From Bacteroidota bacterium (GTDB lineage: Bacteria > Bacteroidota > Bacteroidia > UKL13-3): a DNA stretch of 64,000 nucleotides. Each line of letters starts with the position of its first letter. Position 1 is the stretch's first letter. The notes under the pieces were generated by a model. The model saw nothing but the letters and a program-made list of their open reading frames with translations. It did not search any database and was not told where the DNA came from. Position numbers and translations under genes: made by a program. Shown here piece by piece: positions 1-64,000 of this stretch. Where the stretch lies: assembly GCA_947457395.1 (NCBI GenBank), contig CANGVA010000001.1:62001-126000 (forward strand). Direction: 5' to 3'.

Positions 1-267
1 TGTATCCTTATAGAGTATATCGTGCCTTGAGCTTATGTAATTGATGAGAACAGCCTGAACGGAGATAAAGATAATATTAGCTATTAAAGCCCATAATCCG
101 GGAGTACCAAGTGTTTCAAAAAAATTAAAAAGCAATGCGGAGAAAGGCGCACTCTTTATAAATCTATAGCTATGCGGTTGTATAAACTCCGGAATACGCA
201 AGGCTGCTGCCAGAAGAATGGTTAGTATGGCAGCAATAAGTGTATTACGTCTGAATAAGTTTAACAA
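1..267 (-). CDS. partial membrane protein, DUF6427-like (runs off the window start)
   Basis: Own reverse-strand translation (not in ORF track because no stop in window): LLNLFRRNTLIAAILTILLAAALRIPEFIQPHSYRFIKSAPFSALLFNFFETLGTPGLWALIANIIFISVQAVLINYISSRHDILYKD; possible TTG start at 267; hydrophobic segments. Confidence 0.55.
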   Translation of the reverse strand, partial: MLNLFRRNTLIAAILTILLAAALRIPEFIQPHSYRFIKSAPFSALLFNFFETLGTPGLWALIANIIFISVQAVLINYISSRHDILYKDT

Positions 268-277
268 CGCTTTATTA

Positions 278-1762
278 TTAGTAAGTGATACGCAGCAAAG
301 AAAAGCGTTTATCTTTTAAAGTTGAAATGATAACCGAATTGCCTGATACTTGCTTAGACTCGGGTGGCATAATGCTTACATAGTAGCTGAGCGATTTGAT
401 TAAGATTCTTGTATCGATTTCGCCTTTTGGATTAATTGTACTTATCATTACATCGCCATCTTCTCCTGTGTCGCTGTTATAAATAAAAGCAACCCGCTCA
501 TTGCTATTAAGCAGTACAAATGAGGAATAGTAGCCGGCATCAGCAATAGAACTTTGTTTCTTTTTTATAAAATCTCTGAATTGTGTTGTTCCATCACCAT
601 TCTTTGATACAATCACAACTTCATCATAGTTAAATACCATACGCGATTGATTTTGCGGAATGCCATTTACATAATAGGTATACATCTGCTTTGATTCATA
701 ATATTTTTCTCCAACTATCAGACATCCGCCATCACTTCTGGGCAAGATGCGTTTAATTTGCAGATCAGTAATGTTGGCGGCATTTTCATTTTGCATACTA
801 CCGGAAACCTTTGCAACAAAATACTTATCAAACTCCTCAAATGATTTAATCTTTAGCTCATTGGTTTGCAAATCAATTACGTATTGAAAATGCCCGGCTA
901 TTTTATTGTCGTCTTTTTCTTTAGAGTAATAACCTGCAACGCAAACACTCTTATGATAATTATTAACAACCAATGCCAAATCATAAATATGTAATGAGTC
1001 TTTTCCTAACTCATAGCTTATTGGTTTTTTTTCATCTGAGTAAAAGCTATACAGGAAAAAACTTCGTATGGCTTTTTCTTTGCTTCGTCTGAATATATTT
1101 TTAGGATAATCCAAAAGTAAGTGGGCATTGCCGTTGTTATCAGTTTCTGCACCTGAAATAAAAATATCCTCCACCTCATAGTTTAGTACTTGTTCTTTTT
1201 TGTAGGTTTGAACCAGTTGGTCGTTAAAACCATATACATGAAGCATGCTGGTAAACTTATCGTTTCCGTTTGTGGTAATGAATGCAAGCGAAATAAATTT
1301 TTTATCTGCTGACACGCGCAGATAAAATTCTGTATTTTCACTAAAAACAGAGGACGGTAATTGAAGCAGCACGCCTGATGTTACAGGATTCAGGTTGTCA
1401 TCAAGCGTGTAATATAAAAACTCCATCTTCTCCAATTCATAATTTTTTTTGCTGGCAAACATGATTAATCCTGCTTCTTTAAGCATCATCTTTTCAAGGT
1501 ATGTGCCACTATTTATAGGTAGATCTTTTGATAACTCCAGCGTCAGGTTAGCTTTATATCTTTCTATGGTCAGGTCTTTTGCAAAGTCATTTGTTCGGGA
1601 GCGTAACAGAAAAATACCTGATGCATTCTGACCCAGTACTTGCGAGTAATAGGTTTTTGATTTTACTTTTTGCTGATTAGACCACTCTATCATTTGGCCA
1701 CGAGCGTAGCCAAACATGCCTAAAAAAATAAAAAATGGTAGAAGGGGTTTGAAATTTGCCAT
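278..1762 (-). CDS. secreted hypothetical protein
   Basis: 494 aa ORF with N-terminal signal peptide (MANFKPLLPFFIFLGMFGYARGQ). Confidence 0.8.
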   Translation of the reverse strand: MANFKPLLPFFIFLGMFGYARGQMIEWSNQQKVKSKTYYSQVLGQNASGIFLLRSRTNDFAKDLTIERYKANLTLELSKDLPINSGTYLEKMMLKEAGLIMFASKKNYELEKMEFLYYTLDDNLNPVTSGVLLQLPSSVFSENTEFYLRVSADKKFISLAFITTNGNDKFTSMLHVYGFNDQLVQTYKKEQVLNYEVEDIFISGAETDNNGNAHLLLDYPKNIFRRSKEKAIRSFFLYSFYSDEKKPISYELGKDSLHIYDLALVVNNYHKSVCVAGYYSKEKDDNKIAGHFQYVIDLQTNELKIKSFEEFDKYFVAKVSGSMQNENAANITDLQIKRILPRSDGGCLIVGEKYYESKQMYTYYVNGIPQNQSRMVFNYDEVVIVSKNGDGTTQFRDFIKKKQSSIADAGYYSSFVLLNSNERVAFIYNSDTGEDGDVMISTINPKGEIDTRILIKSLSYYVSIMPPESKQVSGNSVIISTLKDKRFSLLRITY

Positions 1763-1843
1763 TTACTTTGCAGCACAAAATAAGTAAGAGTGTGCTAATT
1801 TTTATATCAATGTGTATTTAAATTATTGCATGTTTAAACCTTT

Positions 1844-3010
1844 ATGGCAAAATTAACGGAAACCGCTAAAAAGCAGGAAAAAGTTGCACTGGTTGGAGTA
1901 ATCAATCAGCACCAGCGCTCAGAACAGGCAGAAGAATATCTGGACGAGTTGTCTTTTTTAGCTTATACTGCAGGTGGCCGCGTGATAAAAAGGTTTTTAC
2001 AAAGGTTACCCTATCCGAATCCCCGAACATTCATTGGTGAGGGAAAACTAAATGAAATTGCAGCATACGTTAAAGAACATGAGGCAGATATTGTTGTTTT
2101 TGATGATGAATTATCACCCTCCCAAATCCGTAACCTGGAGCAAAGCCTTAAATGCAAAATACTTGACCGTAGCAATTTAATCTTGGATATTTTTGCAACG
2201 CGGGCGCGCACTGCTCAAGCCAAATACCAGGTTGAACTTGCCCAGGCGCAATATTTATTGCCTAGGCTAACCCGCATGTGGACCCACCTTTCCAAACAAA
2301 AAGGCGGAATTGGCATGAAAGGCCCAGGTGAAACAGAAATAGAAACCGACCGAAGGGCCCTACGAAACAAGATAAGCAAATTGCAGGATAGGCTAAAAGC
2401 CATTGATAAACAAAGCTTTACGCGCAGACAAAATCGAGGCGATAAAATTCGCGTGGCTTTGGTTGGCTATACCAATGTTGGCAAATCAACCATACTTAAT
2501 TTGCTTAGTAAATCTGATGTTCTTGCAGAGGATAAGCTTTTTGCAACACTCGACTCCACAGTTAGAAAGATTGTGATTCAGGATATGCCCATGCTGCTTA
2601 CCGATACGGTTGGGTTTATTCGTAAACTACCCCATCAGCTAGTAGAGTGCTTCAAATCTACGCTTGATGAAATAAGAGAAGCAGATTTACTGCTGCATGT
2701 TGTGGATGTATCTCACCCGAATTTTGAAGAACAGATAGAGGTAGTTAATAAAACCCTGGAAGAAATTGGCGCCCATAGAACCCCGAGGCTTCTCGTTTTC
2801 AATAAAATAGATAAAGCTACAGGGAAACTGATACCTGAACAGCCGGATGAATTACCTTATCTGGAACAGCTGAAAAATACATGGATAGCCAAAGAAAATG
2901 CCCCGGTGGTTTTTATATCAGCAGCTCAAAAACAAAATATCAGCGAACTCAAAAACCGCCTCCTTGAAATGGTCTTAGAACTAAAACGGGATGAGCCTCT
3001 AAAAGCGTAG
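1844..3010 (+). CDS. hflX: GTPase HflX
   Basis: GPGETEIETDRR motif, G1 GYTNVGKST, DTVGFIRKLP, NKID. Confidence 0.95.
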   Translation: MAKLTETAKKQEKVALVGVINQHQRSEQAEEYLDELSFLAYTAGGRVIKRFLQRLPYPNPRTFIGEGKLNEIAAYVKEHEADIVVFDDELSPSQIRNLEQSLKCKILDRSNLILDIFATRARTAQAKYQVELAQAQYLLPRLTRMWTHLSKQKGGIGMKGPGETEIETDRRALRNKISKLQDRLKAIDKQSFTRRQNRGDKIRVALVGYTNVGKSTILNLLSKSDVLAEDKLFATLDSTVRKIVIQDMPMLLTDTVGFIRKLPHQLVECFKSTLDEIREADLLLHVVDVSHPNFEEQIEVVNKTLEEIGAHRTPRLLVFNKIDKATGKLIPEQPDELPYLEQLKNTWIAKENAPVVFISAAQKQNISELKNRLLEMVLELKRDEPLKA

Positions 3011-3117
3011 ATAATGTAACATAATTTTATATTTTTGCGCTTCATTAAAAAATAGGGCATACAAGCTTTTTGGCATTTAAGTTCTGTTTTATTTAAACAA
3101 TAATTTAAACAAACCAT

Positions 3118-5115
3118 TTGAATACAATGAAAAAAATAGGAATTATTCTTTTAATGCTTAGTGTAGTTAGTTTTAATACCTATGCTCAAAAAAGCAAAGT
3201 GTCGGTAAAACCTTTGATTAAACCTGCACCACCTGCTAATCCATGGGTGTTTACCTATGGTCAGGATACAGTATTTAGAAAAGAGTTTGAACGGCTGCTT
3301 AGTAAGAATAGGAATGAAAAGGAAACACCAAACGAAGCAGATGTGAGAGAATATTTGGAGCTGTATCAGAACTTTAAGATGAAAGTAAAGGAGGCACACC
3401 TGATTCAGCTGGATACACTCAATTCATTTAAAACGGAATTGGCAGGATATAGAAAACAGTTGGCAAATCCTTATCTTACAGATAAAAAGGTAACAGAGGG
3501 GTTAATTAAGGAAGCATATGATCGGATGAAAGAAGAAGTAAATGCTAGCCATATTTTGATAAACTGTGCTGAAAATGCATTACCTAAAGATACACTTGAG
3601 GCTTACAATAAGCTTATGGAACTCAGAAAGCGCATACTTAAAGGTGAATCATTTGACAGTCTTGCCTTGCAGCACTCACAAGACCCGTCTGCCCAGAAAA
3701 ATATGGGGTTATTGGGATGGTTCACCGCATTTCATATGATTTATCCATTCGAAAATCAGGCCTATTTAACACCTAAGGGGCAGGTGAGTTTGCCTTTCCG
3801 CACCCGCTATGGCTACCATTTGATTAAGGTAAATGATCGCAGGCCTGCGCGCGGAGAGGTAAGAGTTGCGCATATCATGCTTCAAACAGGCCCAAGCGCA
3901 TCAGAAGAAACCAAAAACGAAGCAAGGCTTAAGGCTGATACGGTTTATATGAAGCTACAAAAAGGCGAATCATTTGAAAGCCTTGTTGCTGAGTATTCTG
4001 CAGATCAGTCAAGCAAAGCCAATGGCGGACTTATGAACTGGTTTAGCAGTTTCAGTAATTTCCCTGATGAGTTCAAATCGGCTGCATTTTCGTTATCTAA
4101 AGGGGAATATTCTAAACCTTTTAAAACCGATTACGGATATCATATCATAAAACTGGCAGACAAAAGACCTGTTGCTGAACTGAAAGAACTGGAAGAAAAT
4201 ATTAAATCTAAAATAAGTCGCGATACACGTGCTGAAAGCAGCAGACTGGTAGTGGCACAACGTATAAAAAAGGAGAGTAAATATACAGAGCATGCGACCG
4301 TACTTAAAGAATTTATTGCAGGTGTAGATTCATCATTTTTAAAAGGCACGTGGACACCAGACGAGAGCAAGATTAATGATAAACCTATCGTTACAATCAA
4401 TTCAAAATCTTTCACCATGCGTCAATTTGCCGATTTTGTTAAATTAATGCAGGAACCAAGGGAAAAAGAGGCTATTCCTATGATTGTAAATGCCTTGTTT
4501 AAAAAGTTTACCGATGAAAAAGCATTGGAATACGAGGAGTCTGTACTTGAAGAAAAATATGAGGATTTCCGCAATCTGATGCAGGAGTACCACGATGGTA
4601 TATTGCTCTTTGATTTGACTGATAAAAAAGTATGGACCAAAGCTGTAACGGATACGGCAGGCTTGCAACAATTTCACGAGGCCAACAGAAACAAGTACAT
4701 GTGGAAAGACCGTGTGCACGTTTACACCTACAGTTGCTTAAATGAAAAAGCTAAAAAAGATGCTATGAAAATGGCGGCAGCCGGTAAAAGTGGGGATGAA
4801 ATTAAAGCAAAACTCAATAAAAAAATAATTGGAACGGTAATCATTACAGAATCAAAGCATGAAAGAGGTGAGAATTCTGAGAAGGATAAATTGTGGGATA
4901 AAAAAGGTGTGGTTGATTTGCCAAATGAAGGGGGAATATTTAAGTTTTATGTTGTTTCCGGAATTATTGCTCCGGAGTCTAAGGCACTGAAAGAAGCACG
5001 TGGAGTAGTAACCAGTGATTATCAAAATCAACTTGAGAAAGATTGGATTCAATCCCTGAGAAGCAAATATCCGGTTAATACAAACGAGGAGGTTATCAAA
5101 ACGCTTTTCAAATAA
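3118..5115 (+). CDS. peptidylprolyl isomerase with two parvulin domains (SurA/PpiD-like)
   Basis: Signal peptide; two parvulin-like repeats (ASHILINC...GYHLIKV; VAHIMLQTG...GYHIIKLADKRP). Confidence 0.88.
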   Translation: MNTMKKIGIILLMLSVVSFNTYAQKSKVSVKPLIKPAPPANPWVFTYGQDTVFRKEFERLLSKNRNEKETPNEADVREYLELYQNFKMKVKEAHLIQLDTLNSFKTELAGYRKQLANPYLTDKKVTEGLIKEAYDRMKEEVNASHILINCAENALPKDTLEAYNKLMELRKRILKGESFDSLALQHSQDPSAQKNMGLLGWFTAFHMIYPFENQAYLTPKGQVSLPFRTRYGYHLIKVNDRRPARGEVRVAHIMLQTGPSASEETKNEARLKADTVYMKLQKGESFESLVAEYSADQSSKANGGLMNWFSSFSNFPDEFKSAAFSLSKGEYSKPFKTDYGYHIIKLADKRPVAELKELEENIKSKISRDTRAESSRLVVAQRIKKESKYTEHATVLKEFIAGVDSSFLKGTWTPDESKINDKPIVTINSKSFTMRQFADFVKLMQEPREKEAIPMIVNALFKKFTDEKALEYEESVLEEKYEDFRNLMQEYHDGILLFDLTDKKVWTKAVTDTAGLQQFHEANRNKYMWKDRVHVYTYSCLNEKAKKDAMKMAAAGKSGDEIKAKLNKKIIGTVIITESKHERGENSEKDKLWDKKGVVDLPNEGGIFKFYVVSGIIAPESKALKEARGVVTSDYQNQLEKDWIQSLRSKYPVNTNEEVIKTLFK

Positions 5116-5124
5116 CAATTACTT

Positions 5125-5979
5125 GTGCAAAATGCTCTCCAGATCTGCGCTATAATAGTCCTGCTTGGGGCGGCATGCAGCAAAAAATCTGCAACGGGTG
5201 AAGAGCCACTTGCTAGGGTAAATAATAAGTACCTTTATCCGACTGATGTGCAGGACTTGTTCTATACAACAAAGGGTGAAACAGATAGCGCAAGGATATT
5301 GCAGGTGTATATTGATAGCTGGATAAAAAATCAATTACTGGCACAAATAGCAGAACAACAGCTAAATGAGAAAGAAAAGAATGTAAGTAGGGAGCTGGAT
5401 GAGTATCGGAACGCTTTGCTCATACACCGCTATCAGTCTCGCTTACTGCAAGAAAGACTGGACACACTAATTACAGAGGAGGAATTACGCACGTATTTTG
5501 AAAAAAATAAGAATAGCTTTGAGCTGGCAAAAAATATTTTACAGCTCAAGTTTATAAAAATAGACCGTAAATCAAGGATTCTCTCGGAAGTAAGACGTTT
5601 GTTTTTATCACCAGACTTGAAGAGTAAAAAAGAACTGGCCTCGCTTTGCGAGAAACACGCTGCAAACTTTTTTCTTGATGATGAGGCCTGGCTTGATTTT
5701 AGCGAGGTGCAGAAAGAACTTCCAATCAAGCAATACGATGAGGAGCATTTTCTAAGAAATAATAAATTTCTTGAAATAAACGAGGGCAAGTATATTTACC
5801 TCATACTTATAATTGCCTATCGGACTAAAAATAGTCTTTCATCGTTTGAGTTTGAAAAGGCGCGGATTAAAAATGTAGTGCTTAATCAACGAAAAAATGA
5901 CTTGCTAAGAAAATTTGAGCAAAGCATGGTAAAAAAAGCGGAAGAAAATAAGGAGATTCAAATATATACTGCTAAATGA
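5125..5979 (+). CDS. SurA-N-like lipoprotein without obvious parvulin domain
   Basis: 284 aa; GTG start; lipobox-like GAACSKKS; SurA_N-type N-terminus (LARVNNKYLYPTDVQDLF); between two PPIase genes; ATGA overlap with next gene. Confidence 0.7.
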   Translation: MQNALQICAIIVLLGAACSKKSATGEEPLARVNNKYLYPTDVQDLFYTTKGETDSARILQVYIDSWIKNQLLAQIAEQQLNEKEKNVSRELDEYRNALLIHRYQSRLLQERLDTLITEEELRTYFEKNKNSFELAKNILQLKFIKIDRKSRILSEVRRLFLSPDLKSKKELASLCEKHAANFFLDDEAWLDFSEVQKELPIKQYDEEHFLRNNKFLEINEGKYIYLILIIAYRTKNSLSSFEFEKARIKNVVLNQRKNDLLRKFEQSMVKKAEENKEIQIYTAK

Positions 5980-7331
5980 GAAAAATAGCCTGTCTGATAC
6001 TGTTTTTTATGGCATCTTTGCCAGCCATTCTTGCTCAGCAGGCAGGAAAAGCTATAGATCAGATTGTGGCTGTGATAGGCGATAACATTATTCTGCAATC
6101 AGAAATTGAAATGGAATTTGAGCAGCTGAAAAGGCAAGCAGATGAAGCGCTAAGTGATACGCTAAAATGTGAAATACTCAGGCAAAAACTCATTGAACGA
6201 ATATTTTTGAATAAGGCACAACTGGATAGTTTGCCGCTTTCTGAAGAACGTGTTGATGCTGAACTGGAAAAACGAATCAGATACTTTGCTGCCCAATTTG
6301 GCGGAGTAAAGCCCATGGAAGAATTTTATGGCAAAACAGTTACACAGATTAAAGCTGACAATCGGGAGAAAATAAAAAGCAGCATGCTGGTTAATGAGAT
6401 GCAAAGTAAGGTGCTGAAGGATGTAAAAGTTTCGCCAATCGATATAAAGAAATACTACAATGAACTGGCAGCAGAAGATAGTCTTCCGTTTTATAGTGCA
6501 GAGGTAGAAGTAGCACAATTAATAATTGAACCCAAGGTATCTAAAGAAGCCAAGCAATTGGCTTATGAAAAAATATCGGAACTACGGGAACGTATAGTTA
6601 ATGGCGATAATTTTAATTCACTCGCAACATTATATTCCGATGACGGATCCGCATCAAAGGGAGGTGAACTCGGATTTTTTACACGTGGGCAAATGGTTCC
6701 GGAGTTTGAAGCGGCAGCCTTTAAATTGAAACCTGATACCATTTCAAAAATTATTGAAACCAAATACGGATATCATATTTTAAAACTGATTGACAGAAAG
6801 GGTGACAATATTAATGTGAGGCATATTCTTGTCAGACCCAAAATTTTTAAATCGGATATAGCTGCTGCCAAGGAAAAATTGGATAGTATCATCTGGCAAA
6901 TTAAAATAGATAGCATTTCGTTTGAAAAAGCAGTGAAGCGCTTTTCAGATGATAACTTTACCAAAGGCAACGGTGGATTTATTACGGCCGAGCAAACCGG
7001 CTCAACTAAAATTGCCATTGATGAGTTGGATAAAGAAATTTATTACAAGTTGGAAGGATTAAAACCGGGTGATTTGACGGAGCCTGAATTGTTAACTCTT
7101 CCCGGCCCCGACAGGCAGCAGGTATGGCGTGTATTTTATCTGAAAACAGAAAGTAAGCCACACCGTGCCAATCTCAGGGATGATTACCAGAAATTTCAGG
7201 CAATGGCCATGCAACGAAAGCAACAGCGTGCTATGGAAACGTTTATTAATAAAACCAAGAAAGAGCTGTTTATACAAGTAAATGCTCCTTATAAAAATTG
7301 TAACCAGGTTGTTGAATTTTTAAAAAAATAA
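5976..7331 (+). CDS. surA: peptidylprolyl isomerase SurA
   Basis: Signal peptide, SurA_N (IDQIVAVIGDNIILQSEIE), parvulin domain (GGELGFFTRGQMVPEFEAAAF...GYHILKL). Confidence 0.88.
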   Translation: MRKIACLILFFMASLPAILAQQAGKAIDQIVAVIGDNIILQSEIEMEFEQLKRQADEALSDTLKCEILRQKLIERIFLNKAQLDSLPLSEERVDAELEKRIRYFAAQFGGVKPMEEFYGKTVTQIKADNREKIKSSMLVNEMQSKVLKDVKVSPIDIKKYYNELAAEDSLPFYSAEVEVAQLIIEPKVSKEAKQLAYEKISELRERIVNGDNFNSLATLYSDDGSASKGGELGFFTRGQMVPEFEAAAFKLKPDTISKIIETKYGYHILKLIDRKGDNINVRHILVRPKIFKSDIAAAKEKLDSIIWQIKIDSISFEKAVKRFSDDNFTKGNGGFITAEQTGSTKIAIDELDKEIYYKLEGLKPGDLTEPELLTLPGPDRQQVWRVFYLKTESKPHRANLRDDYQKFQAMAMQRKQQRAMETFINKTKKELFIQVNAPYKNCNQVVEFLKK

Positions 7332-7334
7332 GTC

Positions 7335-8297
7335 ATGCAGTTTTCCAATGATATTGAAGCAGCAAATATGCTGCACGATAAATACAACACACTTAAAAAG
7401 GAAATAGCAAAAGTAATTGTGGGGCAGCATCAGGTAGTGGATACTGTGCTCAATGCCATATTCTCAAACGGACATGTATTGCTGGTTGGTGTGCCCGGTC
7501 TGGCTAAAACATTACTGGTACGAACCATTTCAGAAGTGTTGGATTTAAAATTCAGCCGTATTCAGTTTACACCTGATTTAATGCCAAGTGATATAACAGG
7601 TTCGGAAATTTTGGACGAAAACAGGTCATTTAAATTTATACGTGGTCCATTATTTGCCAATATCGTACTGGCTGATGAGATTAACCGCACGCCACCTAAA
7701 ACCCAGGCAGCCTTGCTTGAGGCCATGCAGGAAAAAAGTGTAACCGTTGGTGGCCACATGCATAAACTGGAGGCTCCGTTTTTTGTACTTGCTACACAAA
7801 ATCCAATAGAACAGGAAGGAACATATCCATTACCAGAGGCCCAACTTGATCGTTTTATGTTTAATGTGGTACTCAATTATCCTACGCTGGAGGAAGAACT
7901 ACAGGTGGTAAAGAACACAACAGGTAACAAGGAGGTAACGCTTAAACCTGTTATTACAGCAAAGGAAATTATAGCGTTTCAGCAATTGGTGCGTAAGGCG
8001 CCTGTTGCTGACAATGTTATGGAATATGCCGTGAAATTGGTAAGTAAAACAAGACCAAATACACCATATGCTACGGCTAAGGTTAATGAGTATATTGGAT
8101 TTGGTGCCGGTCCGCGTGCCGGTCAATTTTTGATTCTTGGCGCCAAAACCCATGCTTTACTTAATGGTGTATACTCACCAGATATTGAGCACGTAAAGGC
8201 AGTAGCAAGAGATGTATTGCGTCATCGCTTAATAAAAAATTACAAGGCAGAAGCGGAGGGCATCAGTGTAGAGCAAATTATTGATGGGCTGTTGTAA
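7335..8297 (+). CDS. MoxR family AAA ATPase
   Basis: GVPGLAKTLLVR Walker A, ADEINRTPPKTQAALLEAMQE, ATQNPIEQEGTYPLPEAQLDRF. Confidence 0.95.
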   Translation: MQFSNDIEAANMLHDKYNTLKKEIAKVIVGQHQVVDTVLNAIFSNGHVLLVGVPGLAKTLLVRTISEVLDLKFSRIQFTPDLMPSDITGSEILDENRSFKFIRGPLFANIVLADEINRTPPKTQAALLEAMQEKSVTVGGHMHKLEAPFFVLATQNPIEQEGTYPLPEAQLDRFMFNVVLNYPTLEEELQVVKNTTGNKEVTLKPVITAKEIIAFQQLVRKAPVADNVMEYAVKLVSKTRPNTPYATAKVNEYIGFGAGPRAGQFLILGAKTHALLNGVYSPDIEHVKAVARDVLRHRLIKNYKAEAEGISVEQIIDGLL

Positions 8298-8326
8298 AAC
8301 TGTTTCTTTTTTTATGGCCTCCATTC

Positions 8327-9112
8327 TTGTTAGATTTTTTCAGGTTTCATTGTACATTTATAAAAATAAGATTCTTGGCTGCCGCTGTTTTTTTTCTGCT
8401 TGCTGCACTCATCTGTGAAATTATGGGCACCATTGGTGGCTTTGGTTCGTCTGTATTTTTTGTTCCGGTTGCGCAGTTTTTCTATCCTTTTCAAGTTGTA
8501 TTGGGTTTAACTGGCCTGCTTCATGTTTTTAGTAATATCAGTAAACTCTATTTATTCAGGCAGCATGTTAATTATAAACTGCTTTTTTATTATGGTATTC
8601 CCAGTGTAGGATTTGTAGTGCTTGGGGCATACCTCAATACATTCGTTGAATTAAAGTGGGCACAACTTACACTTGGCATCTTCCTTGTTTGTTTTAGTTT
8701 GTTTATGTTATGGTTCCCATCGTTTGTTTTACCTGCAAGTAAAACTAACGCGGTGGTGTCGGGCGCAAGCGCAGGATTTATTGCAGGCTTTAATGGCACT
8801 GGTGGTGCCATTCGGGGCATGAGCATGGCAGCTTTTGGTTTAAGCAAGAATGTTTTTGTGGCAACTTCTGCTGCCATTGATTTTGGTGTTGATCTAAGTC
8901 GTAGTGCCATTTATCTTGACCACGGTTATTTGAAAAAGGAGCATTTGTATCTAATACCAGGACTCATTATCATTTCTTTTGTTGGCTCATGGATGGGTAA
9001 AAGAATGCTGAATAAAATTGATGAAGTATGGTTTAAAAAGATTGTGCTAACTTTGATTCTTGTAATTGGTGTTTTAATCATTTATAAAGAAACCCTCTCT
9101 TTCTATTCATGA
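8327..9112 (+). CDS. TauE/SafE family sulfite exporter-like membrane protein (start uncertain: TTG at 8327 or internal ATG)
   Basis: Multiple TM segments, two GxxG-rich halves (GTIGGFGSSVFFVP; FIAGFNGTGGAIRG). Confidence 0.8.
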   Translation: MLDFFRFHCTFIKIRFLAAAVFFLLAALICEIMGTIGGFGSSVFFVPVAQFFYPFQVVLGLTGLLHVFSNISKLYLFRQHVNYKLLFYYGIPSVGFVVLGAYLNTFVELKWAQLTLGIFLVCFSLFMLWFPSFVLPASKTNAVVSGASAGFIAGFNGTGGAIRGMSMAAFGLSKNVFVATSAAIDFGVDLSRSAIYLDHGYLKKEHLYLIPGLIIISFVGSWMGKRMLNKIDEVWFKKIVLTLILVIGVLIIYKETLSFYS

Positions 9113-10437
9113 AACCCACAATTGCCGCATCCATAAAAGAGTTTTTCTCGCATGATATCTGGTATGTAAAACTGGAAAAATTTCCGCGCTGGCAGCGTGG
9201 TGTCATCAAGTTACTGCGCATATTATTGCTTGCTATCAATGATTATACCCAAAAACAGTTAGCGTTGCGGGCTACTGCACTTACGCTGTATACGCTTCTT
9301 TCCATTGTACCGGTAATAGCTATGGTTTTTGGCATTGCACAGGGTTTCGGTTTACAGCAATACCTAACTGATGAATTGAATAAGGCATTTGCCACCCAGC
9401 CTGAAATATTAAATAACCTGCTGCTATATGTACAGAACTTACTGGGCAATACCAAAGGGGGTATCATTGCCGGTTTTGGCTTCGCATTGCTGCTATGGTC
9501 GGTTCTTCAGGTGTTGGCAAATATTGAGGATGCCTTTAATTTTATCTGGCATGTACAAACTCCGCGTACTTGGGCACGTAAGTTCACCGATTATCTTAGC
9601 ATCATAATGTTAGCCCCATTATTTATAGTTTTTTCAGGCGTTGCCACTATTTTCATTAGCACGCAGATAAAATGGGTAGCACAGGAAATTTCTTTTCTCG
9701 GCTCAACCATTTCACAGTTAATTATTATCTCCATAAAGTTTTTACCTTATCTAACCACCTCGCTGCTTTTTTTTCTGCTTTATCTTGTTATGCCCAACAC
9801 AAGGGTTAAGCCATCGGCTGCTATTTATGCAGGTATAGTTGCCGGTATTGTTTTTCAGGTTTTTGAGTGGGCTTATATTGAGTTTCAAATTGGCGTTTCC
9901 AATTACAATACAATTTACGGCAGTTTTGCTTCCATTCCTTTATTTATCACGTTTCTTCAGTTCAGTTGGATTATTGTGCTTATTGGTGCCGAGATATCTT
10001 ATTCTGTTCAGCATGTGGTAGAGTACGAGAGTCGCGTTCAAATGGCAAGCCTCAGTCATGAAATGAAAATGGTGTATTCTTTATATTTACTCCATCATAT
10101 TGCAAACCGATTTAAAGAGGGAGATAAGCCCCCAACCATCAGGGAAATGAGCGGCAGATTAGGCTTGCAGGCAAATATTTGTAAAAATCTGCTGCATCAA
10201 CTAATACGTGCTAAACTTGTTGCCGAGAGCAATGAAGGAAAGAGTAAAGATCCTGTTTATTTGCCTGCCATGGATATTGCCCGACTGAATATTGCGTTTA
10301 TTGTTAGTAAACTGGAAAGTGTTGGTGAGTTAAGAAAATCCGACTCAGATACGCTCACTAAAATTAAATCTCTTTATAATGATCTGGAGCAGGCAACCTT
10401 TAATAGTGCAGCAAATAAGAATATTACTGCAATCTAA
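9109..10437 (+). CDS. YihY/virulence factor BrkB family membrane protein
   Basis: LRATALTLYTLLSIVPVIAMVFG; PNTRVKPSAAIYAGIVAGIVFQ; NYNTIYGSFASIPLFITFLQFSW. Confidence 0.9.
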   Translation: MKPTIAASIKEFFSHDIWYVKLEKFPRWQRGVIKLLRILLLAINDYTQKQLALRATALTLYTLLSIVPVIAMVFGIAQGFGLQQYLTDELNKAFATQPEILNNLLLYVQNLLGNTKGGIIAGFGFALLLWSVLQVLANIEDAFNFIWHVQTPRTWARKFTDYLSIIMLAPLFIVFSGVATIFISTQIKWVAQEISFLGSTISQLIIISIKFLPYLTTSLLFFLLYLVMPNTRVKPSAAIYAGIVAGIVFQVFEWAYIEFQIGVSNYNTIYGSFASIPLFITFLQFSWIIVLIGAEISYSVQHVVEYESRVQMASLSHEMKMVYSLYLLHHIANRFKEGDKPPTIREMSGRLGLQANICKNLLHQLIRAKLVAESNEGKSKDPVYLPAMDIARLNIAFIVSKLESVGELRKSDSDTLTKIKSLYNDLEQATFNSAANKNITAI

Positions 10438-11025
10438 ATGTGTATGCTTACTGCTGATGAACTGCTTTTTGGTTACATGTGTGGAGTTTTTCCTATGGCT
10501 GATCCGGGCGATGGAGATGCCATATACTGGTATGATCCCCAGCAAAGGGGCATTATTCCGCTGGATGGACTAAAAATAAGCAACTCACTCAAGCAAACTT
10601 TGCATAGTAACAAATTTCATGTAACAATTAATACTGAGTTTGAAGCTGTGGTAAGGGCGTGCGCCAACCGTACGGAAACTTGGATATCGGAAGAAATTGT
10701 GGAGGCTTACGCATCGTTGCATGAAATGGGGTATGCGTATAGTTTTGAAACACGAAACACCCAAAATCAGTTGGTTGGTGGACTTTATGGTGTGGCCATA
10801 GGTCGTGCTTTTTTTGGAGAATCAATGTTTCATACAGAACGTGACGCTTCCAAGGTGGCATTGGTACATTTGGTTAACTGGCTCAACCAAAACCATTTTA
10901 CACTGCTGGATACGCAATACATAACCCCACATCTACAATCGCTGGGGGGTATTGAAATAAACCGCGATGAATACCGGAGGCGACTGGCTGATGCCTTAGG
11001 TAAAGAAATGCTGAGTAACCACTAA
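10438..11025 (+). CDS. aat: leucyl/phenylalanyl-tRNA--protein transferase
   Basis: GVFPMADPG...YWYDPQQRGIIPL; GGLYGVAIGRAFFGESMFH. Confidence 0.93.
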   Translation: MCMLTADELLFGYMCGVFPMADPGDGDAIYWYDPQQRGIIPLDGLKISNSLKQTLHSNKFHVTINTEFEAVVRACANRTETWISEEIVEAYASLHEMGYAYSFETRNTQNQLVGGLYGVAIGRAFFGESMFHTERDASKVALVHLVNWLNQNHFTLLDTQYITPHLQSLGGIEINRDEYRRRLADALGKEMLSNH

Positions 11026-11618
11026 GCCATCAACTTGCAAGGATGCTTTGCCAGTAAATATGATTTGCGCCAATTATAAAAACCGCTAATGGATAGAAAG
11101 AAATAGATGGTCGCCATAAAGGCCATTCCTTGTAAATTAGCCTGCATATATAGCCAAGTAGATAGGCCGTTTAAAACGATCCAATAGAGCCAACCCGTTA
11201 AGATCTTTCTTGATTCTTTATAGGTAGCTATTAAGCTAAAAATCGTGATAAAAACATCAAGCGGCTTTAACTCAATACCATCTAAACTAGCTGAAGCGTA
11301 TATTAGCAAAGCTGAAAATAGTAATCCGCAAAGCAGCACCAATATTTGTGTTATTGCAGGCCAGTTTTTAACAGGTCTTTGATGATTTACACCGCCATAC
11401 CAATACCACCAACCATACACGCCCATGGCTGCATAGAATAAATATAATACGAGTTGACCCCAAAGTTGCTTATCGGCAAACAATATGCAACCGGCAACCG
11501 ATGAAAAGATGCCAAATATCCAACAGCTAATTTTTTCGCGTGTAAGTAAGTAGTTATAAATGAATGTGGTGATAATAGCAACCCATTCCAGCAACTCAAA
11601 ATTAAACCAGTTTATCAA
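11022..11618 (-). CDS. pnuC: nicotinamide mononucleotide transporter PnuC
   Basis: Polytopic 198 aa; NYLLTREKISCWIFGIFSSVAGCILFADKQLWGQLVLYLFYAAMGVYGWWYW. Confidence 0.88.
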   Translation of the reverse strand: MINWFNFELLEWVAIITTFIYNYLLTREKISCWIFGIFSSVAGCILFADKQLWGQLVLYLFYAAMGVYGWWYWYGGVNHQRPVKNWPAITQILVLLCGLLFSALLIYASASLDGIELKPLDVFITIFSLIATYKESRKILTGWLYWIVLNGLSTWLYMQANLQGMAFMATIYFFLSISGFYNWRKSYLLAKHPCKLMA

Positions 11619-11653
11619 AGTAGTTTAAATAAAGATTGAGAAAACTAGAAAAG

Positions 11654-12055
11654 CTAATTCATCTTAAATGGGGCAATCAGCAAAAATCTTGGAATGCGAA
11701 CTTCAAATCTTTTGCCATCCAGTTGTCTTTCCATCAAGTAAGTGCCATGCATACAGCCGATATCCGAAATCAGGTTACATCCTGATACGTAAGAATGTGA
11801 CTCTCCCGGCTCTAATATTGGTTGTTGGCCCACTACGCCTTCGCCTTCTACCTCACTCTTTTCAAAAGTTACGTCATTAATATACCAATGCCTGCGCAGC
11901 AGCTTCACTGTAAAATCTCCCCGATTTTCAATGGTGATGCGGTAAGCAAACATATGTCCTGCAGATGCGCCCGAAACTCGGTCGTTCTGGTAGGCAGTTT
12001 CTACCGTAATTTTAACATCATGGGTTATTGCTGTAGGCATATGCTTTAAAAACAC
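11654..12055 (-). CDS. apaG: ApaG domain protein
   Basis: FAYRITIENRGDFTVKLLRRHWYI...GEGVVGQQPILEPGESHSYVSGC; likely start MPTAITH at 12040. Confidence 0.92.
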   Translation of the reverse strand: MFLKHMPTAITHDVKITVETAYQNDRVSGASAGHMFAYRITIENRGDFTVKLLRRHWYINDVTFEKSEVEGEGVVGQQPILEPGESHSYVSGCNLISDIGCMHGTYLMERQLDGKRFEVRIPRFLLIAPFKMN

Positions 12056-12250
12056 ATCCGAATTACGGTAAACTTTACTCCAATTCCAAAGGCTAAAAGT
12101 AAAAAGTCTCTCATCTTTACTACCTCAAGGTGAAACCCCCTTTGCAGCCCATTTTGTTTAACAATGGCTTCACAATCTAATAGTATTGGGCTAACATGCA
12201 GCTAACACAGGCGTTACAAGCTATGCTCAATTTTGTGAAACTCCAATTAA

Positions 12251-13096
12251 ATGAGTAAACGCAAATTAAAACTGGCTGTATTATCTGATATACACCTTGG
12301 CACCATCGGTTGCAGAGCTGCTGCAGTTAATCAGTATTTAAAATCTATTGACCCTGAAATTTTGGTTTTAAATGGCGACATCATAGATATGTGGCAGTTT
12401 AAAAAACGATACTGGCCAGAGTCTCATATGAAAGTGGTGCAGCGCATTTTTAAAATGATGGCCAATGGTACACGTGTATTTTATCTCACGGGTAATCATG
12501 ATGAAATGCTCAGAAAATTTACTGATTTTAAATTGGGTAATTTAGAGCTGAGAGATAAGCTGGTACTTAATCTGGATGGTAAAAAAGCATGGATTTTTCA
12601 TGGCGATGTATTTGATGTAACCATGAAGCGTAGTAAGTGGCTTGCCAAATTGGGAGCGATTGGCTATGATACGCTCATTTGGATTAATACCATTGTAAAT
12701 GGAGTATCGGAAAATTTTGGCCGGGGTAGGGTTTCACTATCCAAGAAAGTTAAGAATAGTGTAAAGCAAGCCATTAAATTTATTGACGATTTTGAGCAAA
12801 CAGCCATAGATATGGCTATATATCATGAGTATGATTACGTGGTTTGTGGGCATATTCATCAGCCAACCAAGCGCATGCATCAGAGTGAGCATGGGAAAAC
12901 ACTTTACCTCAATTCTGGCGACTGGATTGAAAACTTAACTGCGCTTGAATACAATAACGGAGAGTGGGTCATTTATTATCACACTGATCAAACCGAAGAT
13001 CATGTTATTGATGAAGATGAGCTGAAAGTAAAACTACCATCTATACAAAACATGTATGATTTAATTACCACTCGGCAGGTGGCATTCAATACATAA
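12251..13096 (+). CDS. UDP-2,3-diacylglucosamine diphosphatase-like (LpxH-like) metallophosphoesterase
   Basis: SDIHLG, LNGDIIDMW, TGNHDE, HGD, CGHIHQP metallophosphatase motifs. Confidence 0.88.
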   Translation: MSKRKLKLAVLSDIHLGTIGCRAAAVNQYLKSIDPEILVLNGDIIDMWQFKKRYWPESHMKVVQRIFKMMANGTRVFYLTGNHDEMLRKFTDFKLGNLELRDKLVLNLDGKKAWIFHGDVFDVTMKRSKWLAKLGAIGYDTLIWINTIVNGVSENFGRGRVSLSKKVKNSVKQAIKFIDDFEQTAIDMAIYHEYDYVVCGHIHQPTKRMHQSEHGKTLYLNSGDWIENLTALEYNNGEWVIYYHTDQTEDHVIDEDELKVKLPSIQNMYDLITTRQVAFNT

Positions 13097-13118
13097 TTTA
13101 AAACTCAATCAGGCGATT

Positions 13119-14126
13119 ATGAAAATTTTATTTGCCATACAGGCTACCGGAAACGGTCATATTAGTCGGGCAAGAGAAGTATTGCCGCATCTACTTAAAC
13201 ATGGAGAGGTGGATGTGCTTACCAGTGGCCGGCAAGCTGAGGTATCACTACCTGTATTGATTAAATACAGGCACAAAGGCATTGGTTTTACATTTGGTAA
13301 AAAAGGCGGTATAGATATAATAGATTCGGTGAAACACTTAAGGCCTTTTCATTTTATAAAAGATATTTTGAATTTTCCCGTTGAACAGTATGATTTGGTA
13401 ATAAATGATTTTGAGCCAGTAACCGCATGGGCATGCAAACTTAAAGGTAAGCCATGCATTGCACTTAGTCATCAGTCATCTTTTTTATCAAAGAAAACAC
13501 CAAGGCCGGTAAACAAAGATGCATTTGCAGAAGGCGTCTTTAGACATTATGCCCCCTCAACCGCGCAGTATGGTTTTCATTTTAAACCCTATGACCATTT
13601 TATCTATACTCCGGTAATACGAAAGGAAATAAGAAGACTGGAACCGCAATTTAAAGAGCACATCACTGTTTATCTGCCTGCACATGCCGATAATTTGCTT
13701 ATACCTCATTTTAAGAAACTAAAAGAGGTAAAATGGCATATTTTTTCCAAGCACAGCAGAACGGCATTCAGCATAGAAAATATAGAAGTAAAGCCGGTAA
13801 CTAACGAGGCTTTCACAGCAAGTCTGGCTGCAGGCAATGGACTGCTAACTGCGGGTGGATTTGAGAGTCCTGCCGAGGCAATTTACCTCCGAAAAAAAGT
13901 TCTGTCGGTTCCTATGCACAATCAGTATGAGCAATTATGTAATGCCGAGGCTATGAAAGGTCTGGGTATAACTGTAGTTAAAAAAGTAGACGATGCGTTT
14001 GCATCACATCTTAGCGGCTGGCTAAATTTTGCAATGCCTCCAGCTATTCATTATGCTGATCATACCGAACGAATTGTTGAGCAACTGGTTTCAGATTATT
14101 GCAGGGAGTGGGCTATTGCTTTTTAA
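13119..14126 (+). CDS. glycosyltransferase, MJ1255/MurG-like family
   Basis: QATGNGHISRAREVLPHL; LTAGGFESPAEAIYLRKKVLSVPMHNQYEQ. Confidence 0.85.
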   Translation: MKILFAIQATGNGHISRAREVLPHLLKHGEVDVLTSGRQAEVSLPVLIKYRHKGIGFTFGKKGGIDIIDSVKHLRPFHFIKDILNFPVEQYDLVINDFEPVTAWACKLKGKPCIALSHQSSFLSKKTPRPVNKDAFAEGVFRHYAPSTAQYGFHFKPYDHFIYTPVIRKEIRRLEPQFKEHITVYLPAHADNLLIPHFKKLKEVKWHIFSKHSRTAFSIENIEVKPVTNEAFTASLAAGNGLLTAGGFESPAEAIYLRKKVLSVPMHNQYEQLCNAEAMKGLGITVVKKVDDAFASHLSGWLNFAMPPAIHYADHTERIVEQLVSDYCREWAIAF

Positions 14127-16084
14127 TTACCCAATTTTGAAACGGCATTGAGTATAATTGAAAGATCTTTTTCAATAGCGTAATCCCGTGCATACGTAAA
14201 ATTAATTTTATGTAATGCCGCCTCATTCATCTCCCTGTTATGGTAAGCATCAATCGGTGATAATACGTTTTTCTTTAGCTTGGGTAAAGATGTATTACCG
14301 ATATTTTTGGCATATCCAACCCAGGTTTTATCTCCAACGAGAACAGAAAAAATATTAAGGAGTAAATGTGTTCTGTTTTTAACCATCACCAGTAAAAGTG
14401 GCAACAGGGGAATAAATAGCAGGCAGAGTAATACATCAAGTATTCGCTTTTTTCTTAACTGTAAAGAATTATTTAGAGCAAGATTAATTTCAAGTGTATA
14501 AAAATCACCTTGTGTATTTTTATCATTACTTCCAATGATAAACAAGCTTTCTTCAGGGACAATTTTAAACTGGATATCCGGTTTGCTAATTTGACCCATC
14601 CACCCAATAATTTGTTGTGCAGAAACATCTCTGGAGCAAAAGATAATTTCTTCAACCCTAAAAAGGTCAACAACATCCGGAAGATTTTCTATGGTGCCCA
14701 AATAATGATCGTCTGTTACCGAGGGCTTTCCGGTACTCACATATCCGGCATAATCGCATCCTGCCTTTACTTTATTTAGTAAATCATGCACCCTTTCGGC
14801 CTCTTCACGGCTACCCACAATAATTGTTTTGGTAGCAACCTTCATGCTTAAGCTAATCTTTTTAAATTGAGTGGCATACCACCACAACCGGTTTGTAGCT
14901 GCAGCAAGAAAGGCCCATGCAGCACCAAACAAGATAAGTGCCCGCGAGAAACGATATCCTTCAGGAACAAAGGCGTAAAAAACAGCAATAGCAATGGTGC
15001 CATAAAACACACCCTTAAACACTGCAGAAAATGAACGTGTTTTTTCATAAGCCCCGCTCATGTATAATCCGCCCAGCCAAAGCAGTGTATAAATAATCCC
15101 GTTTACTGTCATAAACTCAAGTGGGTATTCAATGCCTTCACCAAATCTCACCCGCTGAGCCCAGTAAGATTGAATGATATACATACCTGCATAAAACAGC
15201 AAAGCATCTGCCAATGGTTTCAGCAGATTTTTTATAAAACGTATAAATAGTGAAAGTGCAGCACGGATATAAATTGCAAGGTTAATAAGTAAACCAAAAG
15301 TGGCTGCATGCTTTTGTGAATAGTGTTTGTGCGCAAACGTTATCATGGCGCGGTAAAACACAAATACATAATTGATGCTTGATTTTTTTGTGCTTTCGCC
15401 CTTATAATGGATAATGGTGGTATGCGGATAATAGTAGTTTTTAAAACCACCCAACGTTATACGGTAACTCAAATCAATATCTTCACCATACATAAAATAA
15501 TCCTCATCTAGCAGGCCTATTTTATCCAGAACCGATTTTCGAAGCATCATGAATGCTCCTGCCAAAACATCTACACTGTGTACCTCATTGTTACTTAAGT
15601 ATCCTAAATGGTAGCGGCCAAAACGTTTTGATTTTGGAAACAATGCTGATAGGCCGAACATTTTATAAAAAGCCACTTCCGGAGTGGGCAGACCTCTTTT
15701 AGATTCAGGCAAAAAATGACCTTTGCCATCAATCATTTTTACACCAGCCGCTCCGGCATCTGGTGTAGCATCCATAAACTGAAGAATTTTTTGAAAACAG
15801 TCTTCCTCTACAACCGTATCGGGGTTAAGCAATAGCACATATTGGCCTTTGCTTTGCTTGATTGCCTGATTATTGGCTTTTGAAAAGCCTACATTTTCTT
15901 TATTTTCAATTAAAATTACCTCAGGAAAATTCCGTCTAACCATTTCGCAGCTACCGTCTGCCGAATGGTTGTCAACCACTAGAACCTCAGCCTCCATGCC
16001 TGCGCAGGCTTTTCTCACAGCATACAACGCCTGCTCCAAGAAATAGCGCACATTATAATTAACAATTACAACAGAAATTTTCAT
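14123..16084 (-). CDS. GT2 glycosyltransferase fused to polyprenyl-phosphate sugar-transferase-like domain
   Basis: N-term MKISVVIVNYNVRYFLEQAL...LLLNPDT GT2; middle TM and NAD-binding-like region (TIIVGSREEAERV); C-term KKRILDVLL...FSVLVGDKTWVGY. Start placed at 16084 (MKISVV) because a -7-like box lies at 16097-16104. Confidence 0.85.
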   Translation of the reverse strand: MKISVVIVNYNVRYFLEQALYAVRKACAGMEAEVLVVDNHSADGSCEMVRRNFPEVILIENKENVGFSKANNQAIKQSKGQYVLLLNPDTVVEEDCFQKILQFMDATPDAGAAGVKMIDGKGHFLPESKRGLPTPEVAFYKMFGLSALFPKSKRFGRYHLGYLSNNEVHSVDVLAGAFMMLRKSVLDKIGLLDEDYFMYGEDIDLSYRITLGGFKNYYYPHTTIIHYKGESTKKSSINYVFVFYRAMITFAHKHYSQKHAATFGLLINLAIYIRAALSLFIRFIKNLLKPLADALLFYAGMYIIQSYWAQRVRFGEGIEYPLEFMTVNGIIYTLLWLGGLYMSGAYEKTRSFSAVFKGVFYGTIAIAVFYAFVPEGYRFSRALILFGAAWAFLAAATNRLWWYATQFKKISLSMKVATKTIIVGSREEAERVHDLLNKVKAGCDYAGYVSTGKPSVTDDHYLGTIENLPDVVDLFRVEEIIFCSRDVSAQQIIGWMGQISKPDIQFKIVPEESLFIIGSNDKNTQGDFYTLEINLALNNSLQLRKKRILDVLLCLLFIPLLPLLLVMVKNRTHLLLNIFSVLVGDKTWVGYAKNIGNTSLPKLKKNVLSPIDAYHNREMNEAALHKINFTYARDYAIEKDLSIILNAVSKLGN

Positions 16085-16222
16085 GTAATAACCCAACGAA
16101 TATATGAATAGTTAAGGGTTTTATTATCAGCTAAGGTGTCACAGATATGTAAGCATAGATAGCCTTTATCATAGCCCTTTCGTTTGTTTAGCTTACGTAT
16201 TAGGTAAACTTACTTTTGCTAA

Positions 16223-16828
16223 TTAATGCTGATAGGGCACCCTCAGTGCAATGCTTCTGCCAAGTGTTATTTCATCAGCATACTCCAGTTCTCCTCCAAT
16301 GGCTATCCCGCGTGAAATGGTGGTTAAGGTTACCCCCAAATCACGCAGTTTTTTGGACAGATAAAAAACGGTGGTATCTCCTTCCATGGTAGCGCTCAGT
16401 GCCATAATTACTTCAGTGGTTCCTTCCGTGCGGATACGCTCAATCAATTTATTGATAAACAAGTTATCAGGACCAATTCCGTTTGCTGGTGATATGAGGC
16501 CACCCAAAATGTGATAGGTTCCTGTAAATTGTCCTGTATTTTCAATAGCAATTACATCGCGCAAATCCTCTACCACACATATGAGTTGTTGGTTGCGTTT
16601 GGGGTTATTACAAATATTACATAATGCTGTGTCACTTACATTGCCGCACCTACTGCAATACTGAACCAATGTGCGCAGGCGAAAAATGGCATCACTCATT
16701 TTTAATACATCAGGCTCTTTTTGTTTGAGTAAAAAAAGCACCATGCGCATGGCTGATTTTTTGCCTATGCCCGGAAACTTGGAAAGTTCATTAACGGCTT
16801 CTTCTATCAGGTGTGACGGATAATTCAT
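16223..16828 (-). CDS. recR: recombination protein RecR
   Basis: FPGIGKKSAMRMVLFLL; CSRCGN...CNIC zinc finger; Toprim VVEDLRDVIAIENTGQFTGTYHILGG. Confidence 0.97.
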   Translation of the reverse strand: MNYPSHLIEEAVNELSKFPGIGKKSAMRMVLFLLKQKEPDVLKMSDAIFRLRTLVQYCSRCGNVSDTALCNICNNPKRNQQLICVVEDLRDVIAIENTGQFTGTYHILGGLISPANGIGPDNLFINKLIERIRTEGTTEVIMALSATMEGDTTVFYLSKKLRDLGVTLTTISRGIAIGGELEYADEITLGRSIALRVPYQH

Positions 16829-16929
16829 GCATTACAAATGTAAGTGCAATGTCCTATTTTTTAACGGGTGTGCAAGGGTTGTGGTTAACTATTTTTTAAC
16901 ATGCCCAACTATCAATTAGTTTTGTTCGC

Positions 16930-18396
16930 ATGTCGCCTTTTTTGTTGTTTTCTTTCGTAATTATCTACTTTCTTGTGCTCCTGGGTGTAGCGTTTTATAC
17001 CTCACGCAACTCCAACAACGAAACTTTTTTTATTGGTAATAAAAGTAGTAACTGGATGCTGGTGGCTTTTGGCATGATCGGCACCTCTCTTAGCGGTGTT
17101 ACTTTCATTTCGGTGCCGGGCACGGTAGGGGCAGCAGGCTTCAGCTACTTTCAGGTGGTGCTGGGTTATTTCATCGGATACTTTGCCGTAGCTTATATTC
17201 TACTGCCACTTTATTATAAACTCAATCTTACTTCCATTTACCACTATTTGGATCATCGCTTTGGTACGAATAGCTATAAAACAGGGGCATTGTTTTTTAT
17301 TATTTCCCGAACCATGGGTGCCACCCTTAGGCTCTATTTGGTAATTAATGTAATGCAGTTGTTTATTTTGGACCAATTGGGTGTGCCTTTTATGGCCACT
17401 ACCCTGATTATATTACTCATGATTTTACTTTATACGTTTAAAGGCGGAGTAAAAACCATTGTTTGGACCGATACGCTGCAAACATTTTTTATGTTACTTG
17501 CACTAGTGGTTTGTGTGGGCTATATTTTAAATGATTTGGATTTATCTTTTGGCAATGCATGGAATCAGCTAAATGAATTGGGGTATACCCATATGTTTGG
17601 AACTGATGTGTTGGATAAAAAATTCTTTTTAAAGCAAATAATTGGCGGTGCCTTTATTACCATCAGTATGACCGGCCTTGATCAGGAAATGATGCAGAAG
17701 AATATCAGTGTTAAAACACTGGGCGATTCGCAAAAAAATATGATTAGCTTCAGTACTATTATGGTTTTGGTCAACTTTTTATTTCTGATTTTAGGTGGGC
17801 TGTTGTATCTGTTTGCTCAAAGTAAAGGTATAGATGTAAAAGGAGACGACCTGTTTCCAACCGTTGCGCTTCAATATTTACCGCCTGCTATTTCTATTAT
17901 ATTTATAATTGGGCTTATATCGGCTTTGTTTCCATCGGCTGATGGCGCCATTACCGCCTTAACCTCTTCTTTTTGTATTGATATATTAGGTATACAGCGT
18001 AATGAAAACTTGAGCGAAACACAAAAGTCAACCACCAGAAAAATGGTACACCTAACGTTTGCTGCAATTTTTGTAGCCTGTGTTTTTGTGTTTAAGTTCA
18101 TTAATAACAAATCCATTATAACAATTTTACTGGATGTGGCAGGATATACCTACGGCCCCTTGCTGGGCTTATTTGCATTTGGTATTTTAACCAAGCGTAG
18201 GCTTAACGATAAACTGGCGCCCGTAATTTGTTTATTGGCACCGGCAATTTGTTATGCTTTACAAATAAATGCGTCATCTGTTTTTGGTAATTATCAGATT
18301 GGTATTGAAATGCTGATTTTAAATGGTGCCATGACCTTTGGCGGATTATGGCTCATAAGCAAGCAAACAAGTAGGTTATTGGTTAAATTGGTATAG
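16930..18396 (+). CDS. sodium:solute symporter family protein
   Basis: SSS-type N-terminus (NETFFIGNKSSNWMLVAFGMIGTSLSGVTFISVPG), ~13 TM segments. Confidence 0.93.
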   Translation: MSPFLLFSFVIIYFLVLLGVAFYTSRNSNNETFFIGNKSSNWMLVAFGMIGTSLSGVTFISVPGTVGAAGFSYFQVVLGYFIGYFAVAYILLPLYYKLNLTSIYHYLDHRFGTNSYKTGALFFIISRTMGATLRLYLVINVMQLFILDQLGVPFMATTLIILLMILLYTFKGGVKTIVWTDTLQTFFMLLALVVCVGYILNDLDLSFGNAWNQLNELGYTHMFGTDVLDKKFFLKQIIGGAFITISMTGLDQEMMQKNISVKTLGDSQKNMISFSTIMVLVNFLFLILGGLLYLFAQSKGIDVKGDDLFPTVALQYLPPAISIIFIIGLISALFPSADGAITALTSSFCIDILGIQRNENLSETQKSTTRKMVHLTFAAIFVACVFVFKFINNKSIITILLDVAGYTYGPLLGLFAFGILTKRRLNDKLAPVICLLAPAICYALQINASSVFGNYQIGIEMLILNGAMTFGGLWLISKQTSRLLVKLV

Positions 18397-18397
18397 C

Positions 18398-18907
18398 CTA
18401 TTTTTGAAGCCGGGCGCGTTGCAGCGACCTTATTTCATAACTATTTATAGTTATTTTCTTTTCATTTATTGCAGAAAGCCCTGCCGGCTTGGCCGGTCCT
18501 GAGGCAATTTCATAGTGCAATTTATCTGCAATAATTTCATAAGTGCACGCAAGTATGCTTCCTTCTACATTAAATAAAGCATAGAGTTTATTGTCCAACC
18601 TGTTTATATGAATTAAAATTCCATCTCCTTCATCCAGCATGTATTTGCCTTCTTCCTCATTGCGCATATGCAACGTGTAGTTTTTAATAATAGGCTTCTC
18701 GGCAGCATAAGTAGTTTTCCATAACCACACACTGTCTGTTAGTTTTTTTATTTCCATTTGCATGGGCACTCTCTGCACTTGCCTGCGCGATCCGATTATT
18801 TCAAGATCGCCTTTCCAGTTTCCTTCAAATGCAGATAAAAAAAAGTGTTGGGCGTAGGCAGGCGATACGGCCGGTAGAAGCAATAGAAGCAGGCAAATCT
18901 TATGCAT
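18398..18907 (-). CDS. small secreted hypothetical protein
   Basis: Signal peptide MHKICLLLLLLPAVSPAYAQ supports start at 18907 rather than the ORF-track start 19093, which would overlap the next gene. Confidence 0.7.
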   Translation of the reverse strand: MHKICLLLLLLPAVSPAYAQHFFLSAFEGNWKGDLEIIGSRRQVQRVPMQMEIKKLTDSVWLWKTTYAAEKPIIKNYTLHMRNEEEGKYMLDEGDGILIHINRLDNKLYALFNVEGSILACTYEIIADKLHYEIASGPAKPAGLSAINEKKITINSYEIRSLQRARLQK

Positions 18908-18941
18908 ACGTTTTAAGTTCCATGTTAATGATTGTGTCAAA

Positions 18942-19268
18942 CTAAACCTTGTCCTCAGATGCATCAATAAAACGGGTACCATTAAGTATTTCAAAATACA
19001 ACTTGAAATCTGCCAGCAGGCTGTATAAAGGATACTGAAAAGTGGCAGGTTTGTTTTTTTCAAAAAAGAAATGCCCTGCCCATGCAAAACCATAACCGCT
19101 GATGGGACAAAAAATCAGCCAGAAAAAATCTGCCGACCATATGGCCACCAGTAAAAAGTAAAAAAACAGGGTAGTGCCAATTACGTGCAGTAACCTGCAA
19201 TTTTTATTTTGATGCTCTGAGACATAAAACGGGTAGAATGCTTTAAAACTATCAAACTTTTTTTTCAT
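18942..19268 (-). CDS. DUF962/Mpo1-like family protein
   Basis: FDSFKAFYPFYVSEHQNKNCRLLHVIGT...SGYGFAWAGHFFFEKNKPATFQYPLYSLLADF. Confidence 0.9.
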   Translation of the reverse strand: MKKKFDSFKAFYPFYVSEHQNKNCRLLHVIGTTLFFYFLLVAIWSADFFWLIFCPISGYGFAWAGHFFFEKNKPATFQYPLYSLLADFKLYFEILNGTRFIDASEDKV

Positions 19269-19269
19269 G

Positions 19270-19908
19270 CTACAAAATAAAATACATTACACAAAAACCC
19301 AATGCAAAACCTAAAATGATTTGCTGCGTGGAATGGGCATTTAACCACAAACGTGCAGATGCGGTGAGCCCTGCAGCCAGTAATACAGGAATAAGTAATA
19401 GGCGCACATCTGCAGCTCCGGCTTGCGCAGCAGCGGTGATAACAGCTGTAAGCAAACCAAAGGAGGCCATATGGATACTTATTTTATTAAAATGATTAAT
19501 GATGAGTAAGCCAACCACTATAGCTGCACAACCTAATAGAAACGCATTAACAAGTGCAGGTGAATGTAATCGCTGGAACAAATAAAAATTCATCAGATAC
19601 ATCGCAGCTGTGAGCATATATGGCCCCCTGCGTTCTTCACCCGAATGTAACATCACAGATTTAATCTGACCAAACCATTTCATGACAAGAATATATACAA
19701 CGGGTACAATAGCTGTACTTGTAAATATAAAACCAAGATAAAACAACCGGGCAGGGGTTGTGAGTACGTAATCCAAATAAGGGAATAGTCTAATAAGCGA
19801 ATAAAATGAAATAAGGTTCACAAAAACCGGATGAAATATTATAGAAAGAAACAGTGCAAACCGTGAATTCATTTTCAAAATAGATATAAATTTAGGTGCT
19901 CTTTGCAA
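19270..19908 (-). CDS. membrane protein, PAP2-like C-terminus
   Basis: Polytopic; GEERRGPYMLTA; ARLWLNAHSTQQIILGFALGF resembles PAP2-type HSxxQxxxG. Confidence 0.7.
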   Translation of the reverse strand: MQRAPKFISILKMNSRFALFLSIIFHPVFVNLISFYSLIRLFPYLDYVLTTPARLFYLGFIFTSTAIVPVVYILVMKWFGQIKSVMLHSGEERRGPYMLTAAMYLMNFYLFQRLHSPALVNAFLLGCAAIVVGLLIINHFNKISIHMASFGLLTAVITAAAQAGAADVRLLLIPVLLAAGLTASARLWLNAHSTQQIILGFALGFCVMYFIL

Positions 19909-19910
19909 GA

Positions 19911-22577
19911 CTATGCATCATAACCAAGGTTAGGAGCCAGCCACCTTTCAATGGTGGATATATCCATACCTTTGCGTTTGGCATAATCTTCTACCTGATC
20001 TTTACTGATTTTGCCTAAACCAAAATACTTACTCTCCGGATGGGCAAAGTAGTAACCGCTTACACTGGCTGCAGGATACATGGCAAAGTTTTCTGTAAGC
20101 ATAATTTCTGCTTTTTCTTCGGCTTGTAATAATTCAAACAATAAGCGTTTCTCTGTATGATCTGGGCAGGCAGGATAGCCGGGAGCAGGCCTGATGCCTG
20201 TATAGCTTTCTTTAATCAAATCTTCGTTGCTCAGCTGTTCATCTTTGGCATAACCCCAGAATTCCTTGCGCACGCGTTCGTGCATTCTTTCAGCAAAGGC
20301 TTCTGCCAGCCTATCAGCTACTGCTTTAATCATAATGCTATGGTAATCATCATGGTCTTTCTCGTATTGGGCCACCAACTTTTCAATACCAATACCTGCT
20401 GTTACGGCAAAGCCTCCCATGAAATCATTTTGTTCAGCTACAAAATCGGCTAAGCAATTGTAGGTTTGTCCTTCAGCTTTTTCGCTTTGCTGACGCAGGA
20501 AATGAAATACTGCTTCACCCTGTTCGGTTTGCAATTGCACATCATCATCGTTTTTGTTGGCCGGCCAAAATCCTATAACAGCTTTTGCTTTCAGTAATTT
20601 TTTAGCAATCACCTCATCCAGCATGGCATTGGCATCTGCAAATAGTTTGCGTGCTTCGGTCCCAATAATTTCATCATCTAAAATTTTTGGATAACGCCCT
20701 GCCAGTTCCCAGGTCATAAAAAATGGTGTCCAATCTATATATACGCGCAATTCTTCCAGCGGATAATCTTCGAATACACGGATGCCGGTAAATGTTGGTT
20801 TTACTATATTTTTTGCTGAAACTTTAGTGGCTGTAGTGCGTGCTTTATCTATACTTACAAAATTCTTTTCACGCTTACGGTTTTTATAATCTTCTCTAAA
20901 CTGCGCGTATTCTACTTTAAGTTGCTGTTGTACTACAGGCCTTTGTTCTTTACTAATCAGGGATTGAGCAACGGGAACACTCTTACTGGCATCCAGCACA
21001 TGCACTACGGGGCCACTATAGTTTGGATCTATTTTAACTGCTGTATGCACCCGCGAAGTTGTGGCTCCACCTATAAGCAGCGGAATATTCATACCCATGC
21101 GTTCCATTTCTTTGGCTACAAAAACCATCTCATCAAGGCTGGGGGTAATAAGTCCGCTCAGGCCAATCACATCTACATTTTCCTGTTTGGCTTTTTCTAA
21201 AATTTTATCTGCCGGCACCATTACCCCTAAATCTATAATCTCAAAACTATTGCAGGCCAATACTACGCCAACAATGTTTTTACCAATATCATGTACATCA
21301 CCTTTTACGGTTGCCAGTAGTATTTTTCCCTGCCCACCGCCTTGCGCTGCTCCGGAAAGTCTTTTTTCTTCTTCTAGATAAGGTGTAAGATAGGCTACTG
21401 CTTTTTTCATTACCCTTGCACTCTTCACTACTTGTGGTAAGAACATTTTTCCCTGACCAAATAAATCACCCACCACATTCATGCCAGCCATTAAGGGGCC
21501 TTCTATTACATGCAAGGGTTTACCGTATTTTTTGCGGGCCTCTTCGGTATCGGTATCAATAAAATCAATGATACCTTTAACCAGTGCATGGCTTAAACGT
21601 TCTTCAACCGTGCCTTTGCGCCATTCTTCATCAACAACTTTTTCTTTACCTTTACCTTTTACTTTTTCGGCATATTCAAGTAAACGCTCTGTGGCATCAT
21701 CCTTCCTGTCAAGCAGCACATCCTCCACATAAGTAAGCAATTCTTTATCTATCTCATCATACACCTCTAGCTGGCTTGGATTTACAATGCCCATATCCAT
21801 ACCATTTTTTATGGCATGATAAAGAAATGCCGAGTGCATGGCCTCACGCACCTTATCATTTCCTCTGAAAGAAAAGGATACATTACTAACACCGCCACTT
21901 ACCTTGGCTCCGGGTAGGTTTTCCTTAATCCATTTGGTGGCATTAAAAAAATCGAGGGCATTTTTTCTGTGCTCCTCCATACCGGTTGCTACCGGAAATA
22001 TATTGGGATCAAATATGATATCGCCTGCAGGGAAATGGACTTTCTGTGTAAGAATTTTATAAGCTCTTTCAGCAATTTCAATACGTCTTTCATAATTATC
22101 GGCCTGTCCTTTTTCATCAAATAACATCACAATTACGGCAGCACCAAATCGCTTAATAATTTTGGCTTCACGTATAAATTCTTCTTCGCCTCCTTTTAAT
22201 GAAATAGAATTAACCACGCATTTACCTTGCACACATTTTAATCCGGCCTCAATGATTTCCCATTTAGAAGAGTCAATCATTACTGGCACACGCGCAATAT
22301 CCGGTTCCGACATTACCAGATTTAAAAAACGAGTCATTGCATCAGCACCATCAATCATACCCTCATCCATGTTCACATCAATAATCTGCGCTCCGCCTTG
22401 TACTTGTTCGCGAGCAACTTCCAATGCCTCTTCATACTGGCCTTCTTTAATAAGACGCAAGAACTTTTTAGAGCCGGTAACATTGGTTCTTTCGCCAACA
22501 TTAATAAAGTTCGACCCTTCAAAAATAGTGAGGGGTTCTAAGCCGGATAAACGGAGTGTATATTCAGTTGTGGTCAT
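19911..22577 (-). CDS. metH: methionine synthase lacking the N-terminal homocysteine-binding domain (pterin-binding, B12-binding and activation domains)
   Basis: [20 protein letters not shown] pterin-binding; [23 protein letters not shown]12-binding; [24 protein letters not shown] activation domain. Confidence 0.95.
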
Positions 22578-22781
22578 GTATGCCTAACAAAATCGCGGCA
22601 AGATAACAAAACCCAGCAAGAGTGCATAGCAGCAGGACCTATTCCTGTAATTATTTAAAGCCTACACAATATATGTGATTGTGATAAGTACCCAAAGGTT
22701 AATTAACATAAGGGTTTAGGGCTTCTCTGCCTTTTTTGTTTAAGACTGCTCAAACAAGTTTCAGGTTGTTTTTAGCGTCTG

Positions 22782-23813
22782 TTAAGCAATTCCTGTTTGC
22801 CAGCCTTTGTTTTTAAGGTAATGCAGCTTACCGGAAGCTACCTCCAGCGGTGACTCAAAGTTATTGGTATATAGCCCGCCCGTGCCCAGGCCCTGTGGTA
22901 AAGGATTTTGTTTAGATGATACCCATTGGGCAATAATGTTTAAACCAATGGCAGATTCTAAAGCAGACGTTGCCCACCAGCCCAAACCCAGTTTTTGAGC
23001 CAGATTAACCCAGGCATCAGCTGCCTGCAAGCCGCCAATCAAAGTTGGTTTCAATATTAAATAAGCAGGTTGGGTTTGCTTAAGCAACTTTTCTCCTTCG
23101 ATAATGGAAAGACCAATTAGCTCCTCGTCTAATGCCACAGGAATGTTTGATTTTTTTACCACTTCTTGCATTAATTCTGTTTGTCCGGGTTTAATGGGCT
23201 GCTCAATGGAGTGAATGTCAAATCGTGACAAGTCCTTTATTTTTTCAACGGCATCATCGGCATTAAATGCACCGTTTGCATCCAAACGAATCTCTATGGT
23301 AAACGCTCCAAACTTAGATCGAAATTTTTCGAGCATGCGGCACTCTTCATCAAAATCAAGTGCGCCAATTTTAAATTTAATACAATCAAAGCCGGCTTCA
23401 ATCTTCTCATATGCCTGCAGCAACATGGCTTCTGCATCATCCATCCAAACAAGGCCGTTAATGGGTATGGGAGTGCCTCTATAAAATGTATTTTGTGAAT
23501 AGCAGAAAGATTCTTCTTGTTTGATGCCCATTAAAGCAGATTCAAATGCAAAACGCAAAGCAGGATAATCTGTAAGAGGCAATAATTCAGCTGGCGCCCC
23601 ATCATTTATGAGGTTACAACACAATTGTAATTGTTTTTCAAATTCATTATTGTCATCAATACTTAAACCCGGCAGTGGCGAAGCTTCTCCGTATGCGGTT
23701 TTACTGCCTTGGGTTAAAACCACAATCCATGCAGTATGCGTTTGCATTTCACCTCTTGAAGTGCGGGCAGGTTTTTTAAACTGCAGCAAATGTTTAAAAT
23801 AGCGTGCCTGCAT
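22782..23813 (-). CDS. menC: o-succinylbenzoate synthase
   Basis: Enolase superfamily: CIKFKIGALDFDEEC, IRLDANGAF, SIEQPIKPGQ, ALDEELIG; adjacent to menA. Confidence 0.88.
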   Translation of the reverse strand: MQARYFKHLLQFKKPARTSRGEMQTHTAWIVVLTQGSKTAYGEASPLPGLSIDDNNEFEKQLQLCCNLINDGAPAELLPLTDYPALRFAFESALMGIKQEESFCYSQNTFYRGTPIPINGLVWMDDAEAMLLQAYEKIEAGFDCIKFKIGALDFDEECRMLEKFRSKFGAFTIEIRLDANGAFNADDAVEKIKDLSRFDIHSIEQPIKPGQTELMQEVVKKSNIPVALDEELIGLSIIEGEKLLKQTQPAYLILKPTLIGGLQAADAWVNLAQKLGLGWWATSALESAIGLNIIAQWVSSKQNPLPQGLGTGGLYTNNFESPLEVASGKLHYLKNKGWQTGIA

Positions 23814-23815
23814 AC

Positions 23816-24772
23816 TTAATTTACCAATTGAATGGCTTGCACAAGCTGAAAAGCTTTTATTAGCGCAAGCGAAGAATAGAAAGCAGCAGCTAGCATCAGT
23901 ATTGCCAGGGAAAGCTGTTTAAGAAAACCATTATAAGCTGCTGAGGGTGCGGTTTGCCATAAACTTATGGCATGCTGCAACAGCATGCTTGCAGGAATAA
24001 GCAATAGGGCATGGGGCCAGTAAAATTTTAATCGGAAATAAAAAAGCCAGCAAATTGTTGCCGCTACTAATAATAGTATGTGGTATATTTTTGCAGCACG
24101 CACACCCCACATAACGGGTAAGGTAAATTTACCGCAGTTCTTATCATTTTCAATATCGCGAATATTATTAACGTTTAGTACACCTGCGCAAAGTAATCCC
24201 ATTGCAGTAGCAGGTAGCAATACCTGCCAGTTTACAGCCCAGTTAAAACGTATACCTGTATTTAACAAAAACGTACCCAATACTGCAACCGGACCAAAGA
24301 ATATAAATACAAACACATCACCCAGTCCCGCATAACCGTAAGCATTTTTGCCTATTGTATATTTTATGGCAGATGCTATGGCAGCCAGACCCAATGTAAA
24401 AAATGCAACAAAAGCATAATTTATTTCACCCTTAGTAGCCACCCAAAGCAATACTATTCCGGAGCAGAGGCTAAACAGCACGAAAAAAACAACCATACGC
24501 AGCATGGCAGCAGGTTTAATTACACCGCTTTGCAGTGCACGCGTGTTACCAATGCGGTTATCATTATCGGTGCCTTTCATAAAATCTCCGTAATCGTTTG
24601 CCAGATTGGAAAGTATTTGAAGGCTGACGGCCGTAATCCAGCATAAAAAAGTAATAAACAGGTTGGCACTGTAAAAGGTATCGGCTAGGGCAAGTCCTGT
24701 TAATACGGATGCAGTAGCCAGCGGCAGTGTTCTGAGCCGGAAAGCTGAAATCCAATTTTTGATGTGTGCCAT
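23816..24772 (-). CDS. menA: 1,4-dihydroxy-2-naphthoate polyprenyltransferase
   Basis: ANDYGDFMKGTDND...; NNIRDIENDKNCGKFTLPV. Confidence 0.93.
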   Translation of the reverse strand: MAHIKNWISAFRLRTLPLATASVLTGLALADTFYSANLFITFLCWITAVSLQILSNLANDYGDFMKGTDNDNRIGNTRALQSGVIKPAAMLRMVVFFVLFSLCSGIVLLWVATKGEINYAFVAFFTLGLAAIASAIKYTIGKNAYGYAGLGDVFVFIFFGPVAVLGTFLLNTGIRFNWAVNWQVLLPATAMGLLCAGVLNVNNIRDIENDKNCGKFTLPVMWGVRAAKIYHILLLVAATICWLFYFRLKFYWPHALLLIPASMLLQHAISLWQTAPSAAYNGFLKQLSLAILMLAAAFYSSLALIKAFQLVQAIQLVN

Positions 24773-24799
24773 GTTTGTGGCGAAAGTACAGAAAAGGGA

Positions 24800-26074
24800 T
24801 TAGTTTTTGAGCCAGGCCTCGGGATCAAGCTTTTGGCTCATATTCCATATTTCAAGATGCACTTCGGTTACATCTTCTTCTTCGTTGGTAAGCACAGTTC
24901 CTATAGCTTCACGTGTATCAACCTCTTGGCCTTCCTTCACATTTACAGAAGATAGTTTTGCATAGGCGGTAAAATATTTTCCATGACTGATGAGCACAAT
25001 TTTGCCCATACCCGGAATAGAGAAAATGGATTTTACCTTACCTTTAAATACGGCACGCACAATTGCCCCAGGTTGGGTAGAAATATCTACTCCGTTATTA
25101 TTTATCATTACACCCTTTAGAGAAGGGTGCGCATGGGTTCCGAATTGTTCTGAAATATAGCCCTTTTCAACAGGCCAGGGCAGGCTATTTCGGTTACTTT
25201 CAAAGTCGTTGGATAGTTTAAGAGCCTCCGGTGTAAGGTACATCTCTTTTGACGCTGTTTTAGGAACTTCTTTTTTAACTGCACCTGCCGTTTCCTCTTT
25301 TTTGCGTGCTTCCTCCTCACGCCTACGTGCCAGTTCTATTTCGCGGGCAATTAAATCGCCAATGGCTTTATTTAATTTTCTTGCAGACTTCTCATTTTCG
25401 GCAAGAATTTTTCGTAACTCACCCTCGCGTACTTTAAGTTTAGCCAATACCTGACTCTCTTCCTGTTTGTCTTTTTCCAGTTCTTTCTTCTCTTCTTCTT
25501 TCAGCCCTAAAATGGCCATTTTCTCATTTTTAATGGCTATCATTTTTGTGAGCTCTGCCACAATTAGCTGTTGGGTTTGTAAAATTACCTTAGCCTGATT
25601 TTTTCTGTAATCGCTGTATTGATTTAAGTACTCAATACGTTTGAGTGCCTGATTAAAACTTCTGGCAGAGAATACAAACAACATCTTATCATATACATTA
25701 CGTGTTTTATACGAGGCCCTGATGCTTTTGGCATACTCCTCTTTTAACCTTACCATATCTCGTTTCAACGAATCGAGTACGCCCTGCTGTTCAATAATTT
25801 GCAGCGAAACCACACGCAGCTGCTCTTGCACATTATTAATGATTTTTTCGCGTGTGCGAATCTGGTTATTAATTGTTTTTAGCTGCGAAAGTGTGGTTTT
25901 TTGGCGCGTACGGGTTTCTTCTAAAACCTTTTTGGTTTCTTTAATTTTTTCGGTTAACTCCTTGCGCTTATTTTCAAGCTCCTTACGCTGTTGCTGGATA
26001 TTCTGGCTGGCTGCAGAGAGTGATACTATCAGCAGTAATGCAAGTATAGAATATGGTAAACGAATTAAACCCAA
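24800..26074 (-). CDS. murein hydrolase activator, coiled-coil plus M23 peptidase (EnvC-like)
   Basis: Long coiled coil then LytM domain (WPVEKGYISEQFGTHAHPSLKGVMINNNGVDIS...). TTG start at 26074 would give signal peptide MGLIRLPYSILALLLIVSLSAASQ; ORF-track start is 26194. Confidence 0.85.
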   Translation of the reverse strand: MGLIRLPYSILALLLIVSLSAASQNIQQQRKELENKRKELTEKIKETKKVLEETRTRQKTTLSQLKTINNQIRTREKIINNVQEQLRVVSLQIIEQQGVLDSLKRDMVRLKEEYAKSIRASYKTRNVYDKMLFVFSARSFNQALKRIEYLNQYSDYRKNQAKVILQTQQLIVAELTKMIAIKNEKMAILGLKEEEKKELEKDKQEESQVLAKLKVREGELRKILAENEKSARKLNKAIGDLIAREIELARRREEEARKKEETAGAVKKEVPKTASKEMYLTPEALKLSNDFESNRNSLPWPVEKGYISEQFGTHAHPSLKGVMINNNGVDISTQPGAIVRAVFKGKVKSIFSIPGMGKIVLISHGKYFTAYAKLSSVNVKEGQEVDTREAIGTVLTNEEEDVTEVHLEIWNMSQKLDPEAWLKN

Positions 26075-26233
26075 TATGTATTGATTAACTCCTGCAAAAT
26101 TGCTTACTGTACCAATATCTTGCCTGATTTTTTCTGCCGATATGTTGATAAGGTAGCTCTTATTGCACATACAGCATACATGATTACCAGGCATGAATTT
26201 ATTAAGTAGGGTAATGATGATTAAGCATTACCT

Positions 26234-27031
26234 TTAGTGTCTTACCACTTCAAACGTTTTGGGTATACTAAACATCAGCTCCTTCTTCTTTTCAAACACA
26301 AGCGCATCAGTTTCCATTACGCACTGTATAGTTTTTTCTGCTTGTATGCGGATGTTCCATTTGGTAGGGAAGGCTGAAAGCTCATGCAAAACAGGGTTGC
26401 TGTAGTCAATAATTATTTCCTTTTCGCCATTTCTTTCCCAGATTCTAGTTTGAACAGGCTTTAGTGATTTGCTGTCATAAGCTACGGCTTGTGCTCTGTT
26501 TTCAGCTAGAGGTTGGGTGATGGTGATACGCAGCATGGCGGTATCGGCAATACTACCAATGGTATCATGGTTATACAAGGCATTGCCTGCAATCAGGCTT
26601 TGTAGCTGCTTAAAGGTTAAGGGTATTTGCGTGATGCCTTGCAGATAATCATACCCCGTAATGATGGCTTTGCGATGAAGTAGATCCAACAATACAACAG
26701 AGTCTGGCGTTGCAAGTACACGGGCTACGTTTACTCCTAATATAGCTGAAATAGAAAAATATACATACCTGTTTCTTTCCATGGTGATGATTGCATCTAA
26801 CTCCTGCTGCTGCTCACCGTTTGAATAAATTAGCTTGCTTTTGCATTGATAAAATTCAAAAACATTCTCATTATCTTGAATGTTTTTTAACAGGGAAAGT
26901 AATTCATTTTTTCCCGTTGAGGTGATATGTGCTGCAGGTATCTTCTGTGCAGTTTTTTTAGTAAAGGCACAGCTGACTGAAAGCAAAATAATTAGCACTG
27001 CGGATACACATATTAGTTGCTTATTCCACAT
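26234..27031 (-). CDS. DUF4292 lipoprotein (LolA/LolB-like fold family)
   Basis: Lipobox VSCAFTKK; position in conserved TPR-DUF4292-M23 order; overlaps upstream TPR gene by 11 nt. Confidence 0.78.
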   Translation of the reverse strand: MWNKQLICVSAVLIILLSVSCAFTKKTAQKIPAAHITSTGKNELLSLLKNIQDNENVFEFYQCKSKLIYSNGEQQQELDAIITMERNRYVYFSISAILGVNVARVLATPDSVVLLDLLHRKAIITGYDYLQGITQIPLTFKQLQSLIAGNALYNHDTIGSIADTAMLRITITQPLAENRAQAVAYDSKSLKPVQTRIWERNGEKEIIIDYSNPVLHELSAFPTKWNIRIQAEKTIQCVMETDALVFEKKKELMFSIPKTFEVVRH

Positions 27032-28727
27032 ACTTTTTTTCCGTTATTTTTCTATCCAGCATTTCATTTTCTGAGCCAAGTTCTTTGGCTTTGTTCCAGT
27101 ACTCAAGGGCTTTTTCTGATTTGTTTAGTTTAAACATTACATCGCCCATATGTTCCACTACTTCTGCGCTGTTTGGTGAGACAGCCAGTGATTTTTCTAT
27201 GTATTCTTTTGCCAACTCATATCTCTTTTGTTGAAACAAGATCCAGCCGTATGTGTCAAGATAGGAGGAGTTGCCCGGATCAAGGTCAAGGCTGCGTTTA
27301 GACATTTCTTCGGCTTTTTCCAGTTGCGTTTTGCCGAGACTCAGGAAATAGGCATAATTATTTAATGCATAGGCATTGTTTTTATCAATTGTTAGTGCTT
27401 TCTCATAAGCTGCATAGCAAGCCGAATCATTTTTAAGGTAATGATTGGCATCCCCCAGATTGGAGTATAATTGTATAAGAACCTCGTCATTCCCTTCGGC
27501 AAGCTCTACGCCTTTAGTGGCACTTTTAACGGCTTTTTCATATTCCTTTAGTTGCAGACTGGCAATGGTATGATAGGCATAAAAAAGTACTTCCATCGGA
27601 AAATACTCAATAGCTCTTTCGCAATCTGCCTGAAGCATTTTGTTATCGCGCATCTCGCCACTGCAGTAAATTATTTGCTGCCATGCAACCAATGTGTTGG
27701 GCTCCAGTTCAACTGCGCGCTCATATTTGGATCTGGCCTCCTTAAAGAGTTTATCTTGCACATATAAATCTCCCAGAACCATGTAGGCCGTTGCTTCCTG
27801 AGGATTGCCTTTTACAAAAGCATCAGCAAGTTCATAGCATTTTAACCTGTGACCATCCATTTTTGCATTGGCTATAATGTTCACCAATATTGCCAACTTT
27901 GTTTTTACTTCTACATTGGATGATTGCATACCCAGTAAGGTATGCTTGTACCAGCTTGCCTCATCATTTTTGCTATTATAATAATCTGCATAGGCAAAAT
28001 GCGCATAACCGTTTCCGGGTTCCAGTTCAAGTATTTTATCATATAGCTTAAGTGCTTCTGTAGGTTTGTTGCTGTTCATAAATAAGTCGGCAAGCATACC
28101 CAGATAACGTGTTTCATTAGGCTTGAGTGCAATCAGCTTTTGTACTTCCTTAATGGCTTTAGCTATTTTATTCTGAGCCATGTAAATCTGCTCCTTTTGC
28201 CTAATTATTTCCTCGTTTACACCAATAACTTTCTCTAATCTGTCAAGCGTTTTAATGGCTGCATGATAGTCGCGACCTCTGGCAAATAAATAAGCCGCTT
28301 CAGTTAAATGTCCGGCTTCATTTTCTCGTTTACTCAAAAGCAGGTGTTGCTTGCCTGCTTCTGTGTATTTTTTTCTTGCCTGATAAATTTCGGCTAGCAA
28401 CAGTTGATACCAGATGTTTAGCCCATCTAGTTTAATTGCCTTTTGTGCATACATTTCTGCATCAATAAGAAGCCCTTTGGAGTAGTATACATCAGCCAGC
28501 ATATAATATACTGCAGATTTTGTTTCATCAATATAAAGGCATGCTTTAAATTGATTGATAGCCTCATCATAATTCCCTAGTATTTTTTCTTTATTACCAT
28601 TAAAGAAAGCAGCATCAAACTGCATTTGTTGCAGTTCGCTTAGTGCTTGTTTTTTTTGCCCCATAGCTTGCGGCAGCCTCGTCAGGCAGGCAATAATGAG
28701 GAAAATATAGAAGGCAGAATATTTCAA
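27021..28727 (-). CDS. secreted tetratricopeptide repeat protein
   Basis: Signal peptide; many TPR units (e.g. ALKLYDKILELEPGNGYAHFAYADYY). Confidence 0.9.
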   Translation of the reverse strand: MKYSAFYIFLIIACLTRLPQAMGQKKQALSELQQMQFDAAFFNGNKEKILGNYDEAINQFKACLYIDETKSAVYYMLADVYYSKGLLIDAEMYAQKAIKLDGLNIWYQLLLAEIYQARKKYTEAGKQHLLLSKRENEAGHLTEAAYLFARGRDYHAAIKTLDRLEKVIGVNEEIIRQKEQIYMAQNKIAKAIKEVQKLIALKPNETRYLGMLADLFMNSNKPTEALKLYDKILELEPGNGYAHFAYADYYNSKNDEASWYKHTLLGMQSSNVEVKTKLAILVNIIANAKMDGHRLKCYELADAFVKGNPQEATAYMVLGDLYVQDKLFKEARSKYERAVELEPNTLVAWQQIIYCSGEMRDNKMLQADCERAIEYFPMEVLFYAYHTIASLQLKEYEKAVKSATKGVELAEGNDEVLIQLYSNLGDANHYLKNDSACYAAYEKALTIDKNNAYALNNYAYFLSLGKTQLEKAEEMSKRSLDLDPGNSSYLDTYGWILFQQKRYELAKEYIEKSLAVSPNSAEVVEHMGDVMFKLNKSEKALEYWNKAKELGSENEMLDRKITEKKYVE

Positions 28728-28729
28728 TT

Positions 28730-29743
28730 TCAGGAAATCACTGTTGTAAAATCACCAATGCTCAGGTCTTTGGCTTCACCATGGTATTCAACGTTATTAC
28801 CTATCATGGCATTGTCTATTACTGCATTTTTAATGGTGCTGTTGTTTTGTACAATACAATTCCCAACTACAGCGTTTTCAATAACACATCCGTCACCGAT
28901 GGATGCAAATGGTCCAACCACAGCACGCGTAATTTTTACATTTTTACCTATAAATGATGGTTGAATAATAGTTGCTTGATTTAGCACTGCGCTATCGTCA
29001 ACCATTTTAACCCCGTCATTATGCATATGGTGTAAAATACGACCGTTGGTATATACAGTTGAGTTTTTATTTCCGCAATCCAGCCATTCCTGAACTTTGC
29101 CTGGTTCAAATTTCAGGCCTTTTTGCTTCATATTTTCAAGTGCGTTGGTTAGCTGATACTCGCCTTTCTCCATAATTTTATGATCGAGCAGGTATTGTAA
29201 CTCATTGCGCAGATTGGCGCCATCTTTGAAATAATATATACCAATAATGGCCAAATCACTTACAAAGGTTTGAGGCTTTTCTACAAAGTCAGTAATGATG
29301 CCATTTTCGTCAAGTTTTACAACGCCAAACTGACGCGGGTCTTCAATTTGCTGAACCCAAATGATGCCATCTTTATTTCGGTCAAGTTTAAACCCGGCTT
29401 TAAACAACGTATCGGCAAACACTACCAGCACATTACCATCAAGCGATTCTTTGGCGCACATAATAGCATGGGCTGTACCAAGTGCCTCATGCTGATAGTA
29501 GATGCTGCCTTTGGCTCCTAGTTTTTCAGCAACGGCAATAAGGCTTTGCTCAACTGCTTTACCAAAACTTGGATGTATGATATAGGCAACTTCTTCAATG
29601 CCTTCTCCGCAAACCTCTTCTAGGTCCTCTATGATTTTTTGAACAATAGGTTTTCCTGCAACGGGAATCAACGGCTTGGGAATGGTAAGGGTATGCGGCC
29701 TCATTCTTTTTCCCATACCGGCCATGGGTACGATTATCTTCAT
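28730..29743 (-). CDS. sugar-phosphate nucleotidyltransferase with hexapeptide-repeat C-terminus
   Basis: MKIIVPMAGMGKRMRPHTLTIPKPLIPVAGKPIVQ; C-term left-handed beta helix. Confidence 0.92.
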   Translation of the reverse strand: MKIIVPMAGMGKRMRPHTLTIPKPLIPVAGKPIVQKIIEDLEEVCGEGIEEVAYIIHPSFGKAVEQSLIAVAEKLGAKGSIYYQHEALGTAHAIMCAKESLDGNVLVVFADTLFKAGFKLDRNKDGIIWVQQIEDPRQFGVVKLDENGIITDFVEKPQTFVSDLAIIGIYYFKDGANLRNELQYLLDHKIMEKGEYQLTNALENMKQKGLKFEPGKVQEWLDCGNKNSTVYTNGRILHHMHNDGVKMVDDSAVLNQATIIQPSFIGKNVKITRAVVGPFASIGDGCVIENAVVGNCIVQNNSTIKNAVIDNAMIGNNVEYHGEAKDLSIGDFTTVIS

Positions 29744-29793
29744 TTTTCTTTGCTTCTTATTCTTAGTATAGCCATATAAATAGCCTTTGTTTT

Positions 29794-30225
29794 TTATTTG
29801 CCGGTGCTTCCGTAACCACCTGCTCCACGGCTGGTCTCAGAAAGCACATCCGTTTTATTCCAAACTACACTGACATGTGCTGACACGATCATTTGTGCAA
29901 TGCGTTCACCGTTTGTAACAATAAAATCATCCTCACCATGGTTAATCAGCAGCACCTTTATCTCGCCTCTATAATCGGCATCAATGGTTCCCGGTGCGTT
30001 GAGCACCGTAATGCCATGTTTTAGCGCCAGTCCGCTTCTTGGCCTTATTTGGGCCTCAAATCCAACAGGCAGCTCAATAAATAAACCTGTTGGTATAAGG
30101 GCTCTTTTGCCGGGTTTAATTAATACGGACTCAGCAATAAAAGCCCTCAAATCCATTCCTGCAGCATGAGCTGTTTCATAGGCTGGCAACGCATGGTCTG
30201 ACTTATTGATGATGCTTATTTGCAT
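29794..30225 (-). CDS. dut: dUTP diphosphatase
   Basis: [54 protein letters not shown]; start MQIS at 30225. Confidence 0.97.
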
Positions 30226-30406
30226 AGGAATAACCAAGCGAAAATAGGTTTTTTATTTAAATATTCTTGAGGTTGTCCAAAACAAAGCAGGTACTTGCCT
30301 ATTAAGGAATAAATGCATCGTCCATGTAATTTTGATTTGATTCAGCTTTTCAAACAACAAAATTTAATCTGTTTCATATAAATTTGTGAAGCTAATCACT
30401 TAATAT

Positions 30407-31426
30407 ATGAAAAAACTACTTACTACTATTTTATCACTAGCGCTTTTCACTCATGCTTTTGCTCAAATTCAAATTATACGTACAGATTTCGGAGACACAG
30501 GTGATAAGATTTATATGGGAGGCCGAACAGCATTTGCAGCCCCGCTTTCTGCCGGTCAGGGTGGAGCAAACAGAACATGGGATTTTAGCTCTTTGAAACC
30601 CGAATACTTTGATAGCACTACATTTATATCTGCCACTGGCCTTCCTAATTCACCTGAGGAGGCTACGCATGGTATTATAACAGGAGAAGATACCGCATAT
30701 TTTATTGTTACTAACGATGCCGTTACCACCATAATTCAGCCTGAGGAATTACCAGGTTTTGAAGGTAAACTTAGGGTACTGGCATTCCCTCTGGATTATC
30801 TCGATTCATTTAGCGATACGGTTAAAATAGCCATTTATGGAACACCTGCTGATTTTGGAATACCGTTTCCAGCTGATTCGGTTCGAATTATTGGTAATGT
30901 GATTTCAGAAAGTGTGGCTGATGGCTATGGCACTTTAAAAACACCTACTGATAATTATCAGGTGCTGCGTGTTAAGTCCGAAATTAGAACCAACGTAGCC
31001 ATCGGGTTTAAACTGTTAGGCAACTGGAATACTTTCGGCAATCAGATTGATACTGTAAAAACCGTTTCTTGGTATGCAAAAAATGGTATTAATGCCATTG
31101 CAACGGCTACGCTTGATTCTACTGGTTTTATAAGTGATTTTGAATGGCAGGTTGATTCTATTTATGAAATTATACCTACTGGAATATCTGCAGTGTTAGG
31201 CAATGTGGTAGATTTAAATATATATCCAAATCCTGCATCATCTATTCTTAATATTGAAATGGCTGATTTGGTAAAAGAAGGTGTAATACTTGATTTGAAC
31301 GGAAGAGAAGTAATGCAATTTACCGGCAACACCGTTAATGTAGCACAGCTGGACAATGGTTTGTATCAGGTATTAATAAAAACAGAGAACGGATTAGGTC
31401 ATAAACGGTTACTGGTACAACATTAA
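30407..31426 (+). CDS. T9SS type A sorting domain-containing secreted protein
   Basis: Signal peptide; C-terminal LNIYPNPASSILNIEM...LDNGLYQVLIKTENGLGHKRLLVQH. Confidence 0.9.
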   Translation: MKKLLTTILSLALFTHAFAQIQIIRTDFGDTGDKIYMGGRTAFAAPLSAGQGGANRTWDFSSLKPEYFDSTTFISATGLPNSPEEATHGIITGEDTAYFIVTNDAVTTIIQPEELPGFEGKLRVLAFPLDYLDSFSDTVKIAIYGTPADFGIPFPADSVRIIGNVISESVADGYGTLKTPTDNYQVLRVKSEIRTNVAIGFKLLGNWNTFGNQIDTVKTVSWYAKNGINAIATATLDSTGFISDFEWQVDSIYEIIPTGISAVLGNVVDLNIYPNPASSILNIEMADLVKEGVILDLNGREVMQFTGNTVNVAQLDNGLYQVLIKTENGLGHKRLLVQH

Positions 31427-31434
31427 TGAATTAT

Positions 31435-31462
31435 AAAAAAGGGCTCACAAGAGCCCTTTTTT
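31435..31462. terminator. bidirectional rho-independent terminator between convergent genes
   Basis: AAAAAAGGGCTC-ACAA-GAGCCCTTTTTT perfect inverted repeat. Confidence 0.92.
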
Positions 31463-31486
31463 ATTGAATAAACTTGATTGTAAAAG

Positions 31487-33280
31487 TTAGGCCCGCAGAC
31501 TGATGTTTAGTTCCTTCAATTGCTTTTCATCAATACTGCTCGGTGCATCAATCATCATATCGCGGCCGCTGTTATTTTTAGGGAAGGCGATAAAATCTCT
31601 GATGGAATCGGCTCCGCCAAATAATGAGCATAGCCTGTCAAACCCGAAAGCAATACCGGCATGCGGTGGCGCACCGTATTGAAAGGCATCCATTAAAAAG
31701 CCAAACTGTTTCTGTGCTTCTTCTTGCGAAAAGCCCAGCAGTTCAAACATTTTAGACTGCAACTCTTTGTTGTATATACGCACACTACCTCCACCCACTT
31801 CAACTCCGTTTATTACCATATCATAGGCATTGGCACACGGCAATTTTATCTGTCCGGGGTGCCTGTCTGTTATTATTTCTTCTCGGCTTTCTTTAAGCAT
31901 TTGGTCAATCAGAAATAAATCTTCGGGTTTAGGCGAAGTGAAAGGGTGGTGCATGGCAAAGTATCGGCCCTCCTCTCCATTAAATTCCAGCAGCGGAAAG
32001 TCTACCACCCACAAGCAGGCAAATTCATTTTTATCTCTTAACCCAAGTCGAGTGCCCATTTCCAGCCGTAGTTCGCTTAATGCTTTTCTGGTTTTTTCTT
32101 TTTCTCCTGCAAGCACCAATATCAGATCCCCGGAATGAGCTCCACATTTTTCAGCCCATGTTTTTAGTGCAGCTTCATCATAAAACTTATCAACCGATGA
32201 TTTGATGCTGCCATCATTGTTTACCCTTGCATATACCAGTCCACTTGCACCAATTTGCGGACGTTTTACAAAATCAGTTAGCTCATCTAATTGTTTGCGG
32301 GTATAATCGGCACATCCTTTTGCACAAATGCCCACTACCAACTCCGCATCATCAAATACTTTAAAGTTTTTACCTTTAACTACGTCATTCAGCTCCACAA
32401 ACTTCATATCAAAACGTGTATCGGGTTTATCGCTTCCATAGTAACGCATCGCATCCGCGTAAGTCATTCGAGGCAAGGATTCAATATCAATTCCTTTTAC
32501 GGTTTTGAATAAATGTTTCACCAACCCTTCAAACATATTTAGCACATCTTCCTGCTCCACAAAACTCATTTCGCAGTCAATTTGTGTAAATTCAGGTTGA
32601 CGATCGGCACGCAGGTCCTCATCTCTAAAGCATTTTACGATCTGATAATATTTATCAAATCCACTAACCATAAGCAGTTGCTTAAATGTTTGTGGAGATT
32701 GGGGCAAGGCATAAAACTCTCCAGGATTCATGCGGCTTGGCACCACAAAATCTCTTGCACCTTCAGGGGTTGATTTGATTAAGACCGGGGTTTCTACTTC
32801 TATAAATTCTTTTGCATCTAAAAATGTGCGTGTTTGCTGTGCTACTTTATGCCTCAGCTGTAAATTGGCACGTACACTTGCTCTTCTTAAATCAAGGTAG
32901 CGGTATTTCATCCGTAAATCATCCCCCCCATCTGTATTTTCTTCAATGGTAAAGGGTGGCGTTACCGATTCATTCAACACCTCAAAATTGCTAACCACTA
33001 TTTCTGTTTCGCCTGTTGGTATCTGCATGTTCTTACTTTCACGTTCTTTCACCAACCCTGTAACTTTTAACACAAACTCTCTACCCAGTTTTCTTGCAGC
33101 TAAACAGAGCGACTCATCACTATCCATATTAAATGCCAGCTGCGTAATTCCATAGCGGTCGCGCAAGTCAACAAAAGTCATCCCGCCCAAGTCGCGACTT
33201 TTTTGTACCCAGCCGCAAAGGGTTACCGTTTTTCCGGCATCTTGAATTCTGAGCTCCCCGCAGGTATGTGTTCTAAGCAT
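31487..33280 (-). CDS. aspS: aspartyl-tRNA synthetase
   Basis: [60 protein letters not shown]. Confidence 0.98.
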
Positions 33281-33393
33281 ATTGAGTATGTATTCTTAAT
33301 TGTAGTTGGCGAAAATACTAAAAAGCAAAGGTTTATTGTATGCCAAATATGCAGCTATATCTTAAAAAATAGTAAGTTGCATCGTTATACCCC

Positions 33394-33840
33394 ATGAGCG
33401 AAATATTTTCAGATGCGTATTTTATGAAATTGGCACTTGCCGAGGCGCAGAAAGCGTTTGATGCAGGAGAGGTACCCGTTGGTGCCATTGTGGTAGCTAA
33501 CAATAAAATTATCGGTAAGGGGCATAACCTCACTGAGAAACTGAATGATGTTACTGCACATGCCGAAATGCAGGCCATAACCGCTGCTGCAAATTTTATT
33601 GGTGCCAAATATTTAATTGATTGTACGCTGTATGTTACTCTTGAGCCTTGTGTAATGTGTGCCGGTGCACTTTTCTGGAGCCAGGTTTCAAAAGTGGTAT
33701 ACGGGGCAGCTGACGAAAAAAGAGGGTATGGCAAATACGGGCTATTGCTGCATCCTCAAACTAAAATTGTTTCCGGAGTAATGGCTGATGAGTGTAGTAT
33801 ATTATTGAAGGATTTTTTCAAGCAACTGAGACAAACTTAA
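33394..33840 (+). CDS. tadA: tRNA-specific adenosine deaminase / nucleoside deaminase
   Basis: AHAEMQAI and TLEPCVMCAGA zinc deaminase motifs. Confidence 0.92.
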   Translation: MSEIFSDAYFMKLALAEAQKAFDAGEVPVGAIVVANNKIIGKGHNLTEKLNDVTAHAEMQAITAAANFIGAKYLIDCTLYVTLEPCVMCAGALFWSQVSKVVYGAADEKRGYGKYGLLLHPQTKIVSGVMADECSILLKDFFKQLRQT

Positions 33841-33896
33841 TTACTGCGTACTTGTTTTATTTATATTCGCAACGCTAAAAACCAAACTAAATTTTT

Positions 33897-34502
33897 ATGG
33901 CATTTGAATTACCTAAACTTACTTATGCGTATAACGCATTAGAACCACACATTGATGCTCGCACCATGGAAATACACCACACCAAGCATCATCAGGCTTA
34001 TATCACCAATCTGAATAATGCCACTGCAGGAACAGATGCAGAGCAACTGAGCATTGAAGATATTTGCAAAAACATAAGCAAATACCCGATGCCAGTTCGA
34101 AACAATGGGGGCGGGCATTATAATCATACCTTGTTCTGGTCAATTATGGGGCCGGGTAAAGGCGGAAACCCTTCAGGCAAATTAGCCGAGGCTATTACTA
34201 ATGATTTGGGTGGATTAGATAAATTCAAAGAAGAGTTTAATAAAGCGGCAACCACGCGTTTTGGATCCGGCTGGGCTTGGTTAATTGTTAAAGATGGTAA
34301 GCTGGCTGTTTGCTCCACACCTAATCAGGATAATCCGTTGATGGATATTGCGGAAGTTAAAGGCACCCCAGTGCTGGGTATAGATGTATGGGAACATGCT
34401 TATTATCTGCATTACCAAAACCGCAGACCGGATTACTGTGCTGCTTTTTGGAATGTAATAAACTGGGATGAGGTGAGCCGCAGATACGAAGCAGCTTTGT
34501 AA
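33897..34502 (+). CDS. sod: superoxide dismutase (Fe/Mn)
   Basis: [55 protein letters not shown]. Confidence 0.97.
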
Positions 34503-34511
34503 TAATAGCTT

Positions 34512-34814
34512 ATGGATAAAGTATTAAACCTTAGAGAAATTAAGGAAATAACCCTTGATGAATTGTTTCAAGCCGATTATGGCAAAGATGATGTTTTGGA
34601 AGCGGAGACAGATAAACGTGTAAGAAGGGTGAATCTGGATAAGGCTGTAACCCTAGGAAGAAGCGCCAAAATAAGAACCAGGCTTGTATTGAAAACTGCC
34701 CAAGGCTATTCACAGGTGAAAGGTGTAGTTCACTTTGTTGCTGATAAAGGAATAACCTTGGAGAAAGACCATTTCATTCCCATGCACGCCATCCATAGTG
34801 TAGATATTTACTAA
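34512..34814 (+). CDS. conserved hypothetical protein
   Basis: 100 aa ORF followed by a strong terminator. Confidence 0.65.
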   Translation: MDKVLNLREIKEITLDELFQADYGKDDVLEAETDKRVRRVNLDKAVTLGRSAKIRTRLVLKTAQGYSQVKGVVHFVADKGITLEKDHFIPMHAIHSVDIY

Positions 34815-34830
34815 AGGAATCTGTAATAGT

Positions 34831-34858
34831 AAAAAAAGGGGCTCTAGCCCCTTTTTTT
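34831..34858. terminator. bidirectional terminator
   Basis: AAAAAAAGGGGC-TCTA-GCCCCTTTTTTT between convergent genes. Confidence 0.92.
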
Positions 34859-34919
34859 ATTGCAGGCAACCGCTTTGTTGTGCTGCTGAATGTTGTTATT
34901 GTGTAAAGAGGAAAAAGAT

Positions 34920-37790
34920 TTACTTCAATGAGCGTTTTACTTCCACTTCTTCATATGCTTCTACCATATCTCCAACCTTAATATCGTTGAAGTTTTGGAT
35001 ATTTAAGCCGCACTCAAAACCTTGAGCTACTTCTTTTACGTCATCTTTAAAACGTTTAAGAGAAGCTAGTTCTCCCGTATAAACAACCACACCATCTCTT
35101 ACAATGCGTATTTTGGAGTTTCTGAAAACTTTACCATCGGTAACCATACAACCTGCAATGGTACCCACTTTAGAGATTTTAAATACCTCACGTATTTCAA
35201 CGTTTCCGGTAATTTTTTCTTCCATGGTTGGAGCAAGCATGCCTTCAATAGCAGCCTTAATTTCTTCAATGGCTTTGTAGATAATAGAGTAGAGCCTGAT
35301 GTCTATAGACTCCTGTTCGGCCAATTTACGCGCTTGTGCAGAAGGGCGCACCTGAAAACCAATAATAATGGCATCTGATGCAGAAGCCAGCAATACATCA
35401 CTTTCCGAAATTTGACCTACGCCTTTATAAATTACGCTAACAGCAACTTCCTCGGTAGATAGTTTAATTAATGAATCACTCAACGCCTCAACAGATCCAT
35501 CCACGTCACCTTTCACAATCACTTTTAACTCTTTAAAGTTTCCGATTGCCAGACGCCTGCCAATTTCATCCAGTGTAATATGTTTGTGTGTGCGTATGCC
35601 CTGTTCACGCTGCAACTGTGCGCGTTTATTAGCAATCTCTTTAGATTCCTGTTCTGTTTTACAAACAATAAATTTATCACCTGCCTGAGGAGCGCCATCA
35701 AAACCAAGTATTACAACCGGTGTGGATGGCCCTGCAATATTCATTTTTTTACCACGCTCATCAAACATGGCTTTTACTTTTCCATTGTGTACACCTGCCA
35801 GAATTGGGTCGCCAATTTTTAGCGTACCGGCTTGCACCATAACGGTTGTTGTAATGCCACGACCTTTATCAAGTGTGGCTTCAATTACGCTTCCAACTGC
35901 ACGTTTATCTGGGTTTGCTTTAAGGTCAAGTATTTCAGATTCTAATAAAACTTTTTCAAGCAAGGCATCAATATTTAATCCTTTCTTGGCAGAAATTTCT
36001 TGGCATTGATATTTACCCCCCCATTCTTCAACAAGAATATTCATACCTGCCAGTTGTTCCCTTATTTTATCAGGATTGGCACCTTCGCGATCTATCTTAT
36101 TAATTGCAAACACGATAGGTACTCCGGCTGCCTGCGCATGACTTATAGCCTCACGTGTTTGAGGCATTACACTGTCATCGGCTGCAATAACAATAATTAC
36201 AATATCAGTGATTTTGGCACCACGTGCACGCATGGCAGTAAATGCTTCGTGGCCAGGTGTATCAAGGAAAGTTACACGCTTGCCATTTGCTAGCGCTACT
36301 TCGTATGCGCCAATATGTTGTGTGATACCACCAGCTTCACCGGCAATAACATTAGCCTTACGAACGTAATCGAGTAGAGATGTTTTACCGTGGTCAACGT
36401 GACCCATCACTGTGACAATTGGTGGGCGTGGTTTTAAATCTTCAGGTGCATCGGTGTCTTCTTCAACTTCTTCTACCGCTTCGGCTGATACAAATTCAAC
36501 CTCATATCCAAACTCTTCTGCAACAATGGCTATAGTTTCCGCATCCAATCGCTGGTTAATGGAAACCATCATACCCAATGTCATACATGCACTGATAACA
36601 TTGGTTACCGAAACATCCATCATTTTTGCCAACTCATTGGCTGTTACAAACTCGGTTACTTTTAATTTCTTAGAAGCCAGCTCCTCCTCCATAGCGGCTT
36701 CTTCGCGCTCGGCAGCAGCCGCATCTCGTTTTTGCTTGCGCAATTTGGAACGGATGGTACCAATATTCGGATTCTTGCTACCTGGATTTAACCTGGCAAG
36801 TGTTTCTTTAAGTTTATCCTGAATTTCTTTTTCGGTAATCTCAGCCTTTTCTTCTGCAGGGGCATATTTGTCTCTTCCCTTATTGAATTTACCTTTTTCA
36901 AAACGTTGGCCGGGTTTAAAGTCTTTTTTAGGACCCGTGCCCTGGCCTGCAGGCTTATCTTTACCTAACTGATCTATCTTTTTGGAATCTATATTATCAC
37001 TTCCGCCAACAAAATTTTTCCTGCGTCTTTTTTTCTTAATCAGGCTATTATCTGATGAAGCCACAGGTTGTTTCTTGGGCGGTTCTGCTGGCAACTCAAT
37101 CTTACCCATAACCTTGAGCCCTGACAGTTTCTCATAGTTAGGTTCAAGCAGTTGAGCTTCCTGCTCTTCTTTGACCTCTTTCTCAGGAGTTTCTTGTTTA
37201 ACTTCAATGATTGGAGCAACTTCATCATTGACCTTAACTTCTTTATCTTCTTGTTTCGCTGATTTTTTAGGCTTACCGGCAGTGCTTTTAGTATCTGCGG
37301 ATTTTTTACTCCTCTTCTCGGGCTTGGTTTTGTTATTAATTGCGTCTAAATCAATTTTCCCCAATACCGTAAGACCTGGTTTATCTTCAGCTTCTTCTGT
37401 TTCAGTAGCGTTTACCGGAGGTACTTTACCAACAGGCTCTTCTTTTTTAGGCTCTGTTTTCACAACATCAGGAACCAGACCACTTTTGATGAGTATGCCA
37501 TCATCCTCATCTTCATCTGCACTGGTTGTTTTAGTTTTTGGCAGTGCAATGGCTACTTCCTCTTTTTTTACAGGTTTGGCTTTGCCAAGGCTTTTAGCAT
37601 CCTCTTTGGTTTTCTTATCACTTTGAAAGTCACTGAGCAGGATTCCATATTGCTCATCGGTTATTTTGGAATTAGGGTTTGATTCAATCTTATGCCCCTT
37701 TTTGCCCAAATGCTCCACAATGGTACTAATACCAACCCCAATTTCTTTGGCAGCCTTACTTAATCTTATTGTTCCTGTATTATCGCTCAT
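34920..37790 (-). CDS. infB: translation initiation factor IF-2
   Basis: [52 protein letters not shown]. Confidence 0.98.
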
Positions 37791-37919
37791 TCAGTTATTA
37801 TACTCCTCTTGTAAACTCCTGCGAATATCGGTTATTTAATTTAAAGTTTAAGTGTTATTAGACAAACAGGGAAGTACAAATGAAACCTCTTTGCCTAATA
37901 ACTTAATAACCAAATAGTC

Positions 37920-39155
37920 TTACTCAAACTCTGATTGTAAAATCTTGCGTATTTCCTTAACAGTTTCTTCCTCCAATTCAGTTCTGCGAACAAGGTCTTC
38001 AACGGTTAAAGCCAGAACGCTTTTTGCAGTATCACAGCCAATTCCTTTCAGCTCATCCAATATCCAGCTATCAATTTCATCTGCAAACTCTTCCAAATCA
38101 ATATCACCTTCATCTTCATCGTCTTCACGGTATACGTCAATTTCTACACCAGCTAGTTTTCCTGCCAATTTAATATTATGACCACCTTTACCAATAGCTA
38201 GTGACACCTGATCAGGCTTAAGATATACTTCTGCGCGTTTTTTCTCTTCATTAATTTTAATGGAAGAGATTTTTGCAGGGCTTAGCGCACGCTGAATAAG
38301 CAATTGTAGGTTAGCTGTAAAGTTAATTACGTCAATATTCTCATTTCTGAGTTCGCGTACAATACCATGAATACGTGAACCTTTCATGCCTACACACGCA
38401 CCAACCGGATCAATCCTGTCATCATAAGACTCAACAGCTACTTTGGCTCTTTCACCCGGCTCACGCACAATTTTCTTAATAGTAATGAGGCCATCCAGAA
38501 TTTCCGGTACTTCCTGTTCAAATAGGCGCTCAAGGAAAATTGGAGAGGTGCGGGAGAGTATAATTCTTGGTGAGCCATTATACATCTCTACCTTCAGTAC
38601 TACGGCTCTGATAGAGTCGCCTTTTTTATAATGGTCGGCTGGAATCATTTCTATTTTTGGTAAAAGCAGTTCATTACCTTCATCATCCAGTACCATCAAT
38701 TCCTTCTTCCAAACCTGGTATACCTCACCGGCAATGATTTCTCCTACACGGTCTTTATATTTTTTGTACAACTCGTCTTTTTCAAGTTCCAGTACCTTAC
38801 TCATGAGGGTTTGGCGTGCAGAAAGTATTGCCCTACGGCCAAATACTTCCAGTTTTACCTCATTGGTTAAATCCTCACCAACCTCAAAATCAGGTTCAAT
38901 TTTTCTTGCATCGGAAATAGAAATCTGACTGCGCTCATTTTCAACTTCACCATCATGTACAATGGTTCTATTTTGCCAAATTTCAAGGTCTCCGTTACTG
39001 TCGTTAATAATTACGTCAAAATTTTCATCTGTTCCGTAACGTTTGCGCAGCATGCTGCGGAAAACGTCTTCCAGCACGCGTTGCATGGTAACGCGGTCGA
39101 TGTTTTTGAACTCTTTAAACTCGCTAAACGAGTCAATTAATCCTACACTGTGCAT
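37920..39155 (-). CDS. nusA: transcription termination/antitermination protein NusA
   Basis: S1/KH domains: VGACVGMKGSRIHGIVRELRNENIDVI; AIGKGGHNIKLAGKLAG. Confidence 0.97.
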   Translation of the reverse strand: MHSVGLIDSFSEFKEFKNIDRVTMQRVLEDVFRSMLRKRYGTDENFDVIINDSNGDLEIWQNRTIVHDGEVENERSQISISDARKIEPDFEVGEDLTNEVKLEVFGRRAILSARQTLMSKVLELEKDELYKKYKDRVGEIIAGEVYQVWKKELMVLDDEGNELLLPKIEMIPADHYKKGDSIRAVVLKVEMYNGSPRIILSRTSPIFLERLFEQEVPEILDGLITIKKIVREPGERAKVAVESYDDRIDPVGACVGMKGSRIHGIVRELRNENIDVINFTANLQLLIQRALSPAKISSIKINEEKKRAEVYLKPDQVSLAIGKGGHNIKLAGKLAGVEIDVYREDDEDEGDIDLEEFADEIDSWILDELKGIGCDTAKSVLALTVEDLVRRTELEEETVKEIRKILQSEFE

Positions 39156-39199
39156 ATTCTTCAGTTTTTATGTTGTTTAATTTATTGGCTTATAAGTTT

Positions 39200-39658
39200 T
39201 TACTTAAAACTTATAAGTACGTTTGATTCTTTAACTTCCTTAAACAGAATGGCCTTTTCTGCAGCTTCCTTGTAACCCTTTTTTTTGTCTTTCAGTAACA
39301 GCACTATGCCCTCTGTGGTTACTTCTTTCAATTTGCCGGTAATCTCATTATTCCCCGTTAGTTTAACCTGCAACTCTCTTCCAACATGCTTGGGGTATTG
39401 CCTTTGCAGTACCAAAGGCCTATCAACCCCTGGTGAGGAAACCTCCAAATAATATGCGCCATCCCCGTAATCTAATTCGTCCAGTTGTTCAGAGAGCACC
39501 TTGGAAATCAACCTACACGTTTCAATATTCACACCCGTATCACCATCAATAAAAACTGAAATCTTTTTACTGCCCGGTTTTTGTTCTGCTTCTACCAGAA
39601 AGTATCCTTCCTCAAGAGCGGCCTCAGTCCATTGTTTTATTGATGATATGATATCCAT
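39200..39658 (-). CDS. rimP: ribosome maturation factor RimP
   Basis: YYLEVSSPGVDRPLV; start MDIISS at 39658 (ORF-track start 39718 is upstream of the leader hairpin). Confidence 0.93.
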   Translation of the reverse strand: MDIISSIKQWTEAALEEGYFLVEAEQKPGSKKISVFIDGDTGVNIETCRLISKVLSEQLDELDYGDGAYYLEVSSPGVDRPLVLQRQYPKHVGRELQVKLTGNNEITGKLKEVTTEGIVLLLKDKKKGYKEAAEKAILFKEVKESNVLISFK

Positions 39659-39668
39659 ATGTAATAAG

Positions 39669-39691
39669 AGAGGGGACTTTCGGTCCCCTCT
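39669..39691 (-). promoter_or_regulatory. leader hairpin upstream of rimP-nusA-infB
   Basis: Perfect 9-bp stem AGAGGGGAC-CGAAA-GTCCCCTCT (minus strand), no U-tract, ends 11 nt before rimP ATG. Confidence 0.7.
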
Positions 39692-39715
39692 GCATGCATT
39701 TATATTAATACGCGG

Positions 39716-39746
39716 CAAATATAGGCCTTATTTTAATATTCACAAA
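39716..39746 (-). promoter_or_regulatory. Bacteroidota sigma-A-type promoter for rimP operon
   Basis: Minus strand TTTG-N19-TATATTTG, exact match to TTTG/TAnnTTTG consensus and spacing. Confidence 0.8.
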
Positions 39747-39748
39747 TT

Positions 39749-40468
39749 TTAATACCTGATTTCTAGCGTGGGGTTTTGACCACTATGCATAGGGAATTGC
39801 ATGGTATATTTTCTGCGTAGGGGCAGGCCCAATGTATCTTTCGTGATATAATATTCAAAAGTAAAAGGGTTTCTGGGGGATATCTTGCAATCTAAATACT
39901 CATCAATACCCGTTCCGGTAAAATAGTATGCATCATTGGCGTTGTTATAGGTATAGATATCATATTTGGGAATCTGGAGTTTGCCATTTGTTTTTTTCTT
40001 AATCTCAAGCCTGTCTGAGCTGTTTACGGGTCTGATGTTTTTTATGTGTATTTTTACTTTACCAGACCTTTCTAGATAAACCGTGGTGTCTAAACCGGTT
40101 TTGGGAACGGGAATAACCATATTTCCCTCATCCACATAGTTTTCAAAAGTAGGACCTGAAGGTACCAAGTAATATTCATATTTGGCCGATGCTTTAAGGC
40201 TTTCATAAAACGTTAAAATACCTGTGAAAGTCGAGGTTGAACGGTCTACTACGGTAACACCATTAAATGTTGCTTCAACCAATTGATAAGTAATGGGATT
40301 GAAGGCAGGAATGGTATCAGTCATACCTTTAAAAACTACCCGTATAGATGCATTATTTACTTCCTCATCATTATCATCACAGGAACTCAGGTTTAATGTA
40401 AAAATTAAGAAACCTACGTATAACAAAATCCTTGTGGCTATCGTTTGGCTCATCATATATTTTAGCAT
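39749..40468 (-). CDS. hypothetical lipoprotein
   Basis: Lipobox LNLSSC followed by acidic DDNDEE. Confidence 0.75.
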   Translation of the reverse strand: MLKYMMSQTIATRILLYVGFLIFTLNLSSCDDNDEEVNNASIRVVFKGMTDTIPAFNPITYQLVEATFNGVTVVDRSTSTFTGILTFYESLKASAKYEYYLVPSGPTFENYVDEGNMVIPVPKTGLDTTVYLERSGKVKIHIKNIRPVNSSDRLEIKKKTNGKLQIPKYDIYTYNNANDAYYFTGTGIDEYLDCKISPRNPFTFEYYITKDTLGLPLRRKYTMQFPMHSGQNPTLEIRY

Positions 40469-40503
40469 TTTATCATTTGGTTTTTAAAATAAAGCACAGT
40501 GTA

Positions 40504-40511
40504 TATATTTG
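40504..40511 (+). promoter_or_regulatory. candidate -7 box for DUF2723 gene
   Basis: TATATTTG; a TTTG lies at 40476-40479 (spacer 24, slightly long). Confidence 0.45.
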
Positions 40512-40547
40512 TCTCCTTACAATATTAAAGAATAATAACCATTACGC

Positions 40548-43500
40548 ATGAACAATAAGTATAATCTGTTTAACAACATTTTGGGTTGGGTGACATTTGT
40601 GGTTGCTCTTGTAACTTACACTTTAACCCTTGAACCTACCGTAAGTTTCTGGGATTGTGGGGAGTTTATTTCTGCCTCTTTTAAACTGCAGATTTGCCAC
40701 CCGCCAGGGGCACCGCTCTTCCTTATTTTTGGAAGAATCTTTTCCCTAATGGCCGGAGATGATTTGAGTAGGGTAGCTTTTTGGGTAAATATGGTTTCGG
40801 CAGTAACAAGTGCACTTGCCGTAATGTTCTTTTTCTGGACTATTACTCATTTAGCAAAAAAAATCATTGTTAAACATGCTGAGGCAACCATGCAACAAAC
40901 CCTTGCTATTATGGTTAGCGGTCTTGTGGGAGCATTAACCCTTACTTGGAGCGATACATTTTGGTTTTCTGCTGTTGAGGCAGAGGTTTATGCCTCATCT
41001 AGTTTTTTTACTACCCTTACTTTCTGGTGTATTCTAAAGTGGGAGAATGTAGCGAATGAAAAACATGCTGATAGATGGCTGGTGCTTATTGCCTATTTTA
41101 TTGGTCTTGCAATAGGCGTGCATTTACTAAACCTGTTGGTAATCCCGGCTATTGTGTATGTATATTACTATAAAAAATACAATTTTTCCAATATCGGTTT
41201 CATAAAGGCTACCGGGGTTGCAATATTTGCAATTGGTATCGTGCAATTCGGAATTATTCCGGGTCTTCCTTGGCTAATGACCAGGTTAGACTTAATATTT
41301 GTTAATTCGCTTGGTATGGGTTTTAACAGCGGTGCTTATGCCCTGTTGTTACTTCTTTTGGTTGGAATGGGCTATGGGCTTTATTATACCGTAAAAAACA
41401 ACAAGGGTTTTCTTAATACTGCACTCCTCTGTGTTTCATTTATCATCATTGGATATTCATCCTATGCCATGATATTAATCCGTTCAGCTGCGAATCCGCC
41501 AATTGATATGAACGATCCGGAGCATCCCTTTACCTTACTTTCCTATCTGAATCGTGAGCAGTATGGAGAGAATCCGCTTCTTTACGGCCAGTACTTTTAT
41601 GCTAAAGCAATAGATGTTAAAAAAGGTGCTATGCAATACCGCAAGGGTGAAGATGGAAAGTATCAGGAAGCCGGGCCCAAACTAAGCCGTGTTTATGATC
41701 CCAAGGATTGTACCATTTTGCCTCGTATGTGGGCTGACAGACCTGATTATGTGCAAGCTTACCGTCAGTGGGAAAATATTCCTGAAGGCAAGAAGGCTAC
41801 ATTTGCCAAGAATATACATTTCTTCTGGACCTACCAGATGAGTTTCATGTATTTCAGATACTTTGCCTGGAACTTTGTAGGTCGCCAAAATGATGAGCAA
41901 GGCTTTGGCGATGTTACTAGGGGTAACTGGAAATCTGGTATTAAGTTTATTGATGAAATGTTTCTGGGTCCTCAATCAAATATTCCTGATTCCATTTCTA
42001 AAAATAAAGCAAACAACAGCTATTTCGGCTTGCCTTTGTTGCTTGGAATCATAGGACTGATTTGGCATTTCAAAAGAAAAAGAGAAGATGCTCTGGTGGT
42101 TACAACTTTATTTTTATTTACCGGAGCATTCATTATTTTGTATCTGAATTTCCCTGCGCATCAGCCACGTGAGCGAGATTATGCTTATGTTGGCTCCTAT
42201 CAAACATTTATTATTTGGATAGGCTTGGGTGTGCTTGCATTAATTGACTGGCTCTCTAAAAAGATGAATTTAATGTTGGCAACGGGTCTGGTAAGTGTGG
42301 CCACAATTTTTGGAGTGCCTGTTCTAATGGCTAATCAAAATTGGGATGATCACAACAGAAGTAACCGTTATACTGCGCTTGACTTTGCAAGTAATTACCT
42401 AAACTCTTGCCCACCAAATGCAATACTCTTTACAAATGGTGATAACGATACCTATCCTTTGTGGTATGCTCAAAATGTAGAGGGTATTCGATCTGACGTG
42501 CGCGTGATTAATCTGAGCTTATTAAATACCGACTGGTATGCAAATATGCTAAAGCGTAAAGTTTACGACTCAGAGCCTGTTCCGTTCAGTATGACACCTG
42601 ATAAATACATTCAAGGTGTAAGAGATTATGTGATGTATTACAACAGACCGGAAATTGAAGAAAGATACGGCATTAACCAAACAGATTATTACCCGTTAAA
42701 AAATATCATGGCTTTTATTAATGATGATAATGATCCGCTTGCCAAACTCACTTCTCAGGGAGGCGAAACTTACAGTTATTATCCAACCAAAAGATTTTTT
42801 GTTCCGGTTAGCAAAGAGCAGGTTATAAGAGCAGGAGCAGTTAGGCCTGAAGATGCAGCGTTGATGACGGACAGTATTAAGTGGGAAATTGGCAACAATA
42901 ATTTAATGAAAGCTGATTTAATTACACTTGATATTGTTGCCTCTACCGACTGGACAAGGCCTATTTGCTTTGCTATTACCACTGGTAGTGATGTGTATTT
43001 GAATATGCAGAATTATTTCCAGATAAACGGATTGGTTTATCAGTTGGTACCTATTTTGAATACCCAAGGCACAGACGGCACCATGGGGCGTATCAATACA
43101 CATATCTTATATGATAACCTGATGAATAAATTTAAGTGGGGCAATATGGATAAACCCGGAATTTATCTGGATGAAACCATTCTGCGTCAAACCAAAAACC
43201 TACGTAATTTATTCTATCGTTTGGCCATGCGCTTAATTGAAGAGGGTAAAAAAGACACAGCCGTTAAGGTGCTAGATAGGTGCCTAGAGGTAATGCCAAA
43301 GGAAAATGTACCTTATGATGTATTTGTAATCAGATTGGCTGAGGCGTATTACGCAGCCGGCCAGGCTGAAAAAGCAAATACACTTATAAAAGAGGTAGCA
43401 AAGGTTTCTGAGGAGAAGTATGTTTATTATAACACTTTTAGAGGTACTAAGAAACTTAGCAGCGTAAAACAGGATATTCAGGAGAATGTGCAGATATTTG

Positions 43501-43595
43501 GTTATTGCCAGCAAGTGGCTGAAATCAATCAGCAAAAAGCCTTGGCAGATGAGCTAAGAAACAAAATGACTCAATTGCAAATGCCACTGGAATAA
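40548..43595 (+). CDS. DUF2723 family membrane protein (glycosyltransferase-like)
   Basis: EPTVSFWDCGEFISASFKLQICHPPGAPLFLIFGRIFSL; polytopic; C-terminal TPR-like region. Confidence 0.93.
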   Translation: MNNKYNLFNNILGWVTFVVALVTYTLTLEPTVSFWDCGEFISASFKLQICHPPGAPLFLIFGRIFSLMAGDDLSRVAFWVNMVSAVTSALAVMFFFWTITHLAKKIIVKHAEATMQQTLAIMVSGLVGALTLTWSDTFWFSAVEAEVYASSSFFTTLTFWCILKWENVANEKHADRWLVLIAYFIGLAIGVHLLNLLVIPAIVYVYYYKKYNFSNIGFIKATGVAIFAIGIVQFGIIPGLPWLMTRLDLIFVNSLGMGFNSGAYALLLLLLVGMGYGLYYTVKNNKGFLNTALLCVSFIIIGYSSYAMILIRSAANPPIDMNDPEHPFTLLSYLNREQYGENPLLYGQYFYAKAIDVKKGAMQYRKGEDGKYQEAGPKLSRVYDPKDCTILPRMWADRPDYVQAYRQWENIPEGKKATFAKNIHFFWTYQMSFMYFRYFAWNFVGRQNDEQGFGDVTRGNWKSGIKFIDEMFLGPQSNIPDSISKNKANNSYFGLPLLLGIIGLIWHFKRKREDALVVTTLFLFTGAFIILYLNFPAHQPRERDYAYVGSYQTFIIWIGLGVLALIDWLSKKMNLMLATGLVSVATIFGVPVLMANQNWDDHNRSNRYTALDFASNYLNSCPPNAILFTNGDNDTYPLWYAQNVEGIRSDVRVINLSLLNTDWYANMLKRKVYDSEPVPFSMTPDKYIQGVRDYVMYYNRPEIEERYGINQTDYYPLKNIMAFINDDNDPLAKLTSQGGETYSYYPTKRFFVPVSKEQVIRAGAVRPEDAALMTDSIKWEIGNNNLMKADLITLDIVASTDWTRPICFAITTGSDVYLNMQNYFQINGLVYQLVPILNTQGTDGTMGRINTHILYDNLMNKFKWGNMDKPGIYLDETILRQTKNLRNLFYRLAMRLIEEGKKDTAVKVLDRCLEVMPKENVPYDVFVIRLAEAYYAAGQAEKANTLIKEVAKVSEEKYVYYNTFRGTKKLSSVKQDIQENVQIFGYCQQVAEINQQKALADELRNKMTQLQMPLE

Positions 43596-43607
43596 AATAA
43601 AGCATTG

Positions 43608-43615
43608 TATATTTG
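43608..43615 (+). promoter_or_regulatory. candidate -7 box for rlmB
   Basis: TATATTTG immediately preceding the terminator stem. Confidence 0.5.
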
Positions 43616-43650
43616 AAGCCCTTCCATACTTGGGAAGGGCTTTATTTTTT
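43616..43650 (+). terminator. rho-independent terminator abutting the rlmB start codon
   Basis: AAGCCCTTCC-ATACTTG-GGAAGGGCTT then TATTTTTT, then ATG at 43651. Confidence 0.85.
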
Positions 43651-44400
43651 ATGAACGAGCGCAAAAAGGAAAACACCCAAATCTACGGCACACATGCAGT
43701 GAATGAGGCATTAAGCAGCGGAACGGAGTTGAATAAAATCATTATTCAGAAAGGGCTGCGTAACCAGTCAATTGATGATTTGATTAAAACAGCCAGAAAG
43801 CGGGGCATCCCTGTTCAGTTTGTTCCCAAAGAGTCGGCTGTGTTTCCTGTAAGCAGAAACCATCAGGGCATAATTGCTACCATTTCTCCTGTACTTTATC
43901 ATAAACTGGAAGATATTATACCGCAATTGTATGAGGCTGGGAGAACCCCCTTTATATTGGTGTTGGATCATATAACCGATGTAAGAAACTTTGGAGCCAT
44001 TGCACGCACTGCTTATTGCGGTGGTGTGCATGCCATTGTTGTGCCTGAGCAGGGTGGTGCCCCTGTAAACGAAGATGCCATCAAAACATCAGCAGGCGCA
44101 TTAATGAAGATTGCCGTTTGCCGTGAAAGAAATTATAAAACGGTTATGGAACTGCTAAATCAGAGTGGCATAAAAACAGTAGGCTGTACTGAAAAAGGGA
44201 ACAAAGATTTACCTTTTGTAGATTTAACAGAGCCTGTTGCCATAATTATGGGAAGCGAGGAAACAGGAATAAGCAATGAAGTATTGCGCAAATGTTCTGT
44301 ATTGGCAAAAATACCTCTAGAGATGGGCGTTTCTTCGCTTAATGTTTCGGTTGCTGCAGGTATTGCTGTTTATGAAACCGTGAGGCAACGCATGAATTAA
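43651..44400 (+). CDS. rlmB: 23S rRNA (guanosine-2'-O)-methyltransferase RlmB-like
   Basis: SpoU family: DHITDVRNFGAIARTAYCGGVHAIV; IMGSEETGIS; SLNVSVAAGIAVYE. Confidence 0.92.
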   Translation: MNERKKENTQIYGTHAVNEALSSGTELNKIIIQKGLRNQSIDDLIKTARKRGIPVQFVPKESAVFPVSRNHQGIIATISPVLYHKLEDIIPQLYEAGRTPFILVLDHITDVRNFGAIARTAYCGGVHAIVVPEQGGAPVNEDAIKTSAGALMKIAVCRERNYKTVMELLNQSGIKTVGCTEKGNKDLPFVDLTEPVAIIMGSEETGISNEVLRKCSVLAKIPLEMGVSSLNVSVAAGIAVYETVRQRMN

Positions 44401-45773
44401 TTTACACCATGCTCACTGAGTAGCCAAACCAATGCAGCCATTGAAGCTGCACCCAACTCCAGTTCACGTTTATTCACTTTATCAAATGTGTCGATTGTAG
44501 TGTGGTGGTAGTCAAAATAACGTTGCGAATCTGGAACGAGTCCAATGGTAATAACACCCTGCTTGCTAAGCGGCCCAATATCTGCGCCACCTCCGGGCCA
44601 TGTTATTTTTTCAATGCCATAAGGTTTAAGTAATGGCAGCCAGCTTTGAAATCTCACCATGGTATCACCAACAGCACTGCAATTAAATCCTCTCGGAGTA
44701 AAACCTCCTGCATCACTTTCAATGGCTGCTAGGTGTTTTTCTTTATTGGCAGCAGCCAGTTCGGCATATTTTAGTCCGCCTCTTAATCCGTTTTCTTCAT
44801 TCATGAACAACACACACCTGAGGGTTCTTTTGGGTTTTATGCCAAGTGTTTTAAACAAGCGTAACACCTCTAAGCTTTGCACACAACCCGCTCCGTCATC
44901 ATGTGCGCCATCCCCATTGTCCCATGCATCTAGATGGCCACCAACCAAAATAATCTCGTTGGGTTTTTCTGCGCCCTTAATTTCACCAATTACATTGTAT
45001 GATTTTTCATCTGCCAGCATGCGGCAATTTTGTTTAAAGTAAAATTTAATGCTGCCTGCAACTCGCAAATGCATGGCTTTACTCAACTGCTCCGCACCTT
45101 TTGTACTAATGGCACAGGCCGGAATTTTAGGGAAAGAGTCATTATAATTCATGGCACCTGTATGCGGGTTGTCATCTAGAGCAAGTGTCATGGAACGAAC
45201 TACCACACCAATTGCACCATATTTTGCAGCCATGCTTGCTCCTCTGGATCGCTGATCAACTGCACCACCGTATGCAGTGCCGGTATGAATATGTATGGGG
45301 TCCATAGGCCTGTTAAAGAAAACAATCTTACCCTGAATTTTTTCTTTACCCAGCTTCTTTACCTCTTCTAATCCTTTTACTTCTATAACCTGTGCTTCAA
45401 GGCCTCCATCGGGTGTGCCAACAGAGTTGCCCAAGGCACAAATATTGACCGAGATTCTGTCTTTGGTGGTAACAATTGCTCCCTCTTCTTTTTCGCCACG
45501 CACCCAATGAGGAACCATCACCTCTTGCAGCCAAACAGAATCTAAACCAACATCTTTCATGGTTTGCTGCATGTAGCTAACTGCCCGGGCTGCCTCGGGA
45601 GAACCACTTAAACGGCCTCCAATCTGATTGCTTAGATAATCCAGTGTTTGATAACATTGGCCTTTGGTTAATACTTCAGTAAATAATTTTCTAATAATGA
45701 GTGAATCATTTTGTTGTGCCGAGATTGAGTATGCAGCACTAAAAAACCAAAGAAGGAGTAGTAATTTTTTCAC
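44397..45773 (-). CDS. M28 family zinc peptidase
   Basis: Signal peptide; VGGHLDAWDNGDGAHDDGAGC; MNEENGLRGGLKYA. Confidence 0.92.
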   Translation of the reverse strand: MKKLLLLLWFFSAAYSISAQQNDSLIIRKLFTEVLTKGQCYQTLDYLSNQIGGRLSGSPEAARAVSYMQQTMKDVGLDSVWLQEVMVPHWVRGEKEEGAIVTTKDRISVNICALGNSVGTPDGGLEAQVIEVKGLEEVKKLGKEKIQGKIVFFNRPMDPIHIHTGTAYGGAVDQRSRGASMAAKYGAIGVVVRSMTLALDDNPHTGAMNYNDSFPKIPACAISTKGAEQLSKAMHLRVAGSIKFYFKQNCRMLADEKSYNVIGEIKGAEKPNEIILVGGHLDAWDNGDGAHDDGAGCVQSLEVLRLFKTLGIKPKRTLRCVLFMNEENGLRGGLKYAELAAANKEKHLAAIESDAGGFTPRGFNCSAVGDTMVRFQSWLPLLKPYGIEKITWPGGGADIGPLSKQGVITIGLVPDSQRYFDYHHTTIDTFDKVNKRELELGAASMAALVWLLSEHGVN

Positions 45774-45774
45774 G

Positions 45775-47727
45775 TTATGGTTGTTTTAATATTTTAAGAA
45801 CCTGTTGAGTGCCATTATTGATATTGGTTAATTCAATTATATAATTCCCTGTTTCTAGTAGTGAAATATCCAATTGATTATCCTGCAAAAATGCATCCTT
45901 TACGTCTTTACCAAGGGCGTCCCATATTTTTACTTTCCATTTGCCAGGCGGCAGTCCATAAAAACATAAGTGTGATTGTGCCGGATTGGGATATACACCT
46001 ATATTGTATGTTTGAGATGTTTCATTGATGCTAACCCAGCCATTATCTTTTCTTAAACTATCAACCCATTTTAATATCCAGTTATCAGGGTCTAATGCGA
46101 TATTGCTAATCGGTTTGTTTACTACAACCTCATATGTTTCTATTCGTTGGTTATGGTTTAAAATTATGGTAGTATCACCACCGCCTATAAAATATAATCG
46201 GTACGGAACAGGTAAGGTAAAGAGTGTGGTATCAGATGTTGCACTGTTTTTTTGTCTGGCTTCCAAATAAAACATGTTACCTAATTGGTTCCATTTTAAA
46301 CTAAAAATTGGAATGCCTTTGGCATAATACCACTGTTTAAAGAAATAGGTAAAGTCTTTTCCTGAAAGTTCTTCGGCAAGGGCCTTAAACTGCATGGTAT
46401 TGGCAGTGCCATACTTATACCGGTCAATAAAAGTTTTCATTACATTAAAAAACAATGAATCGTTATTAATAAGGTATCGTATGGTGTGAAGTACCGCAGC
46501 CCCTTTTCTGTAGGTTGTTCGATAATCAAATATTCTGCTCACATCCGTGGTATCATTTACCCATAAACTGAGTTGTGTATTGTAGCGCGCATTGGTGTGA
46601 ATATTGCTCATAATTTGCGCTGCCTGCGATGGTTTTAAAAATTCATAAGCCAAGTATTCGCAGTATGATGCAAATCCTTCATTTAGCCAAATATCCTGCC
46701 AGTTGCTGCAGGTAACGGCATCACCAAACCACTGATGGCCCAATTCATGTGCTATAATATCAAAATTAAAGATACCCTGTGTGGTAATGGTTTGATGCTC
46801 CATACCACCGGAGAAAGGAGCCATGGCATGGCCATACTTTTCTTTATAGAACGGATACAAACCAAAACGAGCAGAAAAAGCTTCGAGCATGGGCCCGGTA
46901 GAAAAAATAATATCCTTATTATTATTAAAGGCTGCCGGGTTGCTATATATAAAATTTTGAATAAATAGCGAGTCGGTGCGGCCTGTAGGCTTTGCATATT
47001 GATTGTATTGTTTGTAGTTGCCAACTGATACTGAAACCAAGTAATAGGCAATTGGGTAAGAAGAACGCCAATGGTATCGCACCTTTCCTGCCGGCAAATT
47101 TTCTATACTGATGAGGTTACCATGAGAGGCCCCTGTGTTTGGTGCACTGGTTGTGATGGTTACCCAAACCGAATCTAGTTTATCCTGTAATGATTGTTTG
47201 CAAGGCCACCACTCATAAGCCGAGTAGGGTTGACTGAGCGACCAGGTAATGCGATTACCGTAAGTTGGTGAAGCCCTATTATTAAAGCCTGCAACTCCTG
47301 CTGCAGATTTTGCGCCTCTAGTTGGCGTGCCATGATAATTAACAATAAAGGTTATTTGCTCATCGGGCTGCAATTGCCTTGTGGGTTTTATACAAATAAA
47401 ATGGCTGATTCGTGTATATGAGAGAATATTAAAACCGGTAATGGAATCAACCATCAGGGTATCATGCAGCTCAATTAATATACTATCTAAGCTTTGCTTT
47501 ATCTGAATGGTAGTTTCTGCGCTACCTACCAGATAGGTGCTTGAGGTGTCTACCGTTAATCTAAGGTGAACAAACTTCATGTCATACTTATCCATGTAAT
47601 CAGTTTGCCATGCAGAGGCAGTTGACTTTCCAAATGCAGCATTAAAGTGTTTAATCTTACCTTCTACACAGGCGTGTTGTGCAAATAACCCTGACGAAAA
47701 AAGTAATAAAATTACCAGGCACCTCAT
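45775..47727 (-). CDS. M1 family metallopeptidase with T9SS C-terminal domain
   Basis: FSGGMEHQT, HELGHQWFGDAVTCSNWQDIWLNEGFASY; C-term YNIGVYPNPAQSHLCFYG. Confidence 0.94.
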   Translation of the reverse strand: MRCLVILLLFSSGLFAQHACVEGKIKHFNAAFGKSTASAWQTDYMDKYDMKFVHLRLTVDTSSTYLVGSAETTIQIKQSLDSILIELHDTLMVDSITGFNILSYTRISHFICIKPTRQLQPDEQITFIVNYHGTPTRGAKSAAGVAGFNNRASPTYGNRITWSLSQPYSAYEWWPCKQSLQDKLDSVWVTITTSAPNTGASHGNLISIENLPAGKVRYHWRSSYPIAYYLVSVSVGNYKQYNQYAKPTGRTDSLFIQNFIYSNPAAFNNNKDIIFSTGPMLEAFSARFGLYPFYKEKYGHAMAPFSGGMEHQTITTQGIFNFDIIAHELGHQWFGDAVTCSNWQDIWLNEGFASYCEYLAYEFLKPSQAAQIMSNIHTNARYNTQLSLWVNDTTDVSRIFDYRTTYRKGAAVLHTIRYLINNDSLFFNVMKTFIDRYKYGTANTMQFKALAEELSGKDFTYFFKQWYYAKGIPIFSLKWNQLGNMFYLEARQKNSATSDTTLFTLPVPYRLYFIGGGDTTIILNHNQRIETYEVVVNKPISNIALDPDNWILKWVDSLRKDNGWVSINETSQTYNIGVYPNPAQSHLCFYGLPPGKWKVKIWDALGKDVKDAFLQDNQLDISLLETGNYIIELTNINNGTQQVLKILKQP

Positions 47728-48407
47728 GAATAAAAAGACTCTCCTTTCAGGTATTTGGTTTTAAGAAGTGAGCATATTTTATAACGCTCCTCACGGGTGT
47801 CCAAATACAGGGCTTCCAGTGTTTCATAGACATGTTTTATACCTATTTTGTCGGCCCACTCCAGAGGACCAAATGGATAGTTGGTTCCCAGTTTCATAGC
47901 TGTATCAATATCTGCTACAGAGGCAGTGCCCTCCTGTAGGGTATAACACGCCTCGTTTATTATCATGAATAAAATCCGTGGTGTTACCATACCCACACGG
48001 TCAGTTACCAGGTAATATTCCAAGGATAATGCTGCCATAGTGGCTTTAAGTGCTGATTCGTTTTCTCTTTGGTAAAGAGATACTTCTGCTGTAGTTCTAT
48101 TAATAAACCCGGGAAGCGCGTTAAGGCCAAAAAGCAAACATTCCGGTTTGCGTCCGTACTCATAAGTGGCAGCAGCCAGTTGTATTTTTACCGCAGATAA
48201 AAAGACTGGCTTATTTTTAAGACCAGCATAATATTTAAGTTGAGCCGGGTGTTCATCAAAATCCAGGTCGAAAATGATATCAAACAACTGCAAATCGAAA
48301 TTTGATAAATTTGTATCATCAATAATCGTCCACTCACATGAAACGTTTGCCAATCTGTTTTTCAGTTCTGATGTGCGTATTTTTTCTCCACGTACAAAAA
48401 TCTTCAT
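47724..48407 (-). CDS. 3-hydroxyacyl-CoA dehydrogenase C-terminal domain-like protein
   Basis: TPRILFMIINEACYTLQEGTASVADIDTAMKLGTNYPFGPLEWADKIG. Confidence 0.8.
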   Translation of the reverse strand: MKIFVRGEKIRTSELKNRLANVSCEWTIIDDTNLSNFDLQLFDIIFDLDFDEHPAQLKYYAGLKNKPVFLSAVKIQLAAATYEYGRKPECLLFGLNALPGFINRTTAEVSLYQRENESALKATMAALSLEYYLVTDRVGMVTPRILFMIINEACYTLQEGTASVADIDTAMKLGTNYPFGPLEWADKIGIKHVYETLEALYLDTREERYKICSLLKTKYLKGESFYS

Positions 48408-48417
48408 TTGCGCAAGT

Positions 48418-48443
48418 TAAATTTGTTTCCTCAAACAAAGATA
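48418..48443. promoter_or_regulatory. dyad of two opposed -7 boxes between ridA and the dehydrogenase-like gene
   Basis: TAAATTTGTTT-CCTC-AAACAAAGATA: plus-strand TAAATTTG and minus-strand TATCTTTG joined by 7-bp inverted arms. Confidence 0.5.
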
Positions 48444-48457
48444 AAAAACCCAAAAGC

Positions 48458-48841
48458 ATGGAAAAGAAAATCATTACTAGCAGCAAAGCCCCTGCTCCCA
48501 TAGGGCCATACAGCCATGCCAATTTAATTGGCAATACCCTTTATGTTTCAGGTCAGGTAGCCAAAGATGCCCAAACCGGGGAAATGGTACAAACCGATAT
48601 AAAGGCGGAAACCCGTAAGGTTATGGAAAATGTTTTGGCTATCTTACAAGAGGCAGGAATGGACCAGACCCACATTGTAAAGACCACTATATTCTGCACC
48701 GATTTGGCACACTTTACCCAAATTAATGAGGTTTATGGTAGTTTTTTCAGCGGAAATTATCCGGCCCGTGAAACAGTTCAGGTTGTAAAGTTGCCATTAA
48801 ATGCCAATGTAGAAATATCTGTAGTAGCCGTTAGACAATAG
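48458..48841 (+). CDS. ridA: RidA family protein
   Basis: KAPAPIGPYSHANLIGNTLYVSGQV; start placed at MEKKII (48458). Confidence 0.93.
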   Translation: MEKKIITSSKAPAPIGPYSHANLIGNTLYVSGQVAKDAQTGEMVQTDIKAETRKVMENVLAILQEAGMDQTHIVKTTIFCTDLAHFTQINEVYGSFFSGNYPARETVQVVKLPLNANVEISVVAVRQ

Positions 48842-48951
48842 CATCTTGACGCCCGCCTAAAAAATTTTAAATAATTTAAAACAATTTTTAATTTAATCAC
48901 GTTATCCATGCATAACTCATTCAGAGTTTTTTTCATAGTGTGGTGAAAAAG

Positions 48952-48981
48952 GGCAGAACGCTTATGTTCTGCCTTTTTTTT
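48952..48981 (+). terminator. rho-independent terminator
   Basis: GGCAGAAC-GCTTAT-GTTCTGCC-T8. Confidence 0.88.
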
Positions 48982-49116
48982 GTCTGATTTTGGTAACTTC
49001 TACTTATGTATAAAACCATTAAGGCTTGAAACAAAGCCTTTTGCATTGTCTACCATGTTTATCCAATAAAACTTTAGATCAAATTCTTTTGTCTTTATTA
49101 TTCATTTGATTTAATC

Positions 49117-50865
49117 ATGAAAAAATTACTACTAAATTTATTAGGCGTGACGGCAATGGTTTTACCGTTAAGCCTCTCTGCTCAAACGGCTAGAGTTATG
49201 GCCATTCACAACAGTGCCGATCCGGCTGTGGATACAGTGGACGTGTGGCTCACTGTTTCAGGAGTTTCAACCAAAATTGCGGATAATCTGGCTTTCAGAC
49301 AGTCTACAGGCTTTATTAATGCCCCTGCCGGTGTTAGTATTCGCCTGGCTTTCGCTCCCAAAACAAGTACCGTTATTGGCGATACTTTATTAGGGTTTGG
49401 CTATAATCTGGTTGCCAATGAGCGTTATGTATTATTGGCACAAGGGCATGTTGGAACAGGATTTAATCCACAATTCCCCTTTAACCTACATGTGGTTAAC
49501 CCTGTGCTTGAAAGATATACCGGTGCCGGAGACTCAACAAGCCTATCTGTTGTGCATGGCGCAACAGATGCCCCTACAGTGGACGTGTCATTAAGGATTG
49601 GGAATGAAGATGCAGGTTATTTGACAAATCTCGACTACAACAATAATTATAAGAACGTTCTATTACCAGTAGAAAACTATTTTATTGATTTGATACCATC
49701 TAATACAGAGGAAGTTTTGATTACCTATGCAGCACCAATTAAAGCGCTAAATCTTCAAGATAGCGCAGTAGTTGTTTTTGCATCCGGATTTTTGGATCCT
49801 TCTAAAAATAAGAATGGTAAACCTTTCGGATTATTTGCGGCACTATCTAACGGTACTGTTGTTGCACTTCCGGTGCAAAATACTTTCAGGCTTCAAGCGT
49901 TTCACAACTGCGCTGATCCTGCAGCAGATACGGTTGATGTATGGCTTATTAATAATGACAATGATACCAAAACTAAACTTATTCCTGATTTTGTTTTCAG
50001 AAAAGCTACGCCATTCATTAATGCCCCTGCTGGTGTTGACATAGGTATTGGTGTTGCTCCACGCAACTCAACTGAAAATGATATTATTTATACTGAGGAG
50101 GTTGGTAGGGTTCCAGGAGGATATTCTGCAATTGCAGTGGCTGGTGGTGTATTGGATACTTCTAAATTCCAGGCTAATCCTTCAGGTGTTGAAATAAGTT
50201 TTGCAATCAATGGAGCATCTGCATTAGAAAAATCTCCTGTGGCAGGTAAAGTTTGGCTGAATGTATATCATGGATCAACCGATGCCCCAGCTGTAGATGT
50301 GAAGGTAAAAAATGGTCCAACACTGTTTAGTGGGTTGGAATTTACAGATGGTGGCGAAACAGGGATAGCAGTGACCGCGCAATCTTACACAATAGATATT
50401 ACACCTGCAGGCAGCTCCACTGTGGTGGCATCATACACTGCGCCACTCACAGGTTTTGCTGATAGCGGAATTGTAGTTATTGCCTCAGGCTTTTTAACGC
50501 CCAACGTCCCAACCGGCAGAGATGCAGGTGCACCATTTGGTTTGTTTGCTGTTACCCCATCGGGTAATGTAATAGCATTGCCTGCTATAAGCACATCGGT
50601 TAATGATATCAGAAAAAGCTTCAGTAATTTGCAATTGTACCCAAATCCTGCAACCAGCAATATTGTTATTGCATCAAAAGAGTTAACAAGCGGAACAAAC
50701 ATATCCTTAATGGATATTACAGGAAGAGTAGTATTGAGTTATGAATTAAGTCAGGAAAACAAAGAAGAAGTTAGCCTGAACATTGATGGTTTAAACAAAG
50801 GTATGTATATGGTACATATCCAAAACGCATCATCTTCATCAGTATATAAATTGATTAAGCAATAG
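49117..50865 (+). CDS. tandem DUF4397-domain protein with T9SS type A sorting domain
   Basis: Signal peptide; HNSADPAVDTVDVWL / HGATDAPTVDVSL / HNCADPAADTVDVWL / HGSTDAPAVDVKV; C-term LQLYPNPATSNIVI. Confidence 0.92.
   Translation: MKKLLLNLLGVTAMVLPLSLSAQTARVMAIHNSADPAVDTVDVWLTVSGVSTKIADNLAFRQSTGFINAPAGVSIRLAFAPKTSTVIGDTLLGFGYNLVANERYVLLAQGHVGTGFNPQFPFNLHVVNPVLERYTGAGDSTSLSVVHGATDAPTVDVSLRIGNEDAGYLTNLDYNNNYKNVLLPVENYFIDLIPSNTEEVLITYAAPIKALNLQDSAVVVFASGFLDPSKNKNGKPFGLFAALSNGTVVALPVQNTFRLQAFHNCADPAADTVDVWLINNDNDTKTKLIPDFVFRKATPFINAPAGVDIGIGVAPRNSTENDIIYTEEVGRVPGGYSAIAVAGGVLDTSKFQANPSGVEISFAINGASALEKSPVAGKVWLNVYHGSTDAPAVDVKVKNGPTLFSGLEFTDGGETGIAVTAQSYTIDITPAGSSTVVASYTAPLTGFADSGIVVIASGFLTPNVPTGRDAGAPFGLFAVTPSGNVIALPAISTSVNDIRKSFSNLQLYPNPATSNIVIASKELTSGTNISLMDITGRVVLSYELSQENKEEVSLNIDGLNKGMYMVHIQNASSSSVYKLIKQ
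49192..50590 (+). repeat. two tandem ~232-aa units (each two DUF4397-like halves)
   Basis: Unit starts RVMAIHNSAD (49192) and RLQAFHNCAD (49888) are 696 nt apart; end approximate. Confidence 0.8.
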
Positions 50866-50881
50866 TTTCTTATTTTGCCAT

Positions 50882-50916
50882 AAAAAAAGGCGGTTCTATT
50901 AGAGCCGCCTTTTTTT
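50882..50916. terminator. bidirectional terminator
   Basis: AAAAAAAGGCGGTTCT-ATT-AGAGCCGCCTTTTTTT between convergent genes. Confidence 0.9.
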
Positions 50917-50956
50917 ATGACAAAATGCAATTGGATCAGTAATGATTTGAGTTATC

Positions 50957-53900
50957 CTAGAAATCCATGCTGAGTGATAAATAGTAAACCGGTTTTCTGT
51001 TAACCTCTCGATCTTGAATGCCCCATGCGGTATCAAATCTCACAAAGTAACCGAATAACTTGGTACGCAAGCCACCGCCCATTCCTGCTACAATAGGCTC
51101 CCTAACATTAATTACTGTAACACGGATATATTTTTTTTCAACGACCTTTAAATTATTGGTATTTTCCTCCGAATAAGGATCGCTTCCTACCCAAGCAGTT
51201 CCAATATCAAAGAAAGGTACCACTTGAAAGTTGTTGATAAACTCAGAACGTATTGGTCTGTTAAATAAATAGGAGAAAACAGGGAAACGAATTTCATTGC
51301 TGATACATGCGAATGAATTTCCGTTTCTAATGTTTTGATTAAACCCCCTCATATTGGTTGCCAGCGCCTGAAAGGCATAATTTTCTGTAGCGATGGTTCC
51401 TTGTGAGTTATCAAACTGTGCAAAGAGCCAGTTATCAACGCCACCCATAACATACTTCACCTTAGCTGGCCCGAATGAAGTATTATATGTGATACGTGTT
51501 GCAAAAATTAATTGCCTATGTAATGGTTCATAGTGCCTGAAGTCAAAACCTACTGCATTGAGTTGCACATCCTCATTATCCCAATTTTGATATCGCTCGT
51601 AAAAAATTTTGAAACGGGTACCATTCCATAGGTTTAAGCCTTTGGGCACAGTATTATCAAAAACAAATTCTGCTTTACCTCCATACCAGTAATTTAAATT
51701 ATCAGGCCTTTCAAGAGAAGTTCTGGATGTTGCCAAAAATATATCGCGGTCGGCTCTGCCAAAAATGCTAAGCCTTAAACTCATAACCGGATTAAAAGGA
51801 TATTTTATCTGGTATCTTATTTCATTGGAGATGCTATTTACTGCCGTGTTTTCTGCTTGCCCCTCTCGTACCTGTCTGTAAAAAGTAAATTTATGATCCA
51901 GTTTTTTCTTTAGGTTTTCATATGACAGGAAATAGTCGGCACCTGTAAAATCCAAGGTAAACCTAACCCCGCCTACAATGCGATAGTCCTCAAATAAATC
52001 TATTAACCCTACCTTAAACATGCCGTTTAATCCGGGATTAAACATATTTTGGCCACTGGGCACAATTGGCTGATAATAGGTGTTTATAATGGAGTTATCC
52101 AATTGCGTAACCAGAAAGTCAGAGAAAAAGGTAACATCATAAAAGCGAGGCGCGGCCAGTTTAAAGTTTTTTCCCAGGCCCGATGCAGGTAGTTTATATT
52201 CCTGCTGAACTTTTATATCCTCAGGTTTCGCGGTAGGAGATGTAAATTCATTAACAAAGAAATAAGCATATTTTTCAACCACTACCTCTTTCTCAGCTAC
52301 GATTGGTTGTATGTCTGCTTTTTTTCTGCGCTTGCTGTATACAACCGGTCCGGAAACGAATGACTTATTTACAGGACCTGATTTTAGCCTGTACATATTT
52401 GGGTAAGTTTCAATTTTTCTGCTATCGGCTTCTACTGTTTTTGAAACAGAGACATTCTTTATGTGAAATTTTTGCTCATCAAAAATGACTTCATACAGCT
52501 GCTGAGTTTGCCTTGCCACATCATGTGAGAGAATACTCCTTTTATAATTGGTAAGTGGGTATGTATATACAATATCTTTATTATGGATAATGGTATCTAT
52601 TTTAACCACATTACTATCCAGCACCATTCTTTTACCTTCATATTCAAACTCGCTGCCCTGGTCTTTGAGTTCATCATAAAACAAGGTATCTGCTGGTATT
52701 TCAGGATTGCGGTAGTGTATATTTAACTCTGTAAAATCATACTCAGTTTCTACGCGCACGGCATACCTGTTTTTAATGCCATTATAATCTGTAAGGTAAC
52801 CGAAATAATTATTGCTGTATTCAATTGGGTGTGTCTCATTTATTCCGGGTGAGTAGGTTAGCCGTTTTAATTCAGTACCCGGATCTTCAAAATCATATAA
52901 GTAAATATCAAGATTGTTTCCTTGCTGCAGGGTAGGTGTGGATGGCGCCCCAATTAAATTACTGTTTCGGTTAGAGGAGAATATGATTTTTGATGAGCCA
53001 TCTACAAACCTAGGGTAGAGATCATCATGCATGTCATTTGTAAGTTGCCGCTCTCTGCGGCTTTGGATATCATATGAGTAGAGGTCTGACTGTCCTTTTC
53101 TGACGGCCGATAAAACAAGGGTGCGCTGATTATCTGAATAAGTGAATGATAAAATTTTATCAAATTTCAGGAAAGGTGTGTGCTGTTTCTTTTTGGTGAT
53201 GAGGTCTACAGTTGTAAGAATTACTTTCCCTCTTTTCTCATGTATATATGCAAATTTTTCGCCTCCGGGATGCCATGCAACCATTGGATAAGAGTGGTCA
53301 AGTTCTTTTTGGTGATATTTTAAGCCACCCTTATGGATTTTTTTGCTTTTACCAGTTTGTGTGTTAAGCATCCATATTTTGTATTTGCCGTTGCGGTTTG
53401 TTTTGTAAATCAACCGATCACCTTTTGGGCTTACGCTCAAATCAGGCTCTACATAAGGCATCAAACGCTTCTTAACTTTAAAACCGTTATTAGGCAAGGT
53501 TCTGCCATTGTCTTCTTTGGCATATTGATCTCTATAATATTGGAGCCAGTCTTTGCTGCTTTGCTTAAGTGATGTTCCGGTAACATAAATAAGTGCAGTT
53601 TCAAAATTACGACTGATTCTTGTTACGTAAAGCATTTGGGCTACTACCTCTATGCCATATTTTTCTATCAAAAATCTCCAGTATGAGCTGCCTGCCAGCA
53701 GATAATCTTGCTGAATTAGGCGGTTAAACTTTTTAAACTTAGGCTTTGCTATGATATCTTTTAGCAGATTATCTTTCTCAACGTCCCACGGGTTTCCAAT
53801 ATACTCGGATAGGCCAAACAAATACCAATCTGGCAGATTAAGCAATGCTGCATTTTGAATCCGCTCCTGAATATTTCCGCCAAAAAGCAGCTCGTTAATA

Positions 53901-54343
53901 AGCACTAGTGCAATACCTGAGCGTATTTGTTTTTTAAAATCGGCATGGTTGCCTGTGAAATACACGAATACCTTATTGCTATTAACTTGGGATGTGCCAC
54001 CGGTATTCACCGGTTCATCGGTTAGGTTAAAATTGCCTTGTTTATAATCACTCAGGTTGTTGTAGCAAATAATTTCAACCCTGCCGCTCAGTCGGTGGTC
54101 TAAAATATTCTCAATCTCATTTAATTCAGCTTCAGCGGTGCGTGCTGCAAAGGTTGCAAGCTCTCTTCCCCCTGAATAAAAGTAAGCGTCATAATTCTCT
54201 GAACGCAGATAAGACCATTCAAACCTACCATATTGCACCCTGTTTTGACCAAAAGTAGTATACATGCCCTGTCCCTGCACCCTAAATATTCCAAGCAGGG
54301 AAATACCGCATAGAACTAAGAATATGTTTTTACGATGTCTGAT
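50957..54343 (-). CDS. TolB-like beta-propeller plus outer-membrane beta-barrel (BamA/surface-antigen-like) protein; start codon problematic
   Basis: PD40-like repeats (LSVSPKGDRLIYKTNRNGKYKIWMLNTQTG), C-terminal barrel ending in aromatic residue (YYLSLSMDF). ORF-track start is GTG at 54280; in-frame upstream IRHRKNIFLVLCGISLLGIFRVQGQG to ATC at 54343. Confidence 0.82.
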   Translation of the reverse strand: MRHRKNIFLVLCGISLLGIFRVQGQGMYTTFGQNRVQYGRFEWSYLRSENYDAYFYSGGRELATFAARTAEAELNEIENILDHRLSGRVEIICYNNLSDYKQGNFNLTDEPVNTGGTSQVNSNKVFVYFTGNHADFKKQIRSGIALVLINELLFGGNIQERIQNAALLNLPDWYLFGLSEYIGNPWDVEKDNLLKDIIAKPKFKKFNRLIQQDYLLAGSSYWRFLIEKYGIEVVAQMLYVTRISRNFETALIYVTGTSLKQSSKDWLQYYRDQYAKEDNGRTLPNNGFKVKKRLMPYVEPDLSVSPKGDRLIYKTNRNGKYKIWMLNTQTGKSKKIHKGGLKYHQKELDHSYPMVAWHPGGEKFAYIHEKRGKVILTTVDLITKKKQHTPFLKFDKILSFTYSDNQRTLVLSAVRKGQSDLYSYDIQSRRERQLTNDMHDDLYPRFVDGSSKIIFSSNRNSNLIGAPSTPTLQQGNNLDIYLYDFEDPGTELKRLTYSPGINETHPIEYSNNYFGYLTDYNGIKNRYAVRVETEYDFTELNIHYRNPEIPADTLFYDELKDQGSEFEYEGKRMVLDSNVVKIDTIIHNKDIVYTYPLTNYKRSILSHDVARQTQQLYEVIFDEQKFHIKNVSVSKTVEADSRKIETYPNMYRLKSGPVNKSFVSGPVVYSKRRKKADIQPIVAEKEVVVEKYAYFFVNEFTSPTAKPEDIKVQQEYKLPASGLGKNFKLAAPRFYDVTFFSDFLVTQLDNSIINTYYQPIVPSGQNMFNPGLNGMFKVGLIDLFEDYRIVGGVRFTLDFTGADYFLSYENLKKKLDHKFTFYRQVREGQAENTAVNSISNEIRYQIKYPFNPVMSLRLSIFGRADRDIFLATSRTSLERPDNLNYWYGGKAEFVFDNTVPKGLNLWNGTRFKIFYERYQNWDNEDVQLNAVGFDFRHYEPLHRQLIFATRITYNTSFGPAKVKYVMGGVDNWLFAQFDNSQGTIATENYAFQALATNMRGFNQNIRNGNSFACISNEIRFPVFSYLFNRPIRSEFINNFQVVPFFDIGTAWVGSDPYSEENTNNLKVVEKKYIRVTVINVREPIVAGMGGGLRTKLFGYFVRFDTAWGIQDREVNRKPVYYLSLSMDF

Positions 54344-54401
54344 AAGGCTGAATCTTTAGCTATCAAAGTTTAATAATCTTAAACATTTAAACAAATAAAT
54401 A

Positions 54402-54416
54402 CCATAAAGTTTATGG
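54402..54416. promoter_or_regulatory. 15-bp perfect odd palindrome
   Basis: CCATAAA-G-TTTATGG in divergent intergenic region. Confidence 0.4.
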
Positions 54417-54504
54417 CATATTTAGACATAGTAATCATAGAAAAGCAAGAAATTACTTTTTTATATGGATTTGTTTTTTAAATTTTGATTTTCAGGGTTT
54501 TTTG

Positions 54505-54519
54505 ACTTTTGGCAAAAGT
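54505..54519. promoter_or_regulatory. 15-bp perfect odd palindrome
   Basis: ACTTTTG-G-CAAAAGT, 27 nt before the ATG of the giant ORF. Confidence 0.4.
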
Positions 54520-54546
54520 ACCTGAATACCATAACCCACTTATACT

Positions 54547-57500
54547 ATGAAAAACCTCAATTCTCCTCTCAGAGTTGTTACTCTGCTATTCTTTTTTATT
54601 ATTCAGGCAATTCCTTCAACAACCTATGCAGCACTCTCAGGTAATTATACCATCGATTCATCTCAAGCTGCTACGTTAACCAATTACCGCGACTTTGTAT
54701 CTGCTATTAGTGATATGCGGATTGGAACGCGCTCAGACGGAGGCACGCCTAATGGGGCAGGACTTACCGGCCCCGTTGTTTTTAATGTGGCTGCGGGCAC
54801 GTGGGTTGGGCAACTGGATATTACCGGAATAACCGGTGTAAGTGCAACTAATCAAATAACGTTTGATGGCGGAAACGGAAATGCTGCTACCCGTATCATT
54901 CAGTTTAGTGCTACTTCACTTGCTTCGGCATTTACCGTGCGGATTAACAATCAGCAATTTGTTAATCTTAGAAATTTAACCATTATTGGCTCAGGTCCAA
55001 GTTTTGCATGGCCTTTGCACATTTTCAACACCTCAAGCAACGTCAAGGTTAAGAATTGTATTATTCAATTTACATCAGCATTTTCTGCACACACAAGTAC
55101 CAATTTTGCCGCAGTGGTTCTTAACAACAGCACAGCCAGTCCAACTTCTGGAGGCTCAGCAGCGGTTAATGTAGAAATTGACAGCAATCGCATTGTGGGT
55201 GGGAATGGAAATTATTTAATAGGTAACGGATTAAATACAGGGATCTTTTTCAGAAGAAATCAGGTTGACAGTTCATTTCTTTATGGTGTTTTTGCCCAGG
55301 CTGTTGGGAGTTTAACCATCAACAATAACAGTTTGAACATGCTGAGTGCGGGGAATATTTCATCTGCAGGTATTTATTTAAACAGCACCCCTCCAACTAC
55401 ATCCAGTTTTCATCAAATTAACGGCAACAGTATTATTCAGGCTGGTCTATACGGCATATTTATATCTGGAACAAATGCACAGTCTACTCCGCGCTGTCAA
55501 CTAATCAATAATGCAATTGGAGGTGGCTTCAGGAATACAGGCAATCCTGCAGGAATTTATTTTACTTCTACATATGGTTGGGATGTGTTTTATAACAGTG
55601 TTAATCTAGATAATGTTGCAACTGGTAGTCAGGCTGCTGCTTTTTTCTTTAATAATTGTTGTACAACAGGCTCAACCTTGCTCGATATCAGAAACAACAT
55701 ATTTGCAGTAACTTCTCCATCAAGTTCAGCATTTACTTTTTACTACGTCAATACCAGTTCGTTCCAATATGTAGTAACAACAACGGCTGCATTAAATTTT
55801 AATAATTATTTTAAAGCGGGTATTCAATCTACTCAACCTACGGTATATTTTGGCGGAAGTGTACTAACACCTGCAAACCTGATTGGTAACGGAGGGTACA
55901 ATACCAATTCAATCATTACTGATCCTACGTTTACCAGCAGGTTCAACCTCAGGCCACTCAATCCTTGCAACAATGGAACGGCCATCGCTGGTATTATTAC
56001 TGATCTTGCGGGAGCAACAAGGAATATGCCTCCTGATATTGGTGCCTATGAAGTTACACCTGTTAACAATGATATAGGAGTGGAGCGCATTACCTCGCCT
56101 GCTTTGCCATTTAGTGCCGGTAATCAAAACATAACAGTTGTGCTCAGGAATTATGGGTCCAACACTATTACAAGCGCCAATGTTAGTTATTCAATTAACG
56201 GAGGTTTCCCGGTTACACTGCCTTTTAGCGGAAGTTTAGCCCCTTGCGGTACAGCAACTTTTACTTTTTCTGGTGGCAGCCAGTTTAACTTCTTGCCCAA
56301 CACACCATATCAAATAAAGGTTTATACTGATAATCCAAATAATAATGCAGATGCAGTGCCCGCAAATGATACTGCAAGTATTCCTTTAATATATTCAGGT
56401 TTATCAGGAAATTATACCATTGACCAATCACAGCCTGCAAGCCCAACCAACTTTACCTCGTTTACATCAGCAGCGCTTGCATTGAATAATGGTGGTGTAT
56501 CAGGTCCGGTTTTCTTTTCAGTTCAGGGATCAACGCCTTATGTTGAACAAATCAAGTTAGTAAATGTATCGGGCAGCTCAGCTACTAATACCATTACTTT
56601 TGATGGTGGTGCAGGTAATGCTGCTAACAGAATAATCACATTTGCTGCAACCTTGCAGGCAGAGAGCCATACCATACGTATTGAGAATACGCCTTGGGTA
56701 AATATTAGAAATCTTACAATCAGAGGAACAGGAGCATCTTTTGCCTGGCCAATGCACATATTTGGTAATAGTGCATCCAACATCAAGGTAAAAAATTGTG
56801 TGATGAATTTTACTGGTGGTAATGGTGTTAACGGAACCAATGACAATTTCACAGGATTGGTATTGAACGGATCAACTACGAGTGTATACAGTAATAGTTC
56901 TGCTTTTAATATTGAGCTTGATAGCAATACCATTGATGGTGGCAACAATGGTATGTTTATTTATACCCAAAACAGCAATAATATTACCATGAACAATAAC
57001 CGCATTAATAATGCGAATTTGTATGGCATTTATTTTTACTACACAACGGCCTTTCGTTGTAATAATAATATCATTAACATGAGGCCAACGGGTGCATCAA
57101 ACTCAATGGGTATTTATGCAAATTTTCCTGCCAACTCCGGTACTTATGCCAAAGAAATTATAGGTAATGTAATTACAGATGCCGGCCAGTATGGATTGAA
57201 CCTATATTACATGCAAGGTACCACCGCTCAGCGGGCAAGAGTGGTAAATAACATGATTGGAGGAAATTTCAGAAGTACAGATCCTGCCGGTATTTACATG
57301 AACCAAAATTGTACGAACGTAGATGTATGGTTTAACAGCGTAAATTTAGATAACGCTGCAACATCTACTCAGACTGCCGCCCTTGAGATTTTATTTAATT
57401 GCTCTGGATTAGATGTGCGTAATAATAATCTTGTAGTTACCAATGCTAACTCAACAGCTTTTGCATTGTTGTGCGATAATCAAAGCAGTTTCAATCAACT

Positions 57501-60500
57501 GGATTACAACAATTACTTTAAGGCTGGCAGTCCGCTAAGGCTGGTTGGTATAGGCACCAATGTATACTCACCAGCATCCATGAGAGGAGCCCTAGGTTTT
57601 AACAGCAACTCGGTTAGTATTAATCCTTCCTATGTATCTACAAAAAATCTGGCTACCAATCTTGTGTGTAACAATGGTATTGCAATCCCTGGTATTACAA
57701 CCGACTATGAAGGTCAAACGCGGAATAATCCACCTGATATTGGTGCAGATGAAAATATCAGTGTAGCAGCACTTGACCTAAGCCTGCAGCAAATTACAGC
57801 ACCACAAATTCCGATGCCTGTTGGCACACAAAACATCAGGGTGGTAGTGCGAAATAATGGTAGCTCACCTGTTACCACGGCTTCAGTATATTACAGTGTT
57901 AATGGCGGAACACTTCAAACCATTAATTGGGGTGGTACCTTGGCCCCATGTGATAGTGTTACTGTAGAGTTTAATGCCACGAGTGGTCCGGGTGCTTCAG
58001 ATCAGCGCTTCACATTCCTTCCGGGAACCAGCTATACCATATTGGCTTTTGTTGCGAATCCGAATGGTTCACCTGATTTACTCACAGTAAATGATTCGTT
58101 AATTATGGGTCCTGTTTGTGCTGCATTGGCAGGAAACTACATTATTGACAGTTCTGCTTCTGCACAAACAGCTACTACATTCACCAGTGTTTCCGCTGCA
58201 GCCAATGCTTTGAGTTGCGGTGGCATTACAGGGGCTGTTAATTTTGAAGTACTTCAGGGAACATATATTGGTCAGGTAGATATTTCCAATGTTTCAGGCG
58301 TATCTGCTATCAATACCATAGAGTTTAATGGTGGTAATGGCAATGCTGCTAGTCGTATCTTAAGCTTTGGAGCAACGACAACTAATTCACTTCATACCCT
58401 ACGTGTCAACAATACGCAGTTTGTTACCCTACGTAACCTTACTATTCGCGGAACAGGTGCAAGCTTTGGATGGCCGCTTCATTTACTTAATAATACCAGT
58501 AATACAAGAATCAAGAATTGTATTATAGACTTTATCGGTAATGGATTAAATGGCACTTCAGATAATTACGTGGGTATTGTTATGAATAATTGGAGTGCTT
58601 CTGCCTCACCCACCAATTCATCTTCATCATCTATAAATGTTGAGATTGATAGCAATACGATCCGTGGTGCCAACTCATCAGTTTACCTTGTAGGTAATGG
58701 AAATAACACAAATATCTTTTTTAGAAACAATACTTTAGATAGTGCCAATTTTTATGGCTTGTATGCACAAAGTTTAGTAGGTGCAAAAATGAATAACAAC
58801 ACCATAAACATGAGGACTAATGGAAGCACTTCAAGTTATGGCTTTTTCCTTTCAAGTATCAGCGGAACTGCAAGTGCCTTCGCGGAGCTAAACAGAAATA
58901 AGATAATTAATGCAGGCCAATATGGTATTTATGTTGCCAGTTCCACAGCAAACATTGCTAACCGAGCGCAATTGATAAATAATGCTGTTGGAGGTGGGTT
59001 CAGAAATAGCACACCATATGGTATATTCCTAACATCTAGCAGTAACTGGAATATTTGGTTTAACTCTGTGAATATTGACAACGTAGCTTCAGGAACTGCA
59101 GGTGCATTGTTTATCCAGTCAACATCTACTTTGAATGATGTGAGAAACAATAATCTTGCATTAACTCAACCATCTGTAGGAGCAAATATGCTGCCATTAC
59201 GTGCAGCAGCCGGCTGTACTTTTACTACACTTAATTTTAATAACTATTTCAGGCCCGCAACAACTAACCAGCTAATTAATGTAAACGGCACCAATTTTGA
59301 CACCCTAAACTACAATACATTGGCTGCAGGAGGAGTAAACTCGATTAGGAACAATCCGCAGTTCGCAGGGTCAAGAGATTTAACAATCAATACTGGTGCT
59401 AATAATGGAGTATTTATTTCTTCTGTTACAACAGACATAAATAATAATATTCGCAACAACCCGCCAGATATCGGATCTTATGAAACTACTTCAGGATTGG
59501 CGGTTGATTTAGGAATAGTTAGCCTTATTTCTCCTGATACCTTTCTTTCATCAGGTTTAAGAGATGTAACAGTATTGGTAAGAAATTTCGGAACTACACC
59601 TATAACGTCATTTAATTTAAGGCATACAGTAAACGGTACTGCTATGCAAGACAGTATATTTACAGGTTTAAATCTGGCAATAAATGATACACTGCGTATA
59701 ACGCTTAGCGGATCCAAAAGGGCAAATTTCCTTACGGGTATATTAAATTCTTTCAGGGTATATATTCATCAGCCTAATGGGGGCGTAGATAATAATAATA
59801 TCAATGATACCATTACCGTTGGGCCAAAATTTTCAGCACTCAATGGAAACTATACCATCAATCCTTCAGGTTCAGGAGCAACCAATTTTACTACTTTTCG
59901 TGCTGCTGTTAACGCACTGAATTTAGCAGGTGTAGCAGGCCCGGTTGTGTTTACAGTTTCTCCGGCAACGTATAATGAGCAGGTAAATATTGGTATAGTT
60001 GCAGGAGCTTCTGCAACCAATGCCATTTCGTTTACAGGAACAAATGTGGCAACATGTATCATAGATACGGCAGCCAATACTGCTACAAATTATCATACAA
60101 TAAGGCTAACAGATGCGGCATTTGTGAGTTTACGTAATTTAACCATCCGCTCATCAGGCGCTTCATTTGGTGTTGCACTGCAAATTAGCGGCAATAGCAA
60201 CTTTAGTCGTGTAAAGAATTGTGTAATTGAAATTTCTGGAGCAGCCGCAGCCAGCACTAGTTCTAATTTTATTGCTGTGCTTATGGGCAATACAACGAAT
60301 GTGACCTCTCCTTTTTTCAGTGGCCAGCAGATAACGGGTTTTGAGCTAGATAGTAATATTATTAATAATGGGTATTACGGAATATTTATGTTTGGTCGAT
60401 TCAGCACGCCCTTTCCTTTTGATAACATGATTAGAAGAAACCAGATAATGAATGCTTTTTATTATGGTGTTTATGTTTCAAATTTTGAGGCGCTTAATTT

Positions 60501-63500
60501 TAGTAATAATATAGTAAACATGAGAAACCCGGGCACAACCAATGCTTATGGTTTTTATATGCAGAGTTCACAGAACACCCTTGATAGAATTCATAGAATA
60601 AATGGCAACCGATTTTTTAATAGTGGTAATTTTGGAATCTATATTACCAGTTCCGGTTCAGGTACCACAGGAAGAAATCAGCTTATTAATAACATGATTG
60701 CAGGAGGCTTCCGGACATCAAATGCCTATGGTATTTTCCTTAGTGCGGTTGATAATTTTGACATTCTGCATAACTCTGTGAATATTGATATCTCTACCAG
60801 TAATATTCAGTTTGCGTCACTATTTTTAAGTGGCGGCAATAACCTGGATATTCGTAATAATATTTTTGCACATACAGGTGGTGCAGGAAGTGCAGGTATA
60901 CCCGTTTATATCTCAAATCTTCCCGGAGGCTTATTCCGCTTTGATTTCAATAATTATTTTAAAACTTCTACAGCTAATAACACACTTTTATATATAGCAG
61001 GTCCAACATTTAACAGTTTAAATTATAAAGGGGCACTTGGCTATAACACCAACTCTATTGATGTAAATCCTCAGTTTGTTTCATCGGTTGATTTACGAAT
61101 AGGAAATGGCTGTTTAAATGGATTGAATACCGGACAGGTAGCCACAGATATAGATGGAGATATCCGCAATAATCCTCCGGATATTGGCTGTGATGAGTAC
61201 ATTGGGCTAAATAATGATATTGGGGTGGTTTCTGTTACACCGTTTGGTGCGGGTACTCAAAATGTGCGAGTCCTTATAAGAAACTTTGGAGGCAACACAG
61301 TTACATCAGCATTGGTTGGTTACGCTGTTAATGGTGGTCTTGCGAGGGTTGTTACCTTCAACGGTAGTTTGGCACCATGCGATACTGCTACGGTTGTATT
61401 TAGTGGCACCAATCAGTTTACATTTAATTTTGGTGTAAGCTACACCATAGCCGCTTACACGTCTGCACCTAATGGATTATTAGATTCCCGTCAGTCAAAC
61501 GATACATCAATACTTGGACCAACATGCGTTTTCTTAAATGGCGCATACACTATTAACCCTTCTGGTAGCGGATCAGCCAATTTTACATCCTTTACCGCAG
61601 CAGTTGCTGCTCTTAATTGTGGGGGCGTTTCCGCTCCTGTAGTTTTCAATGTAGCTGCCGGTACATATAATGAGCAAGTTGCATTACTTTCTTCTGTTAT
61701 TGGTAGCCCTGCAAATAGCATCACCTTCCAATCAGCAACTGGTCTTGCATCGAGCGTAACCTTAACATTTAATGCCACATCATCTGCGGCAAATTACACC
61801 CTTAACCTTTCAGGTGCCTCAAACATCAGATTCAGAAATATGACTATCAGTGCAACTAATTCATCTTTTGGAACAGCACTGTTACTGAATAATAATGCAT
61901 CAAACGATTCATTCATTAATGTAGTTTTTAATTCTCCTGTTACCACATCAACCAGTAGTAACATGTCTGTTATTATCTGTCCTAGTCCAACAATATCAAA
62001 TTTTATTTCATTTGATACCTGCCGCATAAATAACGGTGCATATGGAGCATTTTTTACTTCATCCGGCAGCAGTACTTTGGGTCAAAGTTCACAAACGCCA
62101 ACTTTTAATAATTGTGATTTTACCAATCAGTATGCCTATGGTATTTACCTTTCAAATATGGAAGGCGTGAGAATGACAAGGAACAGGATACAAACCAATT
62201 CAGCCTTTATTTCATACGCAGGTATTTATAACTATTGGATTACAATTCAGGCAGATTTCAGTAGGCCATTAATTACACAAAATATTATTTCAGGAGGGGC
62301 AGGTGGCTTTGGTATATATAATAATTATCTAGGTGTAAATTCATCCATGTCTGTTGCACGCAGGCCACTCATCGCGAACAACATGGTTTCAATTGGCACA
62401 GGTGCTAATGCTACAAATGGAATATATGATGCTAATAGCAATTGGGCAGATTATTTCCATAATACTGTAAATATTGGATGTAGCCAAACCGGAAATACAT
62501 CGGCAGCCGGCTGCTTTGTTTCTACATCGTATGGTAACTCAACAATCCTCAATAATATATTTGCAGCTTCTAATGGTGCGCCTGCTTTCAGAATGGATAA
62601 TAATACCTTTTATCCAACCTGTAACTTCAATAACTTTTATACCACCGGACCTAATTTAGCATTTCTTTCTTCATCTCCTTTTGCATCAATGCCTGCTTGG
62701 AGAGTTGCTTCCGCAAGAGATGCCAACTCCGTTAACCTTCCTCCCAACTTTCTTTCATTAACAGATTTACGTATTACTTCTGGCTGTATAAATGGTACCC
62801 TAATTGCCGGACTTAATACAGATATTGATGGGAAAACAAGGTCAAATCCTCCTGATATAGGTGCATCAGAATTTACCGGTTCCATTCTTAACGATATTGG
62901 TTTATCGATGTTGCAATCTCCAACTATTCCTTTTTCACCGGGCTTGCAAGATATACGGGTTGTGGTGAGTAACTATGGTTCAAACACTGTGTCATCAGCA
63001 ACAGTAAGATACCGTGTAAATGGTGGCCTACCTGTTACAGCGTCATATAGTGGTGCGTTGGTTGCTTGCGATACTGCAGGTATTTTATTTACCGGTGCAA
63101 ACAGAGTAAATTTTGTATTGGGTACAAGCTATATGCTACAGATTTGGACTGAGCAACCGAATGGTGTAGCAGATAATAACCGCACAAACGATACCATTAC
63201 AGTTACAATCTGTCCTGCATTAAATGGTCCTTATACCATTAATCCTTCAGGCAGTGGCCCAACAAATTTTACCTCTTTTTCGGCAGCAGCGGCAGCACTT
63301 AATTGCGGAGGCATGAATGGTCCTGTAACCTTTACGGTATCACCTGGCATATACAATGAGCAATTTACACTGAGCGGAATTCAGGGTCTTTCAGCGGTTA
63401 ACCGACTTACCATTAATGGTGTGAGTGCAGCAAACAGAACCATCACATTTAACCCAACCGTCAATTCAATGGGTCATACAATCAGGATACAGAATGCACC

Positions 63501-64000
63501 TTTTGTAAGTATCAGAAACCTAACCATTCTTTCCTCAGGTGCAAGCTTTGGTGCACCTGTACATATCCTTGGTTCGAGCAGTAACGCTTCAGTTAAAAAC
63601 TGTATCATTGGCTTTACGGGCAGTGCTGTGAGCAGCACATCATCGGCATATAATGCTGTAATCATTAATAACAATGCTGATGTTACCAATCCTACAGGAA
63701 CAGGTTCAGCAGGATCGGGTATTGAGATAGATAGTAATAATATCCGATTTGGGTTTTATGGTATTTGTATAAGCGGACAAACCAATACACCATACTTAAA
63801 CAGCATATTCGTTCGTAATAATGTTATTGATAGTGCATTTTCGTCAGGTATTTACACCTACTATACAGAAGCATGTAAGTTTTCTAGTAATACCATTCGT
63901 ATGCGTATTACAGGTAACACCAATTCGTTTGGCATGAGTCTTAATTTTGGCTTCTCATCAAACAGCACCTTATTTCATGAGATTGTTGGTAATGCTATTT
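54547..64000 (+). CDS. giant multi-repeat secreted surface protein (parallel beta-helix plus CARDB-like units), open at window end
   Basis: ATG 54547, signal peptide MKNLNSPLRVVTLLFFFIIQAIPSTTYA; unit-start and PPDIG motifs at eleven positions all in the same frame; no frame-0 plus ORF reported by the track here, consistent with no stop before 64000. Confidence 0.93.
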   Translation, partial: MKNLNSPLRVVTLLFFFIIQAIPSTTYAALSGNYTIDSSQAATLTNYRDFVSAISDMRIGTRSDGGTPNGAGLTGPVVFNVAAGTWVGQLDITGITGVSATNQITFDGGNGNAATRIIQFSATSLASAFTVRINNQQFVNLRNLTIIGSGPSFAWPLHIFNTSSNVKVKNCIIQFTSAFSAHTSTNFAAVVLNNSTASPTSGGSAAVNVEIDSNRIVGGNGNYLIGNGLNTGIFFRRNQVDSSFLYGVFAQAVGSLTINNNSLNMLSAGNISSAGIYLNSTPPTTSSFHQINGNSIIQAGLYGIFISGTNAQSTPRCQLINNAIGGGFRNTGNPAGIYFTSTYGWDVFYNSVNLDNVATGSQAAAFFFNNCCTTGSTLLDIRNNIFAVTSPSSSAFTFYYVNTSSFQYVVTTTAALNFNNYFKAGIQSTQPTVYFGGSVLTPANLIGNGGYNTNSIITDPTFTSRFNLRPLNPCNNGTAIAGIITDLAGATRNMPPDIGAYEVTPVNNDIGVERITSPALPFSAGNQNITVVLRNYGSNTITSANVSYSINGGFPVTLPFSGSLAPCGTATFTFSGGSQFNFLPNTPYQIKVYTDNPNNNADAVPANDTASIPLIYSGLSGNYTIDQSQPASPTNFTSFTSAALALNNGGVSGPVFFSVQGSTPYVEQIKLVNVSGSSATNTITFDGGAGNAANRIITFAATLQAESHTIRIENTPWVNIRNLTIRGTGASFAWPMHIFGNSASNIKVKNCVMNFTGGNGVNGTNDNFTGLVLNGSTTSVYSNSSAFNIELDSNTIDGGNNGMFIYTQNSNNITMNNNRINNANLYGIYFYYTTAFRCNNNIINMRPTGASNSMGIYANFPANSGTYAKEIIGNVITDAGQYGLNLYYMQGTTAQRARVVNNMIGGNFRSTDPAGIYMNQNCTNVDVWFNSVNLDNAATSTQTAALEILFNCSGLDVRNNNLVVTNANSTAFALLCDNQSSFNQLDYNNYFKAGSPLRLVGIGTNVYSPASMRGALGFNSNSVSINPSYVSTKNLATNLVCNNGIAIPGITTDYEGQTRNNPPDIGADENISVAALDLSLQQITAPQIPMPVGTQNIRVVVRNNGSSPVTTASVYYSVNGGTLQTINWGGTLAPCDSVTVEFNATSGPGASDQRFTFLPGTSYTILAFVANPNGSPDLLTVNDSLIMGPVCAALAGNYIIDSSASAQTATTFTSVSAAANALSCGGITGAVNFEVLQGTYIGQVDISNVSGVSAINTIEFNGGNGNAASRILSFGATTTNSLHTLRVNNTQFVTLRNLTIRGTGASFGWPLHLLNNTSNTRIKNCIIDFIGNGLNGTSDNYVGIVMNNWSASASPTNSSSSSINVEIDSNTIRGANSSVYLVGNGNNTNIFFRNNTLDSANFYGLYAQSLVGAKMNNNTINMRTNGSTSSYGFFLSSISGTASAFAELNRNKIINAGQYGIYVASSTANIANRAQLINNAVGGGFRNSTPYGIFLTSSSNWNIWFNSVNIDNVASGTAGALFIQSTSTLNDVRNNNLALTQPSVGANMLPLRAAAGCTFTTLNFNNYFRPATTNQLINVNGTNFDTLNYNTLAAGGVNSIRNNPQFAGSRDLTINTGANNGVFISSVTTDINNNIRNNPPDIGSYETTSGLAVDLGIVSLISPDTFLSSGLRDVTVLVRNFGTTPITSFNLRHTVNGTAMQDSIFTGLNLAINDTLRITLSGSKRANFLTGILNSFRVYIHQPNGGVDNNNINDTITVGPKFSALNGNYTINPSGSGATNFTTFRAAVNALNLAGVAGPVVFTVSPATYNEQVNIGIVAGASATNAISFTGTNVATCIIDTAANTATNYHTIRLTDAAFVSLRNLTIRSSGASFGVALQISGNSNFSRVKNCVIEISGAAAASTSSNFIAVLMGNTTNVTSPFFSGQQITGFELDSNIINNGYYGIFMFGRFSTPFPFDNMIRRNQIMNAFYYGVYVSNFEALNFSNNIVNMRNPGTTNAYGFYMQSSQNTLDRIHRINGNRFFNSGNFGIYITSSGSGTTGRNQLINNMIAGGFRTSNAYGIFLSAVDNFDILHNSVNIDISTSNIQFASLFLSGGNNLDIRNNIFAHTGGAGSAGIPVYISNLPGGLFRFDFNNYFKTSTANNTLLYIAGPTFNSLNYKGALGYNTNSIDVNPQFVSSVDLRIGNGCLNGLNTGQVATDIDGDIRNNPPDIGCDEYIGLNNDIGVVSVTPFGAGTQNVRVLIRNFGGNTVTSALVGYAVNGGLARVVTFNGSLAPCDTATVVFSGTNQFTFNFGVSYTIAAYTSAPNGLLDSRQSNDTSILGPTCVFLNGAYTINPSGSGSANFTSFTAAVAALNCGGVSAPVVFNVAAGTYNEQVALLSSVIGSPANSITFQSATGLASSVTLTFNATSSAANYTLNLSGASNIRFRNMTISATNSSFGTALLLNNNASNDSFINVVFNSPVTTSTSSNMSVIICPSPTISNFISFDTCRINNGAYGAFFTSSGSSTLGQSSQTPTFNNCDFTNQYAYGIYLSNMEGVRMTRNRIQTNSAFISYAGIYNYWITIQADFSRPLITQNIISGGAGGFGIYNNYLGVNSSMSVARRPLIANNMVSIGTGANATNGIYDANSNWADYFHNTVNIGCSQTGNTSAAGCFVSTSYGNSTILNNIFAASNGAPAFRMDNNTFYPTCNFNNFYTTGPNLAFLSSSPFASMPAWRVASARDANSVNLPPNFLSLTDLRITSGCINGTLIAGLNTDIDGKTRSNPPDIGASEFTGSILNDIGLSMLQSPTIPFSPGLQDIRVVVSNYGSNTVSSATVRYRVNGGLPVTASYSGALVACDTAGILFTGANRVNFVLGTSYMLQIWTEQPNGVADNNRTNDTITVTICPALNGPYTINPSGSGPTNFTSFSAAAAALNCGGMNGPVTFTVSPGIYNEQFTLSGIQGLSAVNRLTINGVSAANRTITFNPTVNSMGHTIRIQNAPFVSIRNLTILSSGASFGAPVHILGSSSNASVKNCIIGFTGSAVSSTSSAYNAVIINNNADVTNPTGTGSAGSGIEIDSNNIRFGFYGICISGQTNTPYLNSIFVRNNVIDSAFSSGIYTYYTEACKFSSNTIRMRITGNTNSFGMSLNFGFSSNSTLFHEIVGNAI
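54634..56400 (+). repeat. giant-protein unit 1 (589 aa)
   Basis: Starts LSGNYTIDSSQAATLTNYRDF; PPDIG at 56029; linker to 56400. Confidence 0.88.
56401..58125 (+). repeat. giant-protein unit 2 (575 aa)
   Basis: Starts LSGNYTIDQSQPASPTNFTSF; PPDIG at 57730. Confidence 0.88.
58126..59838 (+). repeat. giant-protein unit 3 (571 aa)
   Basis: Starts LAGNYIIDSSASAQTATTFTSV; PPDIG at 59461. Confidence 0.88.
59839..61533 (+). repeat. giant-protein unit 4 (565 aa)
   Basis: Starts LNGNYTINPSGSGATNFTTF; PPDIG at 61174. Confidence 0.88.
61534..63219 (+). repeat. giant-protein unit 5 (562 aa)
   Basis: Starts LNGAYTINPSGSGSANFTSF; PPDIG at 62848. Confidence 0.88.
63220..64000 (+). repeat. giant-protein unit 6 (truncated by window end)
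   Basis: Starts LNGPYTINPSGSGPTNFTSF. Confidence 0.85.

Follow-up and report, generated by a model that had tools for sequence, protein, structure and literature searches.

In the 64,000-nucleotide window analyzed here (G000:C1:62001-126000, where G000 is the source genome of 2.54 Mb in 34 contigs), the forward frame opening at ATG 54547 encodes the N-terminal part of a giant protein. Translation of the window revealed that this frame is free of stops up to the edge at 64000, and reading the parent contig beyond that edge located the stop at C1:134633 (window-equivalent 72633). The protein is thus 6,028 aa long (~635 kDa), and slightly more than half of it is encoded within the window. An earlier note on this DNA had claimed one open frame from this ATG, and the parent contig bears it out: no in-frame stop was found between 54547 and 64000, and the extension past 64000 that it proposed as a check supplied both the stop and a count of nine repeat units. 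Presumably, the gene is missing from the mechanical ORF list because its frame leaves the window, rather than because it is hidden, since a frame running off the window enters such a list only if open ends are permitted.

Next to the giant gene, on the reverse strand (50957-54280), lies a divergent neighbor of ~1,102 aa with TolB-like beta-propeller repeats, which is 90.6% identical and syntenic in G001, a genome of the same genus. Between this neighbor and a RidA-like gene (48338-48841), we found a gene for a 582-aa T9SS type A protein (49117-50865); G001 does not have it, and its flanking genes adjoin there. The features of the giant gene within the window are collected in Table 1.

Table 1. 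Features of the giant gene located in the window
Feature	Position	Strand	Basis
Giant gene, N-terminal 3,151 codons	54547..64000	+	Frame reading; stop outside window
Putative Sec signal peptide (MKNLNSPLRVVTLLFFFIIQAIPSTTYA, approximate end)	54547..54630	+	Read directly in translation
Beta-helix 1	54634..56052	+	Unit profiles
CARDB 1	56053..56400	+	Profile matches
Beta-helix 2	56401..57753	+	Unit profiles
CARDB 2	57754..58125	+	Profile matches
Beta-helix 3	58126..59484	+	Unit profiles
CARDB 3	59485..59838	+	Unit profiles
Beta-helix 4	59839..61197	+	Profiles and AlphaFold2 model (pLDDT 92.9 over entire unit)
CARDB 4	61198..61533	+	AlphaFold2 model; matches 3idu
Beta-helix 5, hybrid: caps from positional lineage, core from another	61534..62871	+	Trees, sliding identity
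Replaced core of beta-helix 5, approximate (aa ~2380-2730; +/- ~20 aa per breakpoint)	61684..62736	+	
CARDB 5, positional orthologue retained	62872..63219	+	CARDB tree
Beta-helix 6, first 260 of 449 aa; remainder beyond window	63220..64000	+	Unit profiles

The giant protein consists, in order, of a signal-peptide-like start, nine units pairing a beta-helix with a CARDB domain, a series of Ig-like domains, and a T9SS type A sorting domain. Direct reading of the translation shows basic residues and a hydrophobic core at the start, and the corresponding stretch of the G001 copy is likewise a basic-hydrophobic leader. The units begin at aa 30, 619, 1194, 1765, 2330, 2892, 3454, 4023, and 4580 (i.e., at a spacing of 557-589 aa), and each comprises a right-handed beta-helix domain of 440-473 aa (~450), which ends in a PPDIGAxE-type cap, and a CARDB spacer of 92-124 aa (~115), where 120-132 aa had previously been claimed for the linker. 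The six-unit repeat described earlier is real, but its count was not correct, as the window holds five complete units and a partial sixth helix (63220-63999), and the protein nine. Unit 9 is followed by eight Ig-like domains of 90 aa, which match the Pfam families Ig_3 and Ig_7 ('CHU_C associated'), and by a ninth, degenerate one. Pairwise identity among the units is 28-46% for the helices and 26-49% for the CARDBs. When scored with profiles of their sibling units, each helix reaches 500-637 bits and each CARDB 106-161 bits, values that are partly high by construction. Given these scores, together with the identical architecture and length in the independent same-genus genome G001, the repeat is, as judged by sequence comparison, far beyond chance.

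An AlphaFold2 model of unit 4 (59839-61533), for which an alignment of 37 units served as input, has a mean pLDDT of 92.9 and a pTM of 0.86. In it, regular short beta-helix strands run to approximately residue 390 and give way to an extended cap, and the Ig-like domain starts at residue 461, so that both folds expected by the earlier note are present in the prediction. A model of helix 4, CARDB 4, and helix 5 together (pLDDT 85.9, pTM 0.55; the helix 5 alignment is thin) is fairly confident inside the domains, but not between them. Comparison with the PDB using Foldseek matched the helix to phage tailspikes, PL6 alginate lyases, the epimerase AlgE6, pectate lyase Pel9A, and the adhesin PfbA, and the spacer to the CARDB of PF1109 (3idu; TM 0.66-0.68 on the target). 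Fold and sequence searches with the CARDB pointed to 3idu/2kl6; the influenza haemagglutinins that appeared at E 0.006-0.09 in the sequence-only PDB search with this domain were dismissed as chance, as the fold search gives CARDB. In a viral structure library, the search returned generic phage and viral beta-helix proteins only, and a sequence search of solved structures with the whole-unit profile found none.

The family databases agree with these models. Pfam Beta_helix (PF13229) matches seven of the nine helices, with member 1 over the cut-off, and Pfam CARDB (PF07705) matches four of the nine single linkers, which often fall under the cut-off individually; on the window protein, CARDB scores 34.9 bits (cut-off 22.7). 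The beta-helix body and the CARDB/Ig-like linker, both proposed in the earlier note, are therefore borne out by Pfam and by the modeled unit, with its matches to solved beta-helices and to the PF1109 CARDB. In the window protein, the PPDIGAxE cap matches the NCBIfam choice-of-anchor Q domain NF041518 (35 bits versus a cut-off of 25). The remaining Pfam/NCBIfam matches of the helices are one weak NosD and one weak acyl-CoA thioester hydrolase (pectinesterase-like), with no lyase family among them. Across the 37 aligned units, 51 columns are conserved in at least 85% of sequences, and 27 of these are Asn or Gly; the invariant Asn columns of the helix form an Asn ladder. The same alignment contains no conserved Lys/Arg/His/Glu set in the helix body, the exception being D437/R443/E453 in the C-terminal cap; the conserved charged residues are located in the cap and the CARDB. 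Charged residues are few (Lys 1.0%, Glu 0.8%).

The last 77 residues match the T9SS type A sorting domain (TIGR04183) at 42 bits against a cut-off of 23 (49 bits in the genome-wide scan), and a search of the protein for the type B sorting domain gave no match; the T9SS C-terminal domain predicted earlier is thus present and of type A. The source genome encodes SprA/Sov (SprA, 541 bits) and PorV (499 bits versus a cut-off of 250), and it contains 96 type A tails that exceed the cut-off. Some of these tails end other very large frames, located at C3:184840-185046 (4769 aa), C2:15902-16135 (4262 aa), C11:18456-18689 (4209 aa, with one CARDB-type match), and C4:151437-151667 (3282 aa). In addition, contigs C7 and C10 start with equal-scoring tail fragments (both at 42-140), which are probably a single repeat where the assembly broke. 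Type A cargo depends on PorV (PMC12618676); in Porphyromonas gingivalis, PorU cleaves such cargo, which becomes linked to LPS (PMC9143113). By analogy, we infer PorV/PorU-type processing for the giant protein, which very probably resides on the cell surface.

To what extent the protein is conserved within its genus can be seen from the G001 copy, which is also 6,028 aa long, aligns without gaps at 85.9% identity, and has an identical architecture. The dN/dS ratio between the two is 0.066 overall and 0.02-0.13 in every domain but the signal peptide; these ratios are approximate, as dS is saturated above ~1.5 and near saturation in many segments. Such values point to strong purifying selection between the two species. 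Synonymous divergence is uneven along the gene: dS is 0.4-0.9 in units 1-3 (window 54634-59838; 1.6 in CARDB2) and 0.21 in Ig4 (aa 5415-5504, outside the window), with most of the gene at 1.2-3.5. The low-dS stretches suggest interspecies recombination tracts.

Free gain and loss of units is the usual expectation for repeat adhesins. In the present array, exactly nine units are found in each of G000 and G001 (one genus) as well as G018 and G015 (two other genera), and G084 appears to hold the same array across contig pieces. A tree of 87 helices recovers positions 1, 2, 3, 6, 7, 8, and 9 each as a four-species clade with 99-100% bootstrap support, and position 4 likewise (100%); the CARDB tree does so for all nine positions (eight at 98-100%, position 9 at 89%). 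Apart from helix 5, nearly every unit shares more identity with its counterparts at the same position than with units at other positions, although the margin is in some cases only 1-5 points. The Ig-like domains, by comparison, number 9, 9, 11, and 10 in G000, G001, G018, and G015, respectively; the middle of this stalk displays lineage-specific duplication (e.g., Ig7-9 of G018), and positional sharing is clear only at the first domain, with weaker hints elsewhere. As these trees and counts indicate, no fewer than four species from three genera share unit number and order, while the Ig stalk is subject to turnover. The giant-gene neighbors are common to G000 and G001, but no shared neighbors were found in the fetched flanks of G018 and G015, so the protein retained its unit order in changed surroundings. 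Collectively, the two halves of one protein obey opposite rules, with the number and order of helices and CARDBs fixed and the Ig stalk changing.

Helix 5 is the exception to positional descent. An AU test separates helix 5 of G000/G001 from that of G018/G015 at p 2.7e-39, a generous value, since position defined the group but the test came once the tree had already been viewed. Helix 5 of G000/G001 falls among the units of other giants, the nearest being a G020 unit (61%) that is second in a different array, whereas CARDB5 groups with its own position. Sliding identity follows the G018/G015 type up to aa ~2370-2390, then the G020/G017 type as far as ~2725-2745, and the G018/G015 type again thereafter. 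Since it flips and then flips back, these comparisons indicate that a core of ~350 aa was replaced from another lineage, most simply in the G000/G001 genus, with both caps and CARDB5 retained. The G000 genome has no other helix copies that could serve as an internal source, and therefore the core probably came from another genome or from a lost paralogue. A swap on the G018/G015 side would be the less parsimonious account, given that helix 5 in those two clusters with the other units of its own array.

The unit itself is not rare. A profile of the unit matched 56 of 58 relatives at E <=1e-3 and, at E 1e-30, 119 of 295 genomes taken from the whole class. Open frames of ~5,000-7,000 aa with several units occur in G005, G012, G014, G015, G017, G018, and G022; in a class relative, one unit (G200:C76:19441-21081, reverse strand) lies inside an open frame of 9,439 aa. 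Given these wide matches and many long frames, the helix-CARDB module and the giant format can be regarded as ordinary in the group, and multi-unit giants as common in the family, contrary to the rarity that the earlier note implied. In the open-licence literature, we found no paper on giants of this repeating beta-helix and CARDB type. As the 565-aa module is widespread and yet has neither a full-length profile nor a paper that we could find, a family model would improve the annotation of many Bacteroidota surface proteins.

Our preferred reading, to which we assign a probability of roughly 0.7, is that the protein is a giant adhesin, anchored as T9SS type A cargo, and that it binds glycans through nine beta-helix heads that are not interchangeable. 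Its surface position would follow from the known pathway by analogy, and we infer its orientation, glycan binding, and adhesion. The protein would be exported by Sec, pass the outer membrane through the SprA/Sov channel, be collected by PorV, and be anchored to the cell surface through its C-terminus. The approximately nine Ig-like domains would then form a cell-proximal stalk, and the nine beta-helix heads with their CARDB spacers a distal rod that ends in the unit next to the signal peptide; from the usual dimensions of coils and Ig domains, we take the total length to be roughly at least 100 nm. The beta-helices are most likely carbohydrate-binding adhesin modules and not enzymes. Because number and order are fixed and the modules are not interchangeable, each of the nine probably has its own ligand or place. 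Recombination between conserved caps could replace beta-helix cores, altering one head at a time.

A mainly structural role, i.e., a length-setting rod or a matrix/S-layer-like fibre whose helices have no specific ligands, would suit the Asn/Gly ladders, the scarcity of Lys and Glu, and the purifying selection and unchanged length seen between members of the genus. We nevertheless consider it unlikely, because the units of a pure spacer should be free to vary in number and order, as those of the Ig stalk are, whereas the nine helix positions remain distinct and a core was swapped without altering the number of units. Still less probable, in our estimation, is a surface multi-enzyme of strung polysaccharide lyases or epimerases acting on alginate- or pectin-like polymers. 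Although PL6 lyases, AlgE6, and Pel9A are among the nearest PDB folds, identity (10-15%) and TM-scores are low, the families matched are generic Beta_helix with the weak NosD and pectinesterase-like hits, and the absence of a conserved charged set from the helix body argues against a shared catalytic site; an individual unit may still be active as an enzyme. Misassembly of a repetitive gene, as the origin of either the number of units or the odd helix 5, was rejected as highly improbable: although the source genomes are fragmented and several relatives' records are metagenome-assembled, the units are too unlike for an assembler to collapse or misjoin, and order, length, and helix-5 type all recur in G001, a second species.

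Beyond the adhesin reading, we tentatively postulate that the nine helices are distinct recognition heads kept in a fixed order across several genera, whose specificity evolves by exchange of the core alone. The caps would stay conserved, a single position would change in each event, and the new cores would come from a pool in circulation among the family's different giants; we consider this possible rather than probable. With the sharply bounded core swap and the opposite rules of its two halves, the protein offers a testable example of how binding specificity may evolve module by module in giants secreted by the T9SS.

With respect to known systems, NF041518 and PF13229 match the cap and the helix body, respectively, but they reach only the cap or generic coils and not the full unit, and no library model that spans all 565 aa was found. 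PfbA of Streptococcus pneumoniae (PDB 4mr0, 3zpp), identified by the fold search, is likewise a beta-helix surface adhesin, but its solved structure has a single helix domain, and it is a Gram-positive protein with 11-12% identity. SprB, the gliding adhesin of Flavobacterium johnsoniae, is also a repetitive giant T9SS surface protein of Bacteroidota and comes close to the present one in mass (669 kDa; PMC9143113), but it has a type B C-terminal domain and the partner SprF, whereas the present protein belongs to the type A, PorV-using class (PMC12618676). The closest published case that we found is Giant1-5 of Apilactobacillus kunkeei, surface proteins of 3,000-8,000 aa with beta-solenoid heads that are thought to bind glycans and with beta-solenoid domains exchanged between genera (PMC12863079). 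The likeness lies in giant size, beta-solenoid heads, and domain exchange. In contrast, Giant1-5 are Gram-positive proteins with SH3b-like C-terminal attachment, and in Giant1-4 the beta-solenoid is solely N-terminal, on an alpha-helical or beta-sheet rod (PMC12863079), whereas the present protein has nine beta-helices per chain, CARDB spacers, an Ig stalk, and a T9SS anchor. What is new here, relative to the papers searched, is the fixed order of nine units combined with a swapped core.
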